In this document: positions 1 to 64,000 of the stretch, in pieces
How the letters are laid out: each line of letters starts with the position of its first letter
How positions within the stretch are numbered: the first letter of the stretch is position 1
Source: an uncultured Treponema sp.
GTDB taxonomy: Bacteria > Spirochaetota > Spirochaetia > Treponematales > Treponemataceae
Length of the DNA stretch: 64,000 nucleotides
Direction of reading: 5' to 3'
Assembly (NCBI GenBank): GCA_934667505.1
Contig: CAKULY010000005.1
Coordinates: 42,434-106,433 of the forward strand
Made by a program: the position numbers and the translations under genes
Notes under the pieces: generated by a model
Database searches by the model: none
Told to the model about the DNA's origin: nothing
What the model saw: only the letters and a program-made list of their open reading frames with translations

Positions 1-662
1 TTTCCGCAGGCAAGCCCAGAAATTGTCTGGTTTACAACAGCCTGATAAATTGAAGCGGCAATATCTTCCCTTCTAGCACCTTCGTTGATAAGCGGCTGCA
101 CATCTGTCTTTGCAAAAACTCCGCAACGCGCGGCAATCGGATAAATTGTATTAGCGCCAGAGGCAAGCTTGTTTAGACCTTCTGCATCAGTTTCAAGAAG
201 AGCAGCCATCTGGTCGATAAACGCGCCTGTTCCGCCTGCGCAAGTTCCGTTCATGCGCTGTTCAACGCCACCTGTAAAATAAGTTATTTTAGCATCTTCG
301 CCGCCAAGTTCTATAACAACGTCTGTTTGCGGGATTATTTTTTTTACAGCCGTCGTTGCGGCAACAACTTCCTGAATAAAAGGTATGTTTAACCACTGGG
401 AAACAGAAAGTCCGCCCGAACCTGTAACTTTCACACTTATAGGCTGCTCCTGAGAAAATCCCAATTCTGTTGTCATTTTTTCAAAAGCCTGAGAGACAAC
501 AGAAATTATTGTGCTTCGAATATCTGCGCGATGTCTTTGATAATCTCCGTAAATCAAAGAACCATTATCATCTATAACTGCAATTTTTACTGTAGTTGAA
601 CCTACATCAATACCAATTCTAAGAGGAAGAGTTTTTTCAGAAACTTGTTGAGTATTTGTCAT
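1..662 (-). CDS. 2-hydroxyacyl-CoA dehydratase activase (BadF/BadG/HgdC type), N-terminal part
   Basis: Only the first ~220 codons are inside the window; the gene runs off the left edge. The ASKHA ATPase fold is clear: phosphate-1 loop GIDVGSTTVKIAV near residue 17, GSGG near 83, IELGGEDAK near 117, NGTCAGGTGAFIDQM near 138, and ARCGVFAKTDVQP carrying the conserved cysteine that in the family binds the bridging [4Fe-4S] cluster. Family members use ATP to drive an electron into 2-hydroxyacyl-CoA dehydratases or benzoyl-CoA reductases. In spirochaetes and clostridia this domain often starts a very large fused protein with a second ATPase and dehydratase-like domains; whether this one is fused cannot be seen. 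The ATG at 662 is preceded by an AGGTGG ribosome binding site. Confidence 0.85.
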   Translation of the reverse strand, partial: MTNTQQVSEKTLPLRIGIDVGSTTVKIAVIDDNGSLIYGDYQRHRADIRSTIISVVSQAFEKMTTELGFSQEQPISVKVTGSGGLSVSQWLNIPFIQEVVAATTAVKKIIPQTDVVIELGGEDAKITYFTGGVEQRMNGTCAGGTGAFIDQMAALLETDAEGLNKLASGANTIYPIAARCGVFAKTDVQPLINEGARREDIAASIYQAVVNQTISGLACG

Positions 663-687
663 TAATCCACCTATATCTTTACTATTG

Positions 688-716
688 AATATAATATGTA
701 AATGCTATTTTTGCAA
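688..716 (-). promoter_or_regulatory. Predicted sigma70-type promoter of the activase gene
   Basis: On the minus strand TTGCAA (711-716), a 17-bp spacer and TATATT (688-693). The predicted start leaves a leader of about 19 nt that contains the AGGTGG ribosome binding site. Confidence 0.5.
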
Positions 717-727
717 ACACGATATTT

Positions 728-2167
728 TTAAAGCGCACTATATACAAAAGCTCCTTTTTCTATAAAAGATAAGTCAGTCTTTTCTGAATCTTTTTCCTTT
801 TTTAATTCTTCAAAAAAGAATATGCCCTTTTCTTCGTAAAGCTGTCCTAAAATAGTTTTTTCTTCGATTTTTAGCTTCGCATCTATTCTTTGTTTTTTTA
901 GGTTTTCGGCAATTTCTTGGCTAACGTAAACCTGCGCATTCTTTTTAGAAGAAGATACAACCATTGCCATAGCATTATTTTTTTCCAATACAGACTGAAC
1001 CAAAGAATCTAAAACAGAACATTCCCGTTCTGATTTTTCTAGCTTTGCATTAAGCTCGTTTACGCTTTGTGCGGACGCTTTCACAATTTCATTTGTCGCG
1101 TTAACTACAAACTTGTGGCTAGTTCGCATATAGCTTGGAATAGAATTTTTCATCGGAAGAGAAGAATAAATTCCATATAAATAAGAATAGTTTTCAAATT
1201 TTTCTTCCGCATCGCTAAGCGCATTGCAAAGTTCTTCGCTATGAACTTTTGATTTATCAGCATATTCAGAAAGAATAAAATCCTCCTGGTGAAGCTTTGC
1301 CCCGTCCGTAATAATTTTTTTAGCCTTTACATCAGAAAGGACTGGATCAAGCCCGTCTATTTCATCAGAAAACTTTTTAGAAAGAACATTAATGGAGAGT
1401 TTTTTATCCGCTATGTTTGATGTTCTAATTTCTTCTATTATATTTTGAAGGGAATCTATTCTGCTTTCATAATCTTCTACAAGTTTTTCTTTTTCAAGCC
1501 GCTGCAAAATTGTTTCCTGGTCAAGATTGTCCTCGCTAGAAGCGTTCTTTATCTGCTGATTTGTATACGAATTCAACTTTTCTTTGTATTGAACAGATTC
1601 GTTTGTGGCGGAAGCGATTTTTGCTTCGTATGTAGACTGAATTTCCTCAGTTTTCTTCTTGTAGTTATCTTTGGCTGCATCTTTCTTACGCCGCATATCT
1701 TTTAAGTCGCTAATTTTCATTGAGTCAATGACATACAAATCATAATCGTACTGACGCTGAGCTTCTTCTAAATCTTTTTTTTGCTCTTCCTGCAATTCTT
1801 TTACATAAGAAACAGACGCTTCGTAAAGATTTTTTGTTCGCTCTATTTCGTCACTTATATTAGAATTCACTGCGCTTTTAAATAAATCAGAATCCAAACT
1901 CATTGTGTAATTCTGATAGTTTATAATTTTATATGCTCCAAAAACCATTGCGGCAACCATTAAAAAGCAGATGAATAAAGTTACAGTAACAAAATATGAA
2001 CGATTTTTTACGGTTTTTCCATATTCCGATTCCAAATCATAAGGTTTTACGCTATCTTGCAACTTTAATGGCACAAGCTCATCTTCAATAAAAATTCTTG
2101 CGGAAGTTTTTGAGGATTTTTTAGAAGTTTTTTTGCTTTTTTTTGTTATTTTGTCGTCATCGCCCAT
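728..2167 (-). CDS. Membrane-anchored coiled-coil protein of unknown function
   Basis: 479 residues; I do not recognise a named family. The first ~57 residues are cytosolic-looking and very rich in Lys, Ser and Thr. One transmembrane helix follows at about 58-81. Residues ~100-260 are Glu/Lys/Gln-rich with heptad-like spacing typical of long coiled coils, and a second helical region lies at ~360-440. The gene overlaps the 3' end of the cyclase gene by 22 nt, with a GGAG ribosome binding site inside the cyclase coding region, so the two are probably co-transcribed and translationally coupled. A structural or signalling partner of the cyclase is possible, but this rests only on gene order. Confidence 0.6.
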   Translation of the reverse strand: MGDDDKITKKSKKTSKKSSKTSARIFIEDELVPLKLQDSVKPYDLESEYGKTVKNRSYFVTVTLFICFLMVAAMVFGAYKIINYQNYTMSLDSDLFKSAVNSNISDEIERTKNLYEASVSYVKELQEEQKKDLEEAQRQYDYDLYVIDSMKISDLKDMRRKKDAAKDNYKKKTEEIQSTYEAKIASATNESVQYKEKLNSYTNQQIKNASSEDNLDQETILQRLEKEKLVEDYESRIDSLQNIIEEIRTSNIADKKLSINVLSKKFSDEIDGLDPVLSDVKAKKIITDGAKLHQEDFILSEYADKSKVHSEELCNALSDAEEKFENYSYLYGIYSSLPMKNSIPSYMRTSHKFVVNATNEIVKASAQSVNELNAKLEKSERECSVLDSLVQSVLEKNNAMAMVVSSSKKNAQVYVSQEIAENLKKQRIDAKLKIEEKTILGQLYEEKGIFFFEELKKEKDSEKTDLSFIEKGAFVYSAL

Positions 2168-3885
2168 ATTCCACTCCAGTTTTCAGGAGCCGATTTTAGC
2201 CCCATTCTTTTCAAAAAGACTTCAGCAGCACTTGCATAAGAAGGTTGAACTTCTTCGACAGCTTTTATAAATAGCTTGAACTTCTTTCTAGCTGCAATCC
2301 AGTCGCCTTCGTAATAGGCTTGCAAAGCTTGCTCGTAGTGCGAAAACGCCTGGTCAGTTTCCGCTTGCTCTTGGGCGCAGTCCAAAGGAAAATAAATTTT
2401 CTTCCCTTCAGTTTTGCCCTTGACCTGAACCATATCTATTTCATAAAAGTGATATTGCGCGGAAACTTTTTCAACTTCTTCCTTTATATATTTAGAAACA
2501 ATTACAGGAAGTCCGTAAACTCTCGTAAGTCCTTCCAGACGGCTAGCAGAATTTACGTTGTCGCCAATTACTGTATTTGCCATGTGTTCCTTGGAACCTA
2601 TATTTCCATAAAAAACAGTTCCGCCGTCGATTCCCACACCGATGTCAATCAGGCAGGCAGAAAAAACCGATTCCTCTTCACTTGAAAGTTTCCGCTTCTT
2701 TTCAATTTCCTGCTTGCGAATCTGCAGGGTTTGCCTAAAGTCGCTTGTAACGCGAGTCATTTGCCAGGCGGACTTTACAGAACAAAGTGATTTCAAAGAC
2801 TCATCTTCTGTGCCGTAAATTCCAAGCACGGCGTCCCCAATTATAGAGCCAATAACTCCGCTGTTTTCATGAATTATATGGATTATGCGGTTGTAGTGGA
2901 TGTTTAAAAGGTCTATTATCTCGCTGCCCAAAGTTTCTGTTCTATAGGTGAAATTTTTTATATCGCTGAAAAGCAGCGTAAGTTCTCGCTGAGTTCCTTC
3001 AAGACCGACAGGTTTTCCCGCATAAGCCTTATCAGATATATCCTTTGGCGCAAACCGCTGAAATGTGCTTATCAAATTATTTACGGACGAAGACAAAGAG
3101 TTAAAAGACGCTGCAAAATAAGTAACGTCATCATTCGGGGCTTTTGAAATATCAATTGTGCCAAGCTTTTTAGTTTCCTGCATCAAAGAAACTTCGTAGG
3201 CAAACTGTCTTATATTTTTAAGAATTTTGTTGAGCAAGATAAGCCCTACCCACAAAAATAAAAATGTTATGAACAAAATTACGCAAGAAATTATTGCAAA
3301 GTTCATATAAGTCGATTTTATCGTATCGTGGTGGCGTTCCGCGCACATCATGTACAAGTTCCAATCGCTTTGATACTTGTAAACGCCGATATATTCACCA
3401 ATTTCTGAAGAAAAAGGAACTACGCCTTCGTTAGTTCCAATCATAAGCTTGTTGTTCAAGTATTTTAAAGCCTTTTCGTCTGGAAATATATCCCATTTTA
3501 AAAGCTCTTGATTTCCGCTTCCGTCATCTCCGTTTACTATGAATAAAAATTTTCCATCGGCATCAAATGCGCACGAAATACTGTTCTTGTACGGAAGCCC
3601 GGATTTTGAAACTTGCTTTATGGCATTTACAGCAGAATCTTTATCGCCTGAGTACTTAAACAATTCATACTGATTGTTCGCGCTCATAAAAACCTGCTTT
3701 AGATGCTCGGCAAGAATTGTATTTGAAAGAGACGTTATTTGTCTTTGGGAAAGCATTGTGGAAATAAGATTCGTTGAAAAGTTCGAAAAAAGTAAAAGGA
3801 AAACAAAAACAACAAGAATCTTTTTTGAAATAGGTTTAATTTTTGTAGAGCCGACTCTTTGAACTCTTTTTTTTAATTCAGACAT
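2146..3885 (-). CDS. Membrane-bound class III adenylate/guanylate cyclase
   Basis: 579 residues. A first transmembrane helix lies near residue 25, then an extracytoplasmic sensor segment of ~130 residues (Cache-like in size, not proven), a second helix near 195-220, a HAMP-like linker and a C-terminal class III cyclase domain. Catalytic landmarks are LTLLFSDIKNFT (first metal aspartate), IGDAVLGIYG (second aspartate) and the dimer-interface stretch NTVIGDNVNSASRLEG. Nucleotide specificity (ATP or GTP) cannot be fixed from sequence. The protein ends in a short helical, TPR-like tail. The start at 3885 is preferred over an in-frame upstream start at 3912, because TATAAT lies exactly 6 nt before this ATG, with TTGTAA 17 bp further up. 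Confidence 0.88.
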   Translation of the reverse strand: MSELKKRVQRVGSTKIKPISKKILVVFVFLLLFSNFSTNLISTMLSQRQITSLSNTILAEHLKQVFMSANNQYELFKYSGDKDSAVNAIKQVSKSGLPYKNSISCAFDADGKFLFIVNGDDGSGNQELLKWDIFPDEKALKYLNNKLMIGTNEGVVPFSSEIGEYIGVYKYQSDWNLYMMCAERHHDTIKSTYMNFAIISCVILFITFLFLWVGLILLNKILKNIRQFAYEVSLMQETKKLGTIDISKAPNDDVTYFAASFNSLSSSVNNLISTFQRFAPKDISDKAYAGKPVGLEGTQRELTLLFSDIKNFTYRTETLGSEIIDLLNIHYNRIIHIIHENSGVIGSIIGDAVLGIYGTEDESLKSLCSVKSAWQMTRVTSDFRQTLQIRKQEIEKKRKLSSEEESVFSACLIDIGVGIDGGTVFYGNIGSKEHMANTVIGDNVNSASRLEGLTRVYGLPVIVSKYIKEEVEKVSAQYHFYEIDMVQVKGKTEGKKIYFPLDCAQEQAETDQAFSHYEQALQAYYEGDWIAARKKFKLFIKAVEEVQPSYASAAEVFLKRMGLKSAPENWSGIWAMTTK

Positions 3886-3891
3886 GAATAG

Positions 3892-3920
3892 ATTATAATT
3901 TGATTGAAACATTTTTACAA
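3892..3920 (-). promoter_or_regulatory. Predicted leaderless promoter of the cyclase gene
   Basis: Minus strand: TTGTAA (3915-3920), 17-bp spacer, TATAAT (3892-3897), then 6 nt and the ATG. Transcription would begin at or next to the start codon. No Shine-Dalgarno sequence is present. Confidence 0.65.
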
Positions 3921-3932
3921 CTTAGATATTCT
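3904..3932 (+). promoter_or_regulatory. Predicted leaderless promoter of murJ
   Basis: TTGAAA (3904-3909), 17-bp spacer, TATTCT (3927-3932), 6 nt, ATG at 3939. It interleaves with the opposing cyclase promoter (3892-3920). No Shine-Dalgarno sequence precedes the ATG. Confidence 0.6.
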
Positions 3933-3938
3933 TACACT

Positions 3939-5585
3939 ATGAAAAAATCTTTATTAAAATCAGGATTTGTACTTTCCATAATGACCTTAGCTTCCAGAAT
4001 AATGGGCTTGGTTCGGGAAATGACAAAAGCCGCCTTTTTAGGAACATCCGCTTATGCAGACGCCTTTGGAATTGCCTTTATGATTCCAAACTTGTTCCGC
4101 AGGCTTTTTGCAGAAAACAGCATTTCAGTAGCTTTTATCCCAACTTTCAGGGGCTATATAGAAGAAGAAAATCAAGCTAAGGGAAAAGAACAAAAAAAAC
4201 AGCTGCACAAAGATACCCAGGACTTTATTTCATCAACATTAACTCTTGTTTCTTTCTTAACGGCTTGCATTTGTATTTTGGGAATTATTTTTGCAAGATT
4301 CATAGTTCCTCTTTTTTATGGAAAAGATTTTGACGCTTCAATCTCCGCAGAAACAACGCTTCTTACAAGAATAATGTTTCCTTACCTGTTTGTAATTTCT
4401 GCTGCGGCATTTCTTCAAGGAATACTAAACGGCTGCGGAATTTTTGCTCCAAGCGGATTCACACCCGTCTTGTTCAATGCGATTGTTGTGGCAATAACAT
4501 ACATTCTTACTCCTCAGCTTGCCCAAACACCAATGGGAAGCGAATTGCCACAGGAAGCGCTTGCCGCCAGGGCAATGAGTTTTGGCGTTATAACCGGCGG
4601 CTGTTTTCAAGTCCTTTTTCAGTGGCCTTTTGTAAAAAAAACTGGATGGAAAACAACGCTGACAGGACTAAAAAACGCTTTTACAAATCCTGGAACAAAA
4701 AAAGTTGTATCATTAATTGTTCCAACAATAGTCGGAATGGCTGCATATCAACTGAACGACCTTGTTTCCACCGCGCTAGCCGGAAAAGTAGCTGTAGGAA
4801 CAGTTTCCAGTTTGCAATATTCACTGCGGCTTCAAGAACTTATCTTAGGAATTTTCGCAGTTTCAATAGGAACTGTAATTCTGCCAGACCTTTCTAGCCT
4901 TGCAAAACGCAACTCTTGGGAAGAATTCAACACAATGTTAATCCAAGCAATAAAAATAATCACACTTATAACAATTCCTGTAACTTTTTATTCGCTTGTG
5001 TGCGGCAAAGACCTGATTTCGCTTGTGTACAAAACAAGAAACTTTGATGAAGAATCCGTTTTAAAAACGCTAGGCGTGTTTAGATTCCATATTGCAGGAT
5101 TATTTTTTATTGCAGTAAACAGAATTATAACGCCTGCATTCTACTCTCAGTCCAACACAAAGCTGCCGACTCTTGCAGGAATTATAAGTTTCGGCGTAAA
5201 TATAGTCCTTGCGATAGTTTTTTCTATCTTCATGAAAGGAAACGGAATTGCTCTTGCCCTTTCAGTTTCGAGCGTTTTTAATACAATTTTTCTTTTCATC
5301 TTTATGAAAAAAATGCCTTCCATGGATTACAAGCAGATTGCAAAAAAAATGTTTCTATACATCATAAAAATGATTATATTTGGCATTGTCGCCGCAGTTC
5401 CCGTATACTACTTGAGGCCAGTTCTTTTAGCCGCTTTTGAAGGCCGCAACAGATTTTTTAGCTATGGATTTCCTGTTTTAATTACAGCAATTGTATATTT
5501 TGCTGTAGGAATTTTACTTTTATTCATAACTAAAGATGAAGTCGCTTCTGCGCTTATAAAAAAAATAAAAAGCAAAAAAAGCTAG
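3939..5585 (+). CDS. murJ: Lipid II flippase MurJ (MVF family)
   Basis: 548 residues, a polytopic membrane protein of the MOP exporter superfamily. It is predicted to flip lipid II across the inner membrane for peptidoglycan synthesis. The N terminus has the family signature SRIMGLVREMTKAAFLGTS followed by DAFGIAFMIPNLFRRLFAE, and about 14 hydrophobic segments follow. The length is normal for MurJ. The open frame extends upstream to 3900, but the ATG at 3939 fits both the MurJ N terminus and the predicted promoter. The M24 peptidase gene follows 18 nt downstream on the same strand. Confidence 0.93.
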   Translation: MKKSLLKSGFVLSIMTLASRIMGLVREMTKAAFLGTSAYADAFGIAFMIPNLFRRLFAENSISVAFIPTFRGYIEEENQAKGKEQKKQLHKDTQDFISSTLTLVSFLTACICILGIIFARFIVPLFYGKDFDASISAETTLLTRIMFPYLFVISAAAFLQGILNGCGIFAPSGFTPVLFNAIVVAITYILTPQLAQTPMGSELPQEALAARAMSFGVITGGCFQVLFQWPFVKKTGWKTTLTGLKNAFTNPGTKKVVSLIVPTIVGMAAYQLNDLVSTALAGKVAVGTVSSLQYSLRLQELILGIFAVSIGTVILPDLSSLAKRNSWEEFNTMLIQAIKIITLITIPVTFYSLVCGKDLISLVYKTRNFDEESVLKTLGVFRFHIAGLFFIAVNRIITPAFYSQSNTKLPTLAGIISFGVNIVLAIVFSIFMKGNGIALALSVSSVFNTIFLFIFMKKMPSMDYKQIAKKMFLYIIKMIIFGIVAAVPVYYLRPVLLAAFEGRNRFFSYGFPVLITAIVYFAVGILLLFITKDEVASALIKKIKSKKS

Positions 5586-5603
5586 AACCAATAGGAAAAA
5601 CAA

Positions 5604-6752
5604 ATGAAAGAATATTCTGCTGAACAGCTAAAAAAAATGTACTTAAAAAGGCGAAAAAACGTTTCCGCCTATCTTAAAAAAAACGAGCTTGGAGCAGCCG
5701 TATTTATAGACAGCGAAGAACACCGGGAACCGTCCATAAGATACCTTACAGGTTTTGCAGGCGATGCTGTTTTAATTGTATACAACAATGAAACTTCAGT
5801 CTTAATTCCATGGGACGAAATCCTTGCTAAAAAGAATGCTTTTTGCGAGAAAATTATTCCTTACACAAAGTATTCAAATCAAGATATTACTGCCGTTCAG
5901 CAAAATCTAACTGCAGCAACAAAAATAGAACCTAAAAAAGTTGAGCTTCCGCCTTCAACAAGCTACCCTTCTTTTTTAAGATTTGTAGATGCTCTTGCAG
6001 GCTGGGACGTTCTTTGCCGCGAAAAAGATGTTCATCAATACACCGTGGAACAAAGAATGATTAAAGATGAATACGAAATTGAATGTACAAAAGAGGCTGC
6101 AAGAATCGGGGATTTAATAATAGAACAAATAGAGCAAGGCATACACGACGGCAGCATAAAAACCGAAACAGATGTTGTGCTTTTAATTGAACGGAAATGC
6201 CGCGAATACGGCTGCGAAAGGACAGGCTTTGATACGTTGGCAGCAGGTCCAAAGCGCAGCTGGGCAATCCATGCGTTTCCAGGATACACTCAATCCGCAT
6301 GGCCTTCTCAAGGACTTTCTATTTTAGATTTTGGCGTAGTTTACAACGGATACACCAGCGACACGACGCTTACAGTTGCAAAAGCGCCGCTTACAAAAGA
6401 GCAAGAGCAGCTTCTAGAGCTTGTGCAGTCAGCAGCAGATTCTTGTTTAAGGCTTTACAAAAAGGACATTCCTGTAAAAGAAGCTTGCCAGCAGGCTCAA
6501 ATTCTTTTTGCAGAAGCTAAAAGGACTATGCCGCACACGCTAGGACATGGAATCGGGCTTGAAATTCACGAATATCCAAGAGTGAGCACAAAAATGCCGG
6601 CAAACGTTGTGTTCAAGCCAGGAATGATTGTAACATTAGAGCCAGGCCTTTACGACGAAAAGCTAGGCGGCGTTCGCCTTGAAAACGACATTCTGATTAC
6701 TGAAGAAGGGAACGAAGTTATTTCCCACTCAAAAATAATCAGAATAGATTAA
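5604..6752 (+). CDS. M24-family aminopeptidase (Xaa-Pro aminopeptidase/prolidase type)
   Basis: 382 residues. An N-terminal creatinase-like domain (~1-140) is followed by a pita-bread metallopeptidase domain. All five metal ligands of the M24 family can be placed: the two aspartates in LDFGVVYNGYTSDTTLT, His in LGHGIGLEIHE, Glu in TLEPGLY and Glu in VRLENDIL. This fits removal of an N-terminal residue preceding proline, or cleavage of Xaa-Pro dipeptides, in the cytoplasm (no signal peptide). The ATG has an AGGAAA ribosome binding site. It probably shares a transcript with murJ. Confidence 0.88.
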   Translation: MKEYSAEQLKKMYLKRRKNVSAYLKKNELGAAVFIDSEEHREPSIRYLTGFAGDAVLIVYNNETSVLIPWDEILAKKNAFCEKIIPYTKYSNQDITAVQQNLTAATKIEPKKVELPPSTSYPSFLRFVDALAGWDVLCREKDVHQYTVEQRMIKDEYEIECTKEAARIGDLIIEQIEQGIHDGSIKTETDVVLLIERKCREYGCERTGFDTLAAGPKRSWAIHAFPGYTQSAWPSQGLSILDFGVVYNGYTSDTTLTVAKAPLTKEQEQLLELVQSAADSCLRLYKKDIPVKEACQQAQILFAEAKRTMPHTLGHGIGLEIHEYPRVSTKMPANVVFKPGMIVTLEPGLYDEKLGGVRLENDILITEEGNEVISHSKIIRID

Positions 6753-6753
6753 G

Positions 6754-6948
6754 CTTCGAGTTTTCAGAAAAACAAACAAAAGCGTAAGCGAATTTACAAT
6801 TTGTGAAGATTTTGTGCGATAAGAACAATTTAGGTTGCATAGCAACCCAAACCAATTCAAACGAAGTGCGAGCACAACCATCAGAGCAAATTGTAAATTC
6901 GCTGAGAGCATTTGTTTACAGTTATGAAAAGCTCGAAGTTTGGGCTAA
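6754..6948. repeat. MITE-like dispersed repeat, full-length copy 1
   Basis: About 195 bp between two converging genes. The ends are imperfect inverted repeats (left CTTCGAGTTTT, right AAAAGCTCGAAG). Nested inside are a second inverted pair (GAATTTACAATTTG / CAAATTGTAAATTC) and a central hairpin GGTTGC-ATA-GCAACC. Copies 2 and 3 (14911-15113 and 20135-20337) share the same order of blocks. The short open frame across it is a by-product of the repeat, not a gene. Confidence 0.8.
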
Positions 6949-7003
6949 ATAAACAAAAGCGTAAGCGATTTTCTAACAGCTATAAAGACTCTGAAATCGG
7001 GCT
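6949..7003. repeat. Truncated copy of the dispersed repeat next to copy 1
   Basis: Contains the block AACAAAAGCGTAAGCGA found inside copies 1 and 2, then a short tail CTATAAAGACTCTGAAATCGGGCT resembling the terminal block, with the centre missing. It abuts copy 1 directly. Confidence 0.5.
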
Positions 7004-7005
7004 AC

Positions 7006-7749
7006 CTAGTAATTCTTAAAACGCAAATTTAGCATAAGTCCAACTGTAGCAGATTCGTCGGGAACTATAATTGGTTCTACAGAAATCTTCTCTACTATTC
7101 CGTCCAAATTTAGCGATTCTCTTAAGGTTTTATCAAAGCGTTTTGCAAATTGATTTGGCCAAATAAGGCTTACAAGCCTTGAAACAACAATTGTGCCAAG
7201 CCCTATTCCTCCAACTATCGCGCAGTATTTGTACAAATCTGGAGAAAAAAGACCTCTCCATAAAATAACATCATTTCCACTTGATGAAGCAAACGGCGCT
7301 ATAAAAATCAACCGCAAAAAATTAATACAAATCTCAGCAGAAAACAAAGCTGCCGCTAATCCGCCTGCGCCACAAAATGCAACCGTTCCCGCTCCATCAA
7401 CAATCATATGCGGAATAAAAGCCCCGATATTCCCTTGAGAAAGAGAACCTAAGCCGTAACCCGGCCAAATATTGCGGACCATTGCTTTTTTAGGCTTGCT
7501 TTTGTGCAAATCGAACAAGGCAATCTTGTCGTCATCGGTCAAATCTTCCGAAAGGTCTCGAATATATTTTTCATTTTTAAATAAGTCGTGTTCAATCAAA
7601 GCGCCTACCCTGTCTTTTAAAACAGAAGTATCTTGCAAGGCGGCTTCTACTAAAGCGTCAAGCTCAGCAGCCTCTTCCGCAGTTTCAGAAAAAACCATGC
7701 TTGAAGAAAGAGCAAAAAAAGCGAAGGCTATAAAAAGAATTTTTTTCAT
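7006..7749 (-). CDS. P13-like membrane protein, paralogue A
   Basis: 247 residues with a signal peptide (~1-21). The core GYGLGSLSQGNIGAF, followed by two or three hydrophobic segments and VSRLVSLIWPNQFAKRFD, resembles the spirochaetal P13 family, in which GFGIGS-QGD and a late R-I-x-P-x-x-A-x-x-Y/F block are typical. Borrelia P13 is an integral outer-membrane protein with channel activity; function here is inferred only. The N-terminal extension before the core is longer than in Borrelia. Paralogue B lies 27 nt upstream on the same strand. The start has a GAGAGG ribosome binding site. Confidence 0.6.
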   Translation of the reverse strand: MKKILFIAFAFFALSSSMVFSETAEEAAELDALVEAALQDTSVLKDRVGALIEHDLFKNEKYIRDLSEDLTDDDKIALFDLHKSKPKKAMVRNIWPGYGLGSLSQGNIGAFIPHMIVDGAGTVAFCGAGGLAAALFSAEICINFLRLIFIAPFASSSGNDVILWRGLFSPDLYKYCAIVGGIGLGTIVVSRLVSLIWPNQFAKRFDKTLRESLNLDGIVEKISVEPIIVPDESATVGLMLNLRFKNY

Positions 7750-7776
7750 AACAAAACCTCTCTTAGTAAAAGTGAA

Positions 7777-8415
7777 TTAAAAATACAAAGAAGCAACAAA
7801 GCCGCAGCTTCCAGAAACAGGCTCAATTACCGGCAAAAGACTTATGCTTCCATCCCCTTCGGATTTTGCAGATTTTTCTCCAATGTGCAAAGCTTTTTCC
7901 AAAGCCGTGTTATATTTTTTTGCATAATAAGAAGGGCGGATTATTCCAAATATTCGTCCGGTCAGCCAAATAGCAGCACCAATAGAAAGACCTGCTACAA
8001 GAAGCGGATTTTTTAAGTTGCTATCGGAATTGGCGATTTCAGTGCAAAAATAAGCCGCCGGTCCTAGCAGAGCGACAGAAAGACCTACAACTTCTGTTGC
8101 AAACTCAAATTTTCCGCCCCAGACATCGCCTTGCCGGTCAGAACCAAATCCAAAGCCTAAGAAAGCATTTCCAAGTGTTGCAGACGTTGAGCTCGTCTTA
8201 TAATAGTTGTACAAGACATTTCTTTGTTCTTCTGTAAGCCTTAAAGACAGTTTAGAAACCAGCTCTTCGTTTTTTTCTAATCCTAAAGCAATGAGCTTTC
8301 TAGTATTCACAGCATCTTTTGATTTTAAAATATCTAAAGGAAGGTTAGAACTGTTCTGGCTAAATCCAATAGAAACCGAAAAAATAGTCAGCAATAAAAA
8401 CAATAATTTTTTCAT
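7777..8415 (-). CDS. P13-like membrane protein, paralogue B
   Basis: 212 residues with a signal peptide (~1-19). It shares the architecture of the downstream paralogue: a charged helical N-terminal segment containing LRLTEEQRNVLYNYY, then FLGFGFGSDRQGD, hydrophobic segments, and TGRIFGIIRPSYYAKKYN near the C terminus. The last residue is Phe, as in many outer-membrane proteins. The start has a strong GGAGGAGAG ribosome binding site. The 5' leader carries a ~22-nt motif also found upstream of the nuclease gene at 42174-43325. Confidence 0.6.
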   Translation of the reverse strand: MKKLLFLLLTIFSVSIGFSQNSSNLPLDILKSKDAVNTRKLIALGLEKNEELVSKLSLRLTEEQRNVLYNYYKTSSTSATLGNAFLGFGFGSDRQGDVWGGKFEFATEVVGLSVALLGPAAYFCTEIANSDSNLKNPLLVAGLSIGAAIWLTGRIFGIIRPSYYAKKYNTALEKALHIGEKSAKSEGDGSISLLPVIEPVSGSCGFVASLYF

Positions 8416-8545
8416 TACTCTCCTCCATTATAAAAGTAAGAAATTGCAGTTGATTCACAAGTTTGCAACGCAAACTTAGAATGCCCAATATTCATGCTCT
8501 CTGAATTTTACACTAAGAATTAAAAATTGTAAAATTTAATTCAAT

Positions 8546-11329
8546 TTAGTTCAACTTAGAGTAAAGCTCTTCCGCCATATTTGAAAGCCCTTCCGCAAGC
8601 TCTTTATCGTTGAGTTCATAAACAAAATTTTTAATAAACTTTAAATTTCGGCTTGCAAGTTCTTTTTCTGAAAGAGAGCAAAGTTCAGACTCGTTCAATG
8701 GCTCTACATTTTCTTCTATAAGACCGCATCTATAATAGTCTTTTATTATTTTGTAAAGCCCCTGCCTGCCAGAAAGCCTTGCTATTAAATATTCAAGCAA
8801 AACCCTGGTTTTACTTTTCAAGAATTCTGAAAGCTGAGGCTCTGGAAGCGACTGCCCGATTTTTCTTAGCGTTTCAAAAAGCTGAATTTCTTTTTCAAAA
8901 CGTTTTTTATGCTCTGGATTTTCTATCATTTTAGCAATATCTGGAATCAAGGCCTCCATTTGATTTAATGCCTGTTTTCCAGAAGCTTCTTTTACCGCTT
9001 TTTCAGCAGTCTCTTCAATATGGCTAGTCAGATTTTCCGCAGCCTGGGCGGCATCCGCAGCTTTTTCCGCCGCTTTCCATGCTTTTTCCGCAGCTAAAGC
9101 CGCAAGTCCTGCGTGCTTTGCTGCTTTTTCCTCGCTGTGCGAATCTCTTGAATCCGCCAGCACAACTGGAGATTGAATTTTATTAGAATCAGTTACCGTT
9201 GCGGAATCTTTCGAAGATTGTTCGCTCGAAGAATTTTCTGAATCTGCAAAAAGGTCGTCAAAGTTAAAATCATCGCTTTCTTCAGCTGCATCTTCAGAGT
9301 TTTCTTGAGTTTCAGAATCAACAGCTTCATTTTCCTCATTAGAAACGTCAACTTTATCTTCTGGCTCCAGCTCTTCTTTTTCTGTTAAATCTTCAGGTTC
9401 CTGCAGTTCTTCCACAATTTGGCTAGAAGGGTCAGAAATTTCAAAACCCTCTATATTTTCAGCGCTTTTCTGCTCTTCTGCCGGCTCATCTTCCAAAACA
9501 TCGGAATAATTAAAGTCCTGCGCTTCTTCTGCTAATCCGGACGAATCTTTTTCATTTTCTTCTTTGTTTTCTGAAATTGGCTCTGCGCTTTCATTTTCTT
9601 TGTGATTAAAATCTTCTGCTTTTTGCGTTGCTTCTAACTCTTCAGGAACGCCTGCGCCATCAAGCTCTTCAAGACTTTCAAAATCTTCAGGCTCTTCCAA
9701 ACTTGACTTTTCCTTATCAGAAAACAATGCGTTCTTTTCATCCATTTTTAAAATATCAGGATTTTCTTCCACCTCAAAATCTTTTTCGCCTGAATTTTCA
9801 GATTCTTCGACCTTATTTTCAGTAATTTTTGCGGCATTGGAAGAAGGCTCTTCGCCAGTTAAATCTTCAAGCCCAAATTCATCTAAACTTATTTCTTCCC
9901 CGATTGAAGAAGATTCTTTTGCTTCTGCAGTCTTTTGAACTTTTGTTCCGCAAGTTTTTTCCTCAAGCCTCTTTGAAAGATAAGAAGCCAAATAATTGTT
10001 TGGATCAAATGCAATTGCAGTTGAAAAATCGTCAGCAGCTTCTTCATAGTTTCCCATAGATTCGTCAATTTGACCAAGCAAAATCCAGGCAGAGACGTCT
10101 TTCATATTTTCGTCGATAAACAGTTTTATCTGCTTTCTTGCCTTTTCAAGCTCATTAATCTGCTTGTATCTAAGAGCATAGTTCGAATAAATATCTGTGT
10201 ACGAAGAGTCCACTTGCTTTGCCTTTTTTTGACAGGCCTGCGCATTTTCATCTTTTTTCTTTAAAATGTAATACTGCCCTGCCAAATCTAAAAGCTCAGG
10301 GTCTTTTTTCCAATTGTTAGAAATCTTCTTCAAGGCTCTTCCCGCATCTTCAACCTTTCCAGCAGAAAGCATGACGTGAACAGCCTGCTTTTTTATAGGG
10401 ATATTATCTTCATCTAAATCTTGCGCCTTCATAATTGACTCAAGAGCTTCCATTGCCCTGCCGCCTTTTTCGTATGCCTGCGCAAGAAGGCTTAAAATTT
10501 CTATGGAATTTGGATTAATCTTATTTGACTTTTCGCAAGATGCTATAGCTTCATTGTAATTATTTTGAAGAAGAAGAACTTTGCCAAGCAGCATATTAAG
10601 CATTGAATCTTCTGGATGGAGTCCAAGCGTGTTTTTTACAATCTCGCCAGCACTTCTAGTCTTTCTATGGGAAAGCAAAAGTTTTGCATAGGAAACTACA
10701 GCATCTACCCAGCCTGGCTTCGACTTTAGAGCATTTTCGTAAGCAGCAACTGCAGAAACATCATCGTGAACAGCTTCATAGCTTCTTGCCAAGTTGTACT
10801 GCAAAATCGGATGGTTTGGATCAACTTGCAATCCTTTTTTATAAATTGCAATTGCTTTTTGCTGCTCGTTTTTTTGCGCATAAATCGAACCTAAGTGATT
10901 GTATGCAAGAACATCATCAGGATTAGCTTCTATAACAGAATTAAAACAGTCTATTGCAGCTTCTGTATTGCCCATAGCTTTATAAGCAAAGCCTAAATTG
11001 TAGTTTGCCTCAGCATTGTTTTCTCCAGTATCAATAGCCTTCTGTAAAGTAGCAATAGCTTTGTCATATTTGCCTAAACGTCTGTAACAGCCGCCAAGAC
11101 TGTTTAGCGCTGAAAAATTATTAGGAGAGAAAGTAAGGATTTGCTCAAAATAAGGAACAGCTTTTGCGTCATCGCCGGATTTTATGTAGACATTGCCTAA
11201 ATCAAAAAGCAATTCAATATTTTTAGCATCTTCGCTAAGAAGTCCTTTATACAATCTTGCCGCCAGAACAAAATCTCTTGCGATTACAGCATTTTTAGCT
11301 CTTTTTAGAACAAGTTCTTTTTCTTCCAT
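8546..11329 (-). CDS. Large TPR protein with acidic linker
   Basis: 927 residues. Residues ~1-470 form a long tetratricopeptide repeat array of a dozen or more units (for example LFDLGNVYIKSGDDAKAVPY and AYNHLGSIYAQKNEQQKAI). Residues ~480-720 are a low-complexity, Glu/Ser/Asp-rich linker. Residues ~745-790 are Ala/Lys-rich and helical, and the last ~140 residues look globular and helical. No signal peptide is present, so it is probably a cytoplasmic scaffold. The ATG at 11329 is chosen over an in-frame start at 11374 because AGAAGGA lies in front of it and the upstream gene stops at 11352. The function is unknown beyond protein binding. Confidence 0.8.
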   Translation of the reverse strand: MEEKELVLKRAKNAVIARDFVLAARLYKGLLSEDAKNIELLFDLGNVYIKSGDDAKAVPYFEQILTFSPNNFSALNSLGGCYRRLGKYDKAIATLQKAIDTGENNAEANYNLGFAYKAMGNTEAAIDCFNSVIEANPDDVLAYNHLGSIYAQKNEQQKAIAIYKKGLQVDPNHPILQYNLARSYEAVHDDVSAVAAYENALKSKPGWVDAVVSYAKLLLSHRKTRSAGEIVKNTLGLHPEDSMLNMLLGKVLLLQNNYNEAIASCEKSNKINPNSIEILSLLAQAYEKGGRAMEALESIMKAQDLDEDNIPIKKQAVHVMLSAGKVEDAGRALKKISNNWKKDPELLDLAGQYYILKKKDENAQACQKKAKQVDSSYTDIYSNYALRYKQINELEKARKQIKLFIDENMKDVSAWILLGQIDESMGNYEEAADDFSTAIAFDPNNYLASYLSKRLEEKTCGTKVQKTAEAKESSSIGEEISLDEFGLEDLTGEEPSSNAAKITENKVEESENSGEKDFEVEENPDILKMDEKNALFSDKEKSSLEEPEDFESLEELDGAGVPEELEATQKAEDFNHKENESAEPISENKEENEKDSSGLAEEAQDFNYSDVLEDEPAEEQKSAENIEGFEISDPSSQIVEELQEPEDLTEKEELEPEDKVDVSNEENEAVDSETQENSEDAAEESDDFNFDDLFADSENSSSEQSSKDSATVTDSNKIQSPVVLADSRDSHSEEKAAKHAGLAALAAEKAWKAAEKAADAAQAAENLTSHIEETAEKAVKEASGKQALNQMEALIPDIAKMIENPEHKKRFEKEIQLFETLRKIGQSLPEPQLSEFLKSKTRVLLEYLIARLSGRQGLYKIIKDYYRCGLIEENVEPLNESELCSLSEKELASRNLKFIKNFVYELNDKELAEGLSNMAEELYSKLN

Positions 11330-11351
11330 ATTTTTCCTTCTAAAATTAAAA

Positions 11352-12926
11352 TTACTTTGCAGACGGCCGGGCAAAAACTTCCGTTGAAAGCGAACCGCAA
11401 ATTCTGCTATCTATTTTTGAATAGGCAGATATTGCAAAATAGTAAATAGTTCCGTTTTCTAATCCAGTTATAGTATAATTCGTTACATTGCCAACATCAA
11501 TCGGGGAACTGCCCTGAACAGCTATTCTGCCAAGATATTCACCTGGGTGAGTTCCATAAAAAATTAAATAGCCGCCGACAGAATCGTCTACAGAATAAGA
11601 CCAGGAAAGAGTTACGCTCTGGTTTCCTTTTTGAACAGAAATATTAAAAGGCGCTAATGGCTCTGGCAAAACAGTGTAGTCAACTTCGATTGAAGTAACC
11701 GCAGGCGTTTTGTTTCCTGCTCCGTCTGGAAAAAGATTTGCGGCAACTTGAAAATACATTCCAGAAACTCCGTCAATTTTTTGTCCAGGGACAACAGGCT
11801 TCCACTCAGGAAAATCAGAAGTCCAGTTAAAGCGATTATCTCCGCCCCGCATAAAAAACTGAACTTCTGTTTGCTCAGGGATTTCAGCTTCTACCGCAAT
11901 GGAATTTACAACCGTTCCAGGTTTTGTAAGAATAGGAACAGATTCAAATCTTCCGCCAGAATTTTGGTAGAGCGACTGCGAAAAACTTTTTCCATCCTCT
12001 GAAAAGTACGATTCAAAAGAAGAAGAAAAACTTCTTGAAATTTTTACATCGTCTATAAGACCCGTGTATGAAGGGCAAAGCTCTAAATCTGCGGCGACGC
12101 CTATAACAGCAGGGAATACAGTTCCGTTTTCATGCTCTGTGTCAGTTATAAATTTTATACATTCCAGCTCGCCGTTAATTCTGTACTCAAGGATTCCGGT
12201 TTCTTCCTGAAATGAAATAAAATGATGCGACCACTTGCCTGGTATTATTCTTCGATTGGTGACAAGATTTACATCTCCGCCGTTTTTTGTGTAGCCGTCA
12301 AAAATATTGCTAAAAGTAGCAAGCATTTTATTCTGATAAAAAGAAAAGTTTACAAGCTGGTAAACAACCTGCTCCTCAATAGTTCTGCTTGAACGCCAGT
12401 TTATAATAACTTCGCCATTTTCAACTGTGTAAGGACATATCCAAAATTCTATTAAAAATGAACCGGCAGGACTTTCTCCACCGAACAGACTATTTTTATT
12501 CCCTCTGAGCACAAGCCCGCCAGAAGCGCGTTTCCTGCTTAAAGCAGACTGTTTTCCATGTATGGCTTTTTTTGACTCAAACAAGGAATTTTCTACAACT
12601 GAATAATTTCCTGCTCTGTCTGCAAAATTTTTATCTTCAAAATCCAATAGCAAATCTGTATCATCCTGTAATAAATTGGATTTAGTAGCAAGCTGCAGAC
12701 ATTCATACCCAAAGCGACCAGTTCCTGTTGTAATTCCGTTGCGGACATTTACATCTTTCCAGCCAGAAGAAGCGCCCATTACATATTTTTCTGCAAAAAC
12801 CGGGAATAAAAATACCAAGAAAAAAAGAACTGCAAAAAACCTTGAAAAAAAATCGAAACCGAAAGACTTATGCAAAAATGGAAAAAATATATTTTTTTTG
12901 CTAAAATAAAATCTGTTATAAATCAT
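11352..12926 (-). CDS. Secreted LamG/fibronectin type III protein
   Basis: About 524 residues. A hydrophobic signal segment ends near VFLFPVFAEKY. A central concanavalin/LamG-like region (~115-300) includes SFLIEFWICPYTVENGEVIINW, PGKWSHHFISF and YTGLIDDVKISRSF. The C-terminal ~90 residues are an Fn3 domain (APFNISVQKGNQSVTLSWSY to TIYYFAISAYS). It is probably exported to the periplasm or surface for carbohydrate or protein binding. The start is uncertain. The ATG at 12926 overlaps the start codon of divergent uvrC in a shared CATG, there is no obvious ribosome binding site, and a start further inside is possible. Confidence 0.65.
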   Translation of the reverse strand: MIYNRFYFSKKNIFFPFLHKSFGFDFFSRFFAVLFFLVFLFPVFAEKYVMGASSGWKDVNVRNGITTGTGRFGYECLQLATKSNLLQDDTDLLLDFEDKNFADRAGNYSVVENSLFESKKAIHGKQSALSRKRASGGLVLRGNKNSLFGGESPAGSFLIEFWICPYTVENGEVIINWRSSRTIEEQVVYQLVNFSFYQNKMLATFSNIFDGYTKNGGDVNLVTNRRIIPGKWSHHFISFQEETGILEYRINGELECIKFITDTEHENGTVFPAVIGVAADLELCPSYTGLIDDVKISRSFSSSFESYFSEDGKSFSQSLYQNSGGRFESVPILTKPGTVVNSIAVEAEIPEQTEVQFFMRGGDNRFNWTSDFPEWKPVVPGQKIDGVSGMYFQVAANLFPDGAGNKTPAVTSIEVDYTVLPEPLAPFNISVQKGNQSVTLSWSYSVDDSVGGYLIFYGTHPGEYLGRIAVQGSSPIDVGNVTNYTITGLENGTIYYFAISAYSKIDSRICGSLSTEVFARPSAK

Positions 12927-14910
12927 GGCAAACAATACAAACGCAAAATCAGAATCAGTTCTTACAAGGGAACAACTTCATCAGACTGCATTAAAAGCTC
13001 CTTCTTCCAGTGGCGTTTACCTTTGGAGAAATCCAAAAGGCGACGTTATTTACGTTGGAAAAGCGAAAAATCTTAAAAATCGCCTTTCCTCATATTTTTC
13101 AGGAAACAAAGACATAAAAACACGCCTTTTAATTTCCCATGCGCAGACAATCGAATATATCACAACAGAAAACGAATACGAAGCGTTCCTGTTGGAAAAC
13201 AACCTGATAAAAAAATATACTCCAAAATACAACATTTGCCTCAAGGACGGAAAGTCGTATCCAGTGCTCCGCATAACAAAAGAAGACTTTCCTAGAATAC
13301 TTAAAACACGGCGCGTAATAAATGATGGTTCCATGTACTTTGGTCCCTATCCAGATGCAAATGCTTTAGACACATTTATAGAAACTCTTTATAAAATCTA
13401 TCCGCTAAGACATTGCAAAACCTTAAAAAACAGGGAAACGCCTTGCCTATATTATCACATGAATCAATGTTCTGCTCCATGCAGCTCAAAAATTTCAAAA
13501 GAATCCTACAATGTTTTTATCGGAGAAATAAAACAACTTCTTGAGGGAAAGGACAAAAGCACTCTAAAAAAACTGAACTTAGAAATGAAGGAAGCTGCAA
13601 GTAAATTAAATTTTGAAAAAGCCGCCCGTATGAGGGATGGAATCAGAGCGCTTACAGTAATGCAGAATCAAAATATCGTGGAAAGTTTTGACAATACAGA
13701 CAGAGATTACATTGCATTTTATCGAGAAGGTGAGCTTGTAAGCTTTACAGTTTTAAAAATCCGTTCTGGCAAGCTTCTTGGAAGAGATAATTACAGAGTT
13801 GTAAGCCTAAATGAAGATGACGAGCTTACACAAGAATTTATAAGCGTCTACTACAATTCGCCGGAAGAAATTCCGCCGCACATTTATGTTCCTACAAAAA
13901 ACGGCCAGCAAAGCTTAAACCGATGGATAAAAGAAACTTTTTCGCTTGAATCAGAAGTCGTGCTTGTTGACGACAATATAGAAAATGCGCCTAGACACAA
14001 AGCGGCAATGAACATGGCTTTTGAAAACGCAAAAGAAGACATAATAAGAAGACTTCGTGAACGAGGCGACATGCCTGCAATGGAAGAATTAAAAGAAATA
14101 CTGAACCTGAACCATCTTCCGGTAAGAATAGAAGGATTTGATATTGCTCATATCGGCGGAAAATTTCCAGTCGCTTCGCTAATAAGTTTTTACAACGGCA
14201 ATCCGGACAAAAAAAACTACAGATATTTTAGGCTAAAGACAACAGACGGCTACATCGATGACTTTCAATCTATGAGGGAAGCTGCAAGCAGAAGGTACAC
14301 AAGGCTTTTAAACGAGCAAGCGGAACTGCCAGACTTAATCTTGATAGATGGGGGAATTGGTCAAGTAAACGCAGTGCAAGGCGTAATTTCTGCGTTAGGT
14401 TTAAATATTCCAATTGCAGGTCTTGCAAAAAGGGACGAAGAAATTTGGCTGCCCTTTGCCGAAAAACCAATTTGCCTTCCAAAAAGAAGCGACGCCCTAA
14501 GACTTTTGCAGAGGGTGCGCGACGAAACCCACCGCTTTGCAACCAGCAGAAACCAGCGTCTAAGAACAAAGGAAAATACTCAAAATATATTTGAACAGAT
14601 TCCTAGCATTGCGAAAAAAAGAGCTCTTCTTCTAGCAAAAAAATTTACTACGCTTGAAAACCTTGCCGAAGCTTCAGAAAATCAAATCGCTCAAACCTTG
14701 AATATAAAAACTTCCGAAGCTGCGAAAATTCTTGCTTTCGCAAAAGAACTGCTAAAAAAACAAAAAGACAAAAAGCAAGAACAAATGAAATCTTTAAAAG
14801 AAGCAGGAACCACTTGGCAAAAAGCAGCCGAAGCCCAGTATATAACGGATTTAGCAACACTCGCGCTGCAAGTCGCAGATTCTTCTGCAAAAAGCAAAAA
14901 AGACCGATAG
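12925..14910 (+). CDS. uvrC: Excinuclease ABC subunit C
   Basis: 661 residues. An N-terminal GIY-YIG nuclease domain (GVYLWRNPKGDVIYVGKAKNLKNR) is followed by a Cys-containing segment, a UVR domain near 200-235 (LNFEKAARMRDGIRAL) and a C-terminal RNase H-like nuclease domain (RIEGFDIAHIGG, LILIDGGIGQVNA). A helix-hairpin-helix region lies at ~555-610. It makes both incisions in nucleotide excision repair with UvrA and UvrB. A Lys/Ala-rich tail of ~50 residues follows. No Met lies between the ATG at 12925 and the GIY motif, so this start is well supported, although no Shine-Dalgarno sequence precedes it. Confidence 0.95.
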   Translation: MANNTNAKSESVLTREQLHQTALKAPSSSGVYLWRNPKGDVIYVGKAKNLKNRLSSYFSGNKDIKTRLLISHAQTIEYITTENEYEAFLLENNLIKKYTPKYNICLKDGKSYPVLRITKEDFPRILKTRRVINDGSMYFGPYPDANALDTFIETLYKIYPLRHCKTLKNRETPCLYYHMNQCSAPCSSKISKESYNVFIGEIKQLLEGKDKSTLKKLNLEMKEAASKLNFEKAARMRDGIRALTVMQNQNIVESFDNTDRDYIAFYREGELVSFTVLKIRSGKLLGRDNYRVVSLNEDDELTQEFISVYYNSPEEIPPHIYVPTKNGQQSLNRWIKETFSLESEVVLVDDNIENAPRHKAAMNMAFENAKEDIIRRLRERGDMPAMEELKEILNLNHLPVRIEGFDIAHIGGKFPVASLISFYNGNPDKKNYRYFRLKTTDGYIDDFQSMREAASRRYTRLLNEQAELPDLILIDGGIGQVNAVQGVISALGLNIPIAGLAKRDEEIWLPFAEKPICLPKRSDALRLLQRVRDETHRFATSRNQRLRTKENTQNIFEQIPSIAKKRALLLAKKFTTLENLAEASENQIAQTLNIKTSEAAKILAFAKELLKKQKDKKQEQMKSLKEAGTTWQKAAEAQYITDLATLALQVADSSAKSKKDR

Positions 14911-15113
14911 CCCAAATGTCGAGTTTTTATGAAAATGAATAAAAGCGTAAACGAATTTACAATTTGTGAAGATTTTGTGCGATAAGAACAACTAAGGTTG
15001 CGTAGCAACCCAAACCAACTTAAGCGAAGCGCGAGCACAACCATCTGTAGCAAATTGGAAAGTCGCTGACAGCGATTCCTTCACGACTTATATAAAACTC
15101 GACATTCGGGCTA
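14911..15113. repeat. MITE-like dispersed repeat, full-length copy 2
   Basis: Same block order as the copy at 6754-6948: TCGAGTTTTTATGA, AAAAGCGTAAACGAATTTAC, GAAGATTTTGTGCGATAAG, hairpin GGTTGC-GTA-GCAACC, GCGAGCACAACCATC, and the terminal TATAAAACTCGACATTCGGG. It lies between uvrC and lptC on the same strand. Confidence 0.8.
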
Positions 15114-15138
15114 AATAACTACTTTCAACTTTACAGCC

Positions 15139-15167
15139 TTGACTATTTCAACTTATAATGAAAAAAT
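15139..15167 (+). promoter_or_regulatory. Possible leaderless promoter of the lpt cluster
   Basis: TTGACT (15139-15144), 17-bp spacer, AAAAAT (15162-15167), then 7 nt and the ATG at 15175. A better -10 hexamer (TATAAT, 15154-15159) has no good -35 at normal spacing. No Shine-Dalgarno sequence precedes the ATG. Confidence 0.35.
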
Positions 15168-15174
15168 CAATTCA

Positions 15175-15738
15175 ATGAGGCATCTTTTTTTTCTATTTTC
15201 AATAATTATTCTTTCTTCATGCTCGCTAAAATACGGAACTGCCGTTCACGATGAAAACTCTGCTCCAGAGTTCACATTTAGCAATGCGAACTACACAACT
15301 TACGAAAACAACGTGCAGACCATGAACCTAAAAACAGAAAAAATGGAACAGTACAAAGGCGGCTCCGCAACTTATGCGAAAAATGTGCAGTTTACAATTT
15401 ACGATTCAGACGGCGTTTTGACCACAAAAGGCAAGTGCGGACTTTTAGGCTCTAATTCCGACGAAAAAAAATACACACTTTTCGACAGCATTGAAATAGA
15501 AAATCTAAAAGACGACATAAAATTAAGCGCGAATTCGCTAAGGTGGAACGGAAAAACAGAACAGCTCACAGGAAGCCGCACAGATTTTGTCACTATCCAG
15601 AAGGGAAACACGGTCATTCATGGCAGCGGATTTTCAGCAAGCGCAGCAAGCCGCCAATACGCTTTTACAGGAGTTGTTACTGGCCAAACAAGCACAACCC
15701 CACAAGAAGGAGAAAATCCTAATGCTCAAAAAGATTAG
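15175..15738 (+). CDS. lptC: LptC-like lipoprotein (lipid A/LOS export bridge component)
   Basis: 187 residues with a lipoprotein signal (ILSSC lipobox, Cys near residue 16), then a beta-strand-rich region of the LptC/DUF1239 type (YTTYENNVQTMNLKTEKMEQY, KYTLFDSIEIENLKDDIKLSA). In the Lpt system LptC sits at the inner membrane and hands glycolipid from LptB2FG to LptA. Assignment rests on fold-like features and on the following lptA-like and lptB genes. The ATG at 15175 places the signal peptide correctly; an upstream TTG at 15139 would add an implausible N terminus. The gene overlaps the next by 17 nt. Confidence 0.72.
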   Translation: MRHLFFLFSIIILSSCSLKYGTAVHDENSAPEFTFSNANYTTYENNVQTMNLKTEKMEQYKGGSATYAKNVQFTIYDSDGVLTTKGKCGLLGSNSDEKKYTLFDSIEIENLKDDIKLSANSLRWNGKTEQLTGSRTDFVTIQKGNTVIHGSGFSASAASRQYAFTGVVTGQTSTTPQEGENPNAQKD

Positions 15739-16549
15739 CCTTTTTACTCTAGCTGCATTTTTTTACATAGCAGCAGCGTCTTCTGAACAGATAACATTTT
15801 CGGCAAACAGCATGTCTGGAAGAATTGGAGAAAAATCTGACAGCACAAATCTAATCGGAGAAGCCTATGTCCTTACAGAATCAATGGAAATTTCCGCAGA
15901 TTCAATCAGCATGTCTGGCAACGATTTTCGCTACATAGAAGCAAGCGGCAACGTAAAAGGAAAAAACATGGAATCCCAAATGGAATTTTCATGCGGAAAA
16001 ATGAAATACGACAGAGAAAGCAAAATCGCGCAACTTTTTGACGATGCCTCAATGGAAGATACAAAAAACGAAGTTTCCGCAAAGGCCCAGATAATTGAAT
16101 ACAATCAAAACACAGACATTGCGACAATGCAATTCGATGTAGAATTAAAACAAAAGGACAACACTTGCACCGGAGCTTATGCAATCTACAGAAAGGCAAA
16201 CAAAATGCTGGAATTGAGCGGAAATTCCCAAATAAAACAAGGGACAGATACTTTTAGGGCGCAAGAAATTACGCTAAACCTTGATACCCAAGAAATCACT
16301 TTGGACGGAAGAGTAAAAGGAACTATTGTAGATGAGCGCAAAAACGAATCTGAAGAAAAAGTTTCCGATTCAGAAACTGCTGAGGACGCTGAAAATAATT
16401 CCAGTTTAGAAGGCGAGGTTTCTACTAAAGAAGATGAATCGCAGCCTACAGAAGAAAAGTCTTTGGAAAATCAAAAAGATTCTAAAATATCGCAGCAAGA
16501 AGAACAAAAATCTACAGAAGGTGAAAATAATGCAGGAACACATACTTAG
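15722..16549 (+). CDS. lptA: LptA/OstA-like periplasmic protein
   Basis: 275 residues. The signal peptide (~1-20) ends near AAASSEQ. An OstA/LptA-type repeat of beta strands follows (ITFSANSMSGRIGEKSDSTNL, VLTESMEISADSISMSGND, FRYIEASGNVKG). The last ~60 residues are a Glu/Ser-rich low-complexity tail, unusual for LptA. The ATG at 15722 has AAGGAG in front and overlaps lptC, so the two are translationally coupled. It probably forms the periplasmic bridge for glycolipid transport to the outer membrane. Better-known treponemes lack classical LPS, so the cargo is uncertain. Confidence 0.72.
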   Translation: MLKKISLFTLAAFFYIAAASSEQITFSANSMSGRIGEKSDSTNLIGEAYVLTESMEISADSISMSGNDFRYIEASGNVKGKNMESQMEFSCGKMKYDRESKIAQLFDDASMEDTKNEVSAKAQIIEYNQNTDIATMQFDVELKQKDNTCTGAYAIYRKANKMLELSGNSQIKQGTDTFRAQEITLNLDTQEITLDGRVKGTIVDERKNESEEKVSDSETAEDAENNSSLEGEVSTKEDESQPTEEKSLENQKDSKISQQEEQKSTEGENNAGTHT

Positions 16550-17261
16550 AGTCTCAAGCCTTTTTAAAAGTTTCGGCCACAAAAAAGTTGTGCAGGGAAT
16601 AGATTTCTCAATAAAAACTGGAGAGGTTTTAGGTCTGCTAGGTCCAAACGGAGCAGGAAAAACCACGACTTTCTACATGATTGTAGGATTTTATAAACCT
16701 ACCGCTGGCGAAATTTTCCTTAATGAAGAAAAAATAACTCCTCTTCCAATGTACAAAAGAGCAAGAAAAGGAATCTCTTACTTGCCGCAAGAGCCCAGCG
16801 TGTTCAAAAAACTAACAGTGGAAGAAAACATTTGGTCGATTTTAGAAACAAGAAAAGACCTTTCAAAGCTAGAAAAAAAACAAAAACTTGAAGACTTAAT
16901 AGAAGAATTTGCAATCGGGCGGATACGCAAACAGTACGCATTCACACTTTCTGGCGGAGAGCGAAGAAGGACTGAAATCGCGCGCTCATTGGCAATAGAG
17001 CCAAAGTTTCTTTTGCTGGACGAACCTTTTGCCGGAATCGATCCAATCGCAGTTGCAGACATAAAGCACATGATAGGACTTTTAGCAAAAAGAGGAATCG
17101 GTATTTTAATAACTGACCACAATGTTCGCGACACATTGGAAATAACAGACAGAGCAATAATCGTTAGCTCCGGCCAGATTTCAATTCAAGGCTCAAAAGA
17201 AGAAATTTTAAACAGCCAGCTCGCCCGCGATGTATACTTAGGAAAAGATTTTTCAATGTGA
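16530..17261 (+). CDS. lptB: LptB ABC transporter ATPase
   Basis: 243 residues, a single ABC nucleotide-binding domain: Walker A GPNGAGKTT, Q-loop LPQEPSVF, signature LSGGERRRTEIAR, Walker B FLLLDEPFAGIDP and switch His in ITDHNVRDTLEIT. The spacing and the DHNVRDTLEIT segment are typical of LptB rather than other ABC ATPases. The ATG at 16530 lies inside the end of lptA (20-nt overlap) with GAAGGTG in front. LptF/LptG are not in the window and must be encoded elsewhere. Confidence 0.92.
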   Translation: MQEHILRVSSLFKSFGHKKVVQGIDFSIKTGEVLGLLGPNGAGKTTTFYMIVGFYKPTAGEIFLNEEKITPLPMYKRARKGISYLPQEPSVFKKLTVEENIWSILETRKDLSKLEKKQKLEDLIEEFAIGRIRKQYAFTLSGGERRRTEIARSLAIEPKFLLLDEPFAGIDPIAVADIKHMIGLLAKRGIGILITDHNVRDTLEITDRAIIVSSGQISIQGSKEEILNSQLARDVYLGKDFSM

Positions 17262-17332
17262 TAGCCTAAACTTTATTAAAAAAATTGCTTTCTCCAGTAA
17301 AACTCCAATTTTCTACTATATTATAAGCAGGT

Positions 17333-17361
17333 TTGACAATATTATTCTGTCATGATATTAT
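17333..17361 (+). promoter_or_regulatory. Strong sigma70-type promoter of rny
   Basis: Consensus TTGACA (17333-17338), exactly 17 bp, TATTAT (17356-17361). The leader is ~40 nt with AAGGAG (17391-17396) 11 nt before the ATG. Confidence 0.75.
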
Positions 17362-17407
17362 TAGTTTGAAATATTCTACGCAATAATAAAAAGGAGAAAT
17401 TTATAAA

Positions 17408-18946
17408 ATGAACAAAAGTTATTTAATCTTGTTCATTGTTCTCCCTGTTGCTGGAATTGCTCTTGGATGGATTATTCGCTGGCTTTATGCCAGATTTCAA
17501 CTATCTGCATCAGAACAAAAAGCAGAACGTGTTAAACAGGACGCTATAAAAGAGGCTGAAGCTCAGAAAAAAGAAATTTTGCTAAACGCAAAAGATGAAC
17601 TCATTCGCGAACGAAACCAGCAGGAACGGGAAAACAGAGAACGCCGTGCAGAAGTACAACGCTACGAAGCAAGAGTAAACAAGAAAGAAGAAATTGTTGA
17701 CCAGCGAACTGCTGAATGTGAAAAGAAAGAAAAAGAATTTGCAGAAAAAGCAGTCGCAATGAAAAAAAGAGAAGCAACTCTTTCTGCACAAGAAGAAGAA
17801 TTAAGAAAGGAGCTTGAACGAATTTCAGGTCTTTCTGCGCAGGAAGCAAAGGAGCTTATAATTAAAAGCCTTGAAAACGATGCAAAACATGACGCTCAAG
17901 CGCTTATAAACAAGATTGAGCAAGACGCTCAGCTTTCCGCAGAAAAAAAAGCAAGAGAAATTCTTGTTTCTACAATTCAAAGAATCGCTCCAGAAACAAC
18001 TAGCGACATAACAGTTACTACGGTTTCTCTTCCAAGCGATGAAATGAAAGGCCGCATCATAGGACGCGAAGGAAGAAACATAAGAACATTAGAAACCCTT
18101 ACTGGAGTAGACATCATAATCGATGACACGCCAGAAGCCGTTGTAATTTCTTGTTTTGACCCAGTGCGCAAAGAAATCGCAAAAGAATCTTTGGAACGGC
18201 TTATTTCGGATGGAAGAATTCATCCTGCAAGAATTGAAGAAATCGTTCAAAAAGTCACAAGAGAAGTTCAAAACAAGATTTACGAGGAAGGCGAAAAAGC
18301 CTTGTTTGATCTTGGCATTCACAATATGCCTACAGAAGGCGTAAGAGCGTTGGGAAGGCTCTATTTCCGCACTAGTTACGGTCAGAATGTTCTTACCCAC
18401 TCTAAAGAGGTTGCGATGGTAGCTTCCTTGATTGCAGCAGAAGTCGGCGCAGACAGAGAACTTGCAAAGCGCGCTGCAATTTTGCACGATATTGGAAAAG
18501 GCGCTGAAAATGACAGCGACCAGAATCACGCAGAAGTTGGAGCGGAAATGGCCCGCAAGATGGGAGAAGATGCAAAAGTTATAAATGCAATTGCCGCCCA
18601 CCACAATGACATTGAAGCTACGACGCAGGAAGCAATCATTGTTCAAATAGCAGATGCAATATCGGCTGCAAGACCTGGTGCCCGCCGCGAGACTATAGAC
18701 AACTATGTAAAGCGCCTTGAAAATCTTGAAACTATTGCAGAAAAATTCGAAGGTGTTGAAAAAGCCTATGCTATTCAAGCTGGCCGAGAGTTGCGCATTC
18801 TTGTAAACAATGAAAAAATTGCGGACAACGAAGTAAAGCAGTTAGCTAGCGATATAGCAAAGCAGATTGAAACTGACCTTAAATATCCTGGAAGGATAAG
18901 GCTGACGATGATTAGAGAAACTAGAATCGTAGAATACGCAAGATAA
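17408..18946 (+). CDS. rny: Ribonuclease Y
   Basis: 512 residues. It has an N-terminal transmembrane helix (~5-25), a long charged coiled coil (~30-190), a KH domain (MKGRIIGREGRNIRTLETLTGVD) and an HD domain with the metal ligands in LTHSKEVAMVA and RAAILHDIGKGAE. It is a membrane-anchored endoribonuclease that initiates mRNA decay in bacteria lacking RNase E. Length and order of domains are standard. It has its own strong promoter and a strong terminator, so it is monocistronic. Confidence 0.96.
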   Translation: MNKSYLILFIVLPVAGIALGWIIRWLYARFQLSASEQKAERVKQDAIKEAEAQKKEILLNAKDELIRERNQQERENRERRAEVQRYEARVNKKEEIVDQRTAECEKKEKEFAEKAVAMKKREATLSAQEEELRKELERISGLSAQEAKELIIKSLENDAKHDAQALINKIEQDAQLSAEKKAREILVSTIQRIAPETTSDITVTTVSLPSDEMKGRIIGREGRNIRTLETLTGVDIIIDDTPEAVVISCFDPVRKEIAKESLERLISDGRIHPARIEEIVQKVTREVQNKIYEEGEKALFDLGIHNMPTEGVRALGRLYFRTSYGQNVLTHSKEVAMVASLIAAEVGADRELAKRAAILHDIGKGAENDSDQNHAEVGAEMARKMGEDAKVINAIAAHHNDIEATTQEAIIVQIADAISAARPGARRETIDNYVKRLENLETIAEKFEGVEKAYAIQAGRELRILVNNEKIADNEVKQLASDIAKQIETDLKYPGRIRLTMIRETRIVEYAR

Positions 18947-18968
18947 GATAAAAATGTTATTATTTGGT

Positions 18969-19012
18969 TCAGCCAATTCTAAGCAAAAGCTTAAAATTGG
19001 CTGATTTTTTTT
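18969..19012 (+). terminator. Rho-independent terminator of rny
   Basis: Stem TCAGCCAATT (18969-18978) / AATTGGCTGA (18995-19004) with an inner AAGC/GCTT pairing, followed by a run of T. Confidence 0.85.
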
Positions 19013-19017
19013 AACAT

Positions 19018-19075
19018 AAGGTCGAAAGCCGAGCTTTTTATAGCTGTGAAAAAACTTTCGACCTATAGGCTAGAA
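19018..19075. repeat. Short deletion derivative of the dispersed repeat
   Basis: GTCGAAAGCCGAGCTTTTTATAGCTGTG followed by an inverted CTTTCGAC and TAGGCTAG. Only the terminal blocks of the family remain, forming a compact hairpin between rny and the converging gene. Confidence 0.5.
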
Positions 19076-19672
19076 CGAAATATTTAGATAGCAGGCAATA
19101 ATATTGTCCCATTCGTTGTTACCACGAGGAACACATCTATAATAAGCTCCTATTGCAGGCAATGCGTCCCAGCTAGAGCAATACAAAAAATCGTATTCAA
19201 GACTTAACCTAAATCCATTCCCCCAAGAAGCTGAAGAGACATTGACTTCGGAACTGTCGATTTTAGAAAAGTCTGTTCTGCAGCCAAGCAAATAGGCTAA
19301 GCCGAAATTCAATCCGCCTGCGCCAACGTAAACTTTTACGCCAGTCCAAAATGAATAATCGAGATGATTATTGTAAACCTGTCCGTTCCAGATAAAATCC
19401 GCCAAAGCGTCTGCGCCAACTAAAAGCTTTAGCGGCCTTATTACTGAAAAATAGACATCTCCGTTCAAGCCAATTATAAATCTGTTTGGATTGTCATCAG
19501 GATTTACAGAATTGTTCATGTCAATAACAGAACTGCTTCCGTAAGCTGGATAACCAGACGAAATTCCAAAATCGGCACCAAAAGTCCTTTTTGTTTGAGC
19601 ATTTAAAACCAAAGGAAAAACAAAAACAAAGGAACACAACAAAATGTATTTTTTTAATATACTGTATTTCAT
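19070..19672 (-). CDS. Putative outer-membrane beta-barrel protein
   Basis: 200 residues. The signal peptide (~1-25) ends near LVLNAQT. The rest alternates polar and hydrophobic residues with many Gly, Tyr, Phe and Trp residues, as in small 8-10 stranded barrels. It ends IACYLNISF, with a C-terminal Phe that fits recognition by the outer-membrane assembly machinery. No family is recognised with certainty. The gene starts 4 nt after the stop of the DoxX-like gene and has no clear ribosome binding site, so translational coupling is likely. Confidence 0.6.
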   Translation of the reverse strand: MKYSILKKYILLCSFVFVFPLVLNAQTKRTFGADFGISSGYPAYGSSSVIDMNNSVNPDDNPNRFIIGLNGDVYFSVIRPLKLLVGADALADFIWNGQVYNNHLDYSFWTGVKVYVGAGGLNFGLAYLLGCRTDFSKIDSSEVNVSSASWGNGFRLSLEYDFLYCSSWDALPAIGAYYRCVPRGNNEWDNIIACYLNISF

Positions 19673-19676
19673 AATA

Positions 19677-20093
19677 CTAACTATTTTGAAGAACTATAAG
19701 AGAACCAAGAACTATAAGATGATTTGCAAATTGATACAACCAAGAAAGGAAGTTCTTTGCGCCACCGTTAAAAATTCCGCTGCTACCAAGAAAATCTATA
19801 AGAACAATTGCAACAATCCATACAATCATAATTATTAAGAGAAGAATCTTATTAAAAGAAGCCATTGAATTAGGAACAAAAAGTCCCACTATCAATAAAA
19901 TTCCTGAAATTATTTCAATAACGGCAAACACAATTACAAGAATATTTTTTACGTTGCCTGCAAAAATTCCTTTAATTGCAGCAGAAGCAGCATCTCCGCC
20001 ACCTTGCAAAGCCCAAATTCCTGCAACTGCAAGCATAATTCCTACTGCAAGTTGAAGAATAATCCTTCCTATTGAAAGTCTTCTATCCGCCAT
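19677..20093 (-). CDS. DoxX-like four-helix membrane protein
   Basis: 138 residues with four predicted transmembrane helices (ILQLAVGIMLAVAGIW, ILVIVFAVIEIISGILL, ILLLIIMIVWIVAIVL, HLIVLGSLIVL). Size, topology and the A-V-I-E-I-x-x-G-I-L-L segment resemble the DoxX/DUF417-like group, but there is no diagnostic catalytic motif and no function is claimed. It is the first gene of a two-gene unit with the barrel-like protein and has a strong AAAGGAGGAAGG ribosome binding site. Confidence 0.55.
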   Translation of the reverse strand: MADRRLSIGRIILQLAVGIMLAVAGIWALQGGGDAASAAIKGIFAGNVKNILVIVFAVIEIISGILLIVGLFVPNSMASFNKILLLIIMIVWIVAIVLIDFLGSSGIFNGGAKNFLSWLYQFANHLIVLGSLIVLQNS

Positions 20094-20134
20094 ACCTTCC
20101 TCCTTTGGCTAATTTTAATTGTAAACCTTATATA

Positions 20135-20337
20135 TCCCAAACTTCGAGTTTTTTATAACTGTTAGAAAAAAGGCTTTCAGCGAATTCTCAATTTGTTCAG
20201 ACGGTTGCGCTCGCACTTCGTTTGAATGAAGCTGGGTTGCTACGCAACTTTAATCATTCTAATCGCACAAAGTCTTCACAAATTGCAACTTCGCTTACGC
20301 TTTTATTTATTTTTCTAAAACTTTAAGTTTAGGCTAT
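20135..20337. repeat. MITE-like dispersed repeat, full-length copy 3 (inverted)
   Basis: Reverse-complement orientation relative to copies 1 and 2: CCAAACTTCGAGTTTTTTAT at the left, the hairpin GGGTTGC-TAC-GCAACTT in the centre, CGCACAAAGTCTTCACAAAT, and CTTTAAGTTTAGGC at the right. It lies between the ASCH gene and the DoxX-like gene. Confidence 0.8.
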
Positions 20338-20356
20338 ATAAATATTATCACCAAAA

Positions 20357-20815
20357 TTATTTATAAACAACTTTAAAACGCTGATAAACAAGTTTCAAAT
20401 CTGGACTAAACTCAAAGCCCACGATATTTCCTTCTTCTTCAAAAATCTCGCGATGAGATTCCTTCCACACTGACAGGTTTTCATCGTCGCCTTCCTCTTC
20501 TGCCATTTGCTCAGTAACTTGTGAAAAAGGAACTATGTCTACACTTTCAATTTCTATTATGCAGCAAGGCTCTTGGTTGCGATTAAAAACCATATAAAGC
20601 TCGCCTGTTACAGGCAACGGCTCCCCATCAATAAGATAAGAAGAAAGAGAGGCAAAAATTGCCCGCTTTTTGCCAGCAAGGATTGCGGAAATCTGGCCGT
20701 CATTTTGAAATCCTTTAGATTCAAAATTAATATCGCCAGAACATTTTTCTTCTTTATCGCTTCCAGAAAAATCTATGTAATTTTGCCAGAACAAATCTGC
20801 TTTTGAAAGTTCCAT
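20357..20815 (-). CDS. ASCH domain protein
   Basis: 152 residues. The core matches the ASCH fold, a PUA-like RNA-binding superfamily: AILAGKKRAIFASL, GELYMVFNRNQEPCCIIEIESVDIVPFSQV, and the family hallmark AEEEGDDENLSVWKESHREIF. ASCH proteins are thought to bind RNA or modified nucleosides, and some deacylate N4-acetylcytidine. It begins 3 nt after the stop of the small membrane protein gene and carries AAGGTGA in front, as the last gene of the gat run. Confidence 0.8.
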   Translation of the reverse strand: MELSKADLFWQNYIDFSGSDKEEKCSGDINFESKGFQNDGQISAILAGKKRAIFASLSSYLIDGEPLPVTGELYMVFNRNQEPCCIIEIESVDIVPFSQVTEQMAEEEGDDENLSVWKESHREIFEEEGNIVGFEFSPDLKLVYQRFKVVYK

Positions 20816-20818
20816 AGT

Positions 20819-21112
20819 TCACCTTTTTTTTATAAGAATAATGCAGAACGCTGCTATAAAAAATACATAAGGAAGCACTGTTGCTATCAGCGTATAAATC
20901 GGAACACCAAATAACAGCACATTCCCAGGAATAGAAAATCCTAAAGATGCAATAAGCTCATACACCAAAGATATGTAATAAAAAACGATGCCTGCAATAA
21001 TGTTCATCCAAGCAGAATCTTTAGTTTTTGACCACAAAATAATGCCAAGAAATGCTGAAATTCCTCCGAGCACAAGTTTTAAGATAAAAACAAAAACTTC
21101 ACTTTGACTCAT
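20819..21112 (-). CDS. Small membrane protein of unknown function
   Basis: 97 residues with three predicted transmembrane helices and a Lys/Arg-rich C terminus (ILIKKR). The ATG at 21112 has GGAG in front; the longer reading to 21178 would overlap the upstream gene. No family is recognised. It sits between the GatB-linked hypothetical gene and the ASCH gene with gaps of 19 and 3 nt, so it belongs to the same transcript. Confidence 0.6.
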   Translation of the reverse strand: MSQSEVFVFILKLVLGGISAFLGIILWSKTKDSAWMNIIAGIVFYYISLVYELIASLGFSIPGNVLLFGVPIYTLIATVLPYVFFIAAFCIILIKKR

Positions 21113-21131
21113 TAAAGCTCCAATTCTAGAC

Positions 21132-21938
21132 TTATAGTTTTTCTTCAAATGGATTGCTTTTAAGCTTTGCAAAAACACCTAAATCCGCTCCGAAAGGAAC
21201 TATTGAAGGCTTATTGTAAAAAGGACTTATTAATAAGTTGCAATCTAAACAGTGCAGCACAAAATCTCTATAAAATTCTTCTTTGATTTTTGGGAAAAGA
21301 TAAGGACCTTTTCGTTCCCAATACTTGCAAATAATTCTATCGTAGCAGAACCAGTCTTTTTCCTTCCGCTCTTTTAATGCGGCAACAAGGTCGTAAACGG
21401 AACGCGTAATTCCTGCGTGAAGCGCGGCAGGAATACTAACTGATTCAAAATCGCTTTTGCCAGAAATCATTGCAAGTTCAACAAGCTCAGGTTTTACCGC
21501 AAGCAAATAAAGCTGTTCGCCCCAGGAAAATGGAGGCACAAAAACTATGCAATCAATTTCTTTCCAATTTTGACTAGAAAAATCCCAAGGCCGCCAAAAT
21601 CCTGTGCCAGAAGCAGAAAACAGAACAGCAGTTTTTACAGCGTTTTCATAGGAATAAAAGAAAAACAGCTTCCTTTTTGAATCAAAAAGCTCAGAAACAG
21701 CTTTTTGCGTTCTATAAGGAAAACCTGTTGAAAAAGTTCCTGTAAGCCCTCTGTTCAATGTATTCTTAAAAACTGTATAGGCAGAACCGCCTCCCCAACC
21801 TAGAATTGCCCTTCCGGAATCTTGAAACAAATCTGTAACACGGATTCCAGAGGAAGTATAGAGAAAACAACCTTTTGCCCTTTTTACAAAACCAAATCTT
21901 TTTTCAAATTCAGAATCGAACAGCGTTTCTTTCATCAT
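21132..21938 (-). CDS. Hypothetical protein downstream of gatB, faintly aminotransferase-like
   Basis: 268 residues, soluble, no signal peptide. The N-terminal stretch SGIRVTDLFQDSGRAILGWGGG resembles the start of class III aminotransferases (R-V-x-D-x-x-G...L-G-H/W), and the C-terminal PSIVPFGADLGVFAKL resembles their final domain. However, the protein is far too short and I see no PLP-binding lysine motif. It could be a degenerate or minimal relative; otherwise it is simply unknown. The start overlaps the gatB stop codon by 4 nt (ATGA arrangement), so it is translationally coupled to gatB. Confidence 0.55.
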   Translation of the reverse strand: MMKETLFDSEFEKRFGFVKRAKGCFLYTSSGIRVTDLFQDSGRAILGWGGGSAYTVFKNTLNRGLTGTFSTGFPYRTQKAVSELFDSKRKLFFFYSYENAVKTAVLFSASGTGFWRPWDFSSQNWKEIDCIVFVPPFSWGEQLYLLAVKPELVELAMISGKSDFESVSIPAALHAGITRSVYDLVAALKERKEKDWFCYDRIICKYWERKGPYLFPKIKEEFYRDFVLHCLDCNLLISPFYNKPSIVPFGADLGVFAKLKSNPFEEKL

Positions 21939-23470
21939 AATGTCTTCAATTTTTCAGTTATAAATTCTGTAGCCTGCTTAGGATTTGCTTTTCCGGCAGA
22001 AACTTTCATTACCTGCCCCATAAGCCAGCCTACAACATTTGTCTTTCCGTTTTTAAAATCGCTTACAGCTTTTGGATTTGCTGCAAGAACCTGGTCCACA
22101 ATCTTTTCGATTTCAGCGCAGTCGCTTACTACTTCCATTCCCTTCTCTTTTATTATTTCAAGAGGCATTTTGTTTGTAGCTAGCATTTCTGCAAAAACTT
22201 CTTTTCCTTGCTTTGAAGTTATTTTTTTATCTTCAAGAGCGTCTGCCAGCTGCGCGATATGCGCAGGAGTTATTTCCACATCGAGAATTGTAAGCCGTTT
22301 TTCGTTAAGAACAGCGTTCAATTCCGTAATAATCAAATTTGCGACCCGTTTAGGACTTTTTGAACTAGCGGCGGCTTCTTCAAACCAAAGCGAAAGCTCG
22401 CGAGTAGAAGTAAGAACTTCAGAATCGTACTGAGTAAGACCAAACTCATTTTGAAAGCGAATGCGTTTTTGCTCTGGAAGCTCGCCTACTTTTTCTGCCG
22501 CAGATTCAACAAGCTCTGCGCTTACAGTAAAAGGCTTAATGTCTGGTTCCACAACAAATCTATAGTCAACAAATGAATTTTTTGTACGCTGAACAACAGT
22601 TTCGCCCCGGACTTCGTCCCAGCCCATTGTAACTTTAAAACCTGGATTAAATTCTTGCCTGTCTTCCTGGAATTCCTTTAACTGGCGAGCAGCTTCGTAA
22701 GTACAAGCATCTTTTATAGCCTTAAAAGAGTTCAAGTTCTTGATTTCAGAAATCGGTGTATGCCAAAGTTTGCCATCTTCCCAGACATTCAGGTTTATAT
22801 TTGCATCGCAGCGCATGTTTCCTTCTTCAAGGTTTCCTTTTGTGACTTTTACGTAGCGCAAAATTTCTTGCACGGTCTGCATGAACAAAGCCGCTTCTTC
22901 AGGACTGGTCATATCAGGTTTTGTAACAATTTCTATAAGAGGCGTTCCGCATCGATTGTAATCGATATAAGAATGTTTGCCTTCTAAATGGAGCGATTTA
23001 CCTACGTCTTCTTCAAGATGAATACGTTCAATACGAACACGGCGGTATTTTTCGTCAATAATGCAATCTTCGCCAATAAAATTCTTTGGCCTAAACTTTT
23101 CGCCGCCAATCTGCTCATCTTTTGGATAGTGAACAAGCGGAAGGTCTACGAACCCATCCGTACAAAGAGGCAAATCGTACTGCGTAATCTGATAGCCTTT
23201 TGCAAGGTCTGGATAAAAATAATGCTTGCGGTCAAATTTTGTGTAAGTTGCAATATCGCAATTCAATGCAAGTCCTGCAACTGCCCCAAGCTCAACATAT
23301 CCTTTGCTTACTCGAGGCATAGCGCCAGGAAGTCCCAAACAGACAGGACAAACTCTTGTATCTGGCATTCCTCCGTATCTATTTTCGCACGCGCAAAAAG
23401 CTTTTGTTTTTGTAAGCAACTGAGTGTGGATTTCGCATCCTATTACAATTTCCCATTTATCTATAGCCAT
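21935..23470 (-). CDS. gatB: Asp-tRNA(Asn)/Glu-tRNA(Gln) amidotransferase subunit B
   Basis: 511 residues. The N-terminal signature IGCEIHTQLLTKTKAFCACEN with its zinc-site cysteines (CAC and CPVC) is followed by GLPGAMP, the catalytic core with YPDLAKGYQITQYDLPLC, EDVGKSLH and IDYNRCGTPLIEIV, and the C-terminal YqeY-like tRNA-binding domain. With GatA and GatC it converts mischarged Glu-tRNA(Gln) or Asp-tRNA(Asn) to the correct aminoacyl-tRNA. Full length. AAGGAT precedes the ATG. Confidence 0.97.
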   Translation of the reverse strand: MAIDKWEIVIGCEIHTQLLTKTKAFCACENRYGGMPDTRVCPVCLGLPGAMPRVSKGYVELGAVAGLALNCDIATYTKFDRKHYFYPDLAKGYQITQYDLPLCTDGFVDLPLVHYPKDEQIGGEKFRPKNFIGEDCIIDEKYRRVRIERIHLEEDVGKSLHLEGKHSYIDYNRCGTPLIEIVTKPDMTSPEEAALFMQTVQEILRYVKVTKGNLEEGNMRCDANINLNVWEDGKLWHTPISEIKNLNSFKAIKDACTYEAARQLKEFQEDRQEFNPGFKVTMGWDEVRGETVVQRTKNSFVDYRFVVEPDIKPFTVSAELVESAAEKVGELPEQKRIRFQNEFGLTQYDSEVLTSTRELSLWFEEAAASSKSPKRVANLIITELNAVLNEKRLTILDVEITPAHIAQLADALEDKKITSKQGKEVFAEMLATNKMPLEIIKEKGMEVVSDCAEIEKIVDQVLAANPKAVSDFKNGKTNVVGWLMGQVMKVSAGKANPKQATEFITEKLKTL

Positions 23471-23507
23471 AATTATATCCTTAAACTATTTTTGCAAAAA
23501 ACCGCAA

Positions 23508-25007
23508 CTAATTTTTACACGGAATCCCGCAATTCTTGTGTTCATCTTCCCAAACCTGAGCTATCTGCAGCAACTTCGCCTCGCTGAACATAGGACCTAC
23601 AAACTGCATTCCAATAGGCATATTGTCTGTATTTTTAGCAAATCCTGCAGGCACGTTTACAGAAGGAATTCTTGCCAGATTTACAAACGTTGTATACATA
23701 TCGCTTAAATACATTTCAAGGGGATTGTCAACTTTTTGTCCGAGCTTAAAAGCTGGAGTTGGACAAGTAGGACAAAGCACAATATCATAGCTTTCAAAAA
23801 GCTTTGCCATTTCACGCTGAATTCTTGCGCGAACAGTCATGCCTTTTTTGTAAGTGTCCCCAGAAAACTGCTCTGAAAGAACGTAATTTCCGATTACGAT
23901 TCTACGCTTTACTTCCGGTCCAAATCCTTCTGAACGAGAATCAATATAAAGCTCGTCGTAGCCTTTTTCGTGGTCAACACGCCGTCCGTATCTTATTCCG
24001 TCATAGCGGCTTAAATTGGATGCGGCTTCAGAAAGAGCAATAACGTAATAAGAAGCGATTGAAGCGTCTAAAACAGGCAAGTCAACCTCAGTTATGCTAG
24101 CTCCTTTTGACAAAAACCAATTTCTAGTCTGATCAAAAGTATTTTTCACATCAGAATCAAGTCCTTTTGTTTCAAGGAACTGCTTTGGAATTGCGATTTT
24201 CAGCGAAGACATATCTTTATATGGCTTTAAATCAAAGAGCAGCTCTTTGTTTGGAAAATCCACAGAAGTGTCGTCATAAAAATCTTCGCCAACCATGGCA
24301 GCCAAAGGAATTGCAATATCAGAAGGCGTATGTCCCATTATTCCTACCTGGTCGAGCGAAGAACCGTAGGCAACGACGCCCCACCTGGAAAGAACGCCGT
24401 AAGTCGGCTTTAGTCCATAAATTCCGCAATAGGAAGCTGGAAGTCTAACAGAACCGCCTGTTTCAGTACCGATGCTGAACAGAGCTTGGTTTGCAGCTAC
24501 TGCGGCGGCGGAACCGCCTGAAGAACCGCCAGAAACATATTGGCGGTTAATAGGATTTCTTGTCGCTCCGTAAGAAGAATATTCAGTTGAAGAACCCATT
24601 GCAAATTCGTCCTGATTGCAACGGCCCAAAGGAATTGCGCCAGCTGCTTCAAGGCGATTAATTACAGTCGCATTGTAAGGAGCAACATAGCCTTCCAGAA
24701 TTTTAGAGCCGCAGGTAAGTTTGTGTCCTTTTGAACTAATATTATCTTTATTAGCGAAAGGAATTCCCAAGAGCGGTTTTTCCTTAAAAAGATTTTCAAG
24801 GCAGCCAGCTTCTCTGGCTTTTTTTATTTCAGAATCAGCATCTTCTGCTTTTTTTAAAGAGTCAGAATACATTTCCAAAAAAGCATTCAATGCAAGTTCT
24901 GATGATTTATCAGCTTCAAATGTTTCAATAGATTTTTTTACAAGTTCGGTACTAGTTGTGTTTCCCGCAATAAGAGCATTGCGGACATCTTTAATTGTAC
25001 AATTCAT
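23508..25007 (-). CDS. gatA: Glu-tRNA(Gln) amidotransferase subunit A
   Basis: 499 residues of the amidase signature family. The catalytic Ser-cisSer-Lys triad is visible: Lys in PFANKDNIS, and the serines in YVSGGSSGGSAAAVAANQ and GTETGGSVRLPASYCG. It hydrolyses glutamine and channels ammonia to GatB. Full length. It lies between gatC (27-nt gap) and gatB (37-nt gap). Confidence 0.97.
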   Translation of the reverse strand: MNCTIKDVRNALIAGNTTSTELVKKSIETFEADKSSELALNAFLEMYSDSLKKAEDADSEIKKAREAGCLENLFKEKPLLGIPFANKDNISSKGHKLTCGSKILEGYVAPYNATVINRLEAAGAIPLGRCNQDEFAMGSSTEYSSYGATRNPINRQYVSGGSSGGSAAAVAANQALFSIGTETGGSVRLPASYCGIYGLKPTYGVLSRWGVVAYGSSLDQVGIMGHTPSDIAIPLAAMVGEDFYDDTSVDFPNKELLFDLKPYKDMSSLKIAIPKQFLETKGLDSDVKNTFDQTRNWFLSKGASITEVDLPVLDASIASYYVIALSEAASNLSRYDGIRYGRRVDHEKGYDELYIDSRSEGFGPEVKRRIVIGNYVLSEQFSGDTYKKGMTVRARIQREMAKLFESYDIVLCPTCPTPAFKLGQKVDNPLEMYLSDMYTTFVNLARIPSVNVPAGFAKNTDNMPIGMQFVGPMFSEAKLLQIAQVWEDEHKNCGIPCKN

Positions 25008-25034
25008 ATTAGTTTCCCATAAAAAGTGCGAATT

Positions 25035-25340
25035 TTACATTTCTCCAAGAACTTTTGGAACTTGAAAGTAGCCGTCCATAAAATTCTTTGAAATAGCTTT
25101 TACTTCTGGAATATCCAAACCTGGCACAACAGAATCGTCTCGAAGTTTTTCAACTTCTGTAGATGGGTAAGCATCGTAAGGATTTTCACTATCATCATAC
25201 TTAGAAAGAATATCAAAATATCCGATGATTTCATCCACCTGTTTTTTTAGCGTGTCAATATCTGTGCTTTCTGGCGAAAGCCGTGAAAGATACAAAAGGT
25301 TTTCAAGAACCTGTTCATCAATTTTTTTGTGAGTACTCAT
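25035..25340 (-). CDS. gatC: Glu-tRNA(Gln) amidotransferase subunit C
   Basis: 101 residues. It has the GatC pattern: ENLLYLSRLSPESTD, DEIIGYFDILSKYD, then the extended C-terminal peptide with LRDDSVVPGLD and DGYFQVPKVLGEM that wraps GatA. It stabilises the GatA-GatB interface. The ATG at 25340 is preferred over an in-frame start at 25367, because TATAAT lies exactly 6 nt before it; no Shine-Dalgarno is present. It is the first gene of the gat transcript. Confidence 0.92.
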   Translation of the reverse strand: MSTHKKIDEQVLENLLYLSRLSPESTDIDTLKKQVDEIIGYFDILSKYDDSENPYDAYPSTEVEKLRDDSVVPGLDIPEVKAISKNFMDGYFQVPKVLGEM

Positions 25341-25346
25341 GTATTT

Positions 25347-25375
25347 ATTATAGAAGATTTTTTTCATTTGTACAA
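25347..25375 (-). promoter_or_regulatory. Predicted leaderless promoter of the gatCAB transcript
   Basis: Minus strand TTGTAC (25370-25375), 17 bp, TATAAT (25347-25352), 6 nt, ATG of gatC. Confidence 0.65.
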
Positions 25376-25427
25376 TTTAGCAAACTAATAAAATTGCTTT
25401 TAATCATTTTTATAAGTATCTTTTATA

Positions 25428-25507
25428 TAGTCCGAACTTCGAGTTCTTTATAACTGTAAAAAATATGCTTTCAGCAAATTTATTTATTTTTCTAAAAGCT
25501 CGACTTT
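25428..25507. repeat. Internally deleted copy of the dispersed repeat
   Basis: CCGAACTTCGAGTTCTTTATAACTGT at the left and CTAAAAGCTCGACTTTCTTA at the right, joined through TTTCAGCAAATTTATT. The central hairpin present in full copies is missing. It lies between divergent gatC and the D-lactate dehydrogenase gene. Confidence 0.6.
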
Positions 25508-25525
25508 CTTATAGGAGGCACAAAA

Positions 25526-26524
25526 ATGAATGCGAAAATCGCAGTTTACGACACACGAACTTATGATAAAAACGCGCTTTTGAAGTCAAATGAAAATTTT
25601 GGATTTGAATTTGATTTTTTTGATTTTAAGCTGACGGAAAAAACTGTTTTTTCGGCGAAAGGTTTTGATGCAGTTTGCATTTTTGTAAACGACATAGCAA
25701 ACGAAGCTGTAATCAAGGCTTTGGCAGAAGAAAAAGTCAAGCTTATTGCCCTTAGATGCGCAGGATTCAACAATGTAGATTTAAAAGCCGCCGCAAAATA
25801 CGGAATAAAAGTAGTTCGCGTTCCAGCCTATTCGCCGCACGCGGTTGCCGAGCACGCGCTTTCGCTTCTTCTTTCGCTTACAAGGCACATTCCACAGGCT
25901 TATGTTCGCACAAAAACTGCAAATTTCAACCTTGAAGGACTGACCGGTCGCGAACTTTATGGTCTTACCGCAGGAATATATGGAACCGGAAAAATCGGCC
26001 GCATTATGGCGGAACTTCTTTCAGGGCTTGGAATGAAAATTCTCCTTTGCGACCCTTACCCGAACAATCAGTGGGCGCAAGAAAAAGGATTCAAATACGT
26101 TGACACAGCGACAATCTTTAAGGAAAGCGATGTTCTTAGCTTGCACTGCCCTCTTACAGACGAAACTTACCACATTGTGAACCACGACAACTTGAAATCA
26201 ATGAAAAACGACGCCGTAATCATAAACACAGGGCGAGGCGCTTTGATTGACACAAAGGCGCTGGTTCATTCGCTTAAGCACAAATACATTGGAGGAGCAG
26301 CCCTTGACGTTTACGAAGAGGAAAGCGCATTCTTCTTTAAGGATTGTTCTGCTGAAGTTATAACTGATGATATTCTGGCCCGGCTTTTGACATTTCCAAA
26401 CGTAATTGTAACTGGCCACCAAGCCTTTCTTACAACGACAGCGCTTTCAAACATCGCAGATGTAACTTTAGGAAATGTAAAAGCGTTTATGGAAGGCTCT
26501 GCGCTTGCAAACGAGGTTAAATGA
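25526..26524 (+). CDS. D-lactate dehydrogenase (D-2-hydroxyacid dehydrogenase family)
   Basis: 332 residues. The NAD-binding Rossmann fold is AGIYGTGKIGRIMAELL; the catalytic residues are Arg in NTGRGALID, Glu in DVYEEE and His in VTGHQAFLT. The N-terminal ALRCAGFNNVDLKAA and SPHAVAEHALSLLL blocks are those of fermentative D-lactate dehydrogenases (LdhA type), which reduce pyruvate to D-lactate and regenerate NAD. Cytoplasmic, full length. A strong AGGAGGCAC ribosome binding site precedes the ATG. It is probably monocistronic; only a weak A/T hairpin follows. Confidence 0.88.
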   Translation: MNAKIAVYDTRTYDKNALLKSNENFGFEFDFFDFKLTEKTVFSAKGFDAVCIFVNDIANEAVIKALAEEKVKLIALRCAGFNNVDLKAAAKYGIKVVRVPAYSPHAVAEHALSLLLSLTRHIPQAYVRTKTANFNLEGLTGRELYGLTAGIYGTGKIGRIMAELLSGLGMKILLCDPYPNNQWAQEKGFKYVDTATIFKESDVLSLHCPLTDETYHIVNHDNLKSMKNDAVIINTGRGALIDTKALVHSLKHKYIGGAALDVYEEESAFFFKDCSAEVITDDILARLLTFPNVIVTGHQAFLTTTALSNIADVTLGNVKAFMEGSALANEVK

Positions 26525-26544
26525 AATTAAAGGCGCAATTTACA

Positions 26545-26572
26545 AAAAACTGATTTTACAAACCTAGTTTTT
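26545..26572 (+). terminator. Weak A/T-rich hairpin after the D-lactate dehydrogenase gene
   Basis: AAAAACT (26545-26551) pairs with AGTTTTT (26566-26572). It could end the upstream transcript, but the stem is weak. Confidence 0.25.
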
Positions 26573-26610
26573 ATTGTTGAACAAATCTCCGTTTTGTAGT
26601 AAGTTTGAAA

Positions 26611-26700
26611 CTCACGGTTTTATTTTTAAAGCCGTTACTGAGATTTAGGAAACTAAATCCCTGTAGGATCATCTTATGTTTTGCGGCTAGCCGCAGTAAT
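26611..26700 (+). ncRNA. Structured 5' leader of the diaminobutyrate operon (unassigned)
   Basis: Three hairpins in 90 nt: ACGGTTTT/AAAGCCGT (26614-26621 / 26628-26635, one G-U pair), GATTTAG-GAAA-CTAAATC (26642-26659, perfect 7-bp stem with a GNRA loop) and the perfect palindrome TGCGGCTAGCCGCA (26682-26695). In addition TTACTG (26635-26640) can pair with CAGTAA (26694-26699) and enclose the last two. The ribosome binding site GGGAG (26701-26705) follows immediately. I could not match it to a riboswitch class I know. Confidence 0.4.
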
Positions 26701-26712
26701 GGGAGAACGTCG

Positions 26713-28065
26713 ATGTCAACAAAAGGCACCAATCAGTATTACATTACCAGACAAGATTCCACAGAATCTAATGCCCGTAGTTATCCACGCAAATTTCCTT
26801 TTGCATTGGCAAAAGCAAGTGGTTCTTGGGTTGAGGACATTGAAGGAAACAAATATCTGGATTTTTTGTGCGGAGCAGGAACTCTTGCACTTGGTCACAA
26901 TGACACTGAAGTAAATCAGGCCATGGTTGAAATGCTTACAAATGGGTCACCTCTTCATACCCTTGATTTGACAACACCGGTAAAAGATGAATTTGTTCAT
27001 ACGGTGATTTCAAAACTGCCTGAAGAGCTTAAGGAAAACGTAAAAATTCAGTTTTGTTCTCCAAGTGGAACAGATGCTACAGAAGCAGCGTTAAAACTTT
27101 GCAAGACAGCAACAGGTCGCTCAAGCATAATCGCTTTTAGCGGAGCATATCACGGAATGAGCAGCGGCTCGCTTTCTTGCACAGGAAATCTTGGCGCAAA
27201 ATCAAAAGTAAACGCTCTAATGCCGGAAGTTCACTTTTTTCCTTTTCCAAATTCGTACCGATGTCCATTTGGGCTTGGCGGTGAAGAAGGAATAAAAGCC
27301 TGCTGCAACTTTTTTGAAAGAACCTTAAAAGATCCTGAAAGCGGAATTACAAAGCCAGCCGCAGTAATAATAGAACCCATACAGGGCGAAGGCGGCGTAA
27401 TTCCAGCGCCTATAGAATTTCTTAAAACAATCAGGCGAGTAACACAAGAACTCGACATTCCTATGATTTGCGACGAAATTCAATGCGGAATGGGCAGGAG
27501 CGGAAAACTTTTCGCCTTTGAATATGCAGATATTGTTCCAGATGTTATTCTTATGAGCAAGGCGATTGGCGGAAGCCAACCGCTTTCGATTGTTGTGTAC
27601 AACAGCAAATTAGATAAATGGACTCAAGGAGCCCACGCGGGAACTTTCAGAGGAAACCAGTTGGCAATGAAAGCCGGAACAATAGTTTTAAACAGAGTTT
27701 CCGAACCTTCTTTTTTGAGCGAAGTCCAAAGAAAAGGAAAAATCGCTCTAGAAAGACTGGAAAATCTAAAATCAAAAGCAGAAATCATTGGCGACGTCCG
27801 TGGAAAAGGTCTTATGATTGGAATTGAAATTGTAAATCCAAAAGGTCAGAAAGACTGCTTAGGAAGTTTTCCTTGCGACGGCGAAATAAGCGCAAAAGTT
27901 CAGCAAGAATGTTTTAAAAACGGTCTTGTAATGGAAAAGGGCGGCAGAAACGGCAGTGTAATGCGCTGCCTTTGCGCGCTAAATATTTCTGACGAAGATT
28001 TGAACAAAGGTTTAGACATATTTGAAAAAGCTGTCCTTAAACTTAATTCTGAATACGCAAAATAA
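26713..28065 (+). CDS. dat: L-2,4-diaminobutyrate:2-oxoglutarate aminotransferase
   Basis: 450 residues, class III PLP-dependent aminotransferase. The N terminus YPRKFPFALAKASGSWVED...GNKYLDFLCGAGTLALGHN, the FCSPSGTDATEAALKL cofactor loop, the AYHGMSSGSLS segment, ICDEIQCGMGRSG and the PLP lysine in LMSKAIGG are all present and match Dat/EctB-type enzymes. It makes L-2,4-diaminobutyrate from aspartate semialdehyde and glutamate. The ATG at 26713 has GGGAGAAC in front; the frame open upstream to 26605 lies in the structured leader and is not coding. The decarboxylase gene follows after 9 nt. Confidence 0.87.
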   Translation: MSTKGTNQYYITRQDSTESNARSYPRKFPFALAKASGSWVEDIEGNKYLDFLCGAGTLALGHNDTEVNQAMVEMLTNGSPLHTLDLTTPVKDEFVHTVISKLPEELKENVKIQFCSPSGTDATEAALKLCKTATGRSSIIAFSGAYHGMSSGSLSCTGNLGAKSKVNALMPEVHFFPFPNSYRCPFGLGGEEGIKACCNFFERTLKDPESGITKPAAVIIEPIQGEGGVIPAPIEFLKTIRRVTQELDIPMICDEIQCGMGRSGKLFAFEYADIVPDVILMSKAIGGSQPLSIVVYNSKLDKWTQGAHAGTFRGNQLAMKAGTIVLNRVSEPSFLSEVQRKGKIALERLENLKSKAEIIGDVRGKGLMIGIEIVNPKGQKDCLGSFPCDGEISAKVQQECFKNGLVMEKGGRNGSVMRCLCALNISDEDLNKGLDIFEKAVLKLNSEYAK

Positions 28066-28074
28066 AACGCAAAG

Positions 28075-29520
28075 ATGAAAAACATTTTTTTAACTGACTC
28101 AATTGACTCAAAAAACGAATACCTTGAAATTATTTCGCAAACGGCAAAAGCTATAACAGATTCTATTTGCGATAAAAAAGCGTATTCGGGACCGACTCCG
28201 CAAGAATTGAAACAAGTTATTGAGCAAAGCACAATTCTTCCGGAAAAAGGTCTGGGCTGGAAAAATGTTTTCAATCTTACAAAAGAAAAAATTCTTCCAA
28301 ACTTGCTAAGAACATCAAGCACAGACTATATGCCGCACTTGCACAGTCCCGCAGTAATAGAAAGCCTTGCTTCAGAACTCATCATTTCTGCATTTAATCA
28401 GTCTATGGACAGCTGGGACCAGTCTCCGGTGGCAACAGAAATTGAAGTCGAAGTAATCAGGCACTTGTGCAATCTTTACGGCTATGACAAAAAAAGCGAT
28501 GGTGTTTTTACAAGCGGAGGAAGCCAGTCAAATCAAACAGCAATTATCCTTGCGCGGGATTGGTTTATAAACAGCAAGTTAAATTATGATGTAAAAAAAT
28601 ACGGACTTCCGCCAAACTTTTCAAAGCTAAAAATGTACACAAGCGAAATAAGCCATTTTTCTATGGAAAAATCTGCACACATTTTAGGCTTGGGTTACGA
28701 ATCTGTTGTAAAAGTTCCTGTTGATTCTAAAAAGAAAATGGACGCATGCAAGTTGGAGCAGTTGATTGAAAATGACATAAAAGAAGGAAATCTTCCTTTC
28801 TTGGTAGTTGCAACCATAGGCACAACTGATTTTGGTTCAATAGATCCGCTGAAACCGATAAGTGAAATTTGCAAAAGGCATGGTATTTGGCTTCACGCAG
28901 ATGCGGCGTATGGAAGCGGCGTTATTTTGAGCGAAAAATACAAAAATCGTGTAGATGGTCTTAATTTGTGCGATTCTATAACTGTAGATTTTCATAAAAT
29001 GTTCTTATTGCCAATAAGCTGCAGCGCAGTGCTTTTAAAGAATGCAGAAAATTTTGATATTCTTACAATCCATGCGGACTACTTAAATCGCCAAGAAGAT
29101 GAAGAAGACGGATATACGAACCTCGTAGACAAATCGCTCCAGACGACCAGAAGGTTTGATGCTTTAAAAGTATGGATGTCTTTTCAAATACGCGGAAAAG
29201 ACGGGTGGTCTGCCTTAATTACAAAAAATATGGAAAATGCAAACTACCTATACAAAATAATTTCGGCAAATCCGGATTTTGAAACTGTAAACGAGCCCGA
29301 AATTTCAAGCGTGGTTTTTAGGCATAAAGCAGGAGATGAGGCAAACAGAAAAATCAGGCGGACACTTTTGCACAAGCATGGAATTGTAATCGGGCAAACG
29401 GTTTCAAATTCTCATGTATGCTTAAAATTCACGCTCCTAAACCCTCTTATGACAGAACAAAAACTAGAAGAGCTTGTAAACACAATTCAGGATTGCGCCA
29501 AAGGCTGTGCAGAACCTTAA
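28075..29520 (+). CDS. ddc: L-2,4-diaminobutyrate decarboxylase (group II PLP decarboxylase)
   Basis: 481 residues. Group II decarboxylase landmarks: MPHLHSPAVIESLASELI, SGGSQSNQTA, ATIGTTDFGSIDP, LHADAAYGSG (Asp contacting the PLP ring) and DFHKMFLLPISCSA (Schiff-base lysine). With the upstream aminotransferase this is the known two-step route aspartate semialdehyde to diaminobutyrate to 1,3-diaminopropane, used for norspermidine or siderophores in other bacteria. No carboxynorspermidine enzyme and no siderophore synthetase lie nearby, so the end product may be 1,3-diaminopropane itself, or the next step is encoded elsewhere. Confidence 0.83.
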   Translation: MKNIFLTDSIDSKNEYLEIISQTAKAITDSICDKKAYSGPTPQELKQVIEQSTILPEKGLGWKNVFNLTKEKILPNLLRTSSTDYMPHLHSPAVIESLASELIISAFNQSMDSWDQSPVATEIEVEVIRHLCNLYGYDKKSDGVFTSGGSQSNQTAIILARDWFINSKLNYDVKKYGLPPNFSKLKMYTSEISHFSMEKSAHILGLGYESVVKVPVDSKKKMDACKLEQLIENDIKEGNLPFLVVATIGTTDFGSIDPLKPISEICKRHGIWLHADAAYGSGVILSEKYKNRVDGLNLCDSITVDFHKMFLLPISCSAVLLKNAENFDILTIHADYLNRQEDEEDGYTNLVDKSLQTTRRFDALKVWMSFQIRGKDGWSALITKNMENANYLYKIISANPDFETVNEPEISSVVFRHKAGDEANRKIRRTLLHKHGIVIGQTVSNSHVCLKFTLLNPLMTEQKLEELVNTIQDCAKGCAEP

Positions 29521-29553
29521 AATTTTTGCATACTTTTCTAGCAATCAATAAAT

Positions 29554-29582
29554 TTGACTTGAAAAAACTACAGCGCTATACT
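29554..29582 (+). promoter_or_regulatory. Predicted leaderless promoter of the GH13 gene
   Basis: TTGACT (29554-29559), 17 bp, TATACT (29577-29582), 6 nt, ATG at 29589. No Shine-Dalgarno sequence. Confidence 0.65.
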
Positions 29583-29588
29583 TCCGCT

Positions 29589-31502
29589 ATGACAAGTTCA
29601 GAAAAATGGCTAAATAGCGTTTATAGCGATGGTTCTTCTTTTTTTCTATCCAATCCATATCCTAAAAAAGGCGAATCTACAGATATTTTTTTACAGGTTC
29701 AGGAAAATTCTCCTGTAACAGAAGCATATTTGATGGGAAAAGTCAACGGAGTTTCTCATCCTCAAAAGATGGAGCCATGCCCTTCAAAAAACGGACTAAA
29801 AAGATTTAAAAAACAAGTTACTATTTATGAAGACCAGTTTTCATACTATTTTTTTATTGTTACTCCAAAGCAAATATATTACTACACCCAAGAAGGAATT
29901 ACGAACTACATTCCAGACGAGGCAAGATGCTTTAGGATTATTACGGATTTTCAGTGCGCGCAATGGGTAAAAAATGCCGTTTTTTATCAAATTTTTCCAG
30001 AAAGATTTTTTAATGGAAATCCAGAAAATGATGTTAAAGACGGAGAATATACTTTTGACGGATTTCCTTCCCAGCAGATTAAGAATTGGAACAAAAAGCC
30101 GGAATCCTATAACAAAGCGCACTGCTTAGACTTTTACGGCGGAGACCTTGAAGGCATAAAGCAAAAAATTCCTTACCTAAAAAAACTTGGAATAACTGCG
30201 CTTTATTTAAATCCAATTTTTTATGCGGCGACGGTTCACAAATACGACTGCTTGGATTACTTTCAAGTAGATCCGCACTTTGGAGGAGATAAAGCTTTAG
30301 AAGACCTTACAAAAGAGCTTCACAAGAATGGAATAAAAATAATTTTGGATGTTTCCATAAATCACACAGGAACTGCAAATAGATGGTTTAATAAAGAAGG
30401 CATTTTCTTTCCGAAAACAGAAGGCGCATACAACAACCCTAATTCAGAGGAACGCGAATATTACTTTTTTAACAAAGACAACACTTACAAGGCATGGTTC
30501 GATGTACCGACTTTGCCGACATTAAACTACACGTCTGAAAAGCTTTGCCAAAAAATCTACAAAGCGCCAGACTCTCTTATAAAAAAATGGCTAAAAGCTC
30601 CTTATAACATTGACGGATGGAGATTCGACGTAGGCGACACAGTCGCAAGAAACAATTACATTCAGCTGCATCACAAATTGTGGCCGGAAATCAGAAAAAG
30701 CATCAAGGAAGAAAATCCAGATGCATACATAATTGCAGAAGACTGGACAGATTGCTCAGAGTTTTTAAATGGAAACGAATGGGATTCCAGCATGAATTAC
30801 TACGCTTCTTGCCGTCCAATCCGCTGTTTTTACGGACAACAAGACGTAAACGTAGGAAGAATTGATGAACTAAAAAACAAAATCCATAAAATGACGGCAA
30901 AAGAACTGTCCGCCCAAATAACAGGATTTTTAAGCCGGCTTCCATACGCAATAACTCAGCTTCAGTTCAATCTTTTAGATAGCCATGATGTTGCAAGATT
31001 TCACAACGATTCTGCCGTAACAAAACAAGACGTGCAAGGAGCAGTAATAATCTTGTTTACACTGCCAGGCTGCGCAAATGTCTACTATGGCGACGAAGCA
31101 GAAATTGACGGAACCATTACAGAGGTTGAAGGCTGCCGCTACCCTATGCCATGGAGCAAAGACATTGAACAAACCGACTCTTTTAAACTGTACTCTAAAC
31201 TTGCAAGCATAAAAACAGGCAACGAAGCTTTTAAGGAAGGCGGATTTAAAATCCTTTGGGACGAAGGCTATGTAATCGCATTCGCAAGATTTACGCCATC
31301 TCAAGTTTTTATAACGGTCTGCTCAAACGACACAAAAAAACAAACAATAAACATTCCGCTTGGAATTTTTGGCTCTTGCTTTAAGCAAATAAAACCGCCA
31401 AAATTTGATGCCCTAGGGCAAAAAATCAACTGCAAGATAAAAAAAGGAACTTTACTTATAAAGGTGCCTTCAAAAAGCTCTTTTCTTATTAGTCTAAATT
31501 AA
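29589..31502 (+). CDS. GH13 alpha-glucan hydrolase (neopullulanase/maltogenic amylase type)
   Basis: 637 residues, no signal peptide, so probably cytoplasmic. An N-terminal beta-sandwich (~1-115) precedes a TIM barrel. GH13 conserved regions: I LDVSINHTG, II GWRFDVGDTVARN (nucleophile Asp), III IIAEDWTD (acid/base Glu), IV LDSHDVARF (transition-state Asp). The entry AVFYQIFPERFFNGN is typical of neopullulanase and cyclomaltodextrinase enzymes, which cleave maltodextrins or cyclodextrins. The ATG at 29589 is supported by a promoter 6 nt before it; the frame is open upstream to 29418 inside ddc but out of family range. Its 3' end overlaps the converging helicase gene by 14 nt. Confidence 0.88.
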   Translation: MTSSEKWLNSVYSDGSSFFLSNPYPKKGESTDIFLQVQENSPVTEAYLMGKVNGVSHPQKMEPCPSKNGLKRFKKQVTIYEDQFSYYFFIVTPKQIYYYTQEGITNYIPDEARCFRIITDFQCAQWVKNAVFYQIFPERFFNGNPENDVKDGEYTFDGFPSQQIKNWNKKPESYNKAHCLDFYGGDLEGIKQKIPYLKKLGITALYLNPIFYAATVHKYDCLDYFQVDPHFGGDKALEDLTKELHKNGIKIILDVSINHTGTANRWFNKEGIFFPKTEGAYNNPNSEEREYYFFNKDNTYKAWFDVPTLPTLNYTSEKLCQKIYKAPDSLIKKWLKAPYNIDGWRFDVGDTVARNNYIQLHHKLWPEIRKSIKEENPDAYIIAEDWTDCSEFLNGNEWDSSMNYYASCRPIRCFYGQQDVNVGRIDELKNKIHKMTAKELSAQITGFLSRLPYAITQLQFNLLDSHDVARFHNDSAVTKQDVQGAVIILFTLPGCANVYYGDEAEIDGTITEVEGCRYPMPWSKDIEQTDSFKLYSKLASIKTGNEAFKEGGFKILWDEGYVIAFARFTPSQVFITVCSNDTKKQTINIPLGIFGSCFKQIKPPKFDALGQKINCKIKKGTLLIKVPSKSSFLISLN

Positions 31503-33999
31503 TTATATCAAGTTTGGAAGATTGGTATTCAGGCATAAACTTTTTTTCCTGACCATTTTCAAACTTGACTAAGATTACAAGTTCTCCTCCTTCAAGGTTT
31601 GATTTTACTATTTGCCCATAGCCATAGTCGTCATTGTAAATGTTTACACCCTTTTTCCACCTTGCAAGCAATTCGGCTTTTTCGCCAAAGCAACTGCTAT
31701 TTTCATCGCTATTAGAAATTTTATTGTTCTTTCTAAATGAGAACGGAACATTTCCTACCGGCTCAAAAGTATCTCCCGCTTCAAAAAGAAAGCGGCTAGG
31801 GGCAGAAGGTTGCACTCTGCCGTAAAGACGCCGCATTGAACAGCTAGTTATGTACAGTTCATCCTTTGCACGGGTTATTCCAACATAAAACAGGCGTCTT
31901 TCTTCTTCAAGTTCTTCTGCAAATTTGTCCGGTCTAGGGAATATTCCTTCTTCAAGACCCGTTATAATAACCTTTGAAAATTCCAAACCTTTTGTATTGT
32001 GCAACGTTATAAGAGTAACTGCGTCTTTCGCAGATTCATCATCGCTTATTAAACTCCTGTCAAGTTCAATCGAGTCCAGAAAATCAAGCAATCCCTGTTT
32101 TGACAGGTTGTAAGGAACAGCTGCATTTATAAGTTCTTGCAGGTTATTGACGCGGTTCGTACCATCAGAATCGTCTTGAGTTTTGTAGTAATCAACAACT
32201 CCTGAATCTTCAAGAAATTTTTGCAAGAAAACAGAGAGACTTTCTACAACTTCAGTCTTTTCTTCTTCAACAGGACAAACAGATATAGATTCAAAGTCTT
32301 TTAAAGCTGAAAAGTCTTTTAAATCAAGCTCTTTTATATCTTCAACTTTTTCAAAGTCAAAAACAATTCTATAAGCAGAATTTGCTTTTGGCAGGACAAT
32401 ATCTAAAACTTCCCCTTTCAGGCTAAATTCCCCGCTGCCAGAAACTTTTGGAACTCTAACATAGCCAAGCTGCGTTAATTTTTCTGCGGTTTTCATGGTA
32501 TCAAGGCTTTTATCTTTTTCTATTTTTATTACAGCTTCTTTAATTTCAAGTTTTTTTGAATTCTCTGATTCGCGGCTTTCTAAAAAAAACTTCATATCTT
32601 TAAAAAGATTAATAAAATCCTTTAACCCTGATGCCGCTTTTTTTGGCAAAGACGAAAGAAGGCTTTCCGCCGTTAAAAACAAACTTTCGCTTTCTAGCAA
32701 GGAATCTTTTGATTCTACAAAAGTTTCTATAATATTTTTTCGTGTTGCAGGACCAATTCCACGGACGGGCTTATTCACAATTCTTTCAAAAGCAAGTTCG
32801 TTTCTTCCATTGGAAAAAAGCAGAAGATATGCCAAAGCGTCTTTTATTTCTTCGCGCTCATAGAACTTTAATGAGCCAACAATTTTATATGGAATTTTAC
32901 GATGCAAAAATTCTTTTTCAAAACCAAGGGATTGCGCATTTGTTCTGTAAAGGACAGCAAAATCGCTGTAATTTCCGCCTGCTTCAACTGATTTTTTTAT
33001 AAGGCTTGCACAAAATTCAGATTCTTTATCCTGATTTTCCAAAAAGACTAAAACCGGCTTTGCGCCATTCTCTTTTACAGAAACAAGAGTTTTTCCAAGC
33101 CGCTGAGAATTATGACTAACAACGGCATCCGCAGCCGCAAGAATGTTTCCCGTAGACCGATAATTTCTTTCGAGGCGAATTATTTTTGTTCCTTTAAAAT
33201 GCTCCGAAAAATCGAGTATGTTTTTTACTTCCGCCCCGCGAAATTTGTATATGGACTGGTCATCATCGCCAACCACACAGACGTAAGTTCCAGAATTTTC
33301 TTCAACCCCACTTAAAGCTTGCAAAAGCCTGAATTGGGCGATATTTGAATCCTGGTACTCATCAACCATGATGACTTTAAACCTTGATTGCATATTAAGA
33401 CGCAATTCCGGATCAGATTCTAGAATTTTTACAGGAAGCATTATAAGATCACCAAAATCACAGTTTCCAGAAGCTCGGAGCCTGTTTTGATAACCGCTGT
33501 AAACCTCTTTTAACTTTCCGTCTTCGTCAAATTGGGCTAAATCGTCGTTCGGACCAAGGCAATAATCCTTGCAAAGAGCAATTTTTTTAGCATATTCGCC
33601 AGCAACTTTTTTTGTTAAAGAAGGAAAAGCAGCCCGCACTAAGGAAGAAGCATCATCGTCATCGCAAACTGTAAAAGCGGAATCAAGACCGGCTTTCTGC
33701 GCATAACGACGCAAAAACCATGCTCCAAAAGAATGAAAAGTTTTTATCATCGATTTAGAACTTTCTTCTTCCAGTGCAATCGCTCTTTCTTTCATTTCAT
33801 TTGCAGCCTTCTTTGTAAAAGTAACCGCAAGAATCGAGTATGGAAGCACTTTTTCATGCTGAATAAGGTATGCAATTTTTGTTGTAATCACACGAGTTTT
33901 TCCAGAACCTGCTCCTGCTAAAATCAAAAGAGGCGAGCCCGAATGAATTACAGCTTCTGTCTGCTCAGGATTCAAAGACTTAAGATATTCATAAGCCAT
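31489..33999 (-). CDS. UvrD/PcrA-type superfamily 1 DNA helicase
   Basis: 836 residues. Helicase motifs: Q motif LNPEQTEAV, I ILAGAGSGKTRVI, Ia VTFTKKAANEM, II VMVDEYQDSN, III VVGDDDQSIYKFRGA, IV RLERNYRST, V LITLHNTKGLEFSKVIITG, VI RRLFYVGITRAKDELYI. The C terminus has a small Tudor-like module (GYGQIVKSNLEGGELVILV) as in PcrA, which binds RNA polymerase. It is a 3'-5' helicase for repair and transcription-coupled processes. An insertion-rich middle (~430-600, Lys/Glu/Ser-rich) is longer than in E. coli UvrD. GGAGG precedes the ATG and rimO lies just upstream. Confidence 0.9.
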   Translation of the reverse strand: MAYEYLKSLNPEQTEAVIHSGSPLLILAGAGSGKTRVITTKIAYLIQHEKVLPYSILAVTFTKKAANEMKERAIALEEESSKSMIKTFHSFGAWFLRRYAQKAGLDSAFTVCDDDDASSLVRAAFPSLTKKVAGEYAKKIALCKDYCLGPNDDLAQFDEDGKLKEVYSGYQNRLRASGNCDFGDLIMLPVKILESDPELRLNMQSRFKVIMVDEYQDSNIAQFRLLQALSGVEENSGTYVCVVGDDDQSIYKFRGAEVKNILDFSEHFKGTKIIRLERNYRSTGNILAAADAVVSHNSQRLGKTLVSVKENGAKPVLVFLENQDKESEFCASLIKKSVEAGGNYSDFAVLYRTNAQSLGFEKEFLHRKIPYKIVGSLKFYEREEIKDALAYLLLFSNGRNELAFERIVNKPVRGIGPATRKNIIETFVESKDSLLESESLFLTAESLLSSLPKKAASGLKDFINLFKDMKFFLESRESENSKKLEIKEAVIKIEKDKSLDTMKTAEKLTQLGYVRVPKVSGSGEFSLKGEVLDIVLPKANSAYRIVFDFEKVEDIKELDLKDFSALKDFESISVCPVEEEKTEVVESLSVFLQKFLEDSGVVDYYKTQDDSDGTNRVNNLQELINAAVPYNLSKQGLLDFLDSIELDRSLISDDESAKDAVTLITLHNTKGLEFSKVIITGLEEGIFPRPDKFAEELEEERRLFYVGITRAKDELYITSCSMRRLYGRVQPSAPSRFLFEAGDTFEPVGNVPFSFRKNNKISNSDENSSCFGEKAELLARWKKGVNIYNDDYGYGQIVKSNLEGGELVILVKFENGQEKKFMPEYQSSKLDIINLD

Positions 34000-34004
34000 A
34001 AAAA

Positions 34005-35483
34005 TTACTGAACCTCCGGAGCAAAAACTAGCTCGCTATTATTTATAAAATCGTTGCTAAAATTAGAATCGCTTACTAGAATTCCATCTAAATCAACTGC
34101 GCTAGACGAACAAATTTTTACGCGGACAAAACGCCCTAGCTTTACCAAATCGTTTTCGGTTTTGCTATCTTTTTGGTAGCGGACAACAACGCTTCCGTCC
34201 ACATCAGGAGCTTGAAACCATGCTCTTCCGATTGCAAGCCCCTCTTCGCCTTCTACAATTTCTTCAATCAATACATCAAATTCTTTTCCAATATATTTTT
34301 TTAAGTGCTGCTCGGTTATTTTTTCTTGTTCACTCGTGAGCTTTTCTGCCCTAGCTTTAGAAACTTTTGCAGAAACTCGATTTTTCATTGAATACGCAGG
34401 AGTATCTTCTTCTCGGCTATAAGGAAAGCACCCTGACCAGTCGCTTTGAAGTTTTTTTAAAAAGTCCAAAGTGTTTTCAGCATTCTGTTCCGTTTCGCCT
34501 GGAAAGCCTGCAAGAAAAGTAGTTCTTAAAACCGCATTAGGCAAAGCTCCCCTTATATCGCTAGCAAGCTTTAAATACTCTTCCGCGCTGCCCTTTCGAT
34601 TCATTTTGCGGATTATTTCTTCATCTCCGCTTTGAAAAGGAATATCAAAATAAGGCACAATGCGAGCATCTTTTTGCATAATTGGCAAAATATCGCGATT
34701 AAAATGATCTGGATGAATGTAAAGCAGCCTGACAATAAAATTCTTTTTTATTTTTAAGATTTTTTCTAGCAAAAGCGCCAGCGCAGACTTGTTTTTAGTG
34801 CCGCAATTTTTTCCGTCAATCCACAGAGGAAGTTCCGCCCGCCCGTTTCCAAAGACATTGTCGTTTTCGCCAGTTCCATAGGCAGCTAAATCTTGCCCTA
34901 TAAGGTTGAATTCAACAATCCCCTGAGCCAAAAGACTTTCTATTTCGCTGACTATAGATTTTGCAGGACGGCTTCTAAGTTCTCCGCGAATTACAGGAAT
35001 TGCGCAAAAAGAGCAATGATTTGAACAGCCTTCTGTTATTTTTACAAAAGCGCTTCCGCGGTAGCTCAACATTACACGCCTTTCGCCAGTGCAAATGCCT
35101 TCTTGTTTGTAAACATTAACAGACCGATTTCCTTCAAGAACAGCCTGCACGGTTTCATTTATTTTTTCAAGATTTCCGTTTCCAAATATTCCGTCAGCTT
35201 CTGGCAAAGCATCTTTAAAAGTTTGCGCATAGCGTTCTGCAAGGCAACCCGCAAGAACAATTTTTGCATTTGGATAAGATTTTTTTGCAGCGCAAAGAGC
35301 ATCGATAGATTCTTTTTTTGCGCTTTCAATAAATCCACAAGAATTTATAATTATAACATCAGCTTGTTCTGGAGCAAAAGTTTGCTCGTAGCCAGCGTCC
35401 AGTAAATATCCTATTAAAAGTTCGCCATCAACCTGGTTTTTTGCACATCCGTGCTGATCAATAAAAAATTTAGTCAAGTTCAA
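34005..35483 (-). CDS. rimO: Ribosomal protein S12 methylthiotransferase RimO
   Basis: 492 residues. It has an N-terminal MTTase domain (FIDQHGCAKNQVDGE, INSCGFIESAKKES, LAGCLAERY with the cluster cysteines), a radical SAM motif CSNHCSFCAIPVIRG and a C-terminal TRAM domain. The NSCGFIE and CAKNQVD blocks indicate RimO rather than MiaB. It adds a methylthio group to an Asp of S12. A ~30-residue insertion containing GENDNVFGNG follows the radical SAM core. The start codon is TTG at 35483, overlapping the end of the rodZ-like gene, with GGTGG in front. Confidence 0.92.
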   Translation of the reverse strand: MNLTKFFIDQHGCAKNQVDGELLIGYLLDAGYEQTFAPEQADVIIINSCGFIESAKKESIDALCAAKKSYPNAKIVLAGCLAERYAQTFKDALPEADGIFGNGNLEKINETVQAVLEGNRSVNVYKQEGICTGERRVMLSYRGSAFVKITEGCSNHCSFCAIPVIRGELRSRPAKSIVSEIESLLAQGIVEFNLIGQDLAAYGTGENDNVFGNGRAELPLWIDGKNCGTKNKSALALLLEKILKIKKNFIVRLLYIHPDHFNRDILPIMQKDARIVPYFDIPFQSGDEEIIRKMNRKGSAEEYLKLASDIRGALPNAVLRTTFLAGFPGETEQNAENTLDFLKKLQSDWSGCFPYSREEDTPAYSMKNRVSAKVSKARAEKLTSEQEKITEQHLKKYIGKEFDVLIEEIVEGEEGLAIGRAWFQAPDVDGSVVVRYQKDSKTENDLVKLGRFVRVKICSSSAVDLDGILVSDSNFSNDFINNSELVFAPEVQ

Positions 35484-36555
35484 TAACCACCAATTTGTAA
35501 CGACCGTCAGTATCTCTTATCCATTTTATATCTTCTACAAGAACCTGGCCTGGTTTTCCAATTTCAAGATCATAGCTTTTTGTATCTGCAATAATGCTGA
35601 ACTTTACGGTATTACAATTAGACATCCAAAGACGAATGCCATTGTTTGCTGTTTGAGTGAACACTTCGCCGCTTGTAAAGTAACCTTCAACAGATTCATG
35701 TCTATCTACTTTATATCTAAAATCGCAACTACCGCGGAAAGAACCATTAATTGTAAACGGATAAGCCCGGTTATCTTCAAGGATTACCAGCTTTTTATGC
35801 TTTGAATCTAATTCTGCGGCATTTGGAATATCTTCCGCGCTTACAGAAGCAATATAATTTTCGCCGCTGCGTTTTAAAATCCTAACTTCAGCACCTCTTG
35901 AAGAATCAGAAGCAGAAATGTCAGAAACGTAGACGATAATATCAGGTCTTGTATCTCCATCGACATCAAGCTCAGATTCTTCTGAAAGGTCTGTGTACAA
36001 TGTGCCCACAGGAGTTTGAAGACCAAAAGAAGAAAGCGTGTCGCTAACAGTTAGAATTATGTCGCCTTCAGAAGTATGATAAACCAACTGGTCGCCGACA
36101 TAAAATCGCTGCGAAAGGGCTTTATTTGTAACTTCGTATTTTTTTACAACAGATTTTTTATCAAGAACAACTTCTTCACCATTTGAAGCCTTTTTCTTGA
36201 ACGCAAAAATGCCTATTACAACACAGACTGCAATAAGAAACAGAGAAATTCCTGTAAAAATCAACGGCCAAAAGTATTTAGGTTTTTCACGAACCGTAAG
36301 ACCTTCTGGCACAGGAGATTCTTGAAGTTTTTTAGACCTATAAGAGGAAAGAACTTTTTCAGGATTTACCCCAAGATACTCTGCATAGTTTCGCATAAAT
36401 CCAAGCATATACGCTTCGCCTGGAAAAGCATCTGTATCTTCTTCTTCCAGCCCCTTTAAAAAAGGAACAGAAATTGTTGTCTCTCTTGAGATTGTTTCAT
36501 AGTCAAGTTGCTTACTTTCTCTAGCACGCTTTAGAATTTCTCCATAGTTTTCCAT
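35470..36555 (-). CDS. RodZ-like helix-turn-helix membrane protein
   Basis: 361 residues. The N-terminal HTH_25 domain (GEILKRARESKQLDYETISRE, AFPGEAYMLGFMRNYAEYLG) is typical of RodZ, followed by one transmembrane helix (~97-120) and a beta-rich periplasmic region that ends in a DUF4115-like domain. RodZ links MreB filaments to the cell-wall elongation machinery. The periplasmic part is larger than usual, with an extra FG-GAP-like segment (DVDGDTRPDIIVYVSD). GGAG precedes the ATG. It lies 6 nt downstream of the lolA-like gene. Confidence 0.78.
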   Translation of the reverse strand: MENYGEILKRARESKQLDYETISRETTISVPFLKGLEEEDTDAFPGEAYMLGFMRNYAEYLGVNPEKVLSSYRSKKLQESPVPEGLTVREKPKYFWPLIFTGISLFLIAVCVVIGIFAFKKKASNGEEVVLDKKSVVKKYEVTNKALSQRFYVGDQLVYHTSEGDIILTVSDTLSSFGLQTPVGTLYTDLSEESELDVDGDTRPDIIVYVSDISASDSSRGAEVRILKRSGENYIASVSAEDIPNAAELDSKHKKLVILEDNRAYPFTINGSFRGSCDFRYKVDRHESVEGYFTSGEVFTQTANNGIRLWMSNCNTVKFSIIADTKSYDLEIGKPGQVLVEDIKWIRDTDGRYKLVVIELD

Positions 36556-36561
36556 TAAAGT

Positions 36562-37242
36562 TTACTCCGAAAATAGGAAATTATTGTAATCGTTAGCATC
36601 GCTAGGAGGGTCGTAGATAAAGCGTTGATCTGTAATATCCTGATTCAACTTGTAATCTGTAAAATTAAAGGTTATGGATTCGCCTTTTTTCTGAAAAGCT
36701 TGAATACGGCGGATAAGTTTTGTCTGAGGATTTATTGCAATTTTTATGGAAGTAAATGCCTCCGCAGCACGGTTGCGCGGATACAGCACTAACTTTATAA
36801 CTTTTTCAGAAGAATCTTTATCAAGAGCTACAGGACTTTGACCAACTTCGTAACCAACAGAATAGTAACGGCTCATTAAAGAAAGACCCTGCGCGGTTGC
36901 CATGTTCGCACCAGACTTTTCAGATTGCACAGCCTGCTGAAGAACGGCAGAATACTCCGGAAGATAAATTGTAAGCATATCCCCATTGTAAACAATAACT
37001 TGGTTTTCTGGAGAAGAAAAATCAATTCGCATTAAGTCCGGCTTTTTGTATGAAACTTTTGCAGACATTTCCTGTTTTTCTGCATTTATTTCTATATCTG
37101 CTTCGTAGTCTTTTAATGTAGCATAGAAGTCCGAAATTGACTTAAAATATTCACTTGCCGTAGTAATTGTCTGGGAAAAAGCCGCGCCACAAAAATAAAA
37201 AATGGCTAATCCAGTCAAAAAAATCTTCTTTATTTTTGTCAT
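36562..37242 (-). CDS. lolA: LolA-like outer-membrane lipoprotein carrier
   Basis: 226 residues with a signal peptide (cleavage near GAAFSQT). The fold is LolA-like: ISDFYATLKDYEADIEIN, KPDLMRIDFSSPENQVIVYNGDMLTIYLPEY, and an amphipathic beta-barrel half continuing to ITFNFTDYKLN. LolA shuttles lipoproteins across the periplasm, which suits a lipoprotein-rich spirochaete. Similar folds occur in LppX/RseB-like proteins, so the exact role is an inference. It is the first gene of a run with the rodZ-like gene, rimO and the helicase, driven by a predicted leaderless promoter. Confidence 0.75.
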   Translation of the reverse strand: MTKIKKIFLTGLAIFYFCGAAFSQTITTASEYFKSISDFYATLKDYEADIEINAEKQEMSAKVSYKKPDLMRIDFSSPENQVIVYNGDMLTIYLPEYSAVLQQAVQSEKSGANMATAQGLSLMSRYYSVGYEVGQSPVALDKDSSEKVIKLVLYPRNRAAEAFTSIKIAINPQTKLIRRIQAFQKKGESITFNFTDYKLNQDITDQRFIYDPPSDANDYNNFLFSE

Positions 37243-37248
37243 AGAGTT

Positions 37249-37277
37249 ATTCTATTAAAGAAGATAAATACGGTCAA
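37249..37277 (-). promoter_or_regulatory. Predicted leaderless promoter of the lolA-rodZ-rimO run
   Basis: Minus strand TTGACC (37272-37277), 17 bp, TAGAAT (37249-37254), 6 nt, ATG at 37242. No Shine-Dalgarno sequence. Confidence 0.65.
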
Positions 37278-37286
37278 GTGAAAATC

Positions 37287-39299
37287 TTAATTTTCTGTAT
37301 TTGCAGAAGATTTGTCTGCAAGTTCACGGCAATGTTCCGCACCGTTTACGATTTCGTAAAATTCTTTACCGTCCAAGGTTTCCACTTCCAAAAGGCGTTT
37401 TGCAACATAATCTAACAAATCCTTGTGGCCCGAAAGCAAAGATACTACATGATTGTAACGCTCGTCCATTATCCTGGCAATTTCTTCATCTATGTATTTT
37501 TGAGTTTCTTCGCTAAATTCCCTTATGAGTTCAGGCTCTCCGCCTGCGTAACCGCGGACGCCTTTGCCCAAAGTCATATTCTTAAAGCGCTCGCTCATTC
37601 CGTAGTCTGTTATCATGCTTTTAAGAATATCTGTAGCCCGGCTTATATCGTTTGAAGCTCCTGTTGAAATTTCTCCGAAGCAAACTTGCTCTGCCGCACG
37701 ACCGCCAAGCATTACATCAACTTCGCTAAGCAAGTCCTGCTTTGTTTGAAGATTTTTTTCTTCCTGCTCGCGGTACTGCGTAAAGCCGCCCACACCATGA
37801 GAGCGAGGAACAACTGTAATCTTATTAACTGGCGGATAATCTGGTGTAAACGCTCCAACAAGAGCATGTCCTGTTTCATGGAACGCAACAATTTTCCGCT
37901 CTTTTTCATTTTCCGTTCTAGACTTCTTTTTAAGACCTATGCTTACCTTGTCGATTGCGTCATTAAAATCAGCCATTGTGACTTTTTTGCGGCCGTTTCT
38001 TACAGCAAGAAGAGCGGCCTCGTTTACGACGTTCGCAAGGTCGGCGCCGGCAAAACCTGTTGTTCCATGCGCAATTGAGTCAAAATCTACATCATCATCT
38101 AGCTTTACAGATTTTGCATGAATTCTTAAAATCGCCTCGCGCCCTTTTACATCAGGCCGTTCAACTGGAACCTGGCGGTCAAACCGTCCCGGTCTTAAAA
38201 GCGCAGGGTCAAGAATATCTGCCCGGTTTGTCGCGGCAAGGATTATAAGCCCCTTGTCATTTTCAAAACCGTCCATTTCAACCAGAAGCTGATTTAAGGT
38301 CTGCTCGCGTTCATCGTTTCCACCGCCAAAACCATTTACACGGCTTTTTCCCAGAGCATCGATTTCATCTATAAAAACTATGCAAGGTGCTTTTTCGCGG
38401 GCCTGCTTAAACAAATCTCTGACGCGGCTTGCTCCAACTCCGACAAACATTTCTACAAAGTCTGAACCAGAAATACTAAAGAAAGGAACTCCTGCCTCCC
38501 CGGCAACAGCGCGGGCAAGAAGCGTTTTACCAGTTCCTGGAGGTCCTACAAGAAGAACACCTTTTGGAATTTTTCCACCGATATCTGTATATTTCTTTGG
38601 TTCTTTTAAAAAATCTACAACTTCAACAAGCTCTTCCTTAGCTTCATCTACGCCAGCAACATCTGAAAAACGAGTCTTTACTTTTCCCTCTTCCACCGTT
38701 TTTGCGCGGGAACTTCCAACATTAAAAATACTTCCCATTCCGCCAGAACCGCCGCCCATCTTTCTAAAAATAAGCGAATAGACTAGCATTATTATTGCAA
38801 GCGGAACTACCATGTTTAGAATCAACGAAAGAATATAATTGTTCTGTTTTTCAATGAATTTATACTGAACGCCTTTCTTATCAAGAAGCTCTATAAAACT
38901 ATTCATAGGATAGCCTGTAGTCTTGTACATAGCCCTTGTTTTTTCCGAAACCTTAAAAAGAGTAAGCCCCTTTTGTTTTTCAGAAGCGTCTGTAATAATT
39001 TCTGGACCGTATCCTAGATAATAGGAATCGGCGATTTCTACGTATACTATTGTTCCGTCTTCAACTTTTTGCTTAAAATCAGAAAAATCAATCAAACTTC
39101 CAGTTTTTCCAACAAAGAGCAGGTTTGTAAGCGCTACGGCTGCAAAAACTATTAAAAGAACTGCTAAAAAAGGAAAACTTTTTTTTGGTTTTTTGTTTCG
39201 TTTATTTTTATTATTATTTTCTGGAACTTCAAACTTAAAGAAGTTGTAAGGATCAAAATCATCTTTTTCTTCAGGCTTTTTATTTTCTTTGTCGCTCAT
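37287..39299 (-). CDS. ftsH: ATP-dependent zinc metalloprotease FtsH
   Basis: 670 residues. Two transmembrane helices flank a periplasmic segment (~45-65 and ~160-180), followed by the AAA+ module ([47 protein letters not shown] with the arginine fingers) and the M41 peptidase with zinc site HETGHALVG. It degrades membrane and regulatory proteins. A Lys/Asn-rich cytosolic N terminus of ~40 residues is longer than in E. coli. The ATG at 39299 is chosen (GAGGT in front) over an in-frame upstream start at 39482 that would add an unrelated 61-residue extension and overlap fliS. Confidence 0.96.
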
Positions 39300-39442
39300 C
39301 AAAATAACCTCAACTTTAATATAAGCGTAAATCAATAAAAAGTCGATAACAATCGTTGTAAACAATTCGTAATTTTTGCTAATTTTTTTTTTAATTTTTC
39401 CGATATTCAAATGGAATAATTTTTTTTGATAAGAGGTGAAAC

Positions 39443-39889
39443 ATGGGCTACAACCAGGCATATTCTGCCTACCAAAAAACAAATATAACTACTGCCAGCC
39501 AAGGAAAACTTGTAGTTCTTTTATATGAAGCTTGCATTAAAAATTTAAGAGCTGCTCTTGCGCTTTTAGATTCTGAAGATAAAATTCGCCCGGGCGATAT
39601 AGAAAATTATTCAAAATTTATTCAAAAAGCGCAATCTATAATTACAGAGCTAGAAGTTTCTTTAGACATGAACAACGGCGGAGAAATCGCCAAAAATTTA
39701 ATGTCGCTGTATTTATTTTTCAACAGTGAACTAACAGATGTAACATTCAGACATTCTTCAAAAAAAATAAAATCAATAATTGATATGATGAGCGAACTGC
39801 TTTCCGCTTGGAGAACTGCATCGAACAGCACTGCAAACGCACCGGCATCTACTTCCTTGCAGCAAAGCTCAATATCGATTGAAGGGTAA
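39443..39889 (+). CDS. fliS: Flagellin export chaperone FliS
   Basis: 148 residues. FliS hallmarks: N-terminal [33 protein letters not shown], then the four-helix bundle with [28 protein letters not shown]. It binds the flagellin C terminus and prevents premature polymerisation; in spirochaetes the filament is periplasmic. AAGAGGTG precedes the ATG. The FlgN-like gene follows 38 nt later, suggesting a shared transcript of flagellar chaperones. Confidence 0.93.
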
Positions 39890-39927
39890 TGCAAGCTTGC
39901 AACAAAACTTTTACAGGAGTCTGCTTT

Positions 39928-40407
39928 ATGGAAGAAATTTCGCAAGAAGAACTTAATGAACGAGTTGCCATTTTAAGAAGATTTAGAACGCTTTTGGAGC
40001 AACAAAGAGCAAAGTTTCAAGAATACTTAAACGTTCTTGAAAAACAGCAAAATTCTATTTGCGCAGAAAACACCGACGCCATTGTTAGCCATGCAGAATT
40101 AGAGCAGCAAGTTGTTTCCAGCATAGGAAGCCTGCAGAAAGTAATAGTTCCAATGTCTAAGCTTTATGCGGAAAAATCAAAGGGAAGCGATGCAAAAGGC
40201 GATGAAAAAGTTGAAAATATTCAAAAGGAGTTGTCACAGCTTCAAGTAAAGATTCTTGCCCAGAATGAAAAAAACAGGCAGCTGCTGAAAAATCAGCTTA
40301 GCCAGATTAAGAGCCAGATTGCCAGCTTTAGAAATCCTTATAAAAATATAAAGAGCGTATATTCTTCAAAAGTTGCGAACGCTTCCATGATAGAAATAAA
40401 TGTCTGA
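39928..40407 (+). CDS. FlgN-like flagellar chaperone
   Basis: 159 residues, all helical with heptad-like spacing and no membrane segment. Size, helical hairpin character (RFRTLLEQQRAKFQEYLNVLEKQQNSICAENTDAI), and position directly after fliS fit the FlgN/FliT-type chaperones of hook-associated proteins. Primary sequence in that family is poorly conserved, so this is context-weighted. The ATG at 39928 has CAGGAG in front. The stop overlaps the start of folA by 8 nt. Confidence 0.6.
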   Translation: MEEISQEELNERVAILRRFRTLLEQQRAKFQEYLNVLEKQQNSICAENTDAIVSHAELEQQVVSSIGSLQKVIVPMSKLYAEKSKGSDAKGDEKVENIQKELSQLQVKILAQNEKNRQLLKNQLSQIKSQIASFRNPYKNIKSVYSSKVANASMIEINV

Positions 40408-40909
40408 CATGGAAGAAGATTTTGAAATCGCAATTATCGCCGCGTACTCAACAGATTCTCAAGGCAGAATGGTTATCGGGTCGCGCGGAAAACTTCCCTG
40501 GAACATCCGGCAAGAATTAGAACACTTTAAAAATCAGACAACGGGAAATGCCTGCCTATTTGGAAGAAAAACTTTTGAATCCATAGGCAAGGCTCTTCCA
40601 AACAGGCTAAACATTGTTCTTTCTTCAAGCTTAAAAATAAAAACTAAAGATGTGATTACGGTCCGTTCGTTTGAAGAAGCAATTTTCTGTGCAAAAAAAT
40701 CTGGCTTTAAGAAACTGTTTATTTGCGGAGGGGAAGGCGTTTATAAAAGCGCGCTTGAAAAAAATATATGCAGACGCCTAATTCTTTCTGAAATAAAAAG
40801 CAAAGGCGCATCTTACTGCGGAGACAGTTTTTTTCCTAAATTTTCAAACAGATGGAAACTAATCTCTGAAGAACAGTACGATGATTTTTGCGTAAAAATT
40901 TTTGAATGA
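40400..40909 (+). CDS. folA: Dihydrofolate reductase
   Basis: 169 residues. Landmarks: IAAYS and GSRGKLPWNIRQELEHFKNQT (active-site acidic residue is the Glu of RQELEHF), GRKTFESIGKALPNRLNIVLS (NADPH adenosine-phosphate pocket), and IFICGG-type glycine pair FICGGEGVYKSAL. It reduces dihydrofolate to tetrahydrofolate for thymidylate and purine synthesis. It starts inside the FlgN-like gene (8-nt overlap); a second ATG three codons later is possible. Confidence 0.9.
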   Translation: MSDMEEDFEIAIIAAYSTDSQGRMVIGSRGKLPWNIRQELEHFKNQTTGNACLFGRKTFESIGKALPNRLNIVLSSSLKIKTKDVITVRSFEEAIFCAKKSGFKKLFICGGEGVYKSALEKNICRRLILSEIKSKGASYCGDSFFPKFSNRWKLISEEQYDDFCVKIFE

Positions 40910-40988
40910 ACGATTTTTTGCCTACACTTCCCCGCACAAACCACCACAGACGCAGGTCATTCTTTAGGAGACACGGTTCTTCTATCGG

Positions 40989-42164
40989 TCAACTAAACGG
41001 CATATCAAGATGAATTACGGCATTGTAACTTTTATTGAACTCTTTTACTTTTTTTGAAAGCTCTTTTTGCAGTTCCAAGGGAGTTAATTTGCAGCCGAAA
41101 GGCTTTACCGCATCAAAAATTACATTTGTATGAGTTTTTCCAGGAACCATCCGAACATCGTGAACGGTAAGCTCTGGATTAATTTCTTTTGAAACTCTTG
41201 CAAGATATTCTTTTAGCTCTGCAATTTTTTCGTTATTTAAATCCACAGGATCCATGTGAATTGTAGCATCGCATTTAAACTTTTTAGAAAGCTCTATTTC
41301 AATGCAGTCAACTTCATCGTGGATTGAAAAAATATCAAGATTTCCAGGAACTTCCACGTGAAGGCTGACCATAGTTCTGCCAGGTCCGTAATCGTGAACT
41401 ACAAGGTCGTGAATTCCGTGTACCATTGAATGTGCCATAACGGTTTTTTCAATTTCGGCAACAAATTCAGGATTGGCTTTTTTGCCTAGCAACGGATCAA
41501 CTGTTTCTTTTACAGAGTCAATTCCGCCTTTTATTATAAACAAAGCCACAAGGATTCCTGCGATTCCGTCCAAAGGAAGTTTTAGCTGGGGGAACAGTTT
41601 TGTTGCTATAATAACTAAAAGAACGGCTGAAGTTGAAACACAGTCATTCAAACTGTCTTTTGAAGTTGCATCCATTGCGGCAGATTCGATTTTTTTTGCA
41701 ATTCTTCTATTATATAGAAACATATAAAACTTAATCAAAATGGAAACGCACAGAGCGGCAATGGTAAACGCAGAAGAATCTAAATCTACAGGATTAAAAA
41801 TTGCGCTTATGCTAGATTTTAAAAGTTCAAGACCTACAAACAAAATAAGAAATGAAACTATAAGCCCCGAAATATATTCCATTCTTCCGTGTCCAAAAGG
41901 ATGTTCGTCATCAGGATTTTTTACGCTTAATCTAAACCCTACTATGGTAACAATGCTCGCCGCCGCATCCGAAAGATTGTTAAAAGCATCGGCGATAACG
42001 GAAACTGATTTTGAAAGCAAGCCGGCAAAAAGTTTTGAAGCGAAAAGCAAAAAGTTAAAAACAATTCCAACTATTCCGCTTAAAACTCCATAAGATTCCC
42101 TGACCTTAGGATTTTTTACATCGTCCCGGTTCTTAATAAATATTGCAGCAAGCAAACTAAACAT
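40989..42164 (-). CDS. Cation diffusion facilitator (CDF) transporter
   Basis: 391 residues with six transmembrane helices. The metal-site motifs are SVIADAFNNLSDAAASI in helix 2 and DCVSTSAVL in helix 5, the latter preceded by the conserved FGHGRMEYISGL loop. A long C-terminal cytoplasmic region includes the CDF regulatory domain (VHDYGPGRTMVSLHVEVPG, HDEVDCIE) plus an extra ~70 residues. CDF proteins export Zn, Fe, Mn or Co by proton exchange; the metal cannot be assigned. It lies 9 nt downstream of the nuclease gene. Confidence 0.9.
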   Translation of the reverse strand: MFSLLAAIFIKNRDDVKNPKVRESYGVLSGIVGIVFNFLLFASKLFAGLLSKSVSVIADAFNNLSDAAASIVTIVGFRLSVKNPDDEHPFGHGRMEYISGLIVSFLILFVGLELLKSSISAIFNPVDLDSSAFTIAALCVSILIKFYMFLYNRRIAKKIESAAMDATSKDSLNDCVSTSAVLLVIIATKLFPQLKLPLDGIAGILVALFIIKGGIDSVKETVDPLLGKKANPEFVAEIEKTVMAHSMVHGIHDLVVHDYGPGRTMVSLHVEVPGNLDIFSIHDEVDCIEIELSKKFKCDATIHMDPVDLNNEKIAELKEYLARVSKEINPELTVHDVRMVPGKTHTNVIFDAVKPFGCKLTPLELQKELSKKVKEFNKSYNAVIHLDMPFS

Positions 42165-42173
42165 AAATAAACC

Positions 42174-43325
42174 TTATAATCCTTTTTCTATAGAATAAAC
42201 TTTTGCTTCCAAAACATCTTCAATTTCATTTGGAATAAAAGCAAGGAAATCATAACCTGTTTTTTCTTCTATAAAATCAACGCTAGTAAGGTATTGCTCC
42301 CAGCCTCCGTTTTTGCCTATTCCTTGCGCGTTCGGCATCCAAAGCGAAATAACAGTTGTATCCGTTGTAACGCGGCTCAAATCGTTTTCGCCTTCATCCA
42401 TAACAACGACAATTTTCCAGCAGTATTCAGGAACTGTTATTTCGTGCCCAGTTCCTTTGCCCACAAGGACGATTGAATCGAACTTGCCCATTGCGCTTTG
42501 ACCGCCTTTTCCGTAAGGACCTGCAACGACGTAAAGCTCTTTGCCTTTTTCTACAACGAGGCTTCTCTCATAAGCTTCAAAGTCTTTCCAGACAACACGG
42601 TTGCAGTCTGGAGCTTGAGGAATCATGTTTGTCATATAAAAAGTAGCGCTGTTATCCGTTTGAGAAGAAGTCCTGTCTGCAGAAGGACAGACGTGCCCAC
42701 GGTCAAAGCCGTATTTTGTGTATTGATAGTCAGCTTTTACAACCGCATAAAATTCAGAGGGGAGCTCTTCATCCGGACGAAAATCGTTTGAACGGTCCGC
42801 ATCTCCTATATCTGAAAGTCCTAAATGCCACATTACCCAGTTTGGATTGCAAGTCAAACTGTTATACGAAAGCGCATACTGTTTTTTTTCCATAAGATAG
42901 TTATCTACATAAGAAACATCGGCAGCGGCTCCTGATGGATTTCCAAAATAAAGATGGCTGTTCTCTGGATAGTTTCCTTTTACATCTGGGGCGGAAGCTT
43001 TTGCATTCGCAGCAACATTTTTTGTCTGCGCAGGCTTTTTTTCTGTAGATTTATTTGCATTCTTTTCAGCAGAAGCAACTGTTTCAGTTTCAGATTTTTC
43101 TTCCGTGTTAAAAACTGAATCGATTGTGTTTGAAACAAAGGTAAAAGTTTTTTCCTTTAGAACTGAAAAATCTGCAGGGCGTGCAAAATACAAATAGGTT
43201 GCATAACCTGCAAAAACAAGCAAAGCTACTAAAATAGAAATCCACGTTACAGAAGATTTTTTCTTTTTTGAATTCGTTTTTGATTTAGTTTTAGTTTTCG
43301 CGCTATTTTTTTTATTTACAGCCAT
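42174..43325 (-). CDS. Membrane-anchored DNA/RNA non-specific endonuclease
   Basis: 383 residues. A Lys/Thr/Ser-rich cytosolic N terminus (~25 residues) precedes a transmembrane helix or uncleaved signal (VTWISILVALLVFAGYATYLY) and a Lys/Ala/Thr-rich linker. The nuclease domain follows with YGFDRGHVCPSADRTSS (the DRGH catalytic motif) and TNMIPQAPDCNRVVWKDFEAYER (metal-binding Asn). It is probably displayed in the periplasm and degrades extracellular nucleic acid, which would complement the nucleoside importer at 58576-62818. The ATG at 43325 has GGAG in front; the longer frame to 43373 reads into repeat sequence. Confidence 0.87.
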   Translation of the reverse strand: MAVNKKNSAKTKTKSKTNSKKKKSSVTWISILVALLVFAGYATYLYFARPADFSVLKEKTFTFVSNTIDSVFNTEEKSETETVASAEKNANKSTEKKPAQTKNVAANAKASAPDVKGNYPENSHLYFGNPSGAAADVSYVDNYLMEKKQYALSYNSLTCNPNWVMWHLGLSDIGDADRSNDFRPDEELPSEFYAVVKADYQYTKYGFDRGHVCPSADRTSSQTDNSATFYMTNMIPQAPDCNRVVWKDFEAYERSLVVEKGKELYVVAGPYGKGGQSAMGKFDSIVLVGKGTGHEITVPEYCWKIVVVMDEGENDLSRVTTDTTVISLWMPNAQGIGKNGGWEQYLTSVDFIEEKTGYDFLAFIPNEIEDVLEAKVYSIEKGL

Positions 43326-43367
43326 AAAATACTCCAATGATAAAGTGAGAAATTGCAGTTGATAAGC

Positions 43368-43424
43368 AGCCAAAATTTCGATTCTTTATGAATTGTGAAA
43401 GACCCGAAGCTTGGACTAACTTAT
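43368..43424. repeat. Short derivative of the dispersed repeat
   Basis: AATTTCGATTCTTTATGAATTGTGAAAGACCCGAAGCTTGG keeps the two terminal blocks as a hairpin-like remnant, in the gap between the divergent nuclease and trpB2 genes. Confidence 0.45.
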
Positions 43425-43502
43425 TATAGCAAAAAGAATATGATTAGGCGAATGCAACAATAAAAAAGGTCTAAAAAAAAATAAAAAAAAATTACGTTTC
43501 TA

Positions 43503-43531
43503 TTGACAGAAGCATAAAGAAGATATATATT
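43503..43531 (+). promoter_or_regulatory. Strong sigma70-type promoter of trpB2
   Basis: Consensus TTGACA (43503-43508), 17 bp, TATATT (43526-43531). The leader is ~70 nt with AGGAGG (43597-43602) before the ATG. Confidence 0.75.
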
Positions 43532-43609
43532 ACTATCCATAGAAACAAAAACAAGCGCAGAACTGCTGCGTTGCAAACATTATTAATGTCTTTCACAGGA
43601 GGAACATTT

Positions 43610-44998
43610 ATGGATACAAAGAAAATCCCTTACAAAATCTACTTGAACGAAGAAGAGATGCCGCAGCAGTGGTACAATATGCGCGCCGACATGAAGAACA
43701 AGCCCGCGCCGCTTTTGAATCCGGGAACGCTAAAGCCATGCACGGCGGAAGAGCTTGAGCACGTTTTCTGCAAGGAACTTGTAAAGCAGGAATTGAACGA
43801 AACTGACCGCTACATTCCGATTCCGCAGGAAATTTTGGACTTCTACAAGATGTACCGTCCTTCTCCGCTCACAAGGGCTTACTGCCTTGAAAAGAAGCTT
43901 GGAACACCGGCAAAAATCTACTACAAGTTTGAGGGAAACAACACTTCAGGAAGCCACAAGCTGAACTCGGCAATCGCCCAGGCATTCTACGCAAAGGAGC
44001 AGGGGCTCAAGGGCGTTACAACGGAAACAGGCGCCGGCCAGTGGGGAACTGCGATGTCCATGGCGTGCGCATATCTTGGCTTGGACTGCCGTGTTTATCA
44101 GGTGCGCTGCTCCTACGAACAGAAGCCCCAGCGCCGCGAGGTAATCAGAACTTACGGAGGTCATGCGATTCCTTCCCCAAGCATGGAAACTGAAATCGGA
44201 AAAAAGCTGAACGCCGAATATCCGGGCTGCACAGGCTCTTTGGGCTGCGCGATTTCGGAAGCGGTTGAATACGCCACAAAGCATGACGGCTACAGATACG
44301 TTCTGGGTTCGGTATTGAGCCAGGTTCTGCTCCACCAGTCGATAATCGGAATGGAAGCGAAGGCTGCCATGGACAAGTTTGGAATCAAGCCGGATGTTAT
44401 CATCGGATGCGCAGGCGGCGGCTCGAACCTGGGCGGACTTATAAGCCCGTTCATGGGAGAAAAATTGCGCGGCGAAAAGGACTACCAGTTCATCGCGGTT
44501 GAGCCTGCATCATGCCCAAGCCTTACGCGAGGAGTGTTCGCCTACGACTTCTGCGACACAGGCGAGGTCTGCCCTATGCAGAAGATGTACACGCTCGGCT
44601 CGCAGTTCATGCCAAGCGCAAACCATGCTGGTGGACTTCGCTACCACGGAATGAGCGCAATCGTAAGCCAGCTCTACCACGACGGCTACATCGAGGCACG
44701 AAGCGTTGAGCAGACAGAGGTTTTCAAGGCGGCTGAGCTTTTCTGCCGGTCGGAAGGAACTCTGCCAGCCCCTGAATCAAGCCACGCAATCAAGGTCGCA
44801 ATCGACGAAGCCCTCAAATGCAAGGAAACTGGCGAAGAAAAGACAATTCTTTTCGGACTTACAGGAACAGGCTACTTCGACATGAAAGCCTACGAAGCGT
44901 TCAACAACGGCACGATGAGCGACTATATTCCGACCGACGAGGAAATCAAAAAGTCAATTGACTTGATTCCGCGCTTTCCGGGAAACGACAGCTTCTAA
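43610..44998 (+). CDS. trpB2: Tryptophan synthase beta chain-like protein, TrpB2 type
   Basis: 462 residues, PLP fold type II. The N-terminal extension with YLNEEEMPQQWYNM and the PSPLTRA segment mark the TrpB2 subfamily. The PLP lysine is in SGSHKLNSAIAQA, the phosphate loop in CAGGGSNLGG, and ETGAGQWG is the catalytic Glu region. It joins indole and serine to tryptophan. No trpA lies nearby, which is common for TrpB2, and it may salvage indole. The gene is strikingly G/C-rich at third positions (AAG, CTC, GGC, GCC) compared with its A/T-rich neighbours. AGGAGG precedes the ATG. Confidence 0.9.
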   Translation: MDTKKIPYKIYLNEEEMPQQWYNMRADMKNKPAPLLNPGTLKPCTAEELEHVFCKELVKQELNETDRYIPIPQEILDFYKMYRPSPLTRAYCLEKKLGTPAKIYYKFEGNNTSGSHKLNSAIAQAFYAKEQGLKGVTTETGAGQWGTAMSMACAYLGLDCRVYQVRCSYEQKPQRREVIRTYGGHAIPSPSMETEIGKKLNAEYPGCTGSLGCAISEAVEYATKHDGYRYVLGSVLSQVLLHQSIIGMEAKAAMDKFGIKPDVIIGCAGGGSNLGGLISPFMGEKLRGEKDYQFIAVEPASCPSLTRGVFAYDFCDTGEVCPMQKMYTLGSQFMPSANHAGGLRYHGMSAIVSQLYHDGYIEARSVEQTEVFKAAELFCRSEGTLPAPESSHAIKVAIDEALKCKETGEEKTILFGLTGTGYFDMKAYEAFNNGTMSDYIPTDEEIKKSIDLIPRFPGNDSF

Positions 44999-45714
44999 TA
45001 ATCTAAAAGTGATTCATTAAAATCCAAAGGGTTTCCAGTCCAAAGCTGGGAACCTTTTTTTATCACAGTAATTTCATCGCACAAAGTTTTTGCTTCTTCT
45101 ATATCGTGAGTAACAAAGACTGCGCAAAAACCTTTTTCAGCCTGCATTTTTTTTATGTCAAAGGCGAGTTTTTTTTTCATAGGCAAATCTAAAGACGAAA
45201 AAGGCTCGTCAAAAAGCACAACTTTTGGACTCGTTATAAGAGTTCGTGCAAGGCTAACTCGTTGAGCCTGACCTCCGCTTAAAGTTTGCGGATAGCGGTC
45301 GCAAAAATCCTGCATTTCAAAAACAGATAAAAAATCCTTAGCCTTTTCAAGCGCGTCTTTTTTTGAAAAAACAACTCTTTTTCCATCGTGCCAGTTCCCG
45401 AATCTTAAGCCGTAAGCGACATTTTGAGCGACAGTCAAATGCGGAAACAGCGCCGCCTCTTGAAAGACCATTCCAATTTCTCGGCGAGCAGGCGGCAAGG
45501 AAGAAATATCTTTTCCATCGAGCAAGAGTTGAAAATCATTTGATGTGCATTTCCAAAGTCCGCTAATCAGTTTTAAAACTGTGGACTTTCCGCTGCCAGA
45601 ACGGCCTGCAATTCCTAAAGTTTTTCCGAACTGAACGCTGGCGGTAAAACTGAGCGAAAAATCAAATGGAAAATCCCAAGTTTTATTTAAATTCCTTATT
45701 TCAAGACCATTCAT
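44995..45714 (-). CDS. thiQ: Thiamine ABC transporter ATPase
   Basis: 239 residues: Walker A GRSGSGKSTVL, Q-loop VFQEAALFPHLTV, signature LSGGQAQRVSLAR, Walker B VVLFDEPFSSLD and switch His VTHDIEEAK. The function follows from the two upstream genes and the TPP riboswitch. The ATG at 45714 is preferred (GGGGG in front at 8 nt) over the TTG at 45720. It is the last gene of the thiBPQ set; its 3' end overlaps trpB2 by 4 nt. Confidence 0.9.
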   Translation of the reverse strand: MNGLEIRNLNKTWDFPFDFSLSFTASVQFGKTLGIAGRSGSGKSTVLKLISGLWKCTSNDFQLLLDGKDISSLPPARREIGMVFQEAALFPHLTVAQNVAYGLRFGNWHDGKRVVFSKKDALEKAKDFLSVFEMQDFCDRYPQTLSGGQAQRVSLARTLITSPKVVLFDEPFSSLDLPMKKKLAFDIKKMQAEKGFCAVFVTHDIEEAKTLCDEITVIKKGSQLWTGNPLDFNESLLDY

Positions 45715-45764
45715 ATTCAAGCCCCCGCAAAATTGTTCGCATAAAAAAAACTTTCAGCCTAGCC

Positions 45765-47261
45765 TTACACTGTTCTAGTTTTAGGCTTGCAAATCTTTAA
45801 TCTTAAAGTTTCAGATGCGTTAGAAAATGCTGTAATGCCAATTATCAAAATAGAAAGAATTGTTCCACAGGCGCAAGCCTGGCCAAATCTGTAAGAACCT
45901 GCAAGCCTGTAAGTTTCCAGCGCAAGCGAAGTATATCTAGGAACAGCCAGCACCAAGGGAACAGTCGCATCGCCTGCGCTTAAAGCGAAACAAAAACAAA
46001 AGCTTCTTAAAATAGATTTTTTGCACATTGGAAGATGCAAAGTGTATATGCAAGAAAAACCTCCTGAAAGAATTCTTTCCGCATCTTCAATGATTAAAGG
46101 AATTTTTTGCATCTGCGCAGAAATTTGCTTAAATGCGTACGGAAAATACATAATTACTTGAATAACGACAATGTACAATGGCTTTCCAATAGGAAAGAGC
46201 CGTGTAAAAACAAAGCACAAAACAACAGAAGAAACTGAAAGCGGCAAAAGCATTAAAACTTTTGCAAAAATGCTGGCATCCATTTTTTGTTTATGCAAAA
46301 AAAATGAAGCAAAAAAAGCAATCACAGTTGAAAAAAAAGCTGCAAGACAGCCGTAAAAAACGGTATTTAAAAAAGCCTTTAAAAAAGTATTCTTGCCAAA
46401 AAGGAAAGCAAAATTTTTAAGCGTAAAACTATTATTTTTTGAGGCAAAGGCGCTAATTGCAATCATTGCGAATGGAAGTATAAAACAAACGCAGACAACC
46501 ATCATAAGCGCGAAGAAACATAATCGTTCGGCAATTTTGCAATCTTTTAATTTTTTTTCTTCAGAAACAAAACTTACTTCTCGCAAAGATTTTCCTTTGT
46601 TTTCTATAAGAGAATGAACGAGCAAAAATAAAACTGCTATAAAGGTTTCCGCAACGGCGATAAAACCTGCAAGCCTAAAATTCTGGGCAACCTTAAAACT
46701 TTGATAAAGAGAGATTTCCAAAGTTGAACAGCCTACAGGTCCTAGCATAAGAACCACAAAAAAACTGAAGAAACACATTAAGAACACTAAGATGCAAGAA
46801 GAAACTATTGCTGGCAGAAGTTGAATCAACGTTATTGAAAAAAATATACGAAGCTCGCTTGCCCCTAAAAGCCTTGCCGCAAAAGCTTGGGTTTGAGGAA
46901 TGTTCTTCCAAGAATCGTTTACAGTCTTCATTATGATAGGAAAATTATAAAAGCCTTGAACGAAAATTATTCCCCAAAAACCGTACAAAAAGGAGGCAGA
47001 ACTATTAAATCCGAACAGACTTCTTATAATCCTATTAAAAATTCCGTTTACCCCGAAAGCGCCAACGTAACCTAAAACAGCAAGCAAGGCAGGAACACAC
47101 AAAGGTATGGCAGAAAGCGAAAGAATAAATTTCTTTGCGAAAAACTTTCTGTTTGCTGTAAAAAAAGCCATTGGAAGTCCAATTAAAAAAGCAAGCAAGG
47201 TAGAATACAAAGCCGTCTTTACAGTAAACGAGCAAGTTCTTAGGAAATAAATCCAATTCAT
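45765..47261 (-). CDS. thiP: Thiamine ABC transporter permease
   Basis: 498 residues with about 12 transmembrane helices in two tandem permease modules, as in the double-length ThiP/FbpB family. EAA-type loops are recognisable near FAARLLGASELRIFFSITL and DAERILSGGFSCIYTLHLP. It begins 21 nt after the stop of the binding-protein gene and has only a poor ribosome binding site, so it may depend on coupling. Confidence 0.88.
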   Translation of the reverse strand: MNWIYFLRTCSFTVKTALYSTLLAFLIGLPMAFFTANRKFFAKKFILSLSAIPLCVPALLAVLGYVGAFGVNGIFNRIIRSLFGFNSSASFLYGFWGIIFVQGFYNFPIIMKTVNDSWKNIPQTQAFAARLLGASELRIFFSITLIQLLPAIVSSCILVFLMCFFSFFVVLMLGPVGCSTLEISLYQSFKVAQNFRLAGFIAVAETFIAVLFLLVHSLIENKGKSLREVSFVSEEKKLKDCKIAERLCFFALMMVVCVCFILPFAMIAISAFASKNNSFTLKNFAFLFGKNTFLKAFLNTVFYGCLAAFFSTVIAFFASFFLHKQKMDASIFAKVLMLLPLSVSSVVLCFVFTRLFPIGKPLYIVVIQVIMYFPYAFKQISAQMQKIPLIIEDAERILSGGFSCIYTLHLPMCKKSILRSFCFCFALSAGDATVPLVLAVPRYTSLALETYRLAGSYRFGQACACGTILSILIIGITAFSNASETLRLKICKPKTRTV

Positions 47262-47282
47262 CTTGAAAATTTTATTTTTTAG

Positions 47283-48305
47283 TTACTGTAAAAAATCTGC
47301 AATTTTTTCAAGATTTTCCGCAACCTTTTCTTCTGGAACAGAAAGCGTTTTAGTAGCCTTTGGCGCGATTGAATAACTTGCGGGCAATTCCACTGTATTA
47401 TTTACAGGGTACATCCATTGCGTTAAAGGCAGCGTGCTTTGAGCTTCCTTGCTTATAAGAAAATCCATAAACATTTGGGCGCCTTTTAAGTTAGGCGCGT
47501 TTTTTGCAATGCCGGCCATTTCTATCTGCTTTACATGGCCTTCTTCAAAAATCAAGGCTTTATAGCGGTCTGTATTTTCATATTCCAAATGATAAGCGGG
47601 ACTTGTTGTATAACTGATTACAAGAGGAGCCTCTCCCTTTGTAAAAAGACCGTATCCGCTTGACCAGCCAGGAGCAAAAGTCAAAATAGATGGCTTTAAG
47701 TTTTTCCAGTAGTTTTGAACATCATCGCCAAAAATTGCAATTGTCCAGGTAAGAAAACCAAGCCCCGGAGTTGAAGTTCTAGGATCCATTAGAATCAGTT
47801 TTTTTGCATATTGCGGGTCGGTTAAATCTTTTAGGCTAGCAGGAGCTTTCAAGTCAGATTCTGTGTCGTAAACTATTGCAAAGTAGCTCCAATCATAGGG
47901 AATTAAACGGTATGAGTCATCTATCAGCAGGGAAGAATCAATTTCTTCTATATTTTTAGGCTTATAAGCAGTAAAAATATCTTTCTTCAAGGCAGATTTA
48001 TAAAAATTGTTATCAATGCCTAGATAAATGTCCGCAACAGGATTTTTCTTTTCCGCCACTGCCCTTGAGACAATTTGTGTTACATCTTCGGAATCTATAA
48101 GAGTTAGCTTTTGACCGGTTTTTTCTTCAAAAAGCTTTGAAAGTTCAGGGCCAGGTCCCCAGTCGCTTACAAAAGAACTGTACGCGTAAACAATAACTTC
48201 TTTTTGCCTTGCAGCATTTTTTTCAGAAGATTTTGCTTTACAAGAAAAAACTGTAAAGCCCAAAATAGAACATAATGTTAAAGTGGAAATGAATACTTTT
48301 TTCAT
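47283..48305 (-). CDS. thiB: Thiamine-binding periplasmic (lipo)protein
   Basis: 340 residues. A lipoprotein-type signal (LGFTVFSC, Cys near 22) is followed by a type II periplasmic-binding fold: EVIVYAYSSFVSDWGPGPELSKLFEEKTGQKLTLIDS, then DIYLGIDNNFY, LIPYDWSYFAIVYD and APGWSSGYGLFTKGEAPLVISYTTSP. These blocks match TbpA/ThiB, which bind thiamine and its phosphates. The ATG follows a TPP riboswitch directly, and the GGAGG ribosome binding site forms part of the aptamer's 3' end. Confidence 0.93.
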   Translation of the reverse strand: MKKVFISTLTLCSILGFTVFSCKAKSSEKNAARQKEVIVYAYSSFVSDWGPGPELSKLFEEKTGQKLTLIDSEDVTQIVSRAVAEKKNPVADIYLGIDNNFYKSALKKDIFTAYKPKNIEEIDSSLLIDDSYRLIPYDWSYFAIVYDTESDLKAPASLKDLTDPQYAKKLILMDPRTSTPGLGFLTWTIAIFGDDVQNYWKNLKPSILTFAPGWSSGYGLFTKGEAPLVISYTTSPAYHLEYENTDRYKALIFEEGHVKQIEMAGIAKNAPNLKGAQMFMDFLISKEAQSTLPLTQWMYPVNNTVELPASYSIAPKATKTLSVPEEKVAENLEKIADFLQ

Positions 48306-48307
48306 CT

Positions 48308-48405
48308 TCCTACCTCCGCCAGCATTATCTGGATCAGGTTGAAACTACATCTGTAGTTTTGGGTATATTCTCAGAAGGCAAAAGCCTCCACCCCCGAATG
48401 ATGGA
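48308..48405 (-). promoter_or_regulatory. TPP riboswitch (THI element) of thiBPQ
   Basis: On the minus strand all conserved aptamer blocks appear in order: GGGGGTGGAGGC, CTGAGA, TACCC, then ACCTGATCCAGATAATGC and TGGCGGAGG. Thiamine pyrophosphate binding is expected to lower expression of the importer. No terminator hairpin separates it from thiB; the last block contains the ribosome binding site (GGAGG, ATG within ~15 nt), so control is probably translational. Confidence 0.95.
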
Positions 48406-48459
48406 TTTATATTACATTTTTTTTTAGCAGGATTCAATATTATGACAGAAAAATGTTTA

Positions 48460-48545
48460 TAGGAATCAGGAGGGGAAAGCCTTCCCCTCGCTCCCAAGTC
48501 CTCGCTATGCTGCGGTCTTGTCCGCTACCCCTTCGTCAAAAAAAT
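48460..48545. other. GC-rich palindromic intergenic segment
   Basis: Contains the hairpin AGGGGAA-AGCC-TTCCCCT and then a C/G-rich stretch unlike the surrounding A/T-rich DNA. It is not coding in any frame that I can support. It may be a small dispersed repeat, but no second copy is in the window. Confidence 0.35.
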
Positions 48546-48577
48546 AGCGAAAAATTTTCAAATTGTTTTTTAGAAAA

Positions 48578-48745
48578 TTACTTTTTCTGCAGCTCGCCAA
48601 GAGGAATCATTTTGTTTTGAGAATTATCAAATGTTTCAACGCTTGAAATTACAGATGTTAAAGGCAAGTATTTTGAACCGCAAGCTTTAGCCCAGTTTTT
48701 ATAATTGTGAAAAAAACGCACCCAGAGAATTTCCAATTTCTTCAT
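48578..48745 (-). CDS. Possible small protein, 55 residues
   Basis: An ATG-to-TAA frame of 55 codons with Treponema-like composition: begins MKKLEILWVRFFHNYKNWAK and ends IPLGELQKK. There is no signal peptide or membrane helix and no strong ribosome binding site. It reads away from polA. It fills most of the otherwise empty gap 48413-48808 and could be a real small gene or the end of a decayed one. Confidence 0.35.
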   Translation of the reverse strand: MKKLEILWVRFFHNYKNWAKACGSKYLPLTSVISSVETFDNSQNKMIPLGELQKK

Positions 48746-48773
48746 TTTCAAAAAACTCTACTTTCAGATTCTA

Positions 48774-48802
48774 TTGTAAAAAATCACAATTCCACATAAA
48801 AT
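48774..48802 (+). promoter_or_regulatory. Predicted leaderless promoter of polA
   Basis: TTGTAA (48774-48779), 17 bp, TAAAAT (48797-48802), 6 nt, ATG at 48809. No Shine-Dalgarno sequence. Confidence 0.6.
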
Positions 48803-48808
48803 TAATTC

Positions 48809-51646
48809 ATGAGCGAAAATAATGAAAACGATAACAAAACTGTATACATTCTTGATTCTTACGGCTTAATCTTTAGATGCTATTTTGCCTTTATAAATCG
48901 ACCGCTTACAAACGCAAACGGCAAAAACATAAGCGCATTGTTCGGCTTTTTTAGAAATTTTCACTACATATTAAAACACTACAACCCAAAATACATTTTT
49001 GCCGCAATGGATTCAAAAACAAAAACGTTCAGGCACGAGCTTTACGAACAGTACAAGGCAACTCGCAACAAAACACCAGAAGACCTGCACGCTCAAATCC
49101 CATGGATAGAAGACATTCTTTGCGCCTTGGGAATTCCTGTCCTTCGCTGCGATGGCTACGAAGCCGACGATGTGATTGCAACTGTCGCTTCAAAATGTAC
49201 ACAACAAGGGCGACAATGCCGTATTCTTTCTGGCGACAAAGACCTTATGCAGCTTGTAAACGAAACAACAATGATTTTAAAACCGGAATCCGCTGGCTGG
49301 AAACTTACTGGAACAGAAGGAGTAAAGGCAGAATGGGGCGTTGAACCTTCTCAAATTCTTGATTTGCTTTCTCTTTTTGGAGATTCCGCAGACAACATTC
49401 CTGGAGTAAGCGGAATCGGAGTAAAAACGGCTTCAAAACTCCTTTTAGAATACAAAAATCTTGACGGAATTTACAACAACATTGAAAACATAAAAGGCGC
49501 AATGCAAAAAAAATTGATAGACGGAAAAGAAAGTGCATATTTTTCACAAAAACTTGTAAAGCTGTGCACAGAAGTTCCCTGTTCTCAGATTGACGAAGCG
49601 CTAAACGCGCCTGAATACAGTTTCAATTACGCCGACGCGGCAGAAAAATTGATTTCTTACGGAGCAATGCAAGTTTCCAAGCAATATGCCGAGCTTGCTA
49701 TTGAAAACGGCCAAAAGATAGAAACAAATTTTTCAGAAAAAAACATTTCTGCAACATCTGCCACGAACCAAGAATCTTCTAAAAACGAAAACAGCGTTCA
49801 AATCCAAGAACCTGTGCAAAATCACGGAAACTACAAAGCAATTGTAAACGCGAATGAACTTCATTCTTTTATAGAAAAAGCGATTTCAGCAAAAAAAGTC
49901 GCATTTGATTGCGAAACAACTTCGTTAGACACAATAAATGGAAAGATGGTCGGATTCAGTTTGTGCTACGAAAAAGGCAATGCCGTTTATGTTCCGCTTT
50001 CACAAGAAGTTTCTCTCTTTGAAGACGAAAATATTACCCTTCCGCAAGCAATATGCGAGATTTCCGCCCTTTTTGAAACTCCAGAGCTTACTTTAATTTT
50101 CCACAATGCAAAATTCGACTACAAAACGCTTCGTTCTTCGGGGCTAATTTTCAAAAACGGAAAACCAGAATGCAAAATTGCAGACACGATGATTGCACAG
50201 TGGCTTTTAAGCCCCGAACACAATGGCAAAAATTCCTACGGATTAGAATACCTTGCCGAAACAAAACTTCACTTAAAAGGAATTGAATTCGATTCCCTTG
50301 TAAAAAAAGGTCAGACCTTTTCAGACGTTTCCTTAGAAAAAGCCGTAGATTACGCAGCCGAAGATGCAGACTTTACATTCCAGCTTTGGCAAAAATTGGA
50401 ATTGGAACTTGAACAAAACAAACTAACTGACCTTTTTACAGATGTGGAAATGAAGCTTGTTCCAATTCTTGCAGAAATGGAACTCACAGGAATTCATTTA
50501 GACAGCGAAGTCCTTGAAGAATACAACAAAGAGCTCACATACGGAATTGAAAAGGCAGAAAAAGACATCTACCTTGAAGCAGGAGAAGTTTTCAACATTG
50601 CAAGTCCAAAGCAACTTCAAGCAGTTCTTTTTGAAAAAAGAGGATTAAAGCCTGGCAAGAAAACAAAGACCGGCTATTCAACAGACACAAGCGTTCTGGA
50701 AGAACTTGCACATCAAGATTCGTTGCCAAAAATGATTTTGGAATACCGCGAATTGTCAAAATTGCAGTCTACTTATGTGGAAACTTTGCCAGCCATGACT
50801 GACAAAGAAGGCAGAATCCACACAAACTTTATTCAAACTGGAACCGCAACAGGAAGACTTTCGTGCCGAGATCCAAATTTGCAAAACATTCCCGTAAAAA
50901 ATGAAGCCGGCAGAAGAATCAGAAGCGCATTCACCGCTCCAAAAGGAAAAATTCTAATTTCTGCCGATTACGCTCAAATTGAACTTGTAGTTTTGGCGCA
51001 TCTTTCCAAAGACAAAAATATGCGCAACGCTTTTATAAACGGAAACGACGTTCACAAAGCAACGGCCGCATTAATCTTTGGCGTTCCAGAAGAACAAGTT
51101 ACGCCGCAAATGCGCCGCACGGCAAAAACTATAAATTTCGGCGTAATTTACGGAATGAGCGCGTTTAGACTAGCAAACGACTTGGAAATTCCAAGAACAC
51201 AGGCAGCTCAGTTTATACAAAACTACTTTGAAACTTATTCTTCAATAAACGATTTTATAAAAAACACGATTCAATTCGCAGAACAAAACGGTTATGTAGA
51301 AACAATATTCGGCAGAAAAAGACCAATAACAAACATAAACAGCCGCAATAAACTTGAAAAAGCTGGAGCAGAACGAATAGCCGTAAACACGCCAGTCCAG
51401 GGGAGCGCCGCCGACATTGTAAAAAAAGCGATGATTGACGTAGAAGAAGCTCTTTTCAAAAAAGCAAACGGAGCAAAACTTCTGCTTCAAGTTCACGACG
51501 AACTTATTCTTGAATGTCCAGACGAAGAACAAACAATTGAAGAAACAATCAAAATCCTTCGTGAAAAAATGGAAAACGCCGTAAAACTTTCAGTTCCTTT
51601 GAGAGTTTCAATTGAATTCGGCAAAAACTGGGGAGAATTTCATTGA
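48809..51646 (+). CDS. polA: DNA polymerase I
   Basis: 945 residues with three domains. The N-terminal 5' nuclease (~10-300) has MDSKTKTFRHELYEQYKATR, DGYEADDVIATVA and GDSADNIPGVSGIGVKTA. The 3'-5' exonuclease retains its acidic residues (FDCETTSLD, FHNAKFDYKTL, YAAEDADFT), so proofreading is probably active. The polymerase domain has motif A SADYAQIELVVLAH, motif B RRTAKTINFGVIYGMSAF and motif C LQVHDELILE. It serves gap filling and Okazaki fragment maturation. The start overlaps coaE's arrangement only at the 3' end (4 nt). Confidence 0.97.
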   Translation: MSENNENDNKTVYILDSYGLIFRCYFAFINRPLTNANGKNISALFGFFRNFHYILKHYNPKYIFAAMDSKTKTFRHELYEQYKATRNKTPEDLHAQIPWIEDILCALGIPVLRCDGYEADDVIATVASKCTQQGRQCRILSGDKDLMQLVNETTMILKPESAGWKLTGTEGVKAEWGVEPSQILDLLSLFGDSADNIPGVSGIGVKTASKLLLEYKNLDGIYNNIENIKGAMQKKLIDGKESAYFSQKLVKLCTEVPCSQIDEALNAPEYSFNYADAAEKLISYGAMQVSKQYAELAIENGQKIETNFSEKNISATSATNQESSKNENSVQIQEPVQNHGNYKAIVNANELHSFIEKAISAKKVAFDCETTSLDTINGKMVGFSLCYEKGNAVYVPLSQEVSLFEDENITLPQAICEISALFETPELTLIFHNAKFDYKTLRSSGLIFKNGKPECKIADTMIAQWLLSPEHNGKNSYGLEYLAETKLHLKGIEFDSLVKKGQTFSDVSLEKAVDYAAEDADFTFQLWQKLELELEQNKLTDLFTDVEMKLVPILAEMELTGIHLDSEVLEEYNKELTYGIEKAEKDIYLEAGEVFNIASPKQLQAVLFEKRGLKPGKKTKTGYSTDTSVLEELAHQDSLPKMILEYRELSKLQSTYVETLPAMTDKEGRIHTNFIQTGTATGRLSCRDPNLQNIPVKNEAGRRIRSAFTAPKGKILISADYAQIELVVLAHLSKDKNMRNAFINGNDVHKATAALIFGVPEEQVTPQMRRTAKTINFGVIYGMSAFRLANDLEIPRTQAAQFIQNYFETYSSINDFIKNTIQFAEQNGYVETIFGRKRPITNINSRNKLEKAGAERIAVNTPVQGSAADIVKKAMIDVEEALFKKANGAKLLLQVHDELILECPDEEQTIEETIKILREKMENAVKLSVPLRVSIEFGKNWGEFH

Positions 51647-52191
51647 TAATCTGCGTTACAGGTCCAATGGCTGCTGGAAAAAATTACGTTTGCTCTCAGT
51701 TTGAAGAAAAAGGCTGGATTTCTCTCGATGCCGACAAGCTTGCGCACAAGGCGATAGACAAAAACGAAGAGCAAATTTTAACGGCATTTTCAAAAGAAGC
51801 GAGCCAATCTAAGATAGACTTAAAAAAAGCGGACGGCAAATTAAACCGCAAAGCGCTAGGAAAACTTGTCTTTAGTTCCCCCAAATTATTGGCACGGCAA
51901 GAATCCATAATCTACCCCACTATAATAGAAGAAACTAAAACTTTTATACAAACACACAGGGATTCTGACATCATTTTAAACGCAACAGTTCTTTACAAAA
52001 CTCCAGAATTGCTTTCAATGTGCGAAAAAATCATATTTGTAACAGCGCCAATTCTTACACGGCTTTTTAGAGCCTTAAAACGAGACAAACTTTCTGCAAT
52101 GGAAATTTTAAAAAGATTTCACGCTCAAAAAAACTTGCTTTCAAAATACGAAGATGTTGGAATCCCAATCGAAATCTACAAAAACTACTAA
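51643..52191 (+). CDS. coaE: Dephospho-CoA kinase
   Basis: 182 residues. The N terminus ICVTGPMAAGKNYV is a P-loop with Asn where Ser/Thr is usual after GK, followed by DADKLAHKAI, LNRKALGKLVFSSP (HR-less variant of the lid entry), and ATVLYKTPELLSMCEKIIFVTAP. It catalyses the last step of coenzyme A synthesis. The start is TTG at 51643 with GGGAG in front, overlapping the polA stop by 4 nt (TTGA). It is shorter than the ~200-residue norm. Confidence 0.82.
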   Translation: MIICVTGPMAAGKNYVCSQFEEKGWISLDADKLAHKAIDKNEEQILTAFSKEASQSKIDLKKADGKLNRKALGKLVFSSPKLLARQESIIYPTIIEETKTFIQTHRDSDIILNATVLYKTPELLSMCEKIIFVTAPILTRLFRALKRDKLSAMEILKRFHAQKNLLSKYEDVGIPIEIYKNY

Positions 52192-52276
52192 TTCGACGAT
52201 ATTTTTTCTAAACTCTTTTTATTAAAATCCGATATTCAGTATAAGGGGTCGGGAATATCCGGCAAGGAAACAGGAT

Positions 52277-53158
52277 ATGGAACAAAAAAGAACATTATGG
52301 ATTATCGCAGCCGTAGGAGTTTTTCTTCTTGTAGTTCTTGGAGCTGCAGTTATACTTTACTCGCCAACATTACGAGGCCAGCAAGATGTGGCAAACGCAA
52401 GTTCTTCGTATTCGGACAAAACAACTTCTTCTAATGGCTGGATTTCACTTGCGCCAACTTCAGCGCAGATAGACGAAGAAAAACCGCAAGATTATTCAGA
52501 AAGCGCAGAAGAGCCTAACGGTGCTGAAAATTCTTACTCGGATGAAAATTCAAAAAATGTTGAAGATATGACAATTTATGCAAACAATGCGACAATTTAC
52601 AGCAATTCAACAGAAAACAAAGAAACTCAACCAGCTCCAGTAACAAACATTTACAACACAACTACAATAGATTTGAATCCTTCTGCAAAGACAGCTTCTA
52701 CAGAAAAAAAAGCAAAACCTGCGGAACTGGCAAAAGAAGCGGAAAAAACTTTTGCAAAAGAAAACAGCCCTGCTGCAGCAAGAAATTCAGTTTCTAAAAA
52801 AGATATAAAAGAGCCTTCAAAAAAGATTGAAAACAGTGTTGCAAAAGCAACAGACAAGAGCCAAAAAGCACAGGCAAATGCTTCGAAAAAAGAACAAAAA
52901 ACTGTTTTTTGGATTCAAGTAACAGCTCTTACAAGCAGAAAAAGCGCTGACGAAGCTCGCGAAATACTTGAAAAGAATCAAATCGCGGCAGATGTTTTTA
53001 CATACAAAAACAACAAAAACAAGCTTTTCTACCGCGTTCGTGTAGGTCCTTACACAACAAAGAGCGAAGCTGAATACTGGCGTTCAAAAATTTCTGCAAT
53101 TGAAAACTTTAAAAACAGCGAGGCTTACGTAACAAGCACCAGCGTTGAAAGTTTGTAG
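52277..53158 (+). CDS. SPOR-domain membrane protein
   Basis: 293 residues. One N-terminal transmembrane helix (IIAAVGVFLLVVLGAAVILY) is followed by a ~180-residue low-complexity linker rich in Ser, Glu, Asn, Lys and Ala and a C-terminal SPOR domain (FWIQVTALTSRKSADEAREIL, FYRVRVGPYTTKSEAEYW). SPOR domains bind peptidoglycan stripped of stem peptides at the division septum, so a role in cell division or daughter separation is likely. The leader contains an inverted pair GATATTC/GAATATC (52231-52237 / 52253-52259). CAAGGAAACAGG precedes the ATG. Confidence 0.85.
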   Translation: MEQKRTLWIIAAVGVFLLVVLGAAVILYSPTLRGQQDVANASSSYSDKTTSSNGWISLAPTSAQIDEEKPQDYSESAEEPNGAENSYSDENSKNVEDMTIYANNATIYSNSTENKETQPAPVTNIYNTTTIDLNPSAKTASTEKKAKPAELAKEAEKTFAKENSPAAARNSVSKKDIKEPSKKIENSVAKATDKSQKAQANASKKEQKTVFWIQVTALTSRKSADEAREILEKNQIAADVFTYKNNKNKLFYRVRVGPYTTKSEAEYWRSKISAIENFKNSEAYVTSTSVESL

Positions 53159-53180
53159 ACTAAAAAAAAGTTCCTAAAAA

Positions 53181-53226
53181 TGCACATTTCATGCGTTTAA
53201 ATATGTATGAAAAAGTGCATTTTTTA
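53181..53226 (+). terminator. Terminator-like hairpin overlapping the next start codon
   Basis: TGCAC-A-TTTCAT (53181-53192) pairs with ATGAAA-AA-GTGCA (53207-53219), and a run of T follows. The downstream arm begins with the ATG of the next gene, so the structure could end the SPOR transcript, hide the start codon, or both. Confidence 0.5.
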
Positions 53227-54667
53227 TTTATCCCTAGCAATAACATCCTTTGTTTTTTGCAAAAAATCCTATATATACGCGGACTCTAAACCTTTGCTGT
53301 TTGAAAAACTTTTGCTTTCGGTTGGGGCAGACGCAAATTTTAAAACACAAAACTTTCAAGAATCAAAGTACGCCTTTTCCCTTCAAAATTTTTCTTTAAT
53401 CTTTAAGGACATTTCGCTTCAAGCTAGCTGGAAATCTGAATCCACAGAAATTAGCGAAATCCCAAAAATGAAAAATCCTGTCTGGCTTGCAGACTTATCT
53501 TTTAAAGAAAGAAATATTCCCGTATCATTTAAGATTGGAACCTTATCTTTTTCCGGCAGTCTTAAAGAATTAAAAAATCCAGCGTTTTCTTCTTCGGCGA
53601 TTCAGTTTTCAAAGATTTCTAAAACAAATGCAAGCTTAAATGTAAAAAAAGCATCGCCTTCAAATCCAGAACCTTTAGGATTTGAAATGCAATTCGCGCA
53701 AGTCTTTCCTATTGCAATTCAAAAACTCCAGATTAATGCCGCCGTAAATGCAAACGATTTTTTTGCCGCTTCAATGCTCACTAATTTTAAACTCAACAAA
53801 AAGGGCAGTTTATGCGTTTCAGATACAGTTGCAAGATATTCTGCGCAAAACACATCTTCCAGCTACTTTAGCCAAACAAGATTTTTTGCAAACTCTAATT
53901 TTTGGGCAAACAATTTGCAAATCTTGCTTACGGTTCCTAAAAACAAATTAAAACTTTCCGCAAGTTTTTTTCAAAGTCCTTATAGAATTTTAGACTTTAC
54001 GACTAAATTTGAGCACAACTTTTTTCTTCCTTTGTTTTCACTAAACTATGCCTGTTTTTATGCAAGCTCTAAAGACATTTTTACAAGTTCTGCAAACCAT
54101 CTTAAAAATCTTTTTCAGTTTAAAATAAACCCGCAGGCAGTTTTTGTAAATTTCTCAAAAACTTCGCTTCTAACGGCTGGAATCATTTTTTTAAGCGAAG
54201 AAAAAATTCAATCTGACTATTCAACACCTCTACTATTAAAACAGGGCATATATTTTCAACTAAAAAAAGAAAGCTGCATTCAAAAACTTTCCTTTTCAAT
54301 AGAAAACTTTTTATTATCTCCATCATTAAAAGATTTATTATTGGAACAAAGTATTTTTCCGCCTTTAAAATCTTTAGAAAAATCTTCATACAAGCTTGCT
54401 TATTCAAAACAAATGAAAAATCACCTTTCAGCTTCTTTAGCGTTAAAATTTTCATACACTCCAAGTGAAAGCGAGCTTTCCTCTAAATTTTCAAATTCCA
54501 TAAAACTGCCGGGAAACGCAAGCGCAAGGCTAAAAGCAAGTTTTGAATCAACCTTAAAAGAAAATCTTTTAAAAAAAGCGATTGTTTTAGTCGGCTTTTC
54601 AGCAAAGTCAAACAGCAAATTTGTAAAGGTCAACTATTCTGCAAACATAAAGTTTTATCTTGAATAA
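53207..54667 (+). CDS. Secreted protein of unknown function, possibly outer-membrane
   Basis: 486 residues with an N-terminal hydrophobic signal (KKCIFYLSLAITSFVFC). The body is unusually rich in Phe, Ser, Lys and Asn, with alternating hydrophobic residues such as VFVNFSKTSLLTAGIIFLS, consistent with many amphipathic beta strands as in a large barrel, but it ends in Glu rather than an aromatic residue. No family is recognised. There is no ribosome binding site, and the ATG is inside a terminator-like hairpin. It lies between the SPOR gene and fusA on the same strand. Confidence 0.55.
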   Translation: MKKCIFYLSLAITSFVFCKKSYIYADSKPLLFEKLLLSVGADANFKTQNFQESKYAFSLQNFSLIFKDISLQASWKSESTEISEIPKMKNPVWLADLSFKERNIPVSFKIGTLSFSGSLKELKNPAFSSSAIQFSKISKTNASLNVKKASPSNPEPLGFEMQFAQVFPIAIQKLQINAAVNANDFFAASMLTNFKLNKKGSLCVSDTVARYSAQNTSSSYFSQTRFFANSNFWANNLQILLTVPKNKLKLSASFFQSPYRILDFTTKFEHNFFLPLFSLNYACFYASSKDIFTSSANHLKNLFQFKINPQAVFVNFSKTSLLTAGIIFLSEEKIQSDYSTPLLLKQGIYFQLKKESCIQKLSFSIENFLLSPSLKDLLLEQSIFPPLKSLEKSSYKLAYSKQMKNHLSASLALKFSYTPSESELSSKFSNSIKLPGNASARLKASFESTLKENLLKKAIVLVGFSAKSNSKFVKVNYSANIKFYLE

Positions 54668-54728
54668 ACAAACGCAATTCAGTAAAATAGTAAAACTATT
54701 TTGTAATTTTTTTTAAAGAGGTAACAAT

Positions 54729-56825
54729 ATGGCTATGGATATTTCCAAAATGAGAAATATCGGTATCAGTGCCCACATTGACTCAGGTAAAACAACTTTG
54801 TCTGAACGTATCTTGTTCTACTGTAACAAGATCCACCAAATCCACGAAGTACGTGGCAAAGATGGTGTCGGTGCTGTTATGGATTCAATGGACTTGGAAC
54901 GAGAACGCGGTATTACTATTCAGTCAGCCGCAACACAGGTTCAGTGGAAAGATTACACAATCAACTTGATTGATACTCCGGGTCACGTTGACTTCACTGT
55001 AGAAGTAGAACGTTCACTCCGTGTTCTTGACGGTGCTATTCTTGTACTTTGCGCAGTTGCCGGTGTTCAGTCTCAGTCAATTACTGTAGACCGCCAGCTC
55101 AAACGCTATCACGTTCCACGACTCGCATTTGTAAACAAATGTGACAGACAGGGTGCAAATCCTCTGCGCGTTCGCATGCAGCTGCGCGAAAAACTTGGTC
55201 TTAACGCATACATGATGGAACTTCCAATTGGTCTTGAAGACAAACTCGAAGGTGTTGTAGACCTTATTTCAATGAAAGCCATTTATTTTGAAGGCGATTC
55301 AGGAACAGAGCTTCGCTATGCTGAAATTCCTGCGCACATGAAAGATGACGCTGAAAAATACCGCGAGGAGCTCCTTGACGCAGCTTCGATGTTTGATGAT
55401 TCCCTTATGGAAGACATCATGGAAAAAGGCTACGATGGCGTTGACGAAGCTAAAATCATTGCAGCAATCCGAAAAGGAACTATCGCAGAACAGTTCGTTG
55501 GTGTATTCTGCGGTTCTGCGCACATGAACAAAGGTATTCAGCCTTTGCTTGACGGTGTTGCACGCTATCTTCCAGCTCCTAACGAAGTTGAAAACGTTGC
55601 TCTTGATTTGGACAACAACGAAGCTGAAGTAAAGCTTGAATCTGTAGAAAACAAACCTTGTGTAGCGCTCGCATTTAAGCTTGACGACGGACAGTACGGA
55701 CAGCTTACATATACTCGCGTATATCAGGGAAAAATCAAAAAAGGTGAAGAACTTTACAACACACGTTCTAAGAAACGCTTCAAGGTTGGACGACTTGTTC
55801 GTATGAACGCCGCTGCTATGGAAGACATCAGTGAAGGCGGACCTGGCGACATCGTTGCATTGTTCGGTGTAGACTGCGCTTCTGGCGATACATTCACAAA
55901 CGGCGGTGTAAACTACTCAATGGCTTCAATGTACGTTCCAGAACCTGTAATTTCTCTTTCAATCACACCAAAGGACAAACAGGCTGCAATGCAGATGTCT
56001 AAGGCTTTGAACCGCTTTACAAAAGAAGACCCTACATTCCAGGTTTACACAGATCCAGAATCTAATGAAACAATTATCAAAGGAATGGGTGAGCTTCACC
56101 TTGCTGTATACGTAGAACGAATGAAGCGCGAATACAACTGCGAAGTTGTTACAGGCGCTCCACAAGTTGCTTACCGTGAATCAATTACTTCACGCGGAGA
56201 CTTCAACTATACTCACAAAAAGCAGACTGGTGGTTCTGGTCAGTACGGTCGCGTTGCAGGATTTATGGAACCAGATGCCGAAAAGGACTACGAATTCATA
56301 GATTCTATCAAAGGTGGCGCAATTCCTAACGAATACATTCCATCTTGTGACAAAGGTTTCCAAAGAGCAATGAAAGAAGGTTCTTTGATTGGAGCTCCTA
56401 TTGTTGGTGTAAAAATTACAATCAATGATGGTCAGTACCACCCAGTAGACTCTAACGACAACGCATTCCAGACTGCTGCAATTGGAGCTTTCCGAGAAGG
56501 CTATGCAAAGGCAAAACCTGTAATCCTTGAACCTATAATGAAAGTTCAAATTTCTGCTCCAAACGAATTCCAAGGAAACGTATTTGGTCTTATAAACCAG
56601 AGACGTGGAATTATCGGAGAAACAACAGAAGAAAACAACACATCTGTTGTAAACGCAGAAGTTCCTCTTTCTGAAATGTTCGGATTTTCAACAATTCTTC
56701 GCTCTTCAACACAGGGAAAAGGTGAATTCACAATGGAATTCCTTAAGTACGGAAAAGTTCCTAATGCTGTTGCAGAAGAACTTATCAAAAAGCACGAAGA
56801 AGCTAAAAAAGCAGGAAATAAATAA
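54729..56825 (+). CDS. fusA: Translation elongation factor G
   Basis: 698 residues, full length. GTPase motifs: G1 [11 protein letters not shown]2 [13 protein letters not shown]3 DTPGHVDF, G4 NKCDRQGAN, followed by domains II-V with [14 protein letters not shown] and [11 protein letters not shown]. The bacterial-type [18 protein letters not shown] stretch (Ser in place of the usual Ala before GKT) is shared with spirochaetal EF-G. It drives ribosomal translocation. AAGAGGTAA precedes the ATG and a strong terminator follows. The codon choice is more biased than in neighbouring genes, as expected for a highly expressed gene. Confidence 0.95.
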
Positions 56826-56859
56826 GTAAAGTCTTAAAAATCAATTGGACTTTTCTGCA

Positions 56860-56896
56860 AAGTGGGCTTATTATTAAATAAGCCCACTTTTGTTTT
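56860..56896 (+). terminator. Rho-independent terminator of fusA
   Basis: Perfect 13-bp stem AAGTGGGCTTATT (56860-56872) / AATAAGCCCACTT (56877-56889), loop ATTA, then TTGTTTT. Confidence 0.9.
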
Positions 56897-56910
56897 AACG
56901 GAGGATCATT

Positions 56911-57588
56911 ATGATAAAACAGGATTTAATTTCGAGCAGCCCAGTTCGCTTATTTGATAATGCGACTGATGGTGGTCTAAAAGCTGGACAAATGGGGTTG
57001 ATTACCTCAAAAAAAGGATTGGGAAAAACATCAATTCTTGTACAATTTGGTATTGATGCCCTTATCCAAGACAAACATCTCGTTCACATTTCTTTCGATC
57101 AGCACTCTTCTAATGTAATTGCTTGGTACGACAGCATTCTTGCAGAAATTTGCAAAAAAAGAAATATCGGTGAAAATTCGGAACTAAATAATTCTATTGT
57201 AAGAAACAGAATTATTTTGAATTTCAATCAGGAAACATTCTCTCTTCCTAAAATTGTAAGTACTCTTAAAGCTCTAAAAGACGGAGGAATAACAGTAGGA
57301 GCTATAGTAATAGACGGCGCTGATATGTCAAAAATAAGTTTTGACGATGTAAAATCTGTTGCTGACTATGTAAAATCTGAAAAAATGACAGCCTGGTTCA
57401 GTGAAACAAACGAAAGCGCAAAACTTTCTGAAACATTGAACAAAGACATTTTGCCGCTTTTTGATACAGTTGCGCACATTGCATCCACAGGCTCTGCGCT
57501 TGCGCTTTCTGTTCTAAAATCAAATGGAAAAGAGGTTTCAGATACAAATATCAGTCTGGATACAAAAACTCTTCTTATGACTAAATAA
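56911..57588 (+). CDS. RecA/KaiC-like P-loop ATPase of unknown role
   Basis: 225 residues. Walker A is TSKKGLGKTSIL (~32-43) and the Walker B-like strand is VGAIVIDGADMS (~130). The overall layout (N-terminal strand, P-loop, HISFDQHSSNV, later AHIASTGSALALSVLKS) matches the compact RecA/KaiC/DnaB-like ATPase fold without a DNA-binding extension. No partner is encoded nearby. An alternative is a degenerate RadA-type protein. A GGAGG ribosome binding site lies just after the fusA terminator, so it needs its own promoter or read-through. Confidence 0.7.
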   Translation: MIKQDLISSSPVRLFDNATDGGLKAGQMGLITSKKGLGKTSILVQFGIDALIQDKHLVHISFDQHSSNVIAWYDSILAEICKKRNIGENSELNNSIVRNRIILNFNQETFSLPKIVSTLKALKDGGITVGAIVIDGADMSKISFDDVKSVADYVKSEKMTAWFSETNESAKLSETLNKDILPLFDTVAHIASTGSALALSVLKSNGKEVSDTNISLDTKTLLMTK

Positions 57589-57627
57589 TAGGCGGAACGA
57601 ATTATCTAAAAGGTCAAAAGTCAAGTT

Positions 57628-57685
57628 AAAAAAAAATGGGGATGTCACGTAAGTATCTTTTAGAACTTATTGACATCCCTTTCAA
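57628..57685 (-). terminator. Hairpin between converging genes, terminator of the minus-strand gene
   Basis: GGGATGTCA (57639-57647) pairs with TGACATCCC (57671-57679), with an inner AAGT/ACTT pair. On the minus strand it is followed by a T run (57628-57636); on the plus strand the T content is weaker. The right arm shares about 20 nt with sequence at 63937-63959. Confidence 0.7.
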
Positions 57686-57696
57686 TTTATTAAAAA

Positions 57697-58509
57697 CTAT
57701 TCTTTCCAAGGCATAAGGATTGATTTTAAAGAACGGGTAGGAGTTGCTTCAATGTCGTCTGCAAGAATTTCATTCCAAGGAATCTTTCTTCTTGAGCGGC
57801 TATTTTTCGGCTCACCTTTTTTGTCAAGCTCTTCTATATAGTCGTACTTTTTTAAAAGCAACCTAAACGCATTAACCCTTGCAAGCGTAATTCCTGCCAT
57901 TCCGGGAGCAACGCCAAGCATAATCACTGAAATAATAAATAAAAACAGGTTGTAAAAACTAACTACCAAAGAAACCCGAATATTGTCAAAAAATAAAACG
58001 AAGCATTTTTTTAGAGCCTTTGAAAAAGGATTATGCAGCATCGCCCTTATAGCAGGATACCAAGCGATTGCCTGAAAAATTGTAAAGGCAACCCAGCACC
58101 AGACGGACGCTGCCAGCATACCGGCAAAGCTGATTCCTGTTGAACCAGGAAACAAAAAGAAAATTATTCCAAAAGCAGTAAAAAATCCCCAGCAAACCAG
58201 AACGGCTGTATAGCACAGAGCGTCTAATACACAACTTTTTAAACGCTTGAAAAATTCTTTAAGTTCCATAAGCTCGCCATCTGCAATCTGACGGCAATTT
58301 TCTGCCCAGGCTAGACTAAACAAGCTGTATACTGCGACAAAGACTATAGAAACGGCAATCCAAACAGAAAGATAGTCTCTAAGAAAGTACATAACTGTTC
58401 CGCCAGCTAGCAGAACAACATCTAAAATAAGGTTTGGAATTATGATAAACATAACATTATCCCAACCGTCGTATCCATTTTTCTTAAAAAAGAATCCTAA
58501 CATAAGCAT
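57697..58509 (-). CDS. Polytopic membrane protein of unknown function (YesL-like)
   Basis: 270 residues with about five or six transmembrane helices in the first 210 residues (for example VMFIIIPNLILDVVLLAGG, WIAVSIVFVAVYSLFSLAW, NLFLFIISVIMLGVAP). The topology and the charged C-terminal tail (GEPKNSRSRRKIPWNEIL) are reminiscent of DUF624/YesL or DUF4013 proteins, but I see no decisive motif. It may start at 58509 or at a second ATG (58503), which has TATTAT 6 nt in front. It is divergent from the BMP importer cluster. Confidence 0.6.
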   Translation of the reverse strand: MLMLGFFFKKNGYDGWDNVMFIIIPNLILDVVLLAGGTVMYFLRDYLSVWIAVSIVFVAVYSLFSLAWAENCRQIADGELMELKEFFKRLKSCVLDALCYTAVLVCWGFFTAFGIIFFLFPGSTGISFAGMLAASVWCWVAFTIFQAIAWYPAIRAMLHNPFSKALKKCFVLFFDNIRVSLVVSFYNLFLFIISVIMLGVAPGMAGITLARVNAFRLLLKKYDYIEELDKKGEPKNSRSRRKIPWNEILADDIEATPTRSLKSILMPWKE

Positions 58510-58513
58510 ATAA

Positions 58514-58542
58514 TATCAATTTTTTTTTTTTTATGATACACT
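58514..58542 (+). promoter_or_regulatory. Predicted extended -10 promoter of the BMP importer with a T13 tract
   Basis: Extended -10 TGA-TACACT (hexamer 58537-58542). The region where the spacer and -35 should lie is dominated by a run of 13 T (58520-58532), and no good -35 hexamer is present. Confidence 0.4.
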
Positions 58543-58575
58543 GCTAACAGATTTTTTATAAGAGGCAAAATAGAT

Positions 58576-59577
58576 ATGAAAAAAATTATTAGCTCTATAA
58601 TTTCACTGGGAATTCTTATCCTAGCGTCTTGCAGTTCAAAAAATATAAAATCAAACACAATAGCGGTTTTTGCGCCAGGAATTCTTGCCGACAGTCCTAT
58701 TTACGAAATGCTCGCAAATGGCGCAAAAGAAGCAGTTGATGAATACAACGCTCTTCCAACCACAACAGAGCCTAAATGTATTGAAATCATTGAAGCTGGC
58801 ACAAACCAGGCTGAATGGGGAGCGAAACTTACCGCCTTATGCGCAGAAGGCAAATATGAAGTAATTATCACTTCTAATCCTTCTATGCCTGAACTTGCAG
58901 AACCACTTGCAAAAAATTTTCCAAATCAGAAATTTATAATCCTCGATGCAAAAAGCGAAGGAAACAAAAATATTGCAACCGTTTGCTACAATCAGCATGA
59001 ACAAGGATTTTTAACAGGCTACATCGCAGGACTTATGACAAAAACGAAAAAAATAGGCTTGATTGCAGCGCAAGAGTACCCTGTAATGAACAACACTATT
59101 CTTCCAGCCTACATTGAAGGCGCAAAAACGGTTGATACCGGCATTACAATAGATTTTAGAATCGTAGGAAACTGGTACAGCGCCGCAAAAGGGGAAGAGC
59201 TTGCAGATGCAATGAGCAAAAACCTGGTTGACATAATTCTTCCAATTTGCGGAGGCGCCGCTCAAGGAGTTGTTTCCAGCGCAAAAGCGAATGGCACAAT
59301 GCTTGCGTGGTTCGATAGCAATGAATTTTCAAGAGCTCCTGACAATGTTATTGCGTGCACAGTTATAAATCAAAAGCTTATGGCAAAACAGCTGACTATT
59401 CAATTTCTTGAAGGAAAAACTGAATGGGGAACGGCAAAGATGGTTGGTCTAAAGGAAGGTTTTATAGAATTTTTGCAAGATGACCCTATTTACAAAAAGA
59501 ATGTTCCTGAATCAATTCAAAAAAAGATGGAAAACATTATAAATCAACTTAAAACAGGCACTTTAGTTTTGGAATAA
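58576..59577 (+). CDS. BMP-family substrate-binding lipoprotein (nucleoside importer)
   Basis: 333 residues with lipobox LILASC (Cys near 20). The mature part is a type I periplasmic-binding fold of the Bmp/PnrA family: VFAPGILADSPIYEMLANGAKEA, TSNPSMPELAEPLAKNFPNQKFIILDA, YNQHEQGFLTGYIAGLMTKTKKIG and PICGGAAQGVVSSAK. PnrA of T. pallidum binds purine nucleosides, and the same role is likely here. The ATPase and two permease genes follow in the same direction. TAAGAGG precedes the ATG. Confidence 0.9.
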   Translation: MKKIISSIISLGILILASCSSKNIKSNTIAVFAPGILADSPIYEMLANGAKEAVDEYNALPTTTEPKCIEIIEAGTNQAEWGAKLTALCAEGKYEVIITSNPSMPELAEPLAKNFPNQKFIILDAKSEGNKNIATVCYNQHEQGFLTGYIAGLMTKTKKIGLIAAQEYPVMNNTILPAYIEGAKTVDTGITIDFRIVGNWYSAAKGEELADAMSKNLVDIILPICGGAAQGVVSSAKANGTMLAWFDSNEFSRAPDNVIACTVINQKLMAKQLTIQFLEGKTEWGTAKMVGLKEGFIEFLQDDPIYKKNVPESIQKKMENIINQLKTGTLVLE

Positions 59578-59605
59578 ATAGGATAATTCAAAAGAAAGTA
59601 AAAAA

Positions 59606-60997
59606 ATGGAACTTTTACTTAAAAATATAAAAAAAATATATCCATTAAAGACCGTTCTTAAAGACGTGAATATGGATTTTATTTCAGGCAAAGTTTATGC
59701 TTTATTAGGAGAAAACGGGGCTGGCAAATCCACGCTTGCGGATATAATTTGCGGCGCAAAGCAGTATTCCGCTGGAAAAATTCTTATAAATGGAAAAGAA
59801 GTTTTTTTTAAGAATCAAAAAGAAAGCTTAAAACACGGAATAGTCTGCGTAAAGCAACGACCTTTGCTTGCAGAAGAATTGTCGATAAAGGAAAATATTC
59901 TTTTAAGAACGGATTTTCCAATCCTTTTTCATTCAAACAAAAAAATAGAAGCAAAAATCAACGAAATTTGCAAAACTTGGAACATAAAACTAAATTTAAA
60001 TGCGAAAATTTGGCAATGCAGCGGGGCTATCCGTTTTTACACATCATTTATTTCGGCAATAATTCTAAATCCAAGTTTTTTAATTCTTGACGAGCCGGCT
60101 GCTCTTCTTTCAAAGGAAGAAAGAAATGAACTTTTTAAAAATCTTAAAAAATTCGTTTTAGAAAATCCTGGAAAAACTGTTTTAATGATTACGCACAATC
60201 TTGCGGACGCAAAAACTTATGCAGATAAAATTATTTTTATGCAAGAAGGTCAGATTGTAAGCAAAACGAGCGCAAATCACGAAACAACGCCTGCAATTTC
60301 TGAAAAAAAAGTTGAAGAAAAACCGGATTTTATAGAGTTCAAGAACATAAATGCGCATCCGGAAAACCGCCCCGCTCTTTTTAATGTGAACATAAAAGCG
60401 GAATACGGAAGCATTACTTTAATTCAAGGGCAAAAAGGCAGCGGAATTGTTACCTTGGAAAATATTATTACAGGAATGGAAACGCAGGAATGTAGCGGAA
60501 CATTTTGCGTACACAAAAAAGGAAAGACATTTTCTACTAAAATAGACTCTTCACATTTTTCAACAAAAGTCCTGCGCTTTAAGCAAAAAACAGCAATAAT
60601 CAGTTCTGACAGAAATTACAGGGCATCTAATCCTAATTTAAGTGTAAAACAGCTTCTTTGCGCAATGTACAACGGAAAAGACTGCGACAAATACGCTCAA
60701 AAATTAATAGATAAGGCAGGAATCAACATAACCGTAAACGAATCTGTTTCTAATCTTTCGGGCGGAATGTTGCAGCAATTGATTTTGCACAGAGAATTAG
60801 ATTCCAAGCCGGAATTTTTTATAATGTGCGAACCGCTTCAAGGGCTAGATTCAAAAGCTGCCCCTCAAATGTGCAGTATGATAAAGGAATATGCTCAAAA
60901 GGGAAATGTTGTAATAATTCTAACAGTTTCGGATTTTCCAAAAGAACTGTGCAACAAAGTTTACTTTTTGCAAGGAGGTCTTTGCTATGAATCTTAA
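59606..60997 (+). CDS. Duplicated ABC ATPase of the nucleoside importer
   Basis: 463 residues, two nucleotide-binding domains in tandem as in RbsA/NupA-type importers. Domain 1 has an intact Walker A (GENGAGKSTL) and Walker B (FLILDEPA), but its signature is decayed (QCSGAIRFY). Domain 2 has a decayed Walker A (GQKGSGIVTLE, lacking the Lys) and Walker B FFIMCEP, but an intact signature (LSGGMLQQ). Thus only one composite ATP site looks active. It is shorter than typical (~500). It starts 28 nt after the lipoprotein gene and overlaps the permease by 11 nt. Confidence 0.9.
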   Translation: MELLLKNIKKIYPLKTVLKDVNMDFISGKVYALLGENGAGKSTLADIICGAKQYSAGKILINGKEVFFKNQKESLKHGIVCVKQRPLLAEELSIKENILLRTDFPILFHSNKKIEAKINEICKTWNIKLNLNAKIWQCSGAIRFYTSFISAIILNPSFLILDEPAALLSKEERNELFKNLKKFVLENPGKTVLMITHNLADAKTYADKIIFMQEGQIVSKTSANHETTPAISEKKVEEKPDFIEFKNINAHPENRPALFNVNIKAEYGSITLIQGQKGSGIVTLENIITGMETQECSGTFCVHKKGKTFSTKIDSSHFSTKVLRFKQKTAIISSDRNYRASNPNLSVKQLLCAMYNGKDCDKYAQKLIDKAGINITVNESVSNLSGGMLQQLILHRELDSKPEFFIMCEPLQGLDSKAAPQMCSMIKEYAQKGNVVIILTVSDFPKELCNKVYFLQGGLCYES

Positions 60998-61994
60998 AAA
61001 AGGTCTGAAAACTCTGCTGTTTTCTTCTGCAACGGTTATTATAGGTTCTGTTATAAGCGCAATTTTTGCAACTTTAATGGCAAAAAAAACTAGTATAACG
61101 CCTGTTTCTTTTTTTACAGGCGTATTTTCCTCGAAATATTATATAGGAGCAATCTTAAACACAGCTCTTCTTTTAACGGTTTCTGGTCTTGGCGCAGGGG
61201 CATCCTTGATAAACGGAGAATTTAATCTTGGAGGAGAAGGTCAAATCTACGCAGGCGGCTTTGTTTGCGCGATTGTGGCTTGTTCGATGAAAAATTGCAT
61301 TACTTTTTTTGCCGTAGCAACAGCTGCAATCTGCGCAATGGGAATTTCAGCCTTGATAGCCTTGTTCTCTGCACTTTTAAAGTATTACAAAAACACAAGC
61401 ATTCTTTTAACTTCATTTCTTATTTCCAGCGCGATAATTCCAGTAATAAATTCTTTGATTGCAGGACCTTTCAAAAATTCAGGAAATCTTTTAGCAACGG
61501 AATTTATTCCTCAGAGCATGAGAATTGCACAAATCATGCCGCCTTCCCCGTTGAACGCGGCTATTATTCTAGTTCCTATGCTATGCGCTTGCAGCTGGTA
61601 CATAATAAATAAAACTGCCTTTGGAAGAAAAATCGTAATAAACGGAATTGCCCCAGAGTTTGGAAAATACTGCGGCTACAATCAAAAAGCAATGCTGTTT
61701 TCTTCCATGGCTATATCAGGAGCATTGCACGGACTAACCGGATTTCTTGCGGTGTTTGGAACATACTTCACCTGCCATTCAGGATTTTACGCTGGCATGG
61801 GCTGGAACGCGCTGACAACGGCACTTACAGCATCCTCAAATCCTATTGCAATAATACCAAGCGCGCTCACACTTTCATGGATTTTTACGAGCGCAGACAA
61901 AGTCACACTGACAGGAAACTTTGGATTCAACTTCAGCGCGCTAGTTCAAGGAATCATGCTTTTTTGTATTTCAATTAAAAGGTTAAAAAAATGA
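60987..61994 (+). CDS. Nucleoside ABC importer permease 1
   Basis: 335 residues with about 9-10 transmembrane helices of the BPD_transp_2 (ribose/nucleoside) type. The characteristic NGEFNLGGEGQIYAGGF block and GINGIAPEFGKYCGYN-like segment (VINGIAPEFGKYCGYNQKA) near the coupling helix are present. It overlaps the ATPase gene by 11 nt and the second permease by 4 nt. An AGGAGG ribosome binding site lies within the ATPase coding region. Confidence 0.9.
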   Translation: MNLKKGLKTLLFSSATVIIGSVISAIFATLMAKKTSITPVSFFTGVFSSKYYIGAILNTALLLTVSGLGAGASLINGEFNLGGEGQIYAGGFVCAIVACSMKNCITFFAVATAAICAMGISALIALFSALLKYYKNTSILLTSFLISSAIIPVINSLIAGPFKNSGNLLATEFIPQSMRIAQIMPPSPLNAAIILVPMLCACSWYIINKTAFGRKIVINGIAPEFGKYCGYNQKAMLFSSMAISGALHGLTGFLAVFGTYFTCHSGFYAGMGWNALTTALTASSNPIAIIPSALTLSWIFTSADKVTLTGNFGFNFSALVQGIMLFCISIKRLKK

Positions 61995-62818
61995 TTGCCA
62001 ACATAATTCAAAACATTATTCCACTGTATCTTATTTCTGTAGGCGCTCTTTTTAGTGAATATGCAGGTCAAATGGCTCTTTTTTTGGACTCTGCAATAAA
62101 CGCTTCCGCCTTTACTTTTTTTGCAGTAACAGAACTTTCCTCAAATGCAATCTTGGGAATTTTTGCGGCTCTAACAATTTGCACAATTTTTATAGGACTT
62201 TTTGCGTTCGCTTGCGAAAAATTAAAAGCGAATCCATTTATAGCGGGACTTGCCGCTGGTCTTTTTACAGAAGGACTTATAACTTTTGTTTCTGTAAAAC
62301 TTTTTGGAACAAGAGGCGTTCTTACTTCTGAATTATTCAATTTTTCAAGAGCAAAAGCGACTTTAATATATTGCGCTGTTTTTTTAATAATTTGTTTAGC
62401 CTTGTCGATATTTTTAAAATGCACAAAGCAAGGTCTTTGCTTTAGAATCACTGGCACTAACCCTGACGTTCTAGAATCAAAGGGGATTTCTTCTTCCTTT
62501 TACCGAATAAATGCCTGGATGATAAGCGCATTCTGTGCAAGCTGTGCAGGCTGCGCTTATGCCGCACGAATTTCAAGCTTTGTTCCAAATATTTCAAGCG
62601 GACGCGGCTGGCTAGCCTTAGTAATAGTCTTTCTTGGCAAAAAAGATTTAATAAAAATGATTCCTGCCGTTTTGATTTTTAGCACAACTGAATACCTTGC
62701 TTCAAATGTTCAAAATGTAATTCCGTCCATTCCAAATGCAGTCTTAATAATTCTACCCTATTTAGCCGCGCTGCTGCTAATAATCTTTCAACCTAAAAGA
62801 AAATCAATAAAAAAATAA
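61991..62818 (+). CDS. Nucleoside ABC importer permease 2
   Basis: 275 residues with about eight transmembrane helices, the second BPD_transp_2 subunit. The cytoplasmic coupling segment LCFRITGTNPDVLESKGISSSFYRI and the stretch NISSGRGWLALVIVFLGKKD are typical. ATG overlaps the stop of permease 1 (ATGA arrangement). The four genes 58576-62818 form one complete importer. Confidence 0.9.
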   Translation: MIANIIQNIIPLYLISVGALFSEYAGQMALFLDSAINASAFTFFAVTELSSNAILGIFAALTICTIFIGLFAFACEKLKANPFIAGLAAGLFTEGLITFVSVKLFGTRGVLTSELFNFSRAKATLIYCAVFLIICLALSIFLKCTKQGLCFRITGTNPDVLESKGISSSFYRINAWMISAFCASCAGCAYAARISSFVPNISSGRGWLALVIVFLGKKDLIKMIPAVLIFSTTEYLASNVQNVIPSIPNAVLIILPYLAALLLIIFQPKRKSIKK

Positions 62819-62846
62819 AAAATCTTCAATTTCCCCTGCTTTTGGC

Positions 62847-62878
62847 TTGACAAGGTCGGGGGGGGGGGACGGTACACT
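62847..62878 (+). promoter_or_regulatory. Promoter with an 11-G tract in its spacer (putative phase-variable switch)
   Basis: TTGACA (62847-62852) and TACACT (62873-62878) are separated by 20 bp that include 11 consecutive G (62858-62868). The consensus spacer is 17 bp, which would correspond to 8 G. Confidence 0.75.
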
Positions 62879-62888
62879 GAATCCACTG

Positions 62889-62928
62889 GAGAGTGCTTGA
62901 ACTAGCAAAAAAATCTATAAGCACTTTC
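62889..62928 (+). promoter_or_regulatory. 5' leader hairpin of the poly-G-controlled gene
   Basis: GAGAGTGCTT (62889-62898) pairs with AAGCACTTTC (62919-62928) over 10 bp with one G-U pair. The ribosome binding site GGGGG (62930-62934) follows at once and the ATG is at 62942. Confidence 0.45.
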
Positions 62929-62941
62929 AGGGGGATTTATT

Positions 62942-63850
62942 ATGAAACTACTAAAAAAAACAACACTTTTAGTGGCAGCCGCGCTTACACTTGGATTCAT
63001 TTCTTGTAAGCAAGATTCAGGTTCGACTTCTTCTAACGAACTTCCGGGAACAATTGGTGGAAAAGGCAACAAAAACGACACCTTTTATGGAAAGACATTC
63101 TATGACAAGGCTGACAAAAACAGCGCATACACTTGCTATGAATTTTCAGAAGAAGGAACTGTTACTGTAAAAGCAAAAATGAGTTCGGAAGATTTTACAC
63201 CTGTGACAGAATTAAAGTATTCTATCAGCGATGATGGCGAAAATGTTTATATGAAAGTTTTAAAAGCACCAACCCCAGAGGCAGACCCAAGACTACTATC
63301 TGAAGAAGAGTTTATTACATATGCTAAACAAATGTTAGCAAGTCAACTTAAAAAACTTCGTGAAGAGAAACCTGCAGCTATAGATTCAGTTTGCTATGGA
63401 TTAGACATTCCAAAAACTTCTTCTGATAATGAAATTATTGAAGCTCAAATAAATAACTACAAAAAAACATTTTCATCAACATATACTTTTACGCTAAAAA
63501 CAGCAGATTCCCCAAAAGGCACTTTAACAGAAGTTATAACTTGGAAAAATGAACTTTCAAAATTCATGACAATGAGCGGCTCTTATGATAGTGAAAGCGA
63601 TGAAGATTATGATTTTTATTTATCTACTGCAATGGACGGATTAATTGGTTGTTATGAAACATCTAAAGGAGATTCTATTAATATTGCCTATTCTAAAACT
63701 AAAAACAAATTCATCAATACTAAAGACGGCTCTGAAATACCTTACACAATAAGCGACGACGGAACAAAGATTACAATCACTGCAGACGACAAAGAAATGG
63801 TTGCAGTCTACAATCCTCAAGTAATTGAATTGTTTGAAGCAGCTGAATAA
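62942..63850 (+). CDS. Lipoprotein of unknown function under a poly-G promoter
   Basis: 302 residues. A lipoprotein signal (LTLGFISC, Cys near 22) is followed by a Ser/Gly/Asn-rich linker. The body contains repeated-looking blocks: YTCYEFSEEGTVTVKAKM and YSISDDGENVYMKV early, and IGCYETSKGDSINIAYSKTKNKF and YTISDDGTKITITADDKE late. These suggest two lipocalin- or beta-sandwich-like modules that measure 'energy/signal' strands, but no named family is recognised. Surface or periplasmic exposure and on/off switching of its promoter suggest an adaptive or antigenic role. Confidence 0.7.
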   Translation: MKLLKKTTLLVAAALTLGFISCKQDSGSTSSNELPGTIGGKGNKNDTFYGKTFYDKADKNSAYTCYEFSEEGTVTVKAKMSSEDFTPVTELKYSISDDGENVYMKVLKAPTPEADPRLLSEEEFITYAKQMLASQLKKLREEKPAAIDSVCYGLDIPKTSSDNEIIEAQINNYKKTFSSTYTFTLKTADSPKGTLTEVITWKNELSKFMTMSGSYDSESDEDYDFYLSTAMDGLIGCYETSKGDSINIAYSKTKNKFINTKDGSEIPYTISDDGTKITITADDKEMVAVYNPQVIELFEAAE

Positions 63851-63885
63851 AAACAAAACGTGGCAAATGCCGAGTTTTTGGAGGC

Positions 63886-63925
63886 AAGATAAAAACTGCC
63901 AAAAATACAGTCAGTTTTTATCTTT
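63886..63925 (+). terminator. Terminator of the lipoprotein gene
   Basis: AAGATAAAAACTG (63886-63898) pairs with CAGTTTTTATCTT (63912-63924); the stem is A/T-rich and the following T run is short. Confidence 0.55.
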
Positions 63926-63936
63926 AAAAGGGGATG

Positions 63937-64000
63937 TCTAATAAGTTCTAAATGTCATTGTCGTACTTGATACAACAATCTCTAAATGATTGCAATATAT
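63937..64000. other. Possible edge of a mobile element or repeat
   Basis: GGGGATGTCTAATAAGTTCT at 63937 repeats, with one inserted base, the reverse complement of 57661-57680. The following bases to the window edge contain no decided gene. Confidence 0.3.

Follow-up and report, generated by a model that had tools for sequence, protein, structure and literature searches.

The most probable reading of the promoter described here, which we hold at a probability of roughly three in four (0.76), is that of a putative sigma-70 promoter in which a slippery run of eleven G residues (G11) determines the distance between -35 and -10, so that the exported lipoprotein gene behind it would be subject to promoter-spacer phase variation. 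The window (the whole 64-kb stretch of DNA that was analysed) carries the following features at and ahead of this promoter.

58576..61994, + strand: remaining upstream gene group, encoding a Bmp/PnrA-like binding protein, an ABC ATPase and the first permease (ORFs, domain matches)
61991..62818, + strand: upstream ABC permease, BPD_transp_2 (ORF, Pfam match)
62847..62852, + strand: -35 element TTGACA, read from the sequence
62853..62872, + strand: 20-bp promoter spacer AGGTC-G11-ACGG, read from the sequence
62858..62868, + strand: poly-G tract G11, the proposed slippage site (0.00025 G runs this long expected)
62873..62878, + strand: -10 element TACACT, matching TATAAT at 4/6 positions, from the sequence
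62885, + strand: inferred transcription start, 7 bp past the -10, from sigma-70 geometry
62886..62931, + strand: predicted 5'UTR hairpin (folding; -13.9 kcal/mol, z -2.5), filling most of the 5'UTR and reaching the first Shine-Dalgarno bases
62929..62934, + strand: Shine-Dalgarno-like AGGGGG, identified by eye
62942..63850, + strand: predicted exported lipoprotein gene, 302 aa, lipobox FISC (ORF, signal heuristic)

The spacer is made up of AGGTC (62853-62857), G11 (62858-62868) and ACGG (62869-62872), and 63 bp separate the -10 from the ATG of the lipoprotein gene at 62942. The sequence-only reading had described TTGACA, G11, TACACT and a spacer of 20 bp, all of which stand, but it had also called TACACT a consensus element, which is untenable given the 4/6 match. 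The tract is the sole run of at least six G or C in the window, all others being of five or fewer, and under a first-order model with the window's own dinucleotide frequencies the number of runs of at least 11 expected by chance is 0.00025 for G and 0.0004 for C, about 0.0007 in total. There are 24 TTGACA sites in the window (13 on the + strand and 11 on the - strand) and only that at 62847 has such a tract, while a scan of the + strand between 62661 and 63194 for promoter-like sites (at least 9/12 hexamer matches and a 16-18 bp spacer) found none.

Poly-G promoters have been described in T. pallidum and in N. meningitidis. The accessible part of one account (PMC7864442) places the poly-G tract of T. 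pallidum tp0126 between the -35 and -10, with best transcription at a total spacing of 17 bp; that of tprL reaches into the -10 region, with the -35/-10 spacing unaltered, and tprE/G/J and tprL have poly-G upstream of exported-protein genes and length-dependent transcription. For porA of N. meningitidis, the accessible part of another (PMC3639595) gives full, 2-fold lower and 13-fold lower surface PorA as the tract goes from 11G to 10G to 9G. As far as these extracts go, the window promoter shares a poly-G tract in the -35/-10 spacer with tp0126 (an OmpW homologue) and with porA, whose product is a surface protein, and shares a poly-G tract upstream of an exported-protein gene with tprE/G/J and tprL. 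However, tp0126 is an unrelated gene of another species in which both tract length and expression have been studied, whereas the window is known from sequence alone; porA is an unrelated gene of an unrelated bacterium in which activity is highest with the longest of the three tracts, while the 20 bp of the window are predicted to be too long. By anatomy, the window promoter would be grouped with tp0126 and porA. Four features that characterise their type are found here: a homopolymer lies between the -35 and -10 and its length sets the spacing, the tract is long enough at G11 and beyond chance, a change of a few units would on geometry carry the 20-bp spacer across the functional range, and the product controlled is, by a heuristic lipoprotein signal in a 302-aa ORF, exported. 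The earlier analogy with the tpr genes gives way to these better parallels, because the tprL tract, in the extract of PMC7864442, overlaps the -10 without a change of spacing, so that to the extent that tprL is representative the geometry is another one; that of the window lies within the spacer, 4 bp before the -10.

The range of spacers in use in these bacteria was taken from 133 plain TTGACA-N10-26-TATAAT matches in four of seven genomes (G045, G048, G060 and G193), a few of which are themselves poly-G promoters. Spacers of 16, 17 and 18 bp made up 24, 33 and 32 of them (89/133), those of 19 and 20 bp only 2 and 4, and the 20-bp spacer of the window is outside this common 16-18 bp range. 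It is predicted, and geometrically plausible, that in the sequenced state the promoter is weak or off. Homopolymer tracts of the length of G11 slip. Slipped-strand mispairing at replication would add or remove G residues, the spacer would thereby enter or leave the 16-18 bp range mostly used by RNA polymerase in these bacteria, and lipoprotein expression would become stochastic within a clone, either graded or on/off. The benefit would probably lie in surface-antigen diversification in the face of host immunity, phage or competitors. Slippage at G11, its effect on transcription and the surface exposure of the lipoprotein are what we infer from this arrangement.

The layout recurs in other genomes. 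The pattern TTGACA-N3-9-G8-N2-10-TANNNT was present in 3 of 11 relatives, namely Treponema socranskii and MAGs from a water-buffalo rumen and a water-deer omasum. Across Treponemataceae 90 of 274 genomes had it, with 209 matches in all, some sites being counted more than once through alternative -10s, against a single match of the reversed control, and the richest genomes (G052 and G101) had nine matches each. A draw of 392 genomes from the phylum contained 53 with the pattern and yielded two matches of its reverse; as 38 of 80 genomes inside the family had it compared with 15 of 312 taken as outside, the layout is concentrated in Treponemataceae and yet occurs beyond them too. This recurrence bears on the very improbable alternative that the tract, or its length, is an error of assembly or sequencing. 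Some sequencing platforms do typically err at poly-G, but here the tract is internal, flanked by a -35 and a -10, and the same layout is found in other genomes, including G045 and G052, in each of which the tracts are on a single contig about as long as a genome. A search of the open-licence literature returned, among the matches listed, no title on promoters of this poly-G kind in any treponeme beyond the T. pallidum group, the other titles dealing with Neisseria, Campylobacter and unrelated matters.

A set of 62 sites was studied further, being a non-random subset of the 209 matches made up of three from the search of 11 relatives, 29 from the family-wide search, 29 more, and one (L061) found by homology. 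Some of them, for example L072, may be chance matches. At several sites in other Treponemataceae (L059, L061, L084, L124, L156 and L171) TTGACA, poly-G and a TANNNT-type -10 are followed, as in the window, by an exported-protein gene, that of L061 being frame-broken. Related sites differ from the window in that the tract mostly abuts the -10, ending no more than 1 nt from it in 50 of 62, whereas in the window the 4 bp of ACGG intervene. That position, with the -35 and -10 on either side, fits control by spacing. It tells against the rather improbable explanation that expression is mainly set by the G tract in some other way (as a regulator site, a G-rich DNA structure or through promoter melting) or by the 5'UTR hairpin, although tprL, in the extract of PMC7864442, does show length dependence with no change of spacing, and melting is discussed in that connection. 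The hairpin itself has a z of -2.5 when folded from the inferred start, and of -4.4 when the flank before that start is included. A general role for such hairpins found no support when tested: 53 related UTRs folded to a mean z of -0.40 on a rough home-made shuffle, two of them lying below -2, which argues against the hairpin as the controlling element.

Simple heuristics were used to call genes, to assign signal-peptide classes and to choose the -10, and on these the first gene downstream of the 62 sites was a predicted lipoprotein in 37 cases, another signal-peptide or membrane protein in 14 and neither in 10, with no ORF at the remaining site (L111). Ordinary promoters passed through the same pipeline (TTGACA-N16-18-TATAAT, one from each of 30 genomes, reduced to 29 when L144 was dropped as itself poly-G) preceded one lipoprotein and six other exported or membrane proteins; Fisher tests of poly-G against ordinary promoters gave p = 1.3e-7 for lipoproteins and 1.9e-7 for exported proteins. 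The background among ORFs of at least 100 aa was 57 lipoproteins of 742 in L002-L054 and four of 56 in the window. Kinship does not explain the enrichment in exported proteins, because the 61 downstream proteins fall into 53 clusters, of which 32 are lipoproteins and 12 have a signal peptide or transmembrane segment. At L162 and L163 a poly-G spacer promoter (G9 and G8, respectively) is followed closely by an inner-membrane gene that by eye resembles YidC/Oxa1, an unusual target for a poly-G switch.

It may also be supposed that the promoter is a fixed and weak one, in which the tract is tolerated and expression is constitutive, partly by read-through from the ABC-transporter genes. The last permease gene is on the same strand as the lipoprotein gene and its stop at 62818 is 28 bp ahead of the -35; since a scan of 62818-62942 found no terminator-like site, read-through is possible. 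The closest relatives of this permease in named genomes are from treponemes, at about 50% identity, and two further proteins reach 79-80%; the window would accordingly come from a Treponema-like species that has no close relative among named genomes. Poly-G is, moreover, not confined to promoters. Forty tracts of G9 or longer were classified in four treponeme genomes (11/11 from G045, 13/13 from G048, 9/11 from G013, where two known spacer sites were omitted, and the first 7 of 42 from G052); 15 lay in a promoter-like spacer (at least 9/12 hexamer matches), five in a weak one and 20 elsewhere, although at some of these 20 the scoring overlooked a TTGAC-type box or a TAGTTAT-type follower. With 20 of 40 there, poly-G accumulates outside recognisable promoter spacers as well. 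At L177, L179, L180, L186, L204-L206 and L208 (G045 and G048) what comes after the tract is a common sequence resembling TTATGGAAGA/TATGGAAGA or CTATAAAAAA, a second recurrent tract context. Against a fixed weak promoter are the recurrence of the spacer arrangement before exported genes, which is far above controls, and the fact that tract lengths differ between matched promoters, so that this explanation, though the strongest of the alternatives, is unlikely.

Ten of 13 pairs of matched promoters differed in tract length, two related pairs were equal (L172/L173 and L113/L115) and one (L097/L109) consisted of unrelated genes. L057, whose genome (G005) is that of Treponema socranskii subsp. paredis, carries a G9 tract against G13 in L084, and the two have identities of 198/207 in the 200 bp upstream, 108/111 in the 120 bp downstream and 196/212 in the protein. 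Within one genome, L156 (G14) and L157 (G11) are identical at 168/192 positions upstream and 116/120 downstream. L158, L159 and L124 have G12, G10 and G11, with 118-119/120 downstream positions identical and just 125/177 and 120/182 upstream. Differences of one G were found in L162/L163, L164/L165, L160/L161 and L166/L167. Such differences demonstrate mutability but not switching within a population, since the choice of pairs in part favoured differing tracts, homopolymer lengths are prone to error in assemblies, and species differ anyway. The spacers of the 62 poly-G promoters range from 15 to 25 bp with a mode of 19 bp (19/62), five being of 15 bp, 24 of 16-18 bp and 33 of at least 19 bp. 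A mix of spacers within and outside the usual range is what switches caught at random would show, but the spread is equally compatible with a G-rich spacer raising the optimum, from which it could have come. The phase-variation reading, first put forward from this locus by itself, finds good support in comparison: 90 of 274 genomes with the layout, the enrichment in exported genes, the length differences between matched promoters and the scatter of spacers all speak for it.

The product of the controlled gene had been taken for an exported lipoprotein, and the signal heuristic agrees, scoring its N-terminus, MKLLKKTTLLVAAALTLGFISC-K, as that of a lipoprotein. A protein search limited to relatives with exact words in common with the query returned seven proteins, the query included, from 1707 scored candidates; the cluster to which the lipoprotein belongs represents 16 contigs. 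Alignment of five relatives of similar length revealed a mosaic, in which the ends are conserved and the variable blocks pair differently from one relative to the next: P0002 is 95% identical to the lipoprotein in alignment columns 86-180 and 32% in columns 209-255, and for P0003 the figures for the same two blocks are 55% and 75%. The pattern resembles that of an exposed antigen whose variable blocks have been shuffled, and the proteins may be either alleles or paralogues. No relative of the lipoprotein turned up when genome and viral contigs were scanned, a plasmid search gave no match, and a profile search over the 274 Treponemataceae genomes found eight weak homologues; with only these, orthologous promoters could not be aligned. 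The sole homologue of the eight with a G8 or longer tract behind TTGACA is L061, a distant, frame-broken relative (E 1.6e-5) whose promoter, TTGACA-G8-TACAAT, has the same 20-bp spacing as that of the window; another, L062, offers just 62 nt of upstream sequence. The predicted structure has a mean pLDDT of 62 and a fold search with it gave no match at E <= 0.001, the first being a lipocalin-type lipoprotein at E 0.035, and for these two reasons no fold is assigned. A Pfam match to the sporozoite Surface_antigen family, at 15.1 bits below a cut-off of 25.2, was discarded.

Taken alone, the window locus is another case of an already known promoter-spacer type, and it is the wider repertoire, including Cas12a, that is of more interest. 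There is an even chance that Treponemataceae other than T. pallidum, many gut and rumen species probably among them, possess a multi-locus repertoire of poly-G spacer promoters, each of which switches stochastically and independently of the rest. The genes so controlled would be those of lipoproteins and other exported proteins and, in three genomes, that of the CRISPR effector Cas12a; a clone would thereby diversify its phage immunity as well as its surface, and the window gene would be one member. In G101, G102 and G243, TTGACA-G9-TATAAT with a 19-bp spacer lies 134, 104 and 106 nt, respectively, before the ATG of Cas12a.

L168:258-4376, - strand: Cas12a ORF of G101 (PADLOC, 1811 bits)
L169:559-4524, - strand: Cas12a ORF of G102 (PADLOC, 1314 bits)
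L170 near 4523, - strand: Cas12a ORF of G243 (L170, L106), from the shared N-terminus only

Cas12a behind a poly-G spacer is a candidate for phase-variable CRISPR immunity, and a slippery promoter in that position would mean that such immunity is stochastic. Among the matches listed for the open-licence literature no title concerned phase-variable Cas12a. The accessible part of a review (PMC11868660) asks whether only pathogens have phase variation at multiple loci, a question on which a family-wide repertoire would bear if confirmed by reads. Because the pattern occurs in 90 of 274 Treponemataceae genomes, with nine matches in each of the two richest, this question can be tested with existing reads. 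On the - strand of a viral contig (L001:7126-7156), TTGACA-AAATGTATC-G10-TACACT stands ahead of a short gene that by eye looks like a regulator, and is possibly a slippery phage switch.
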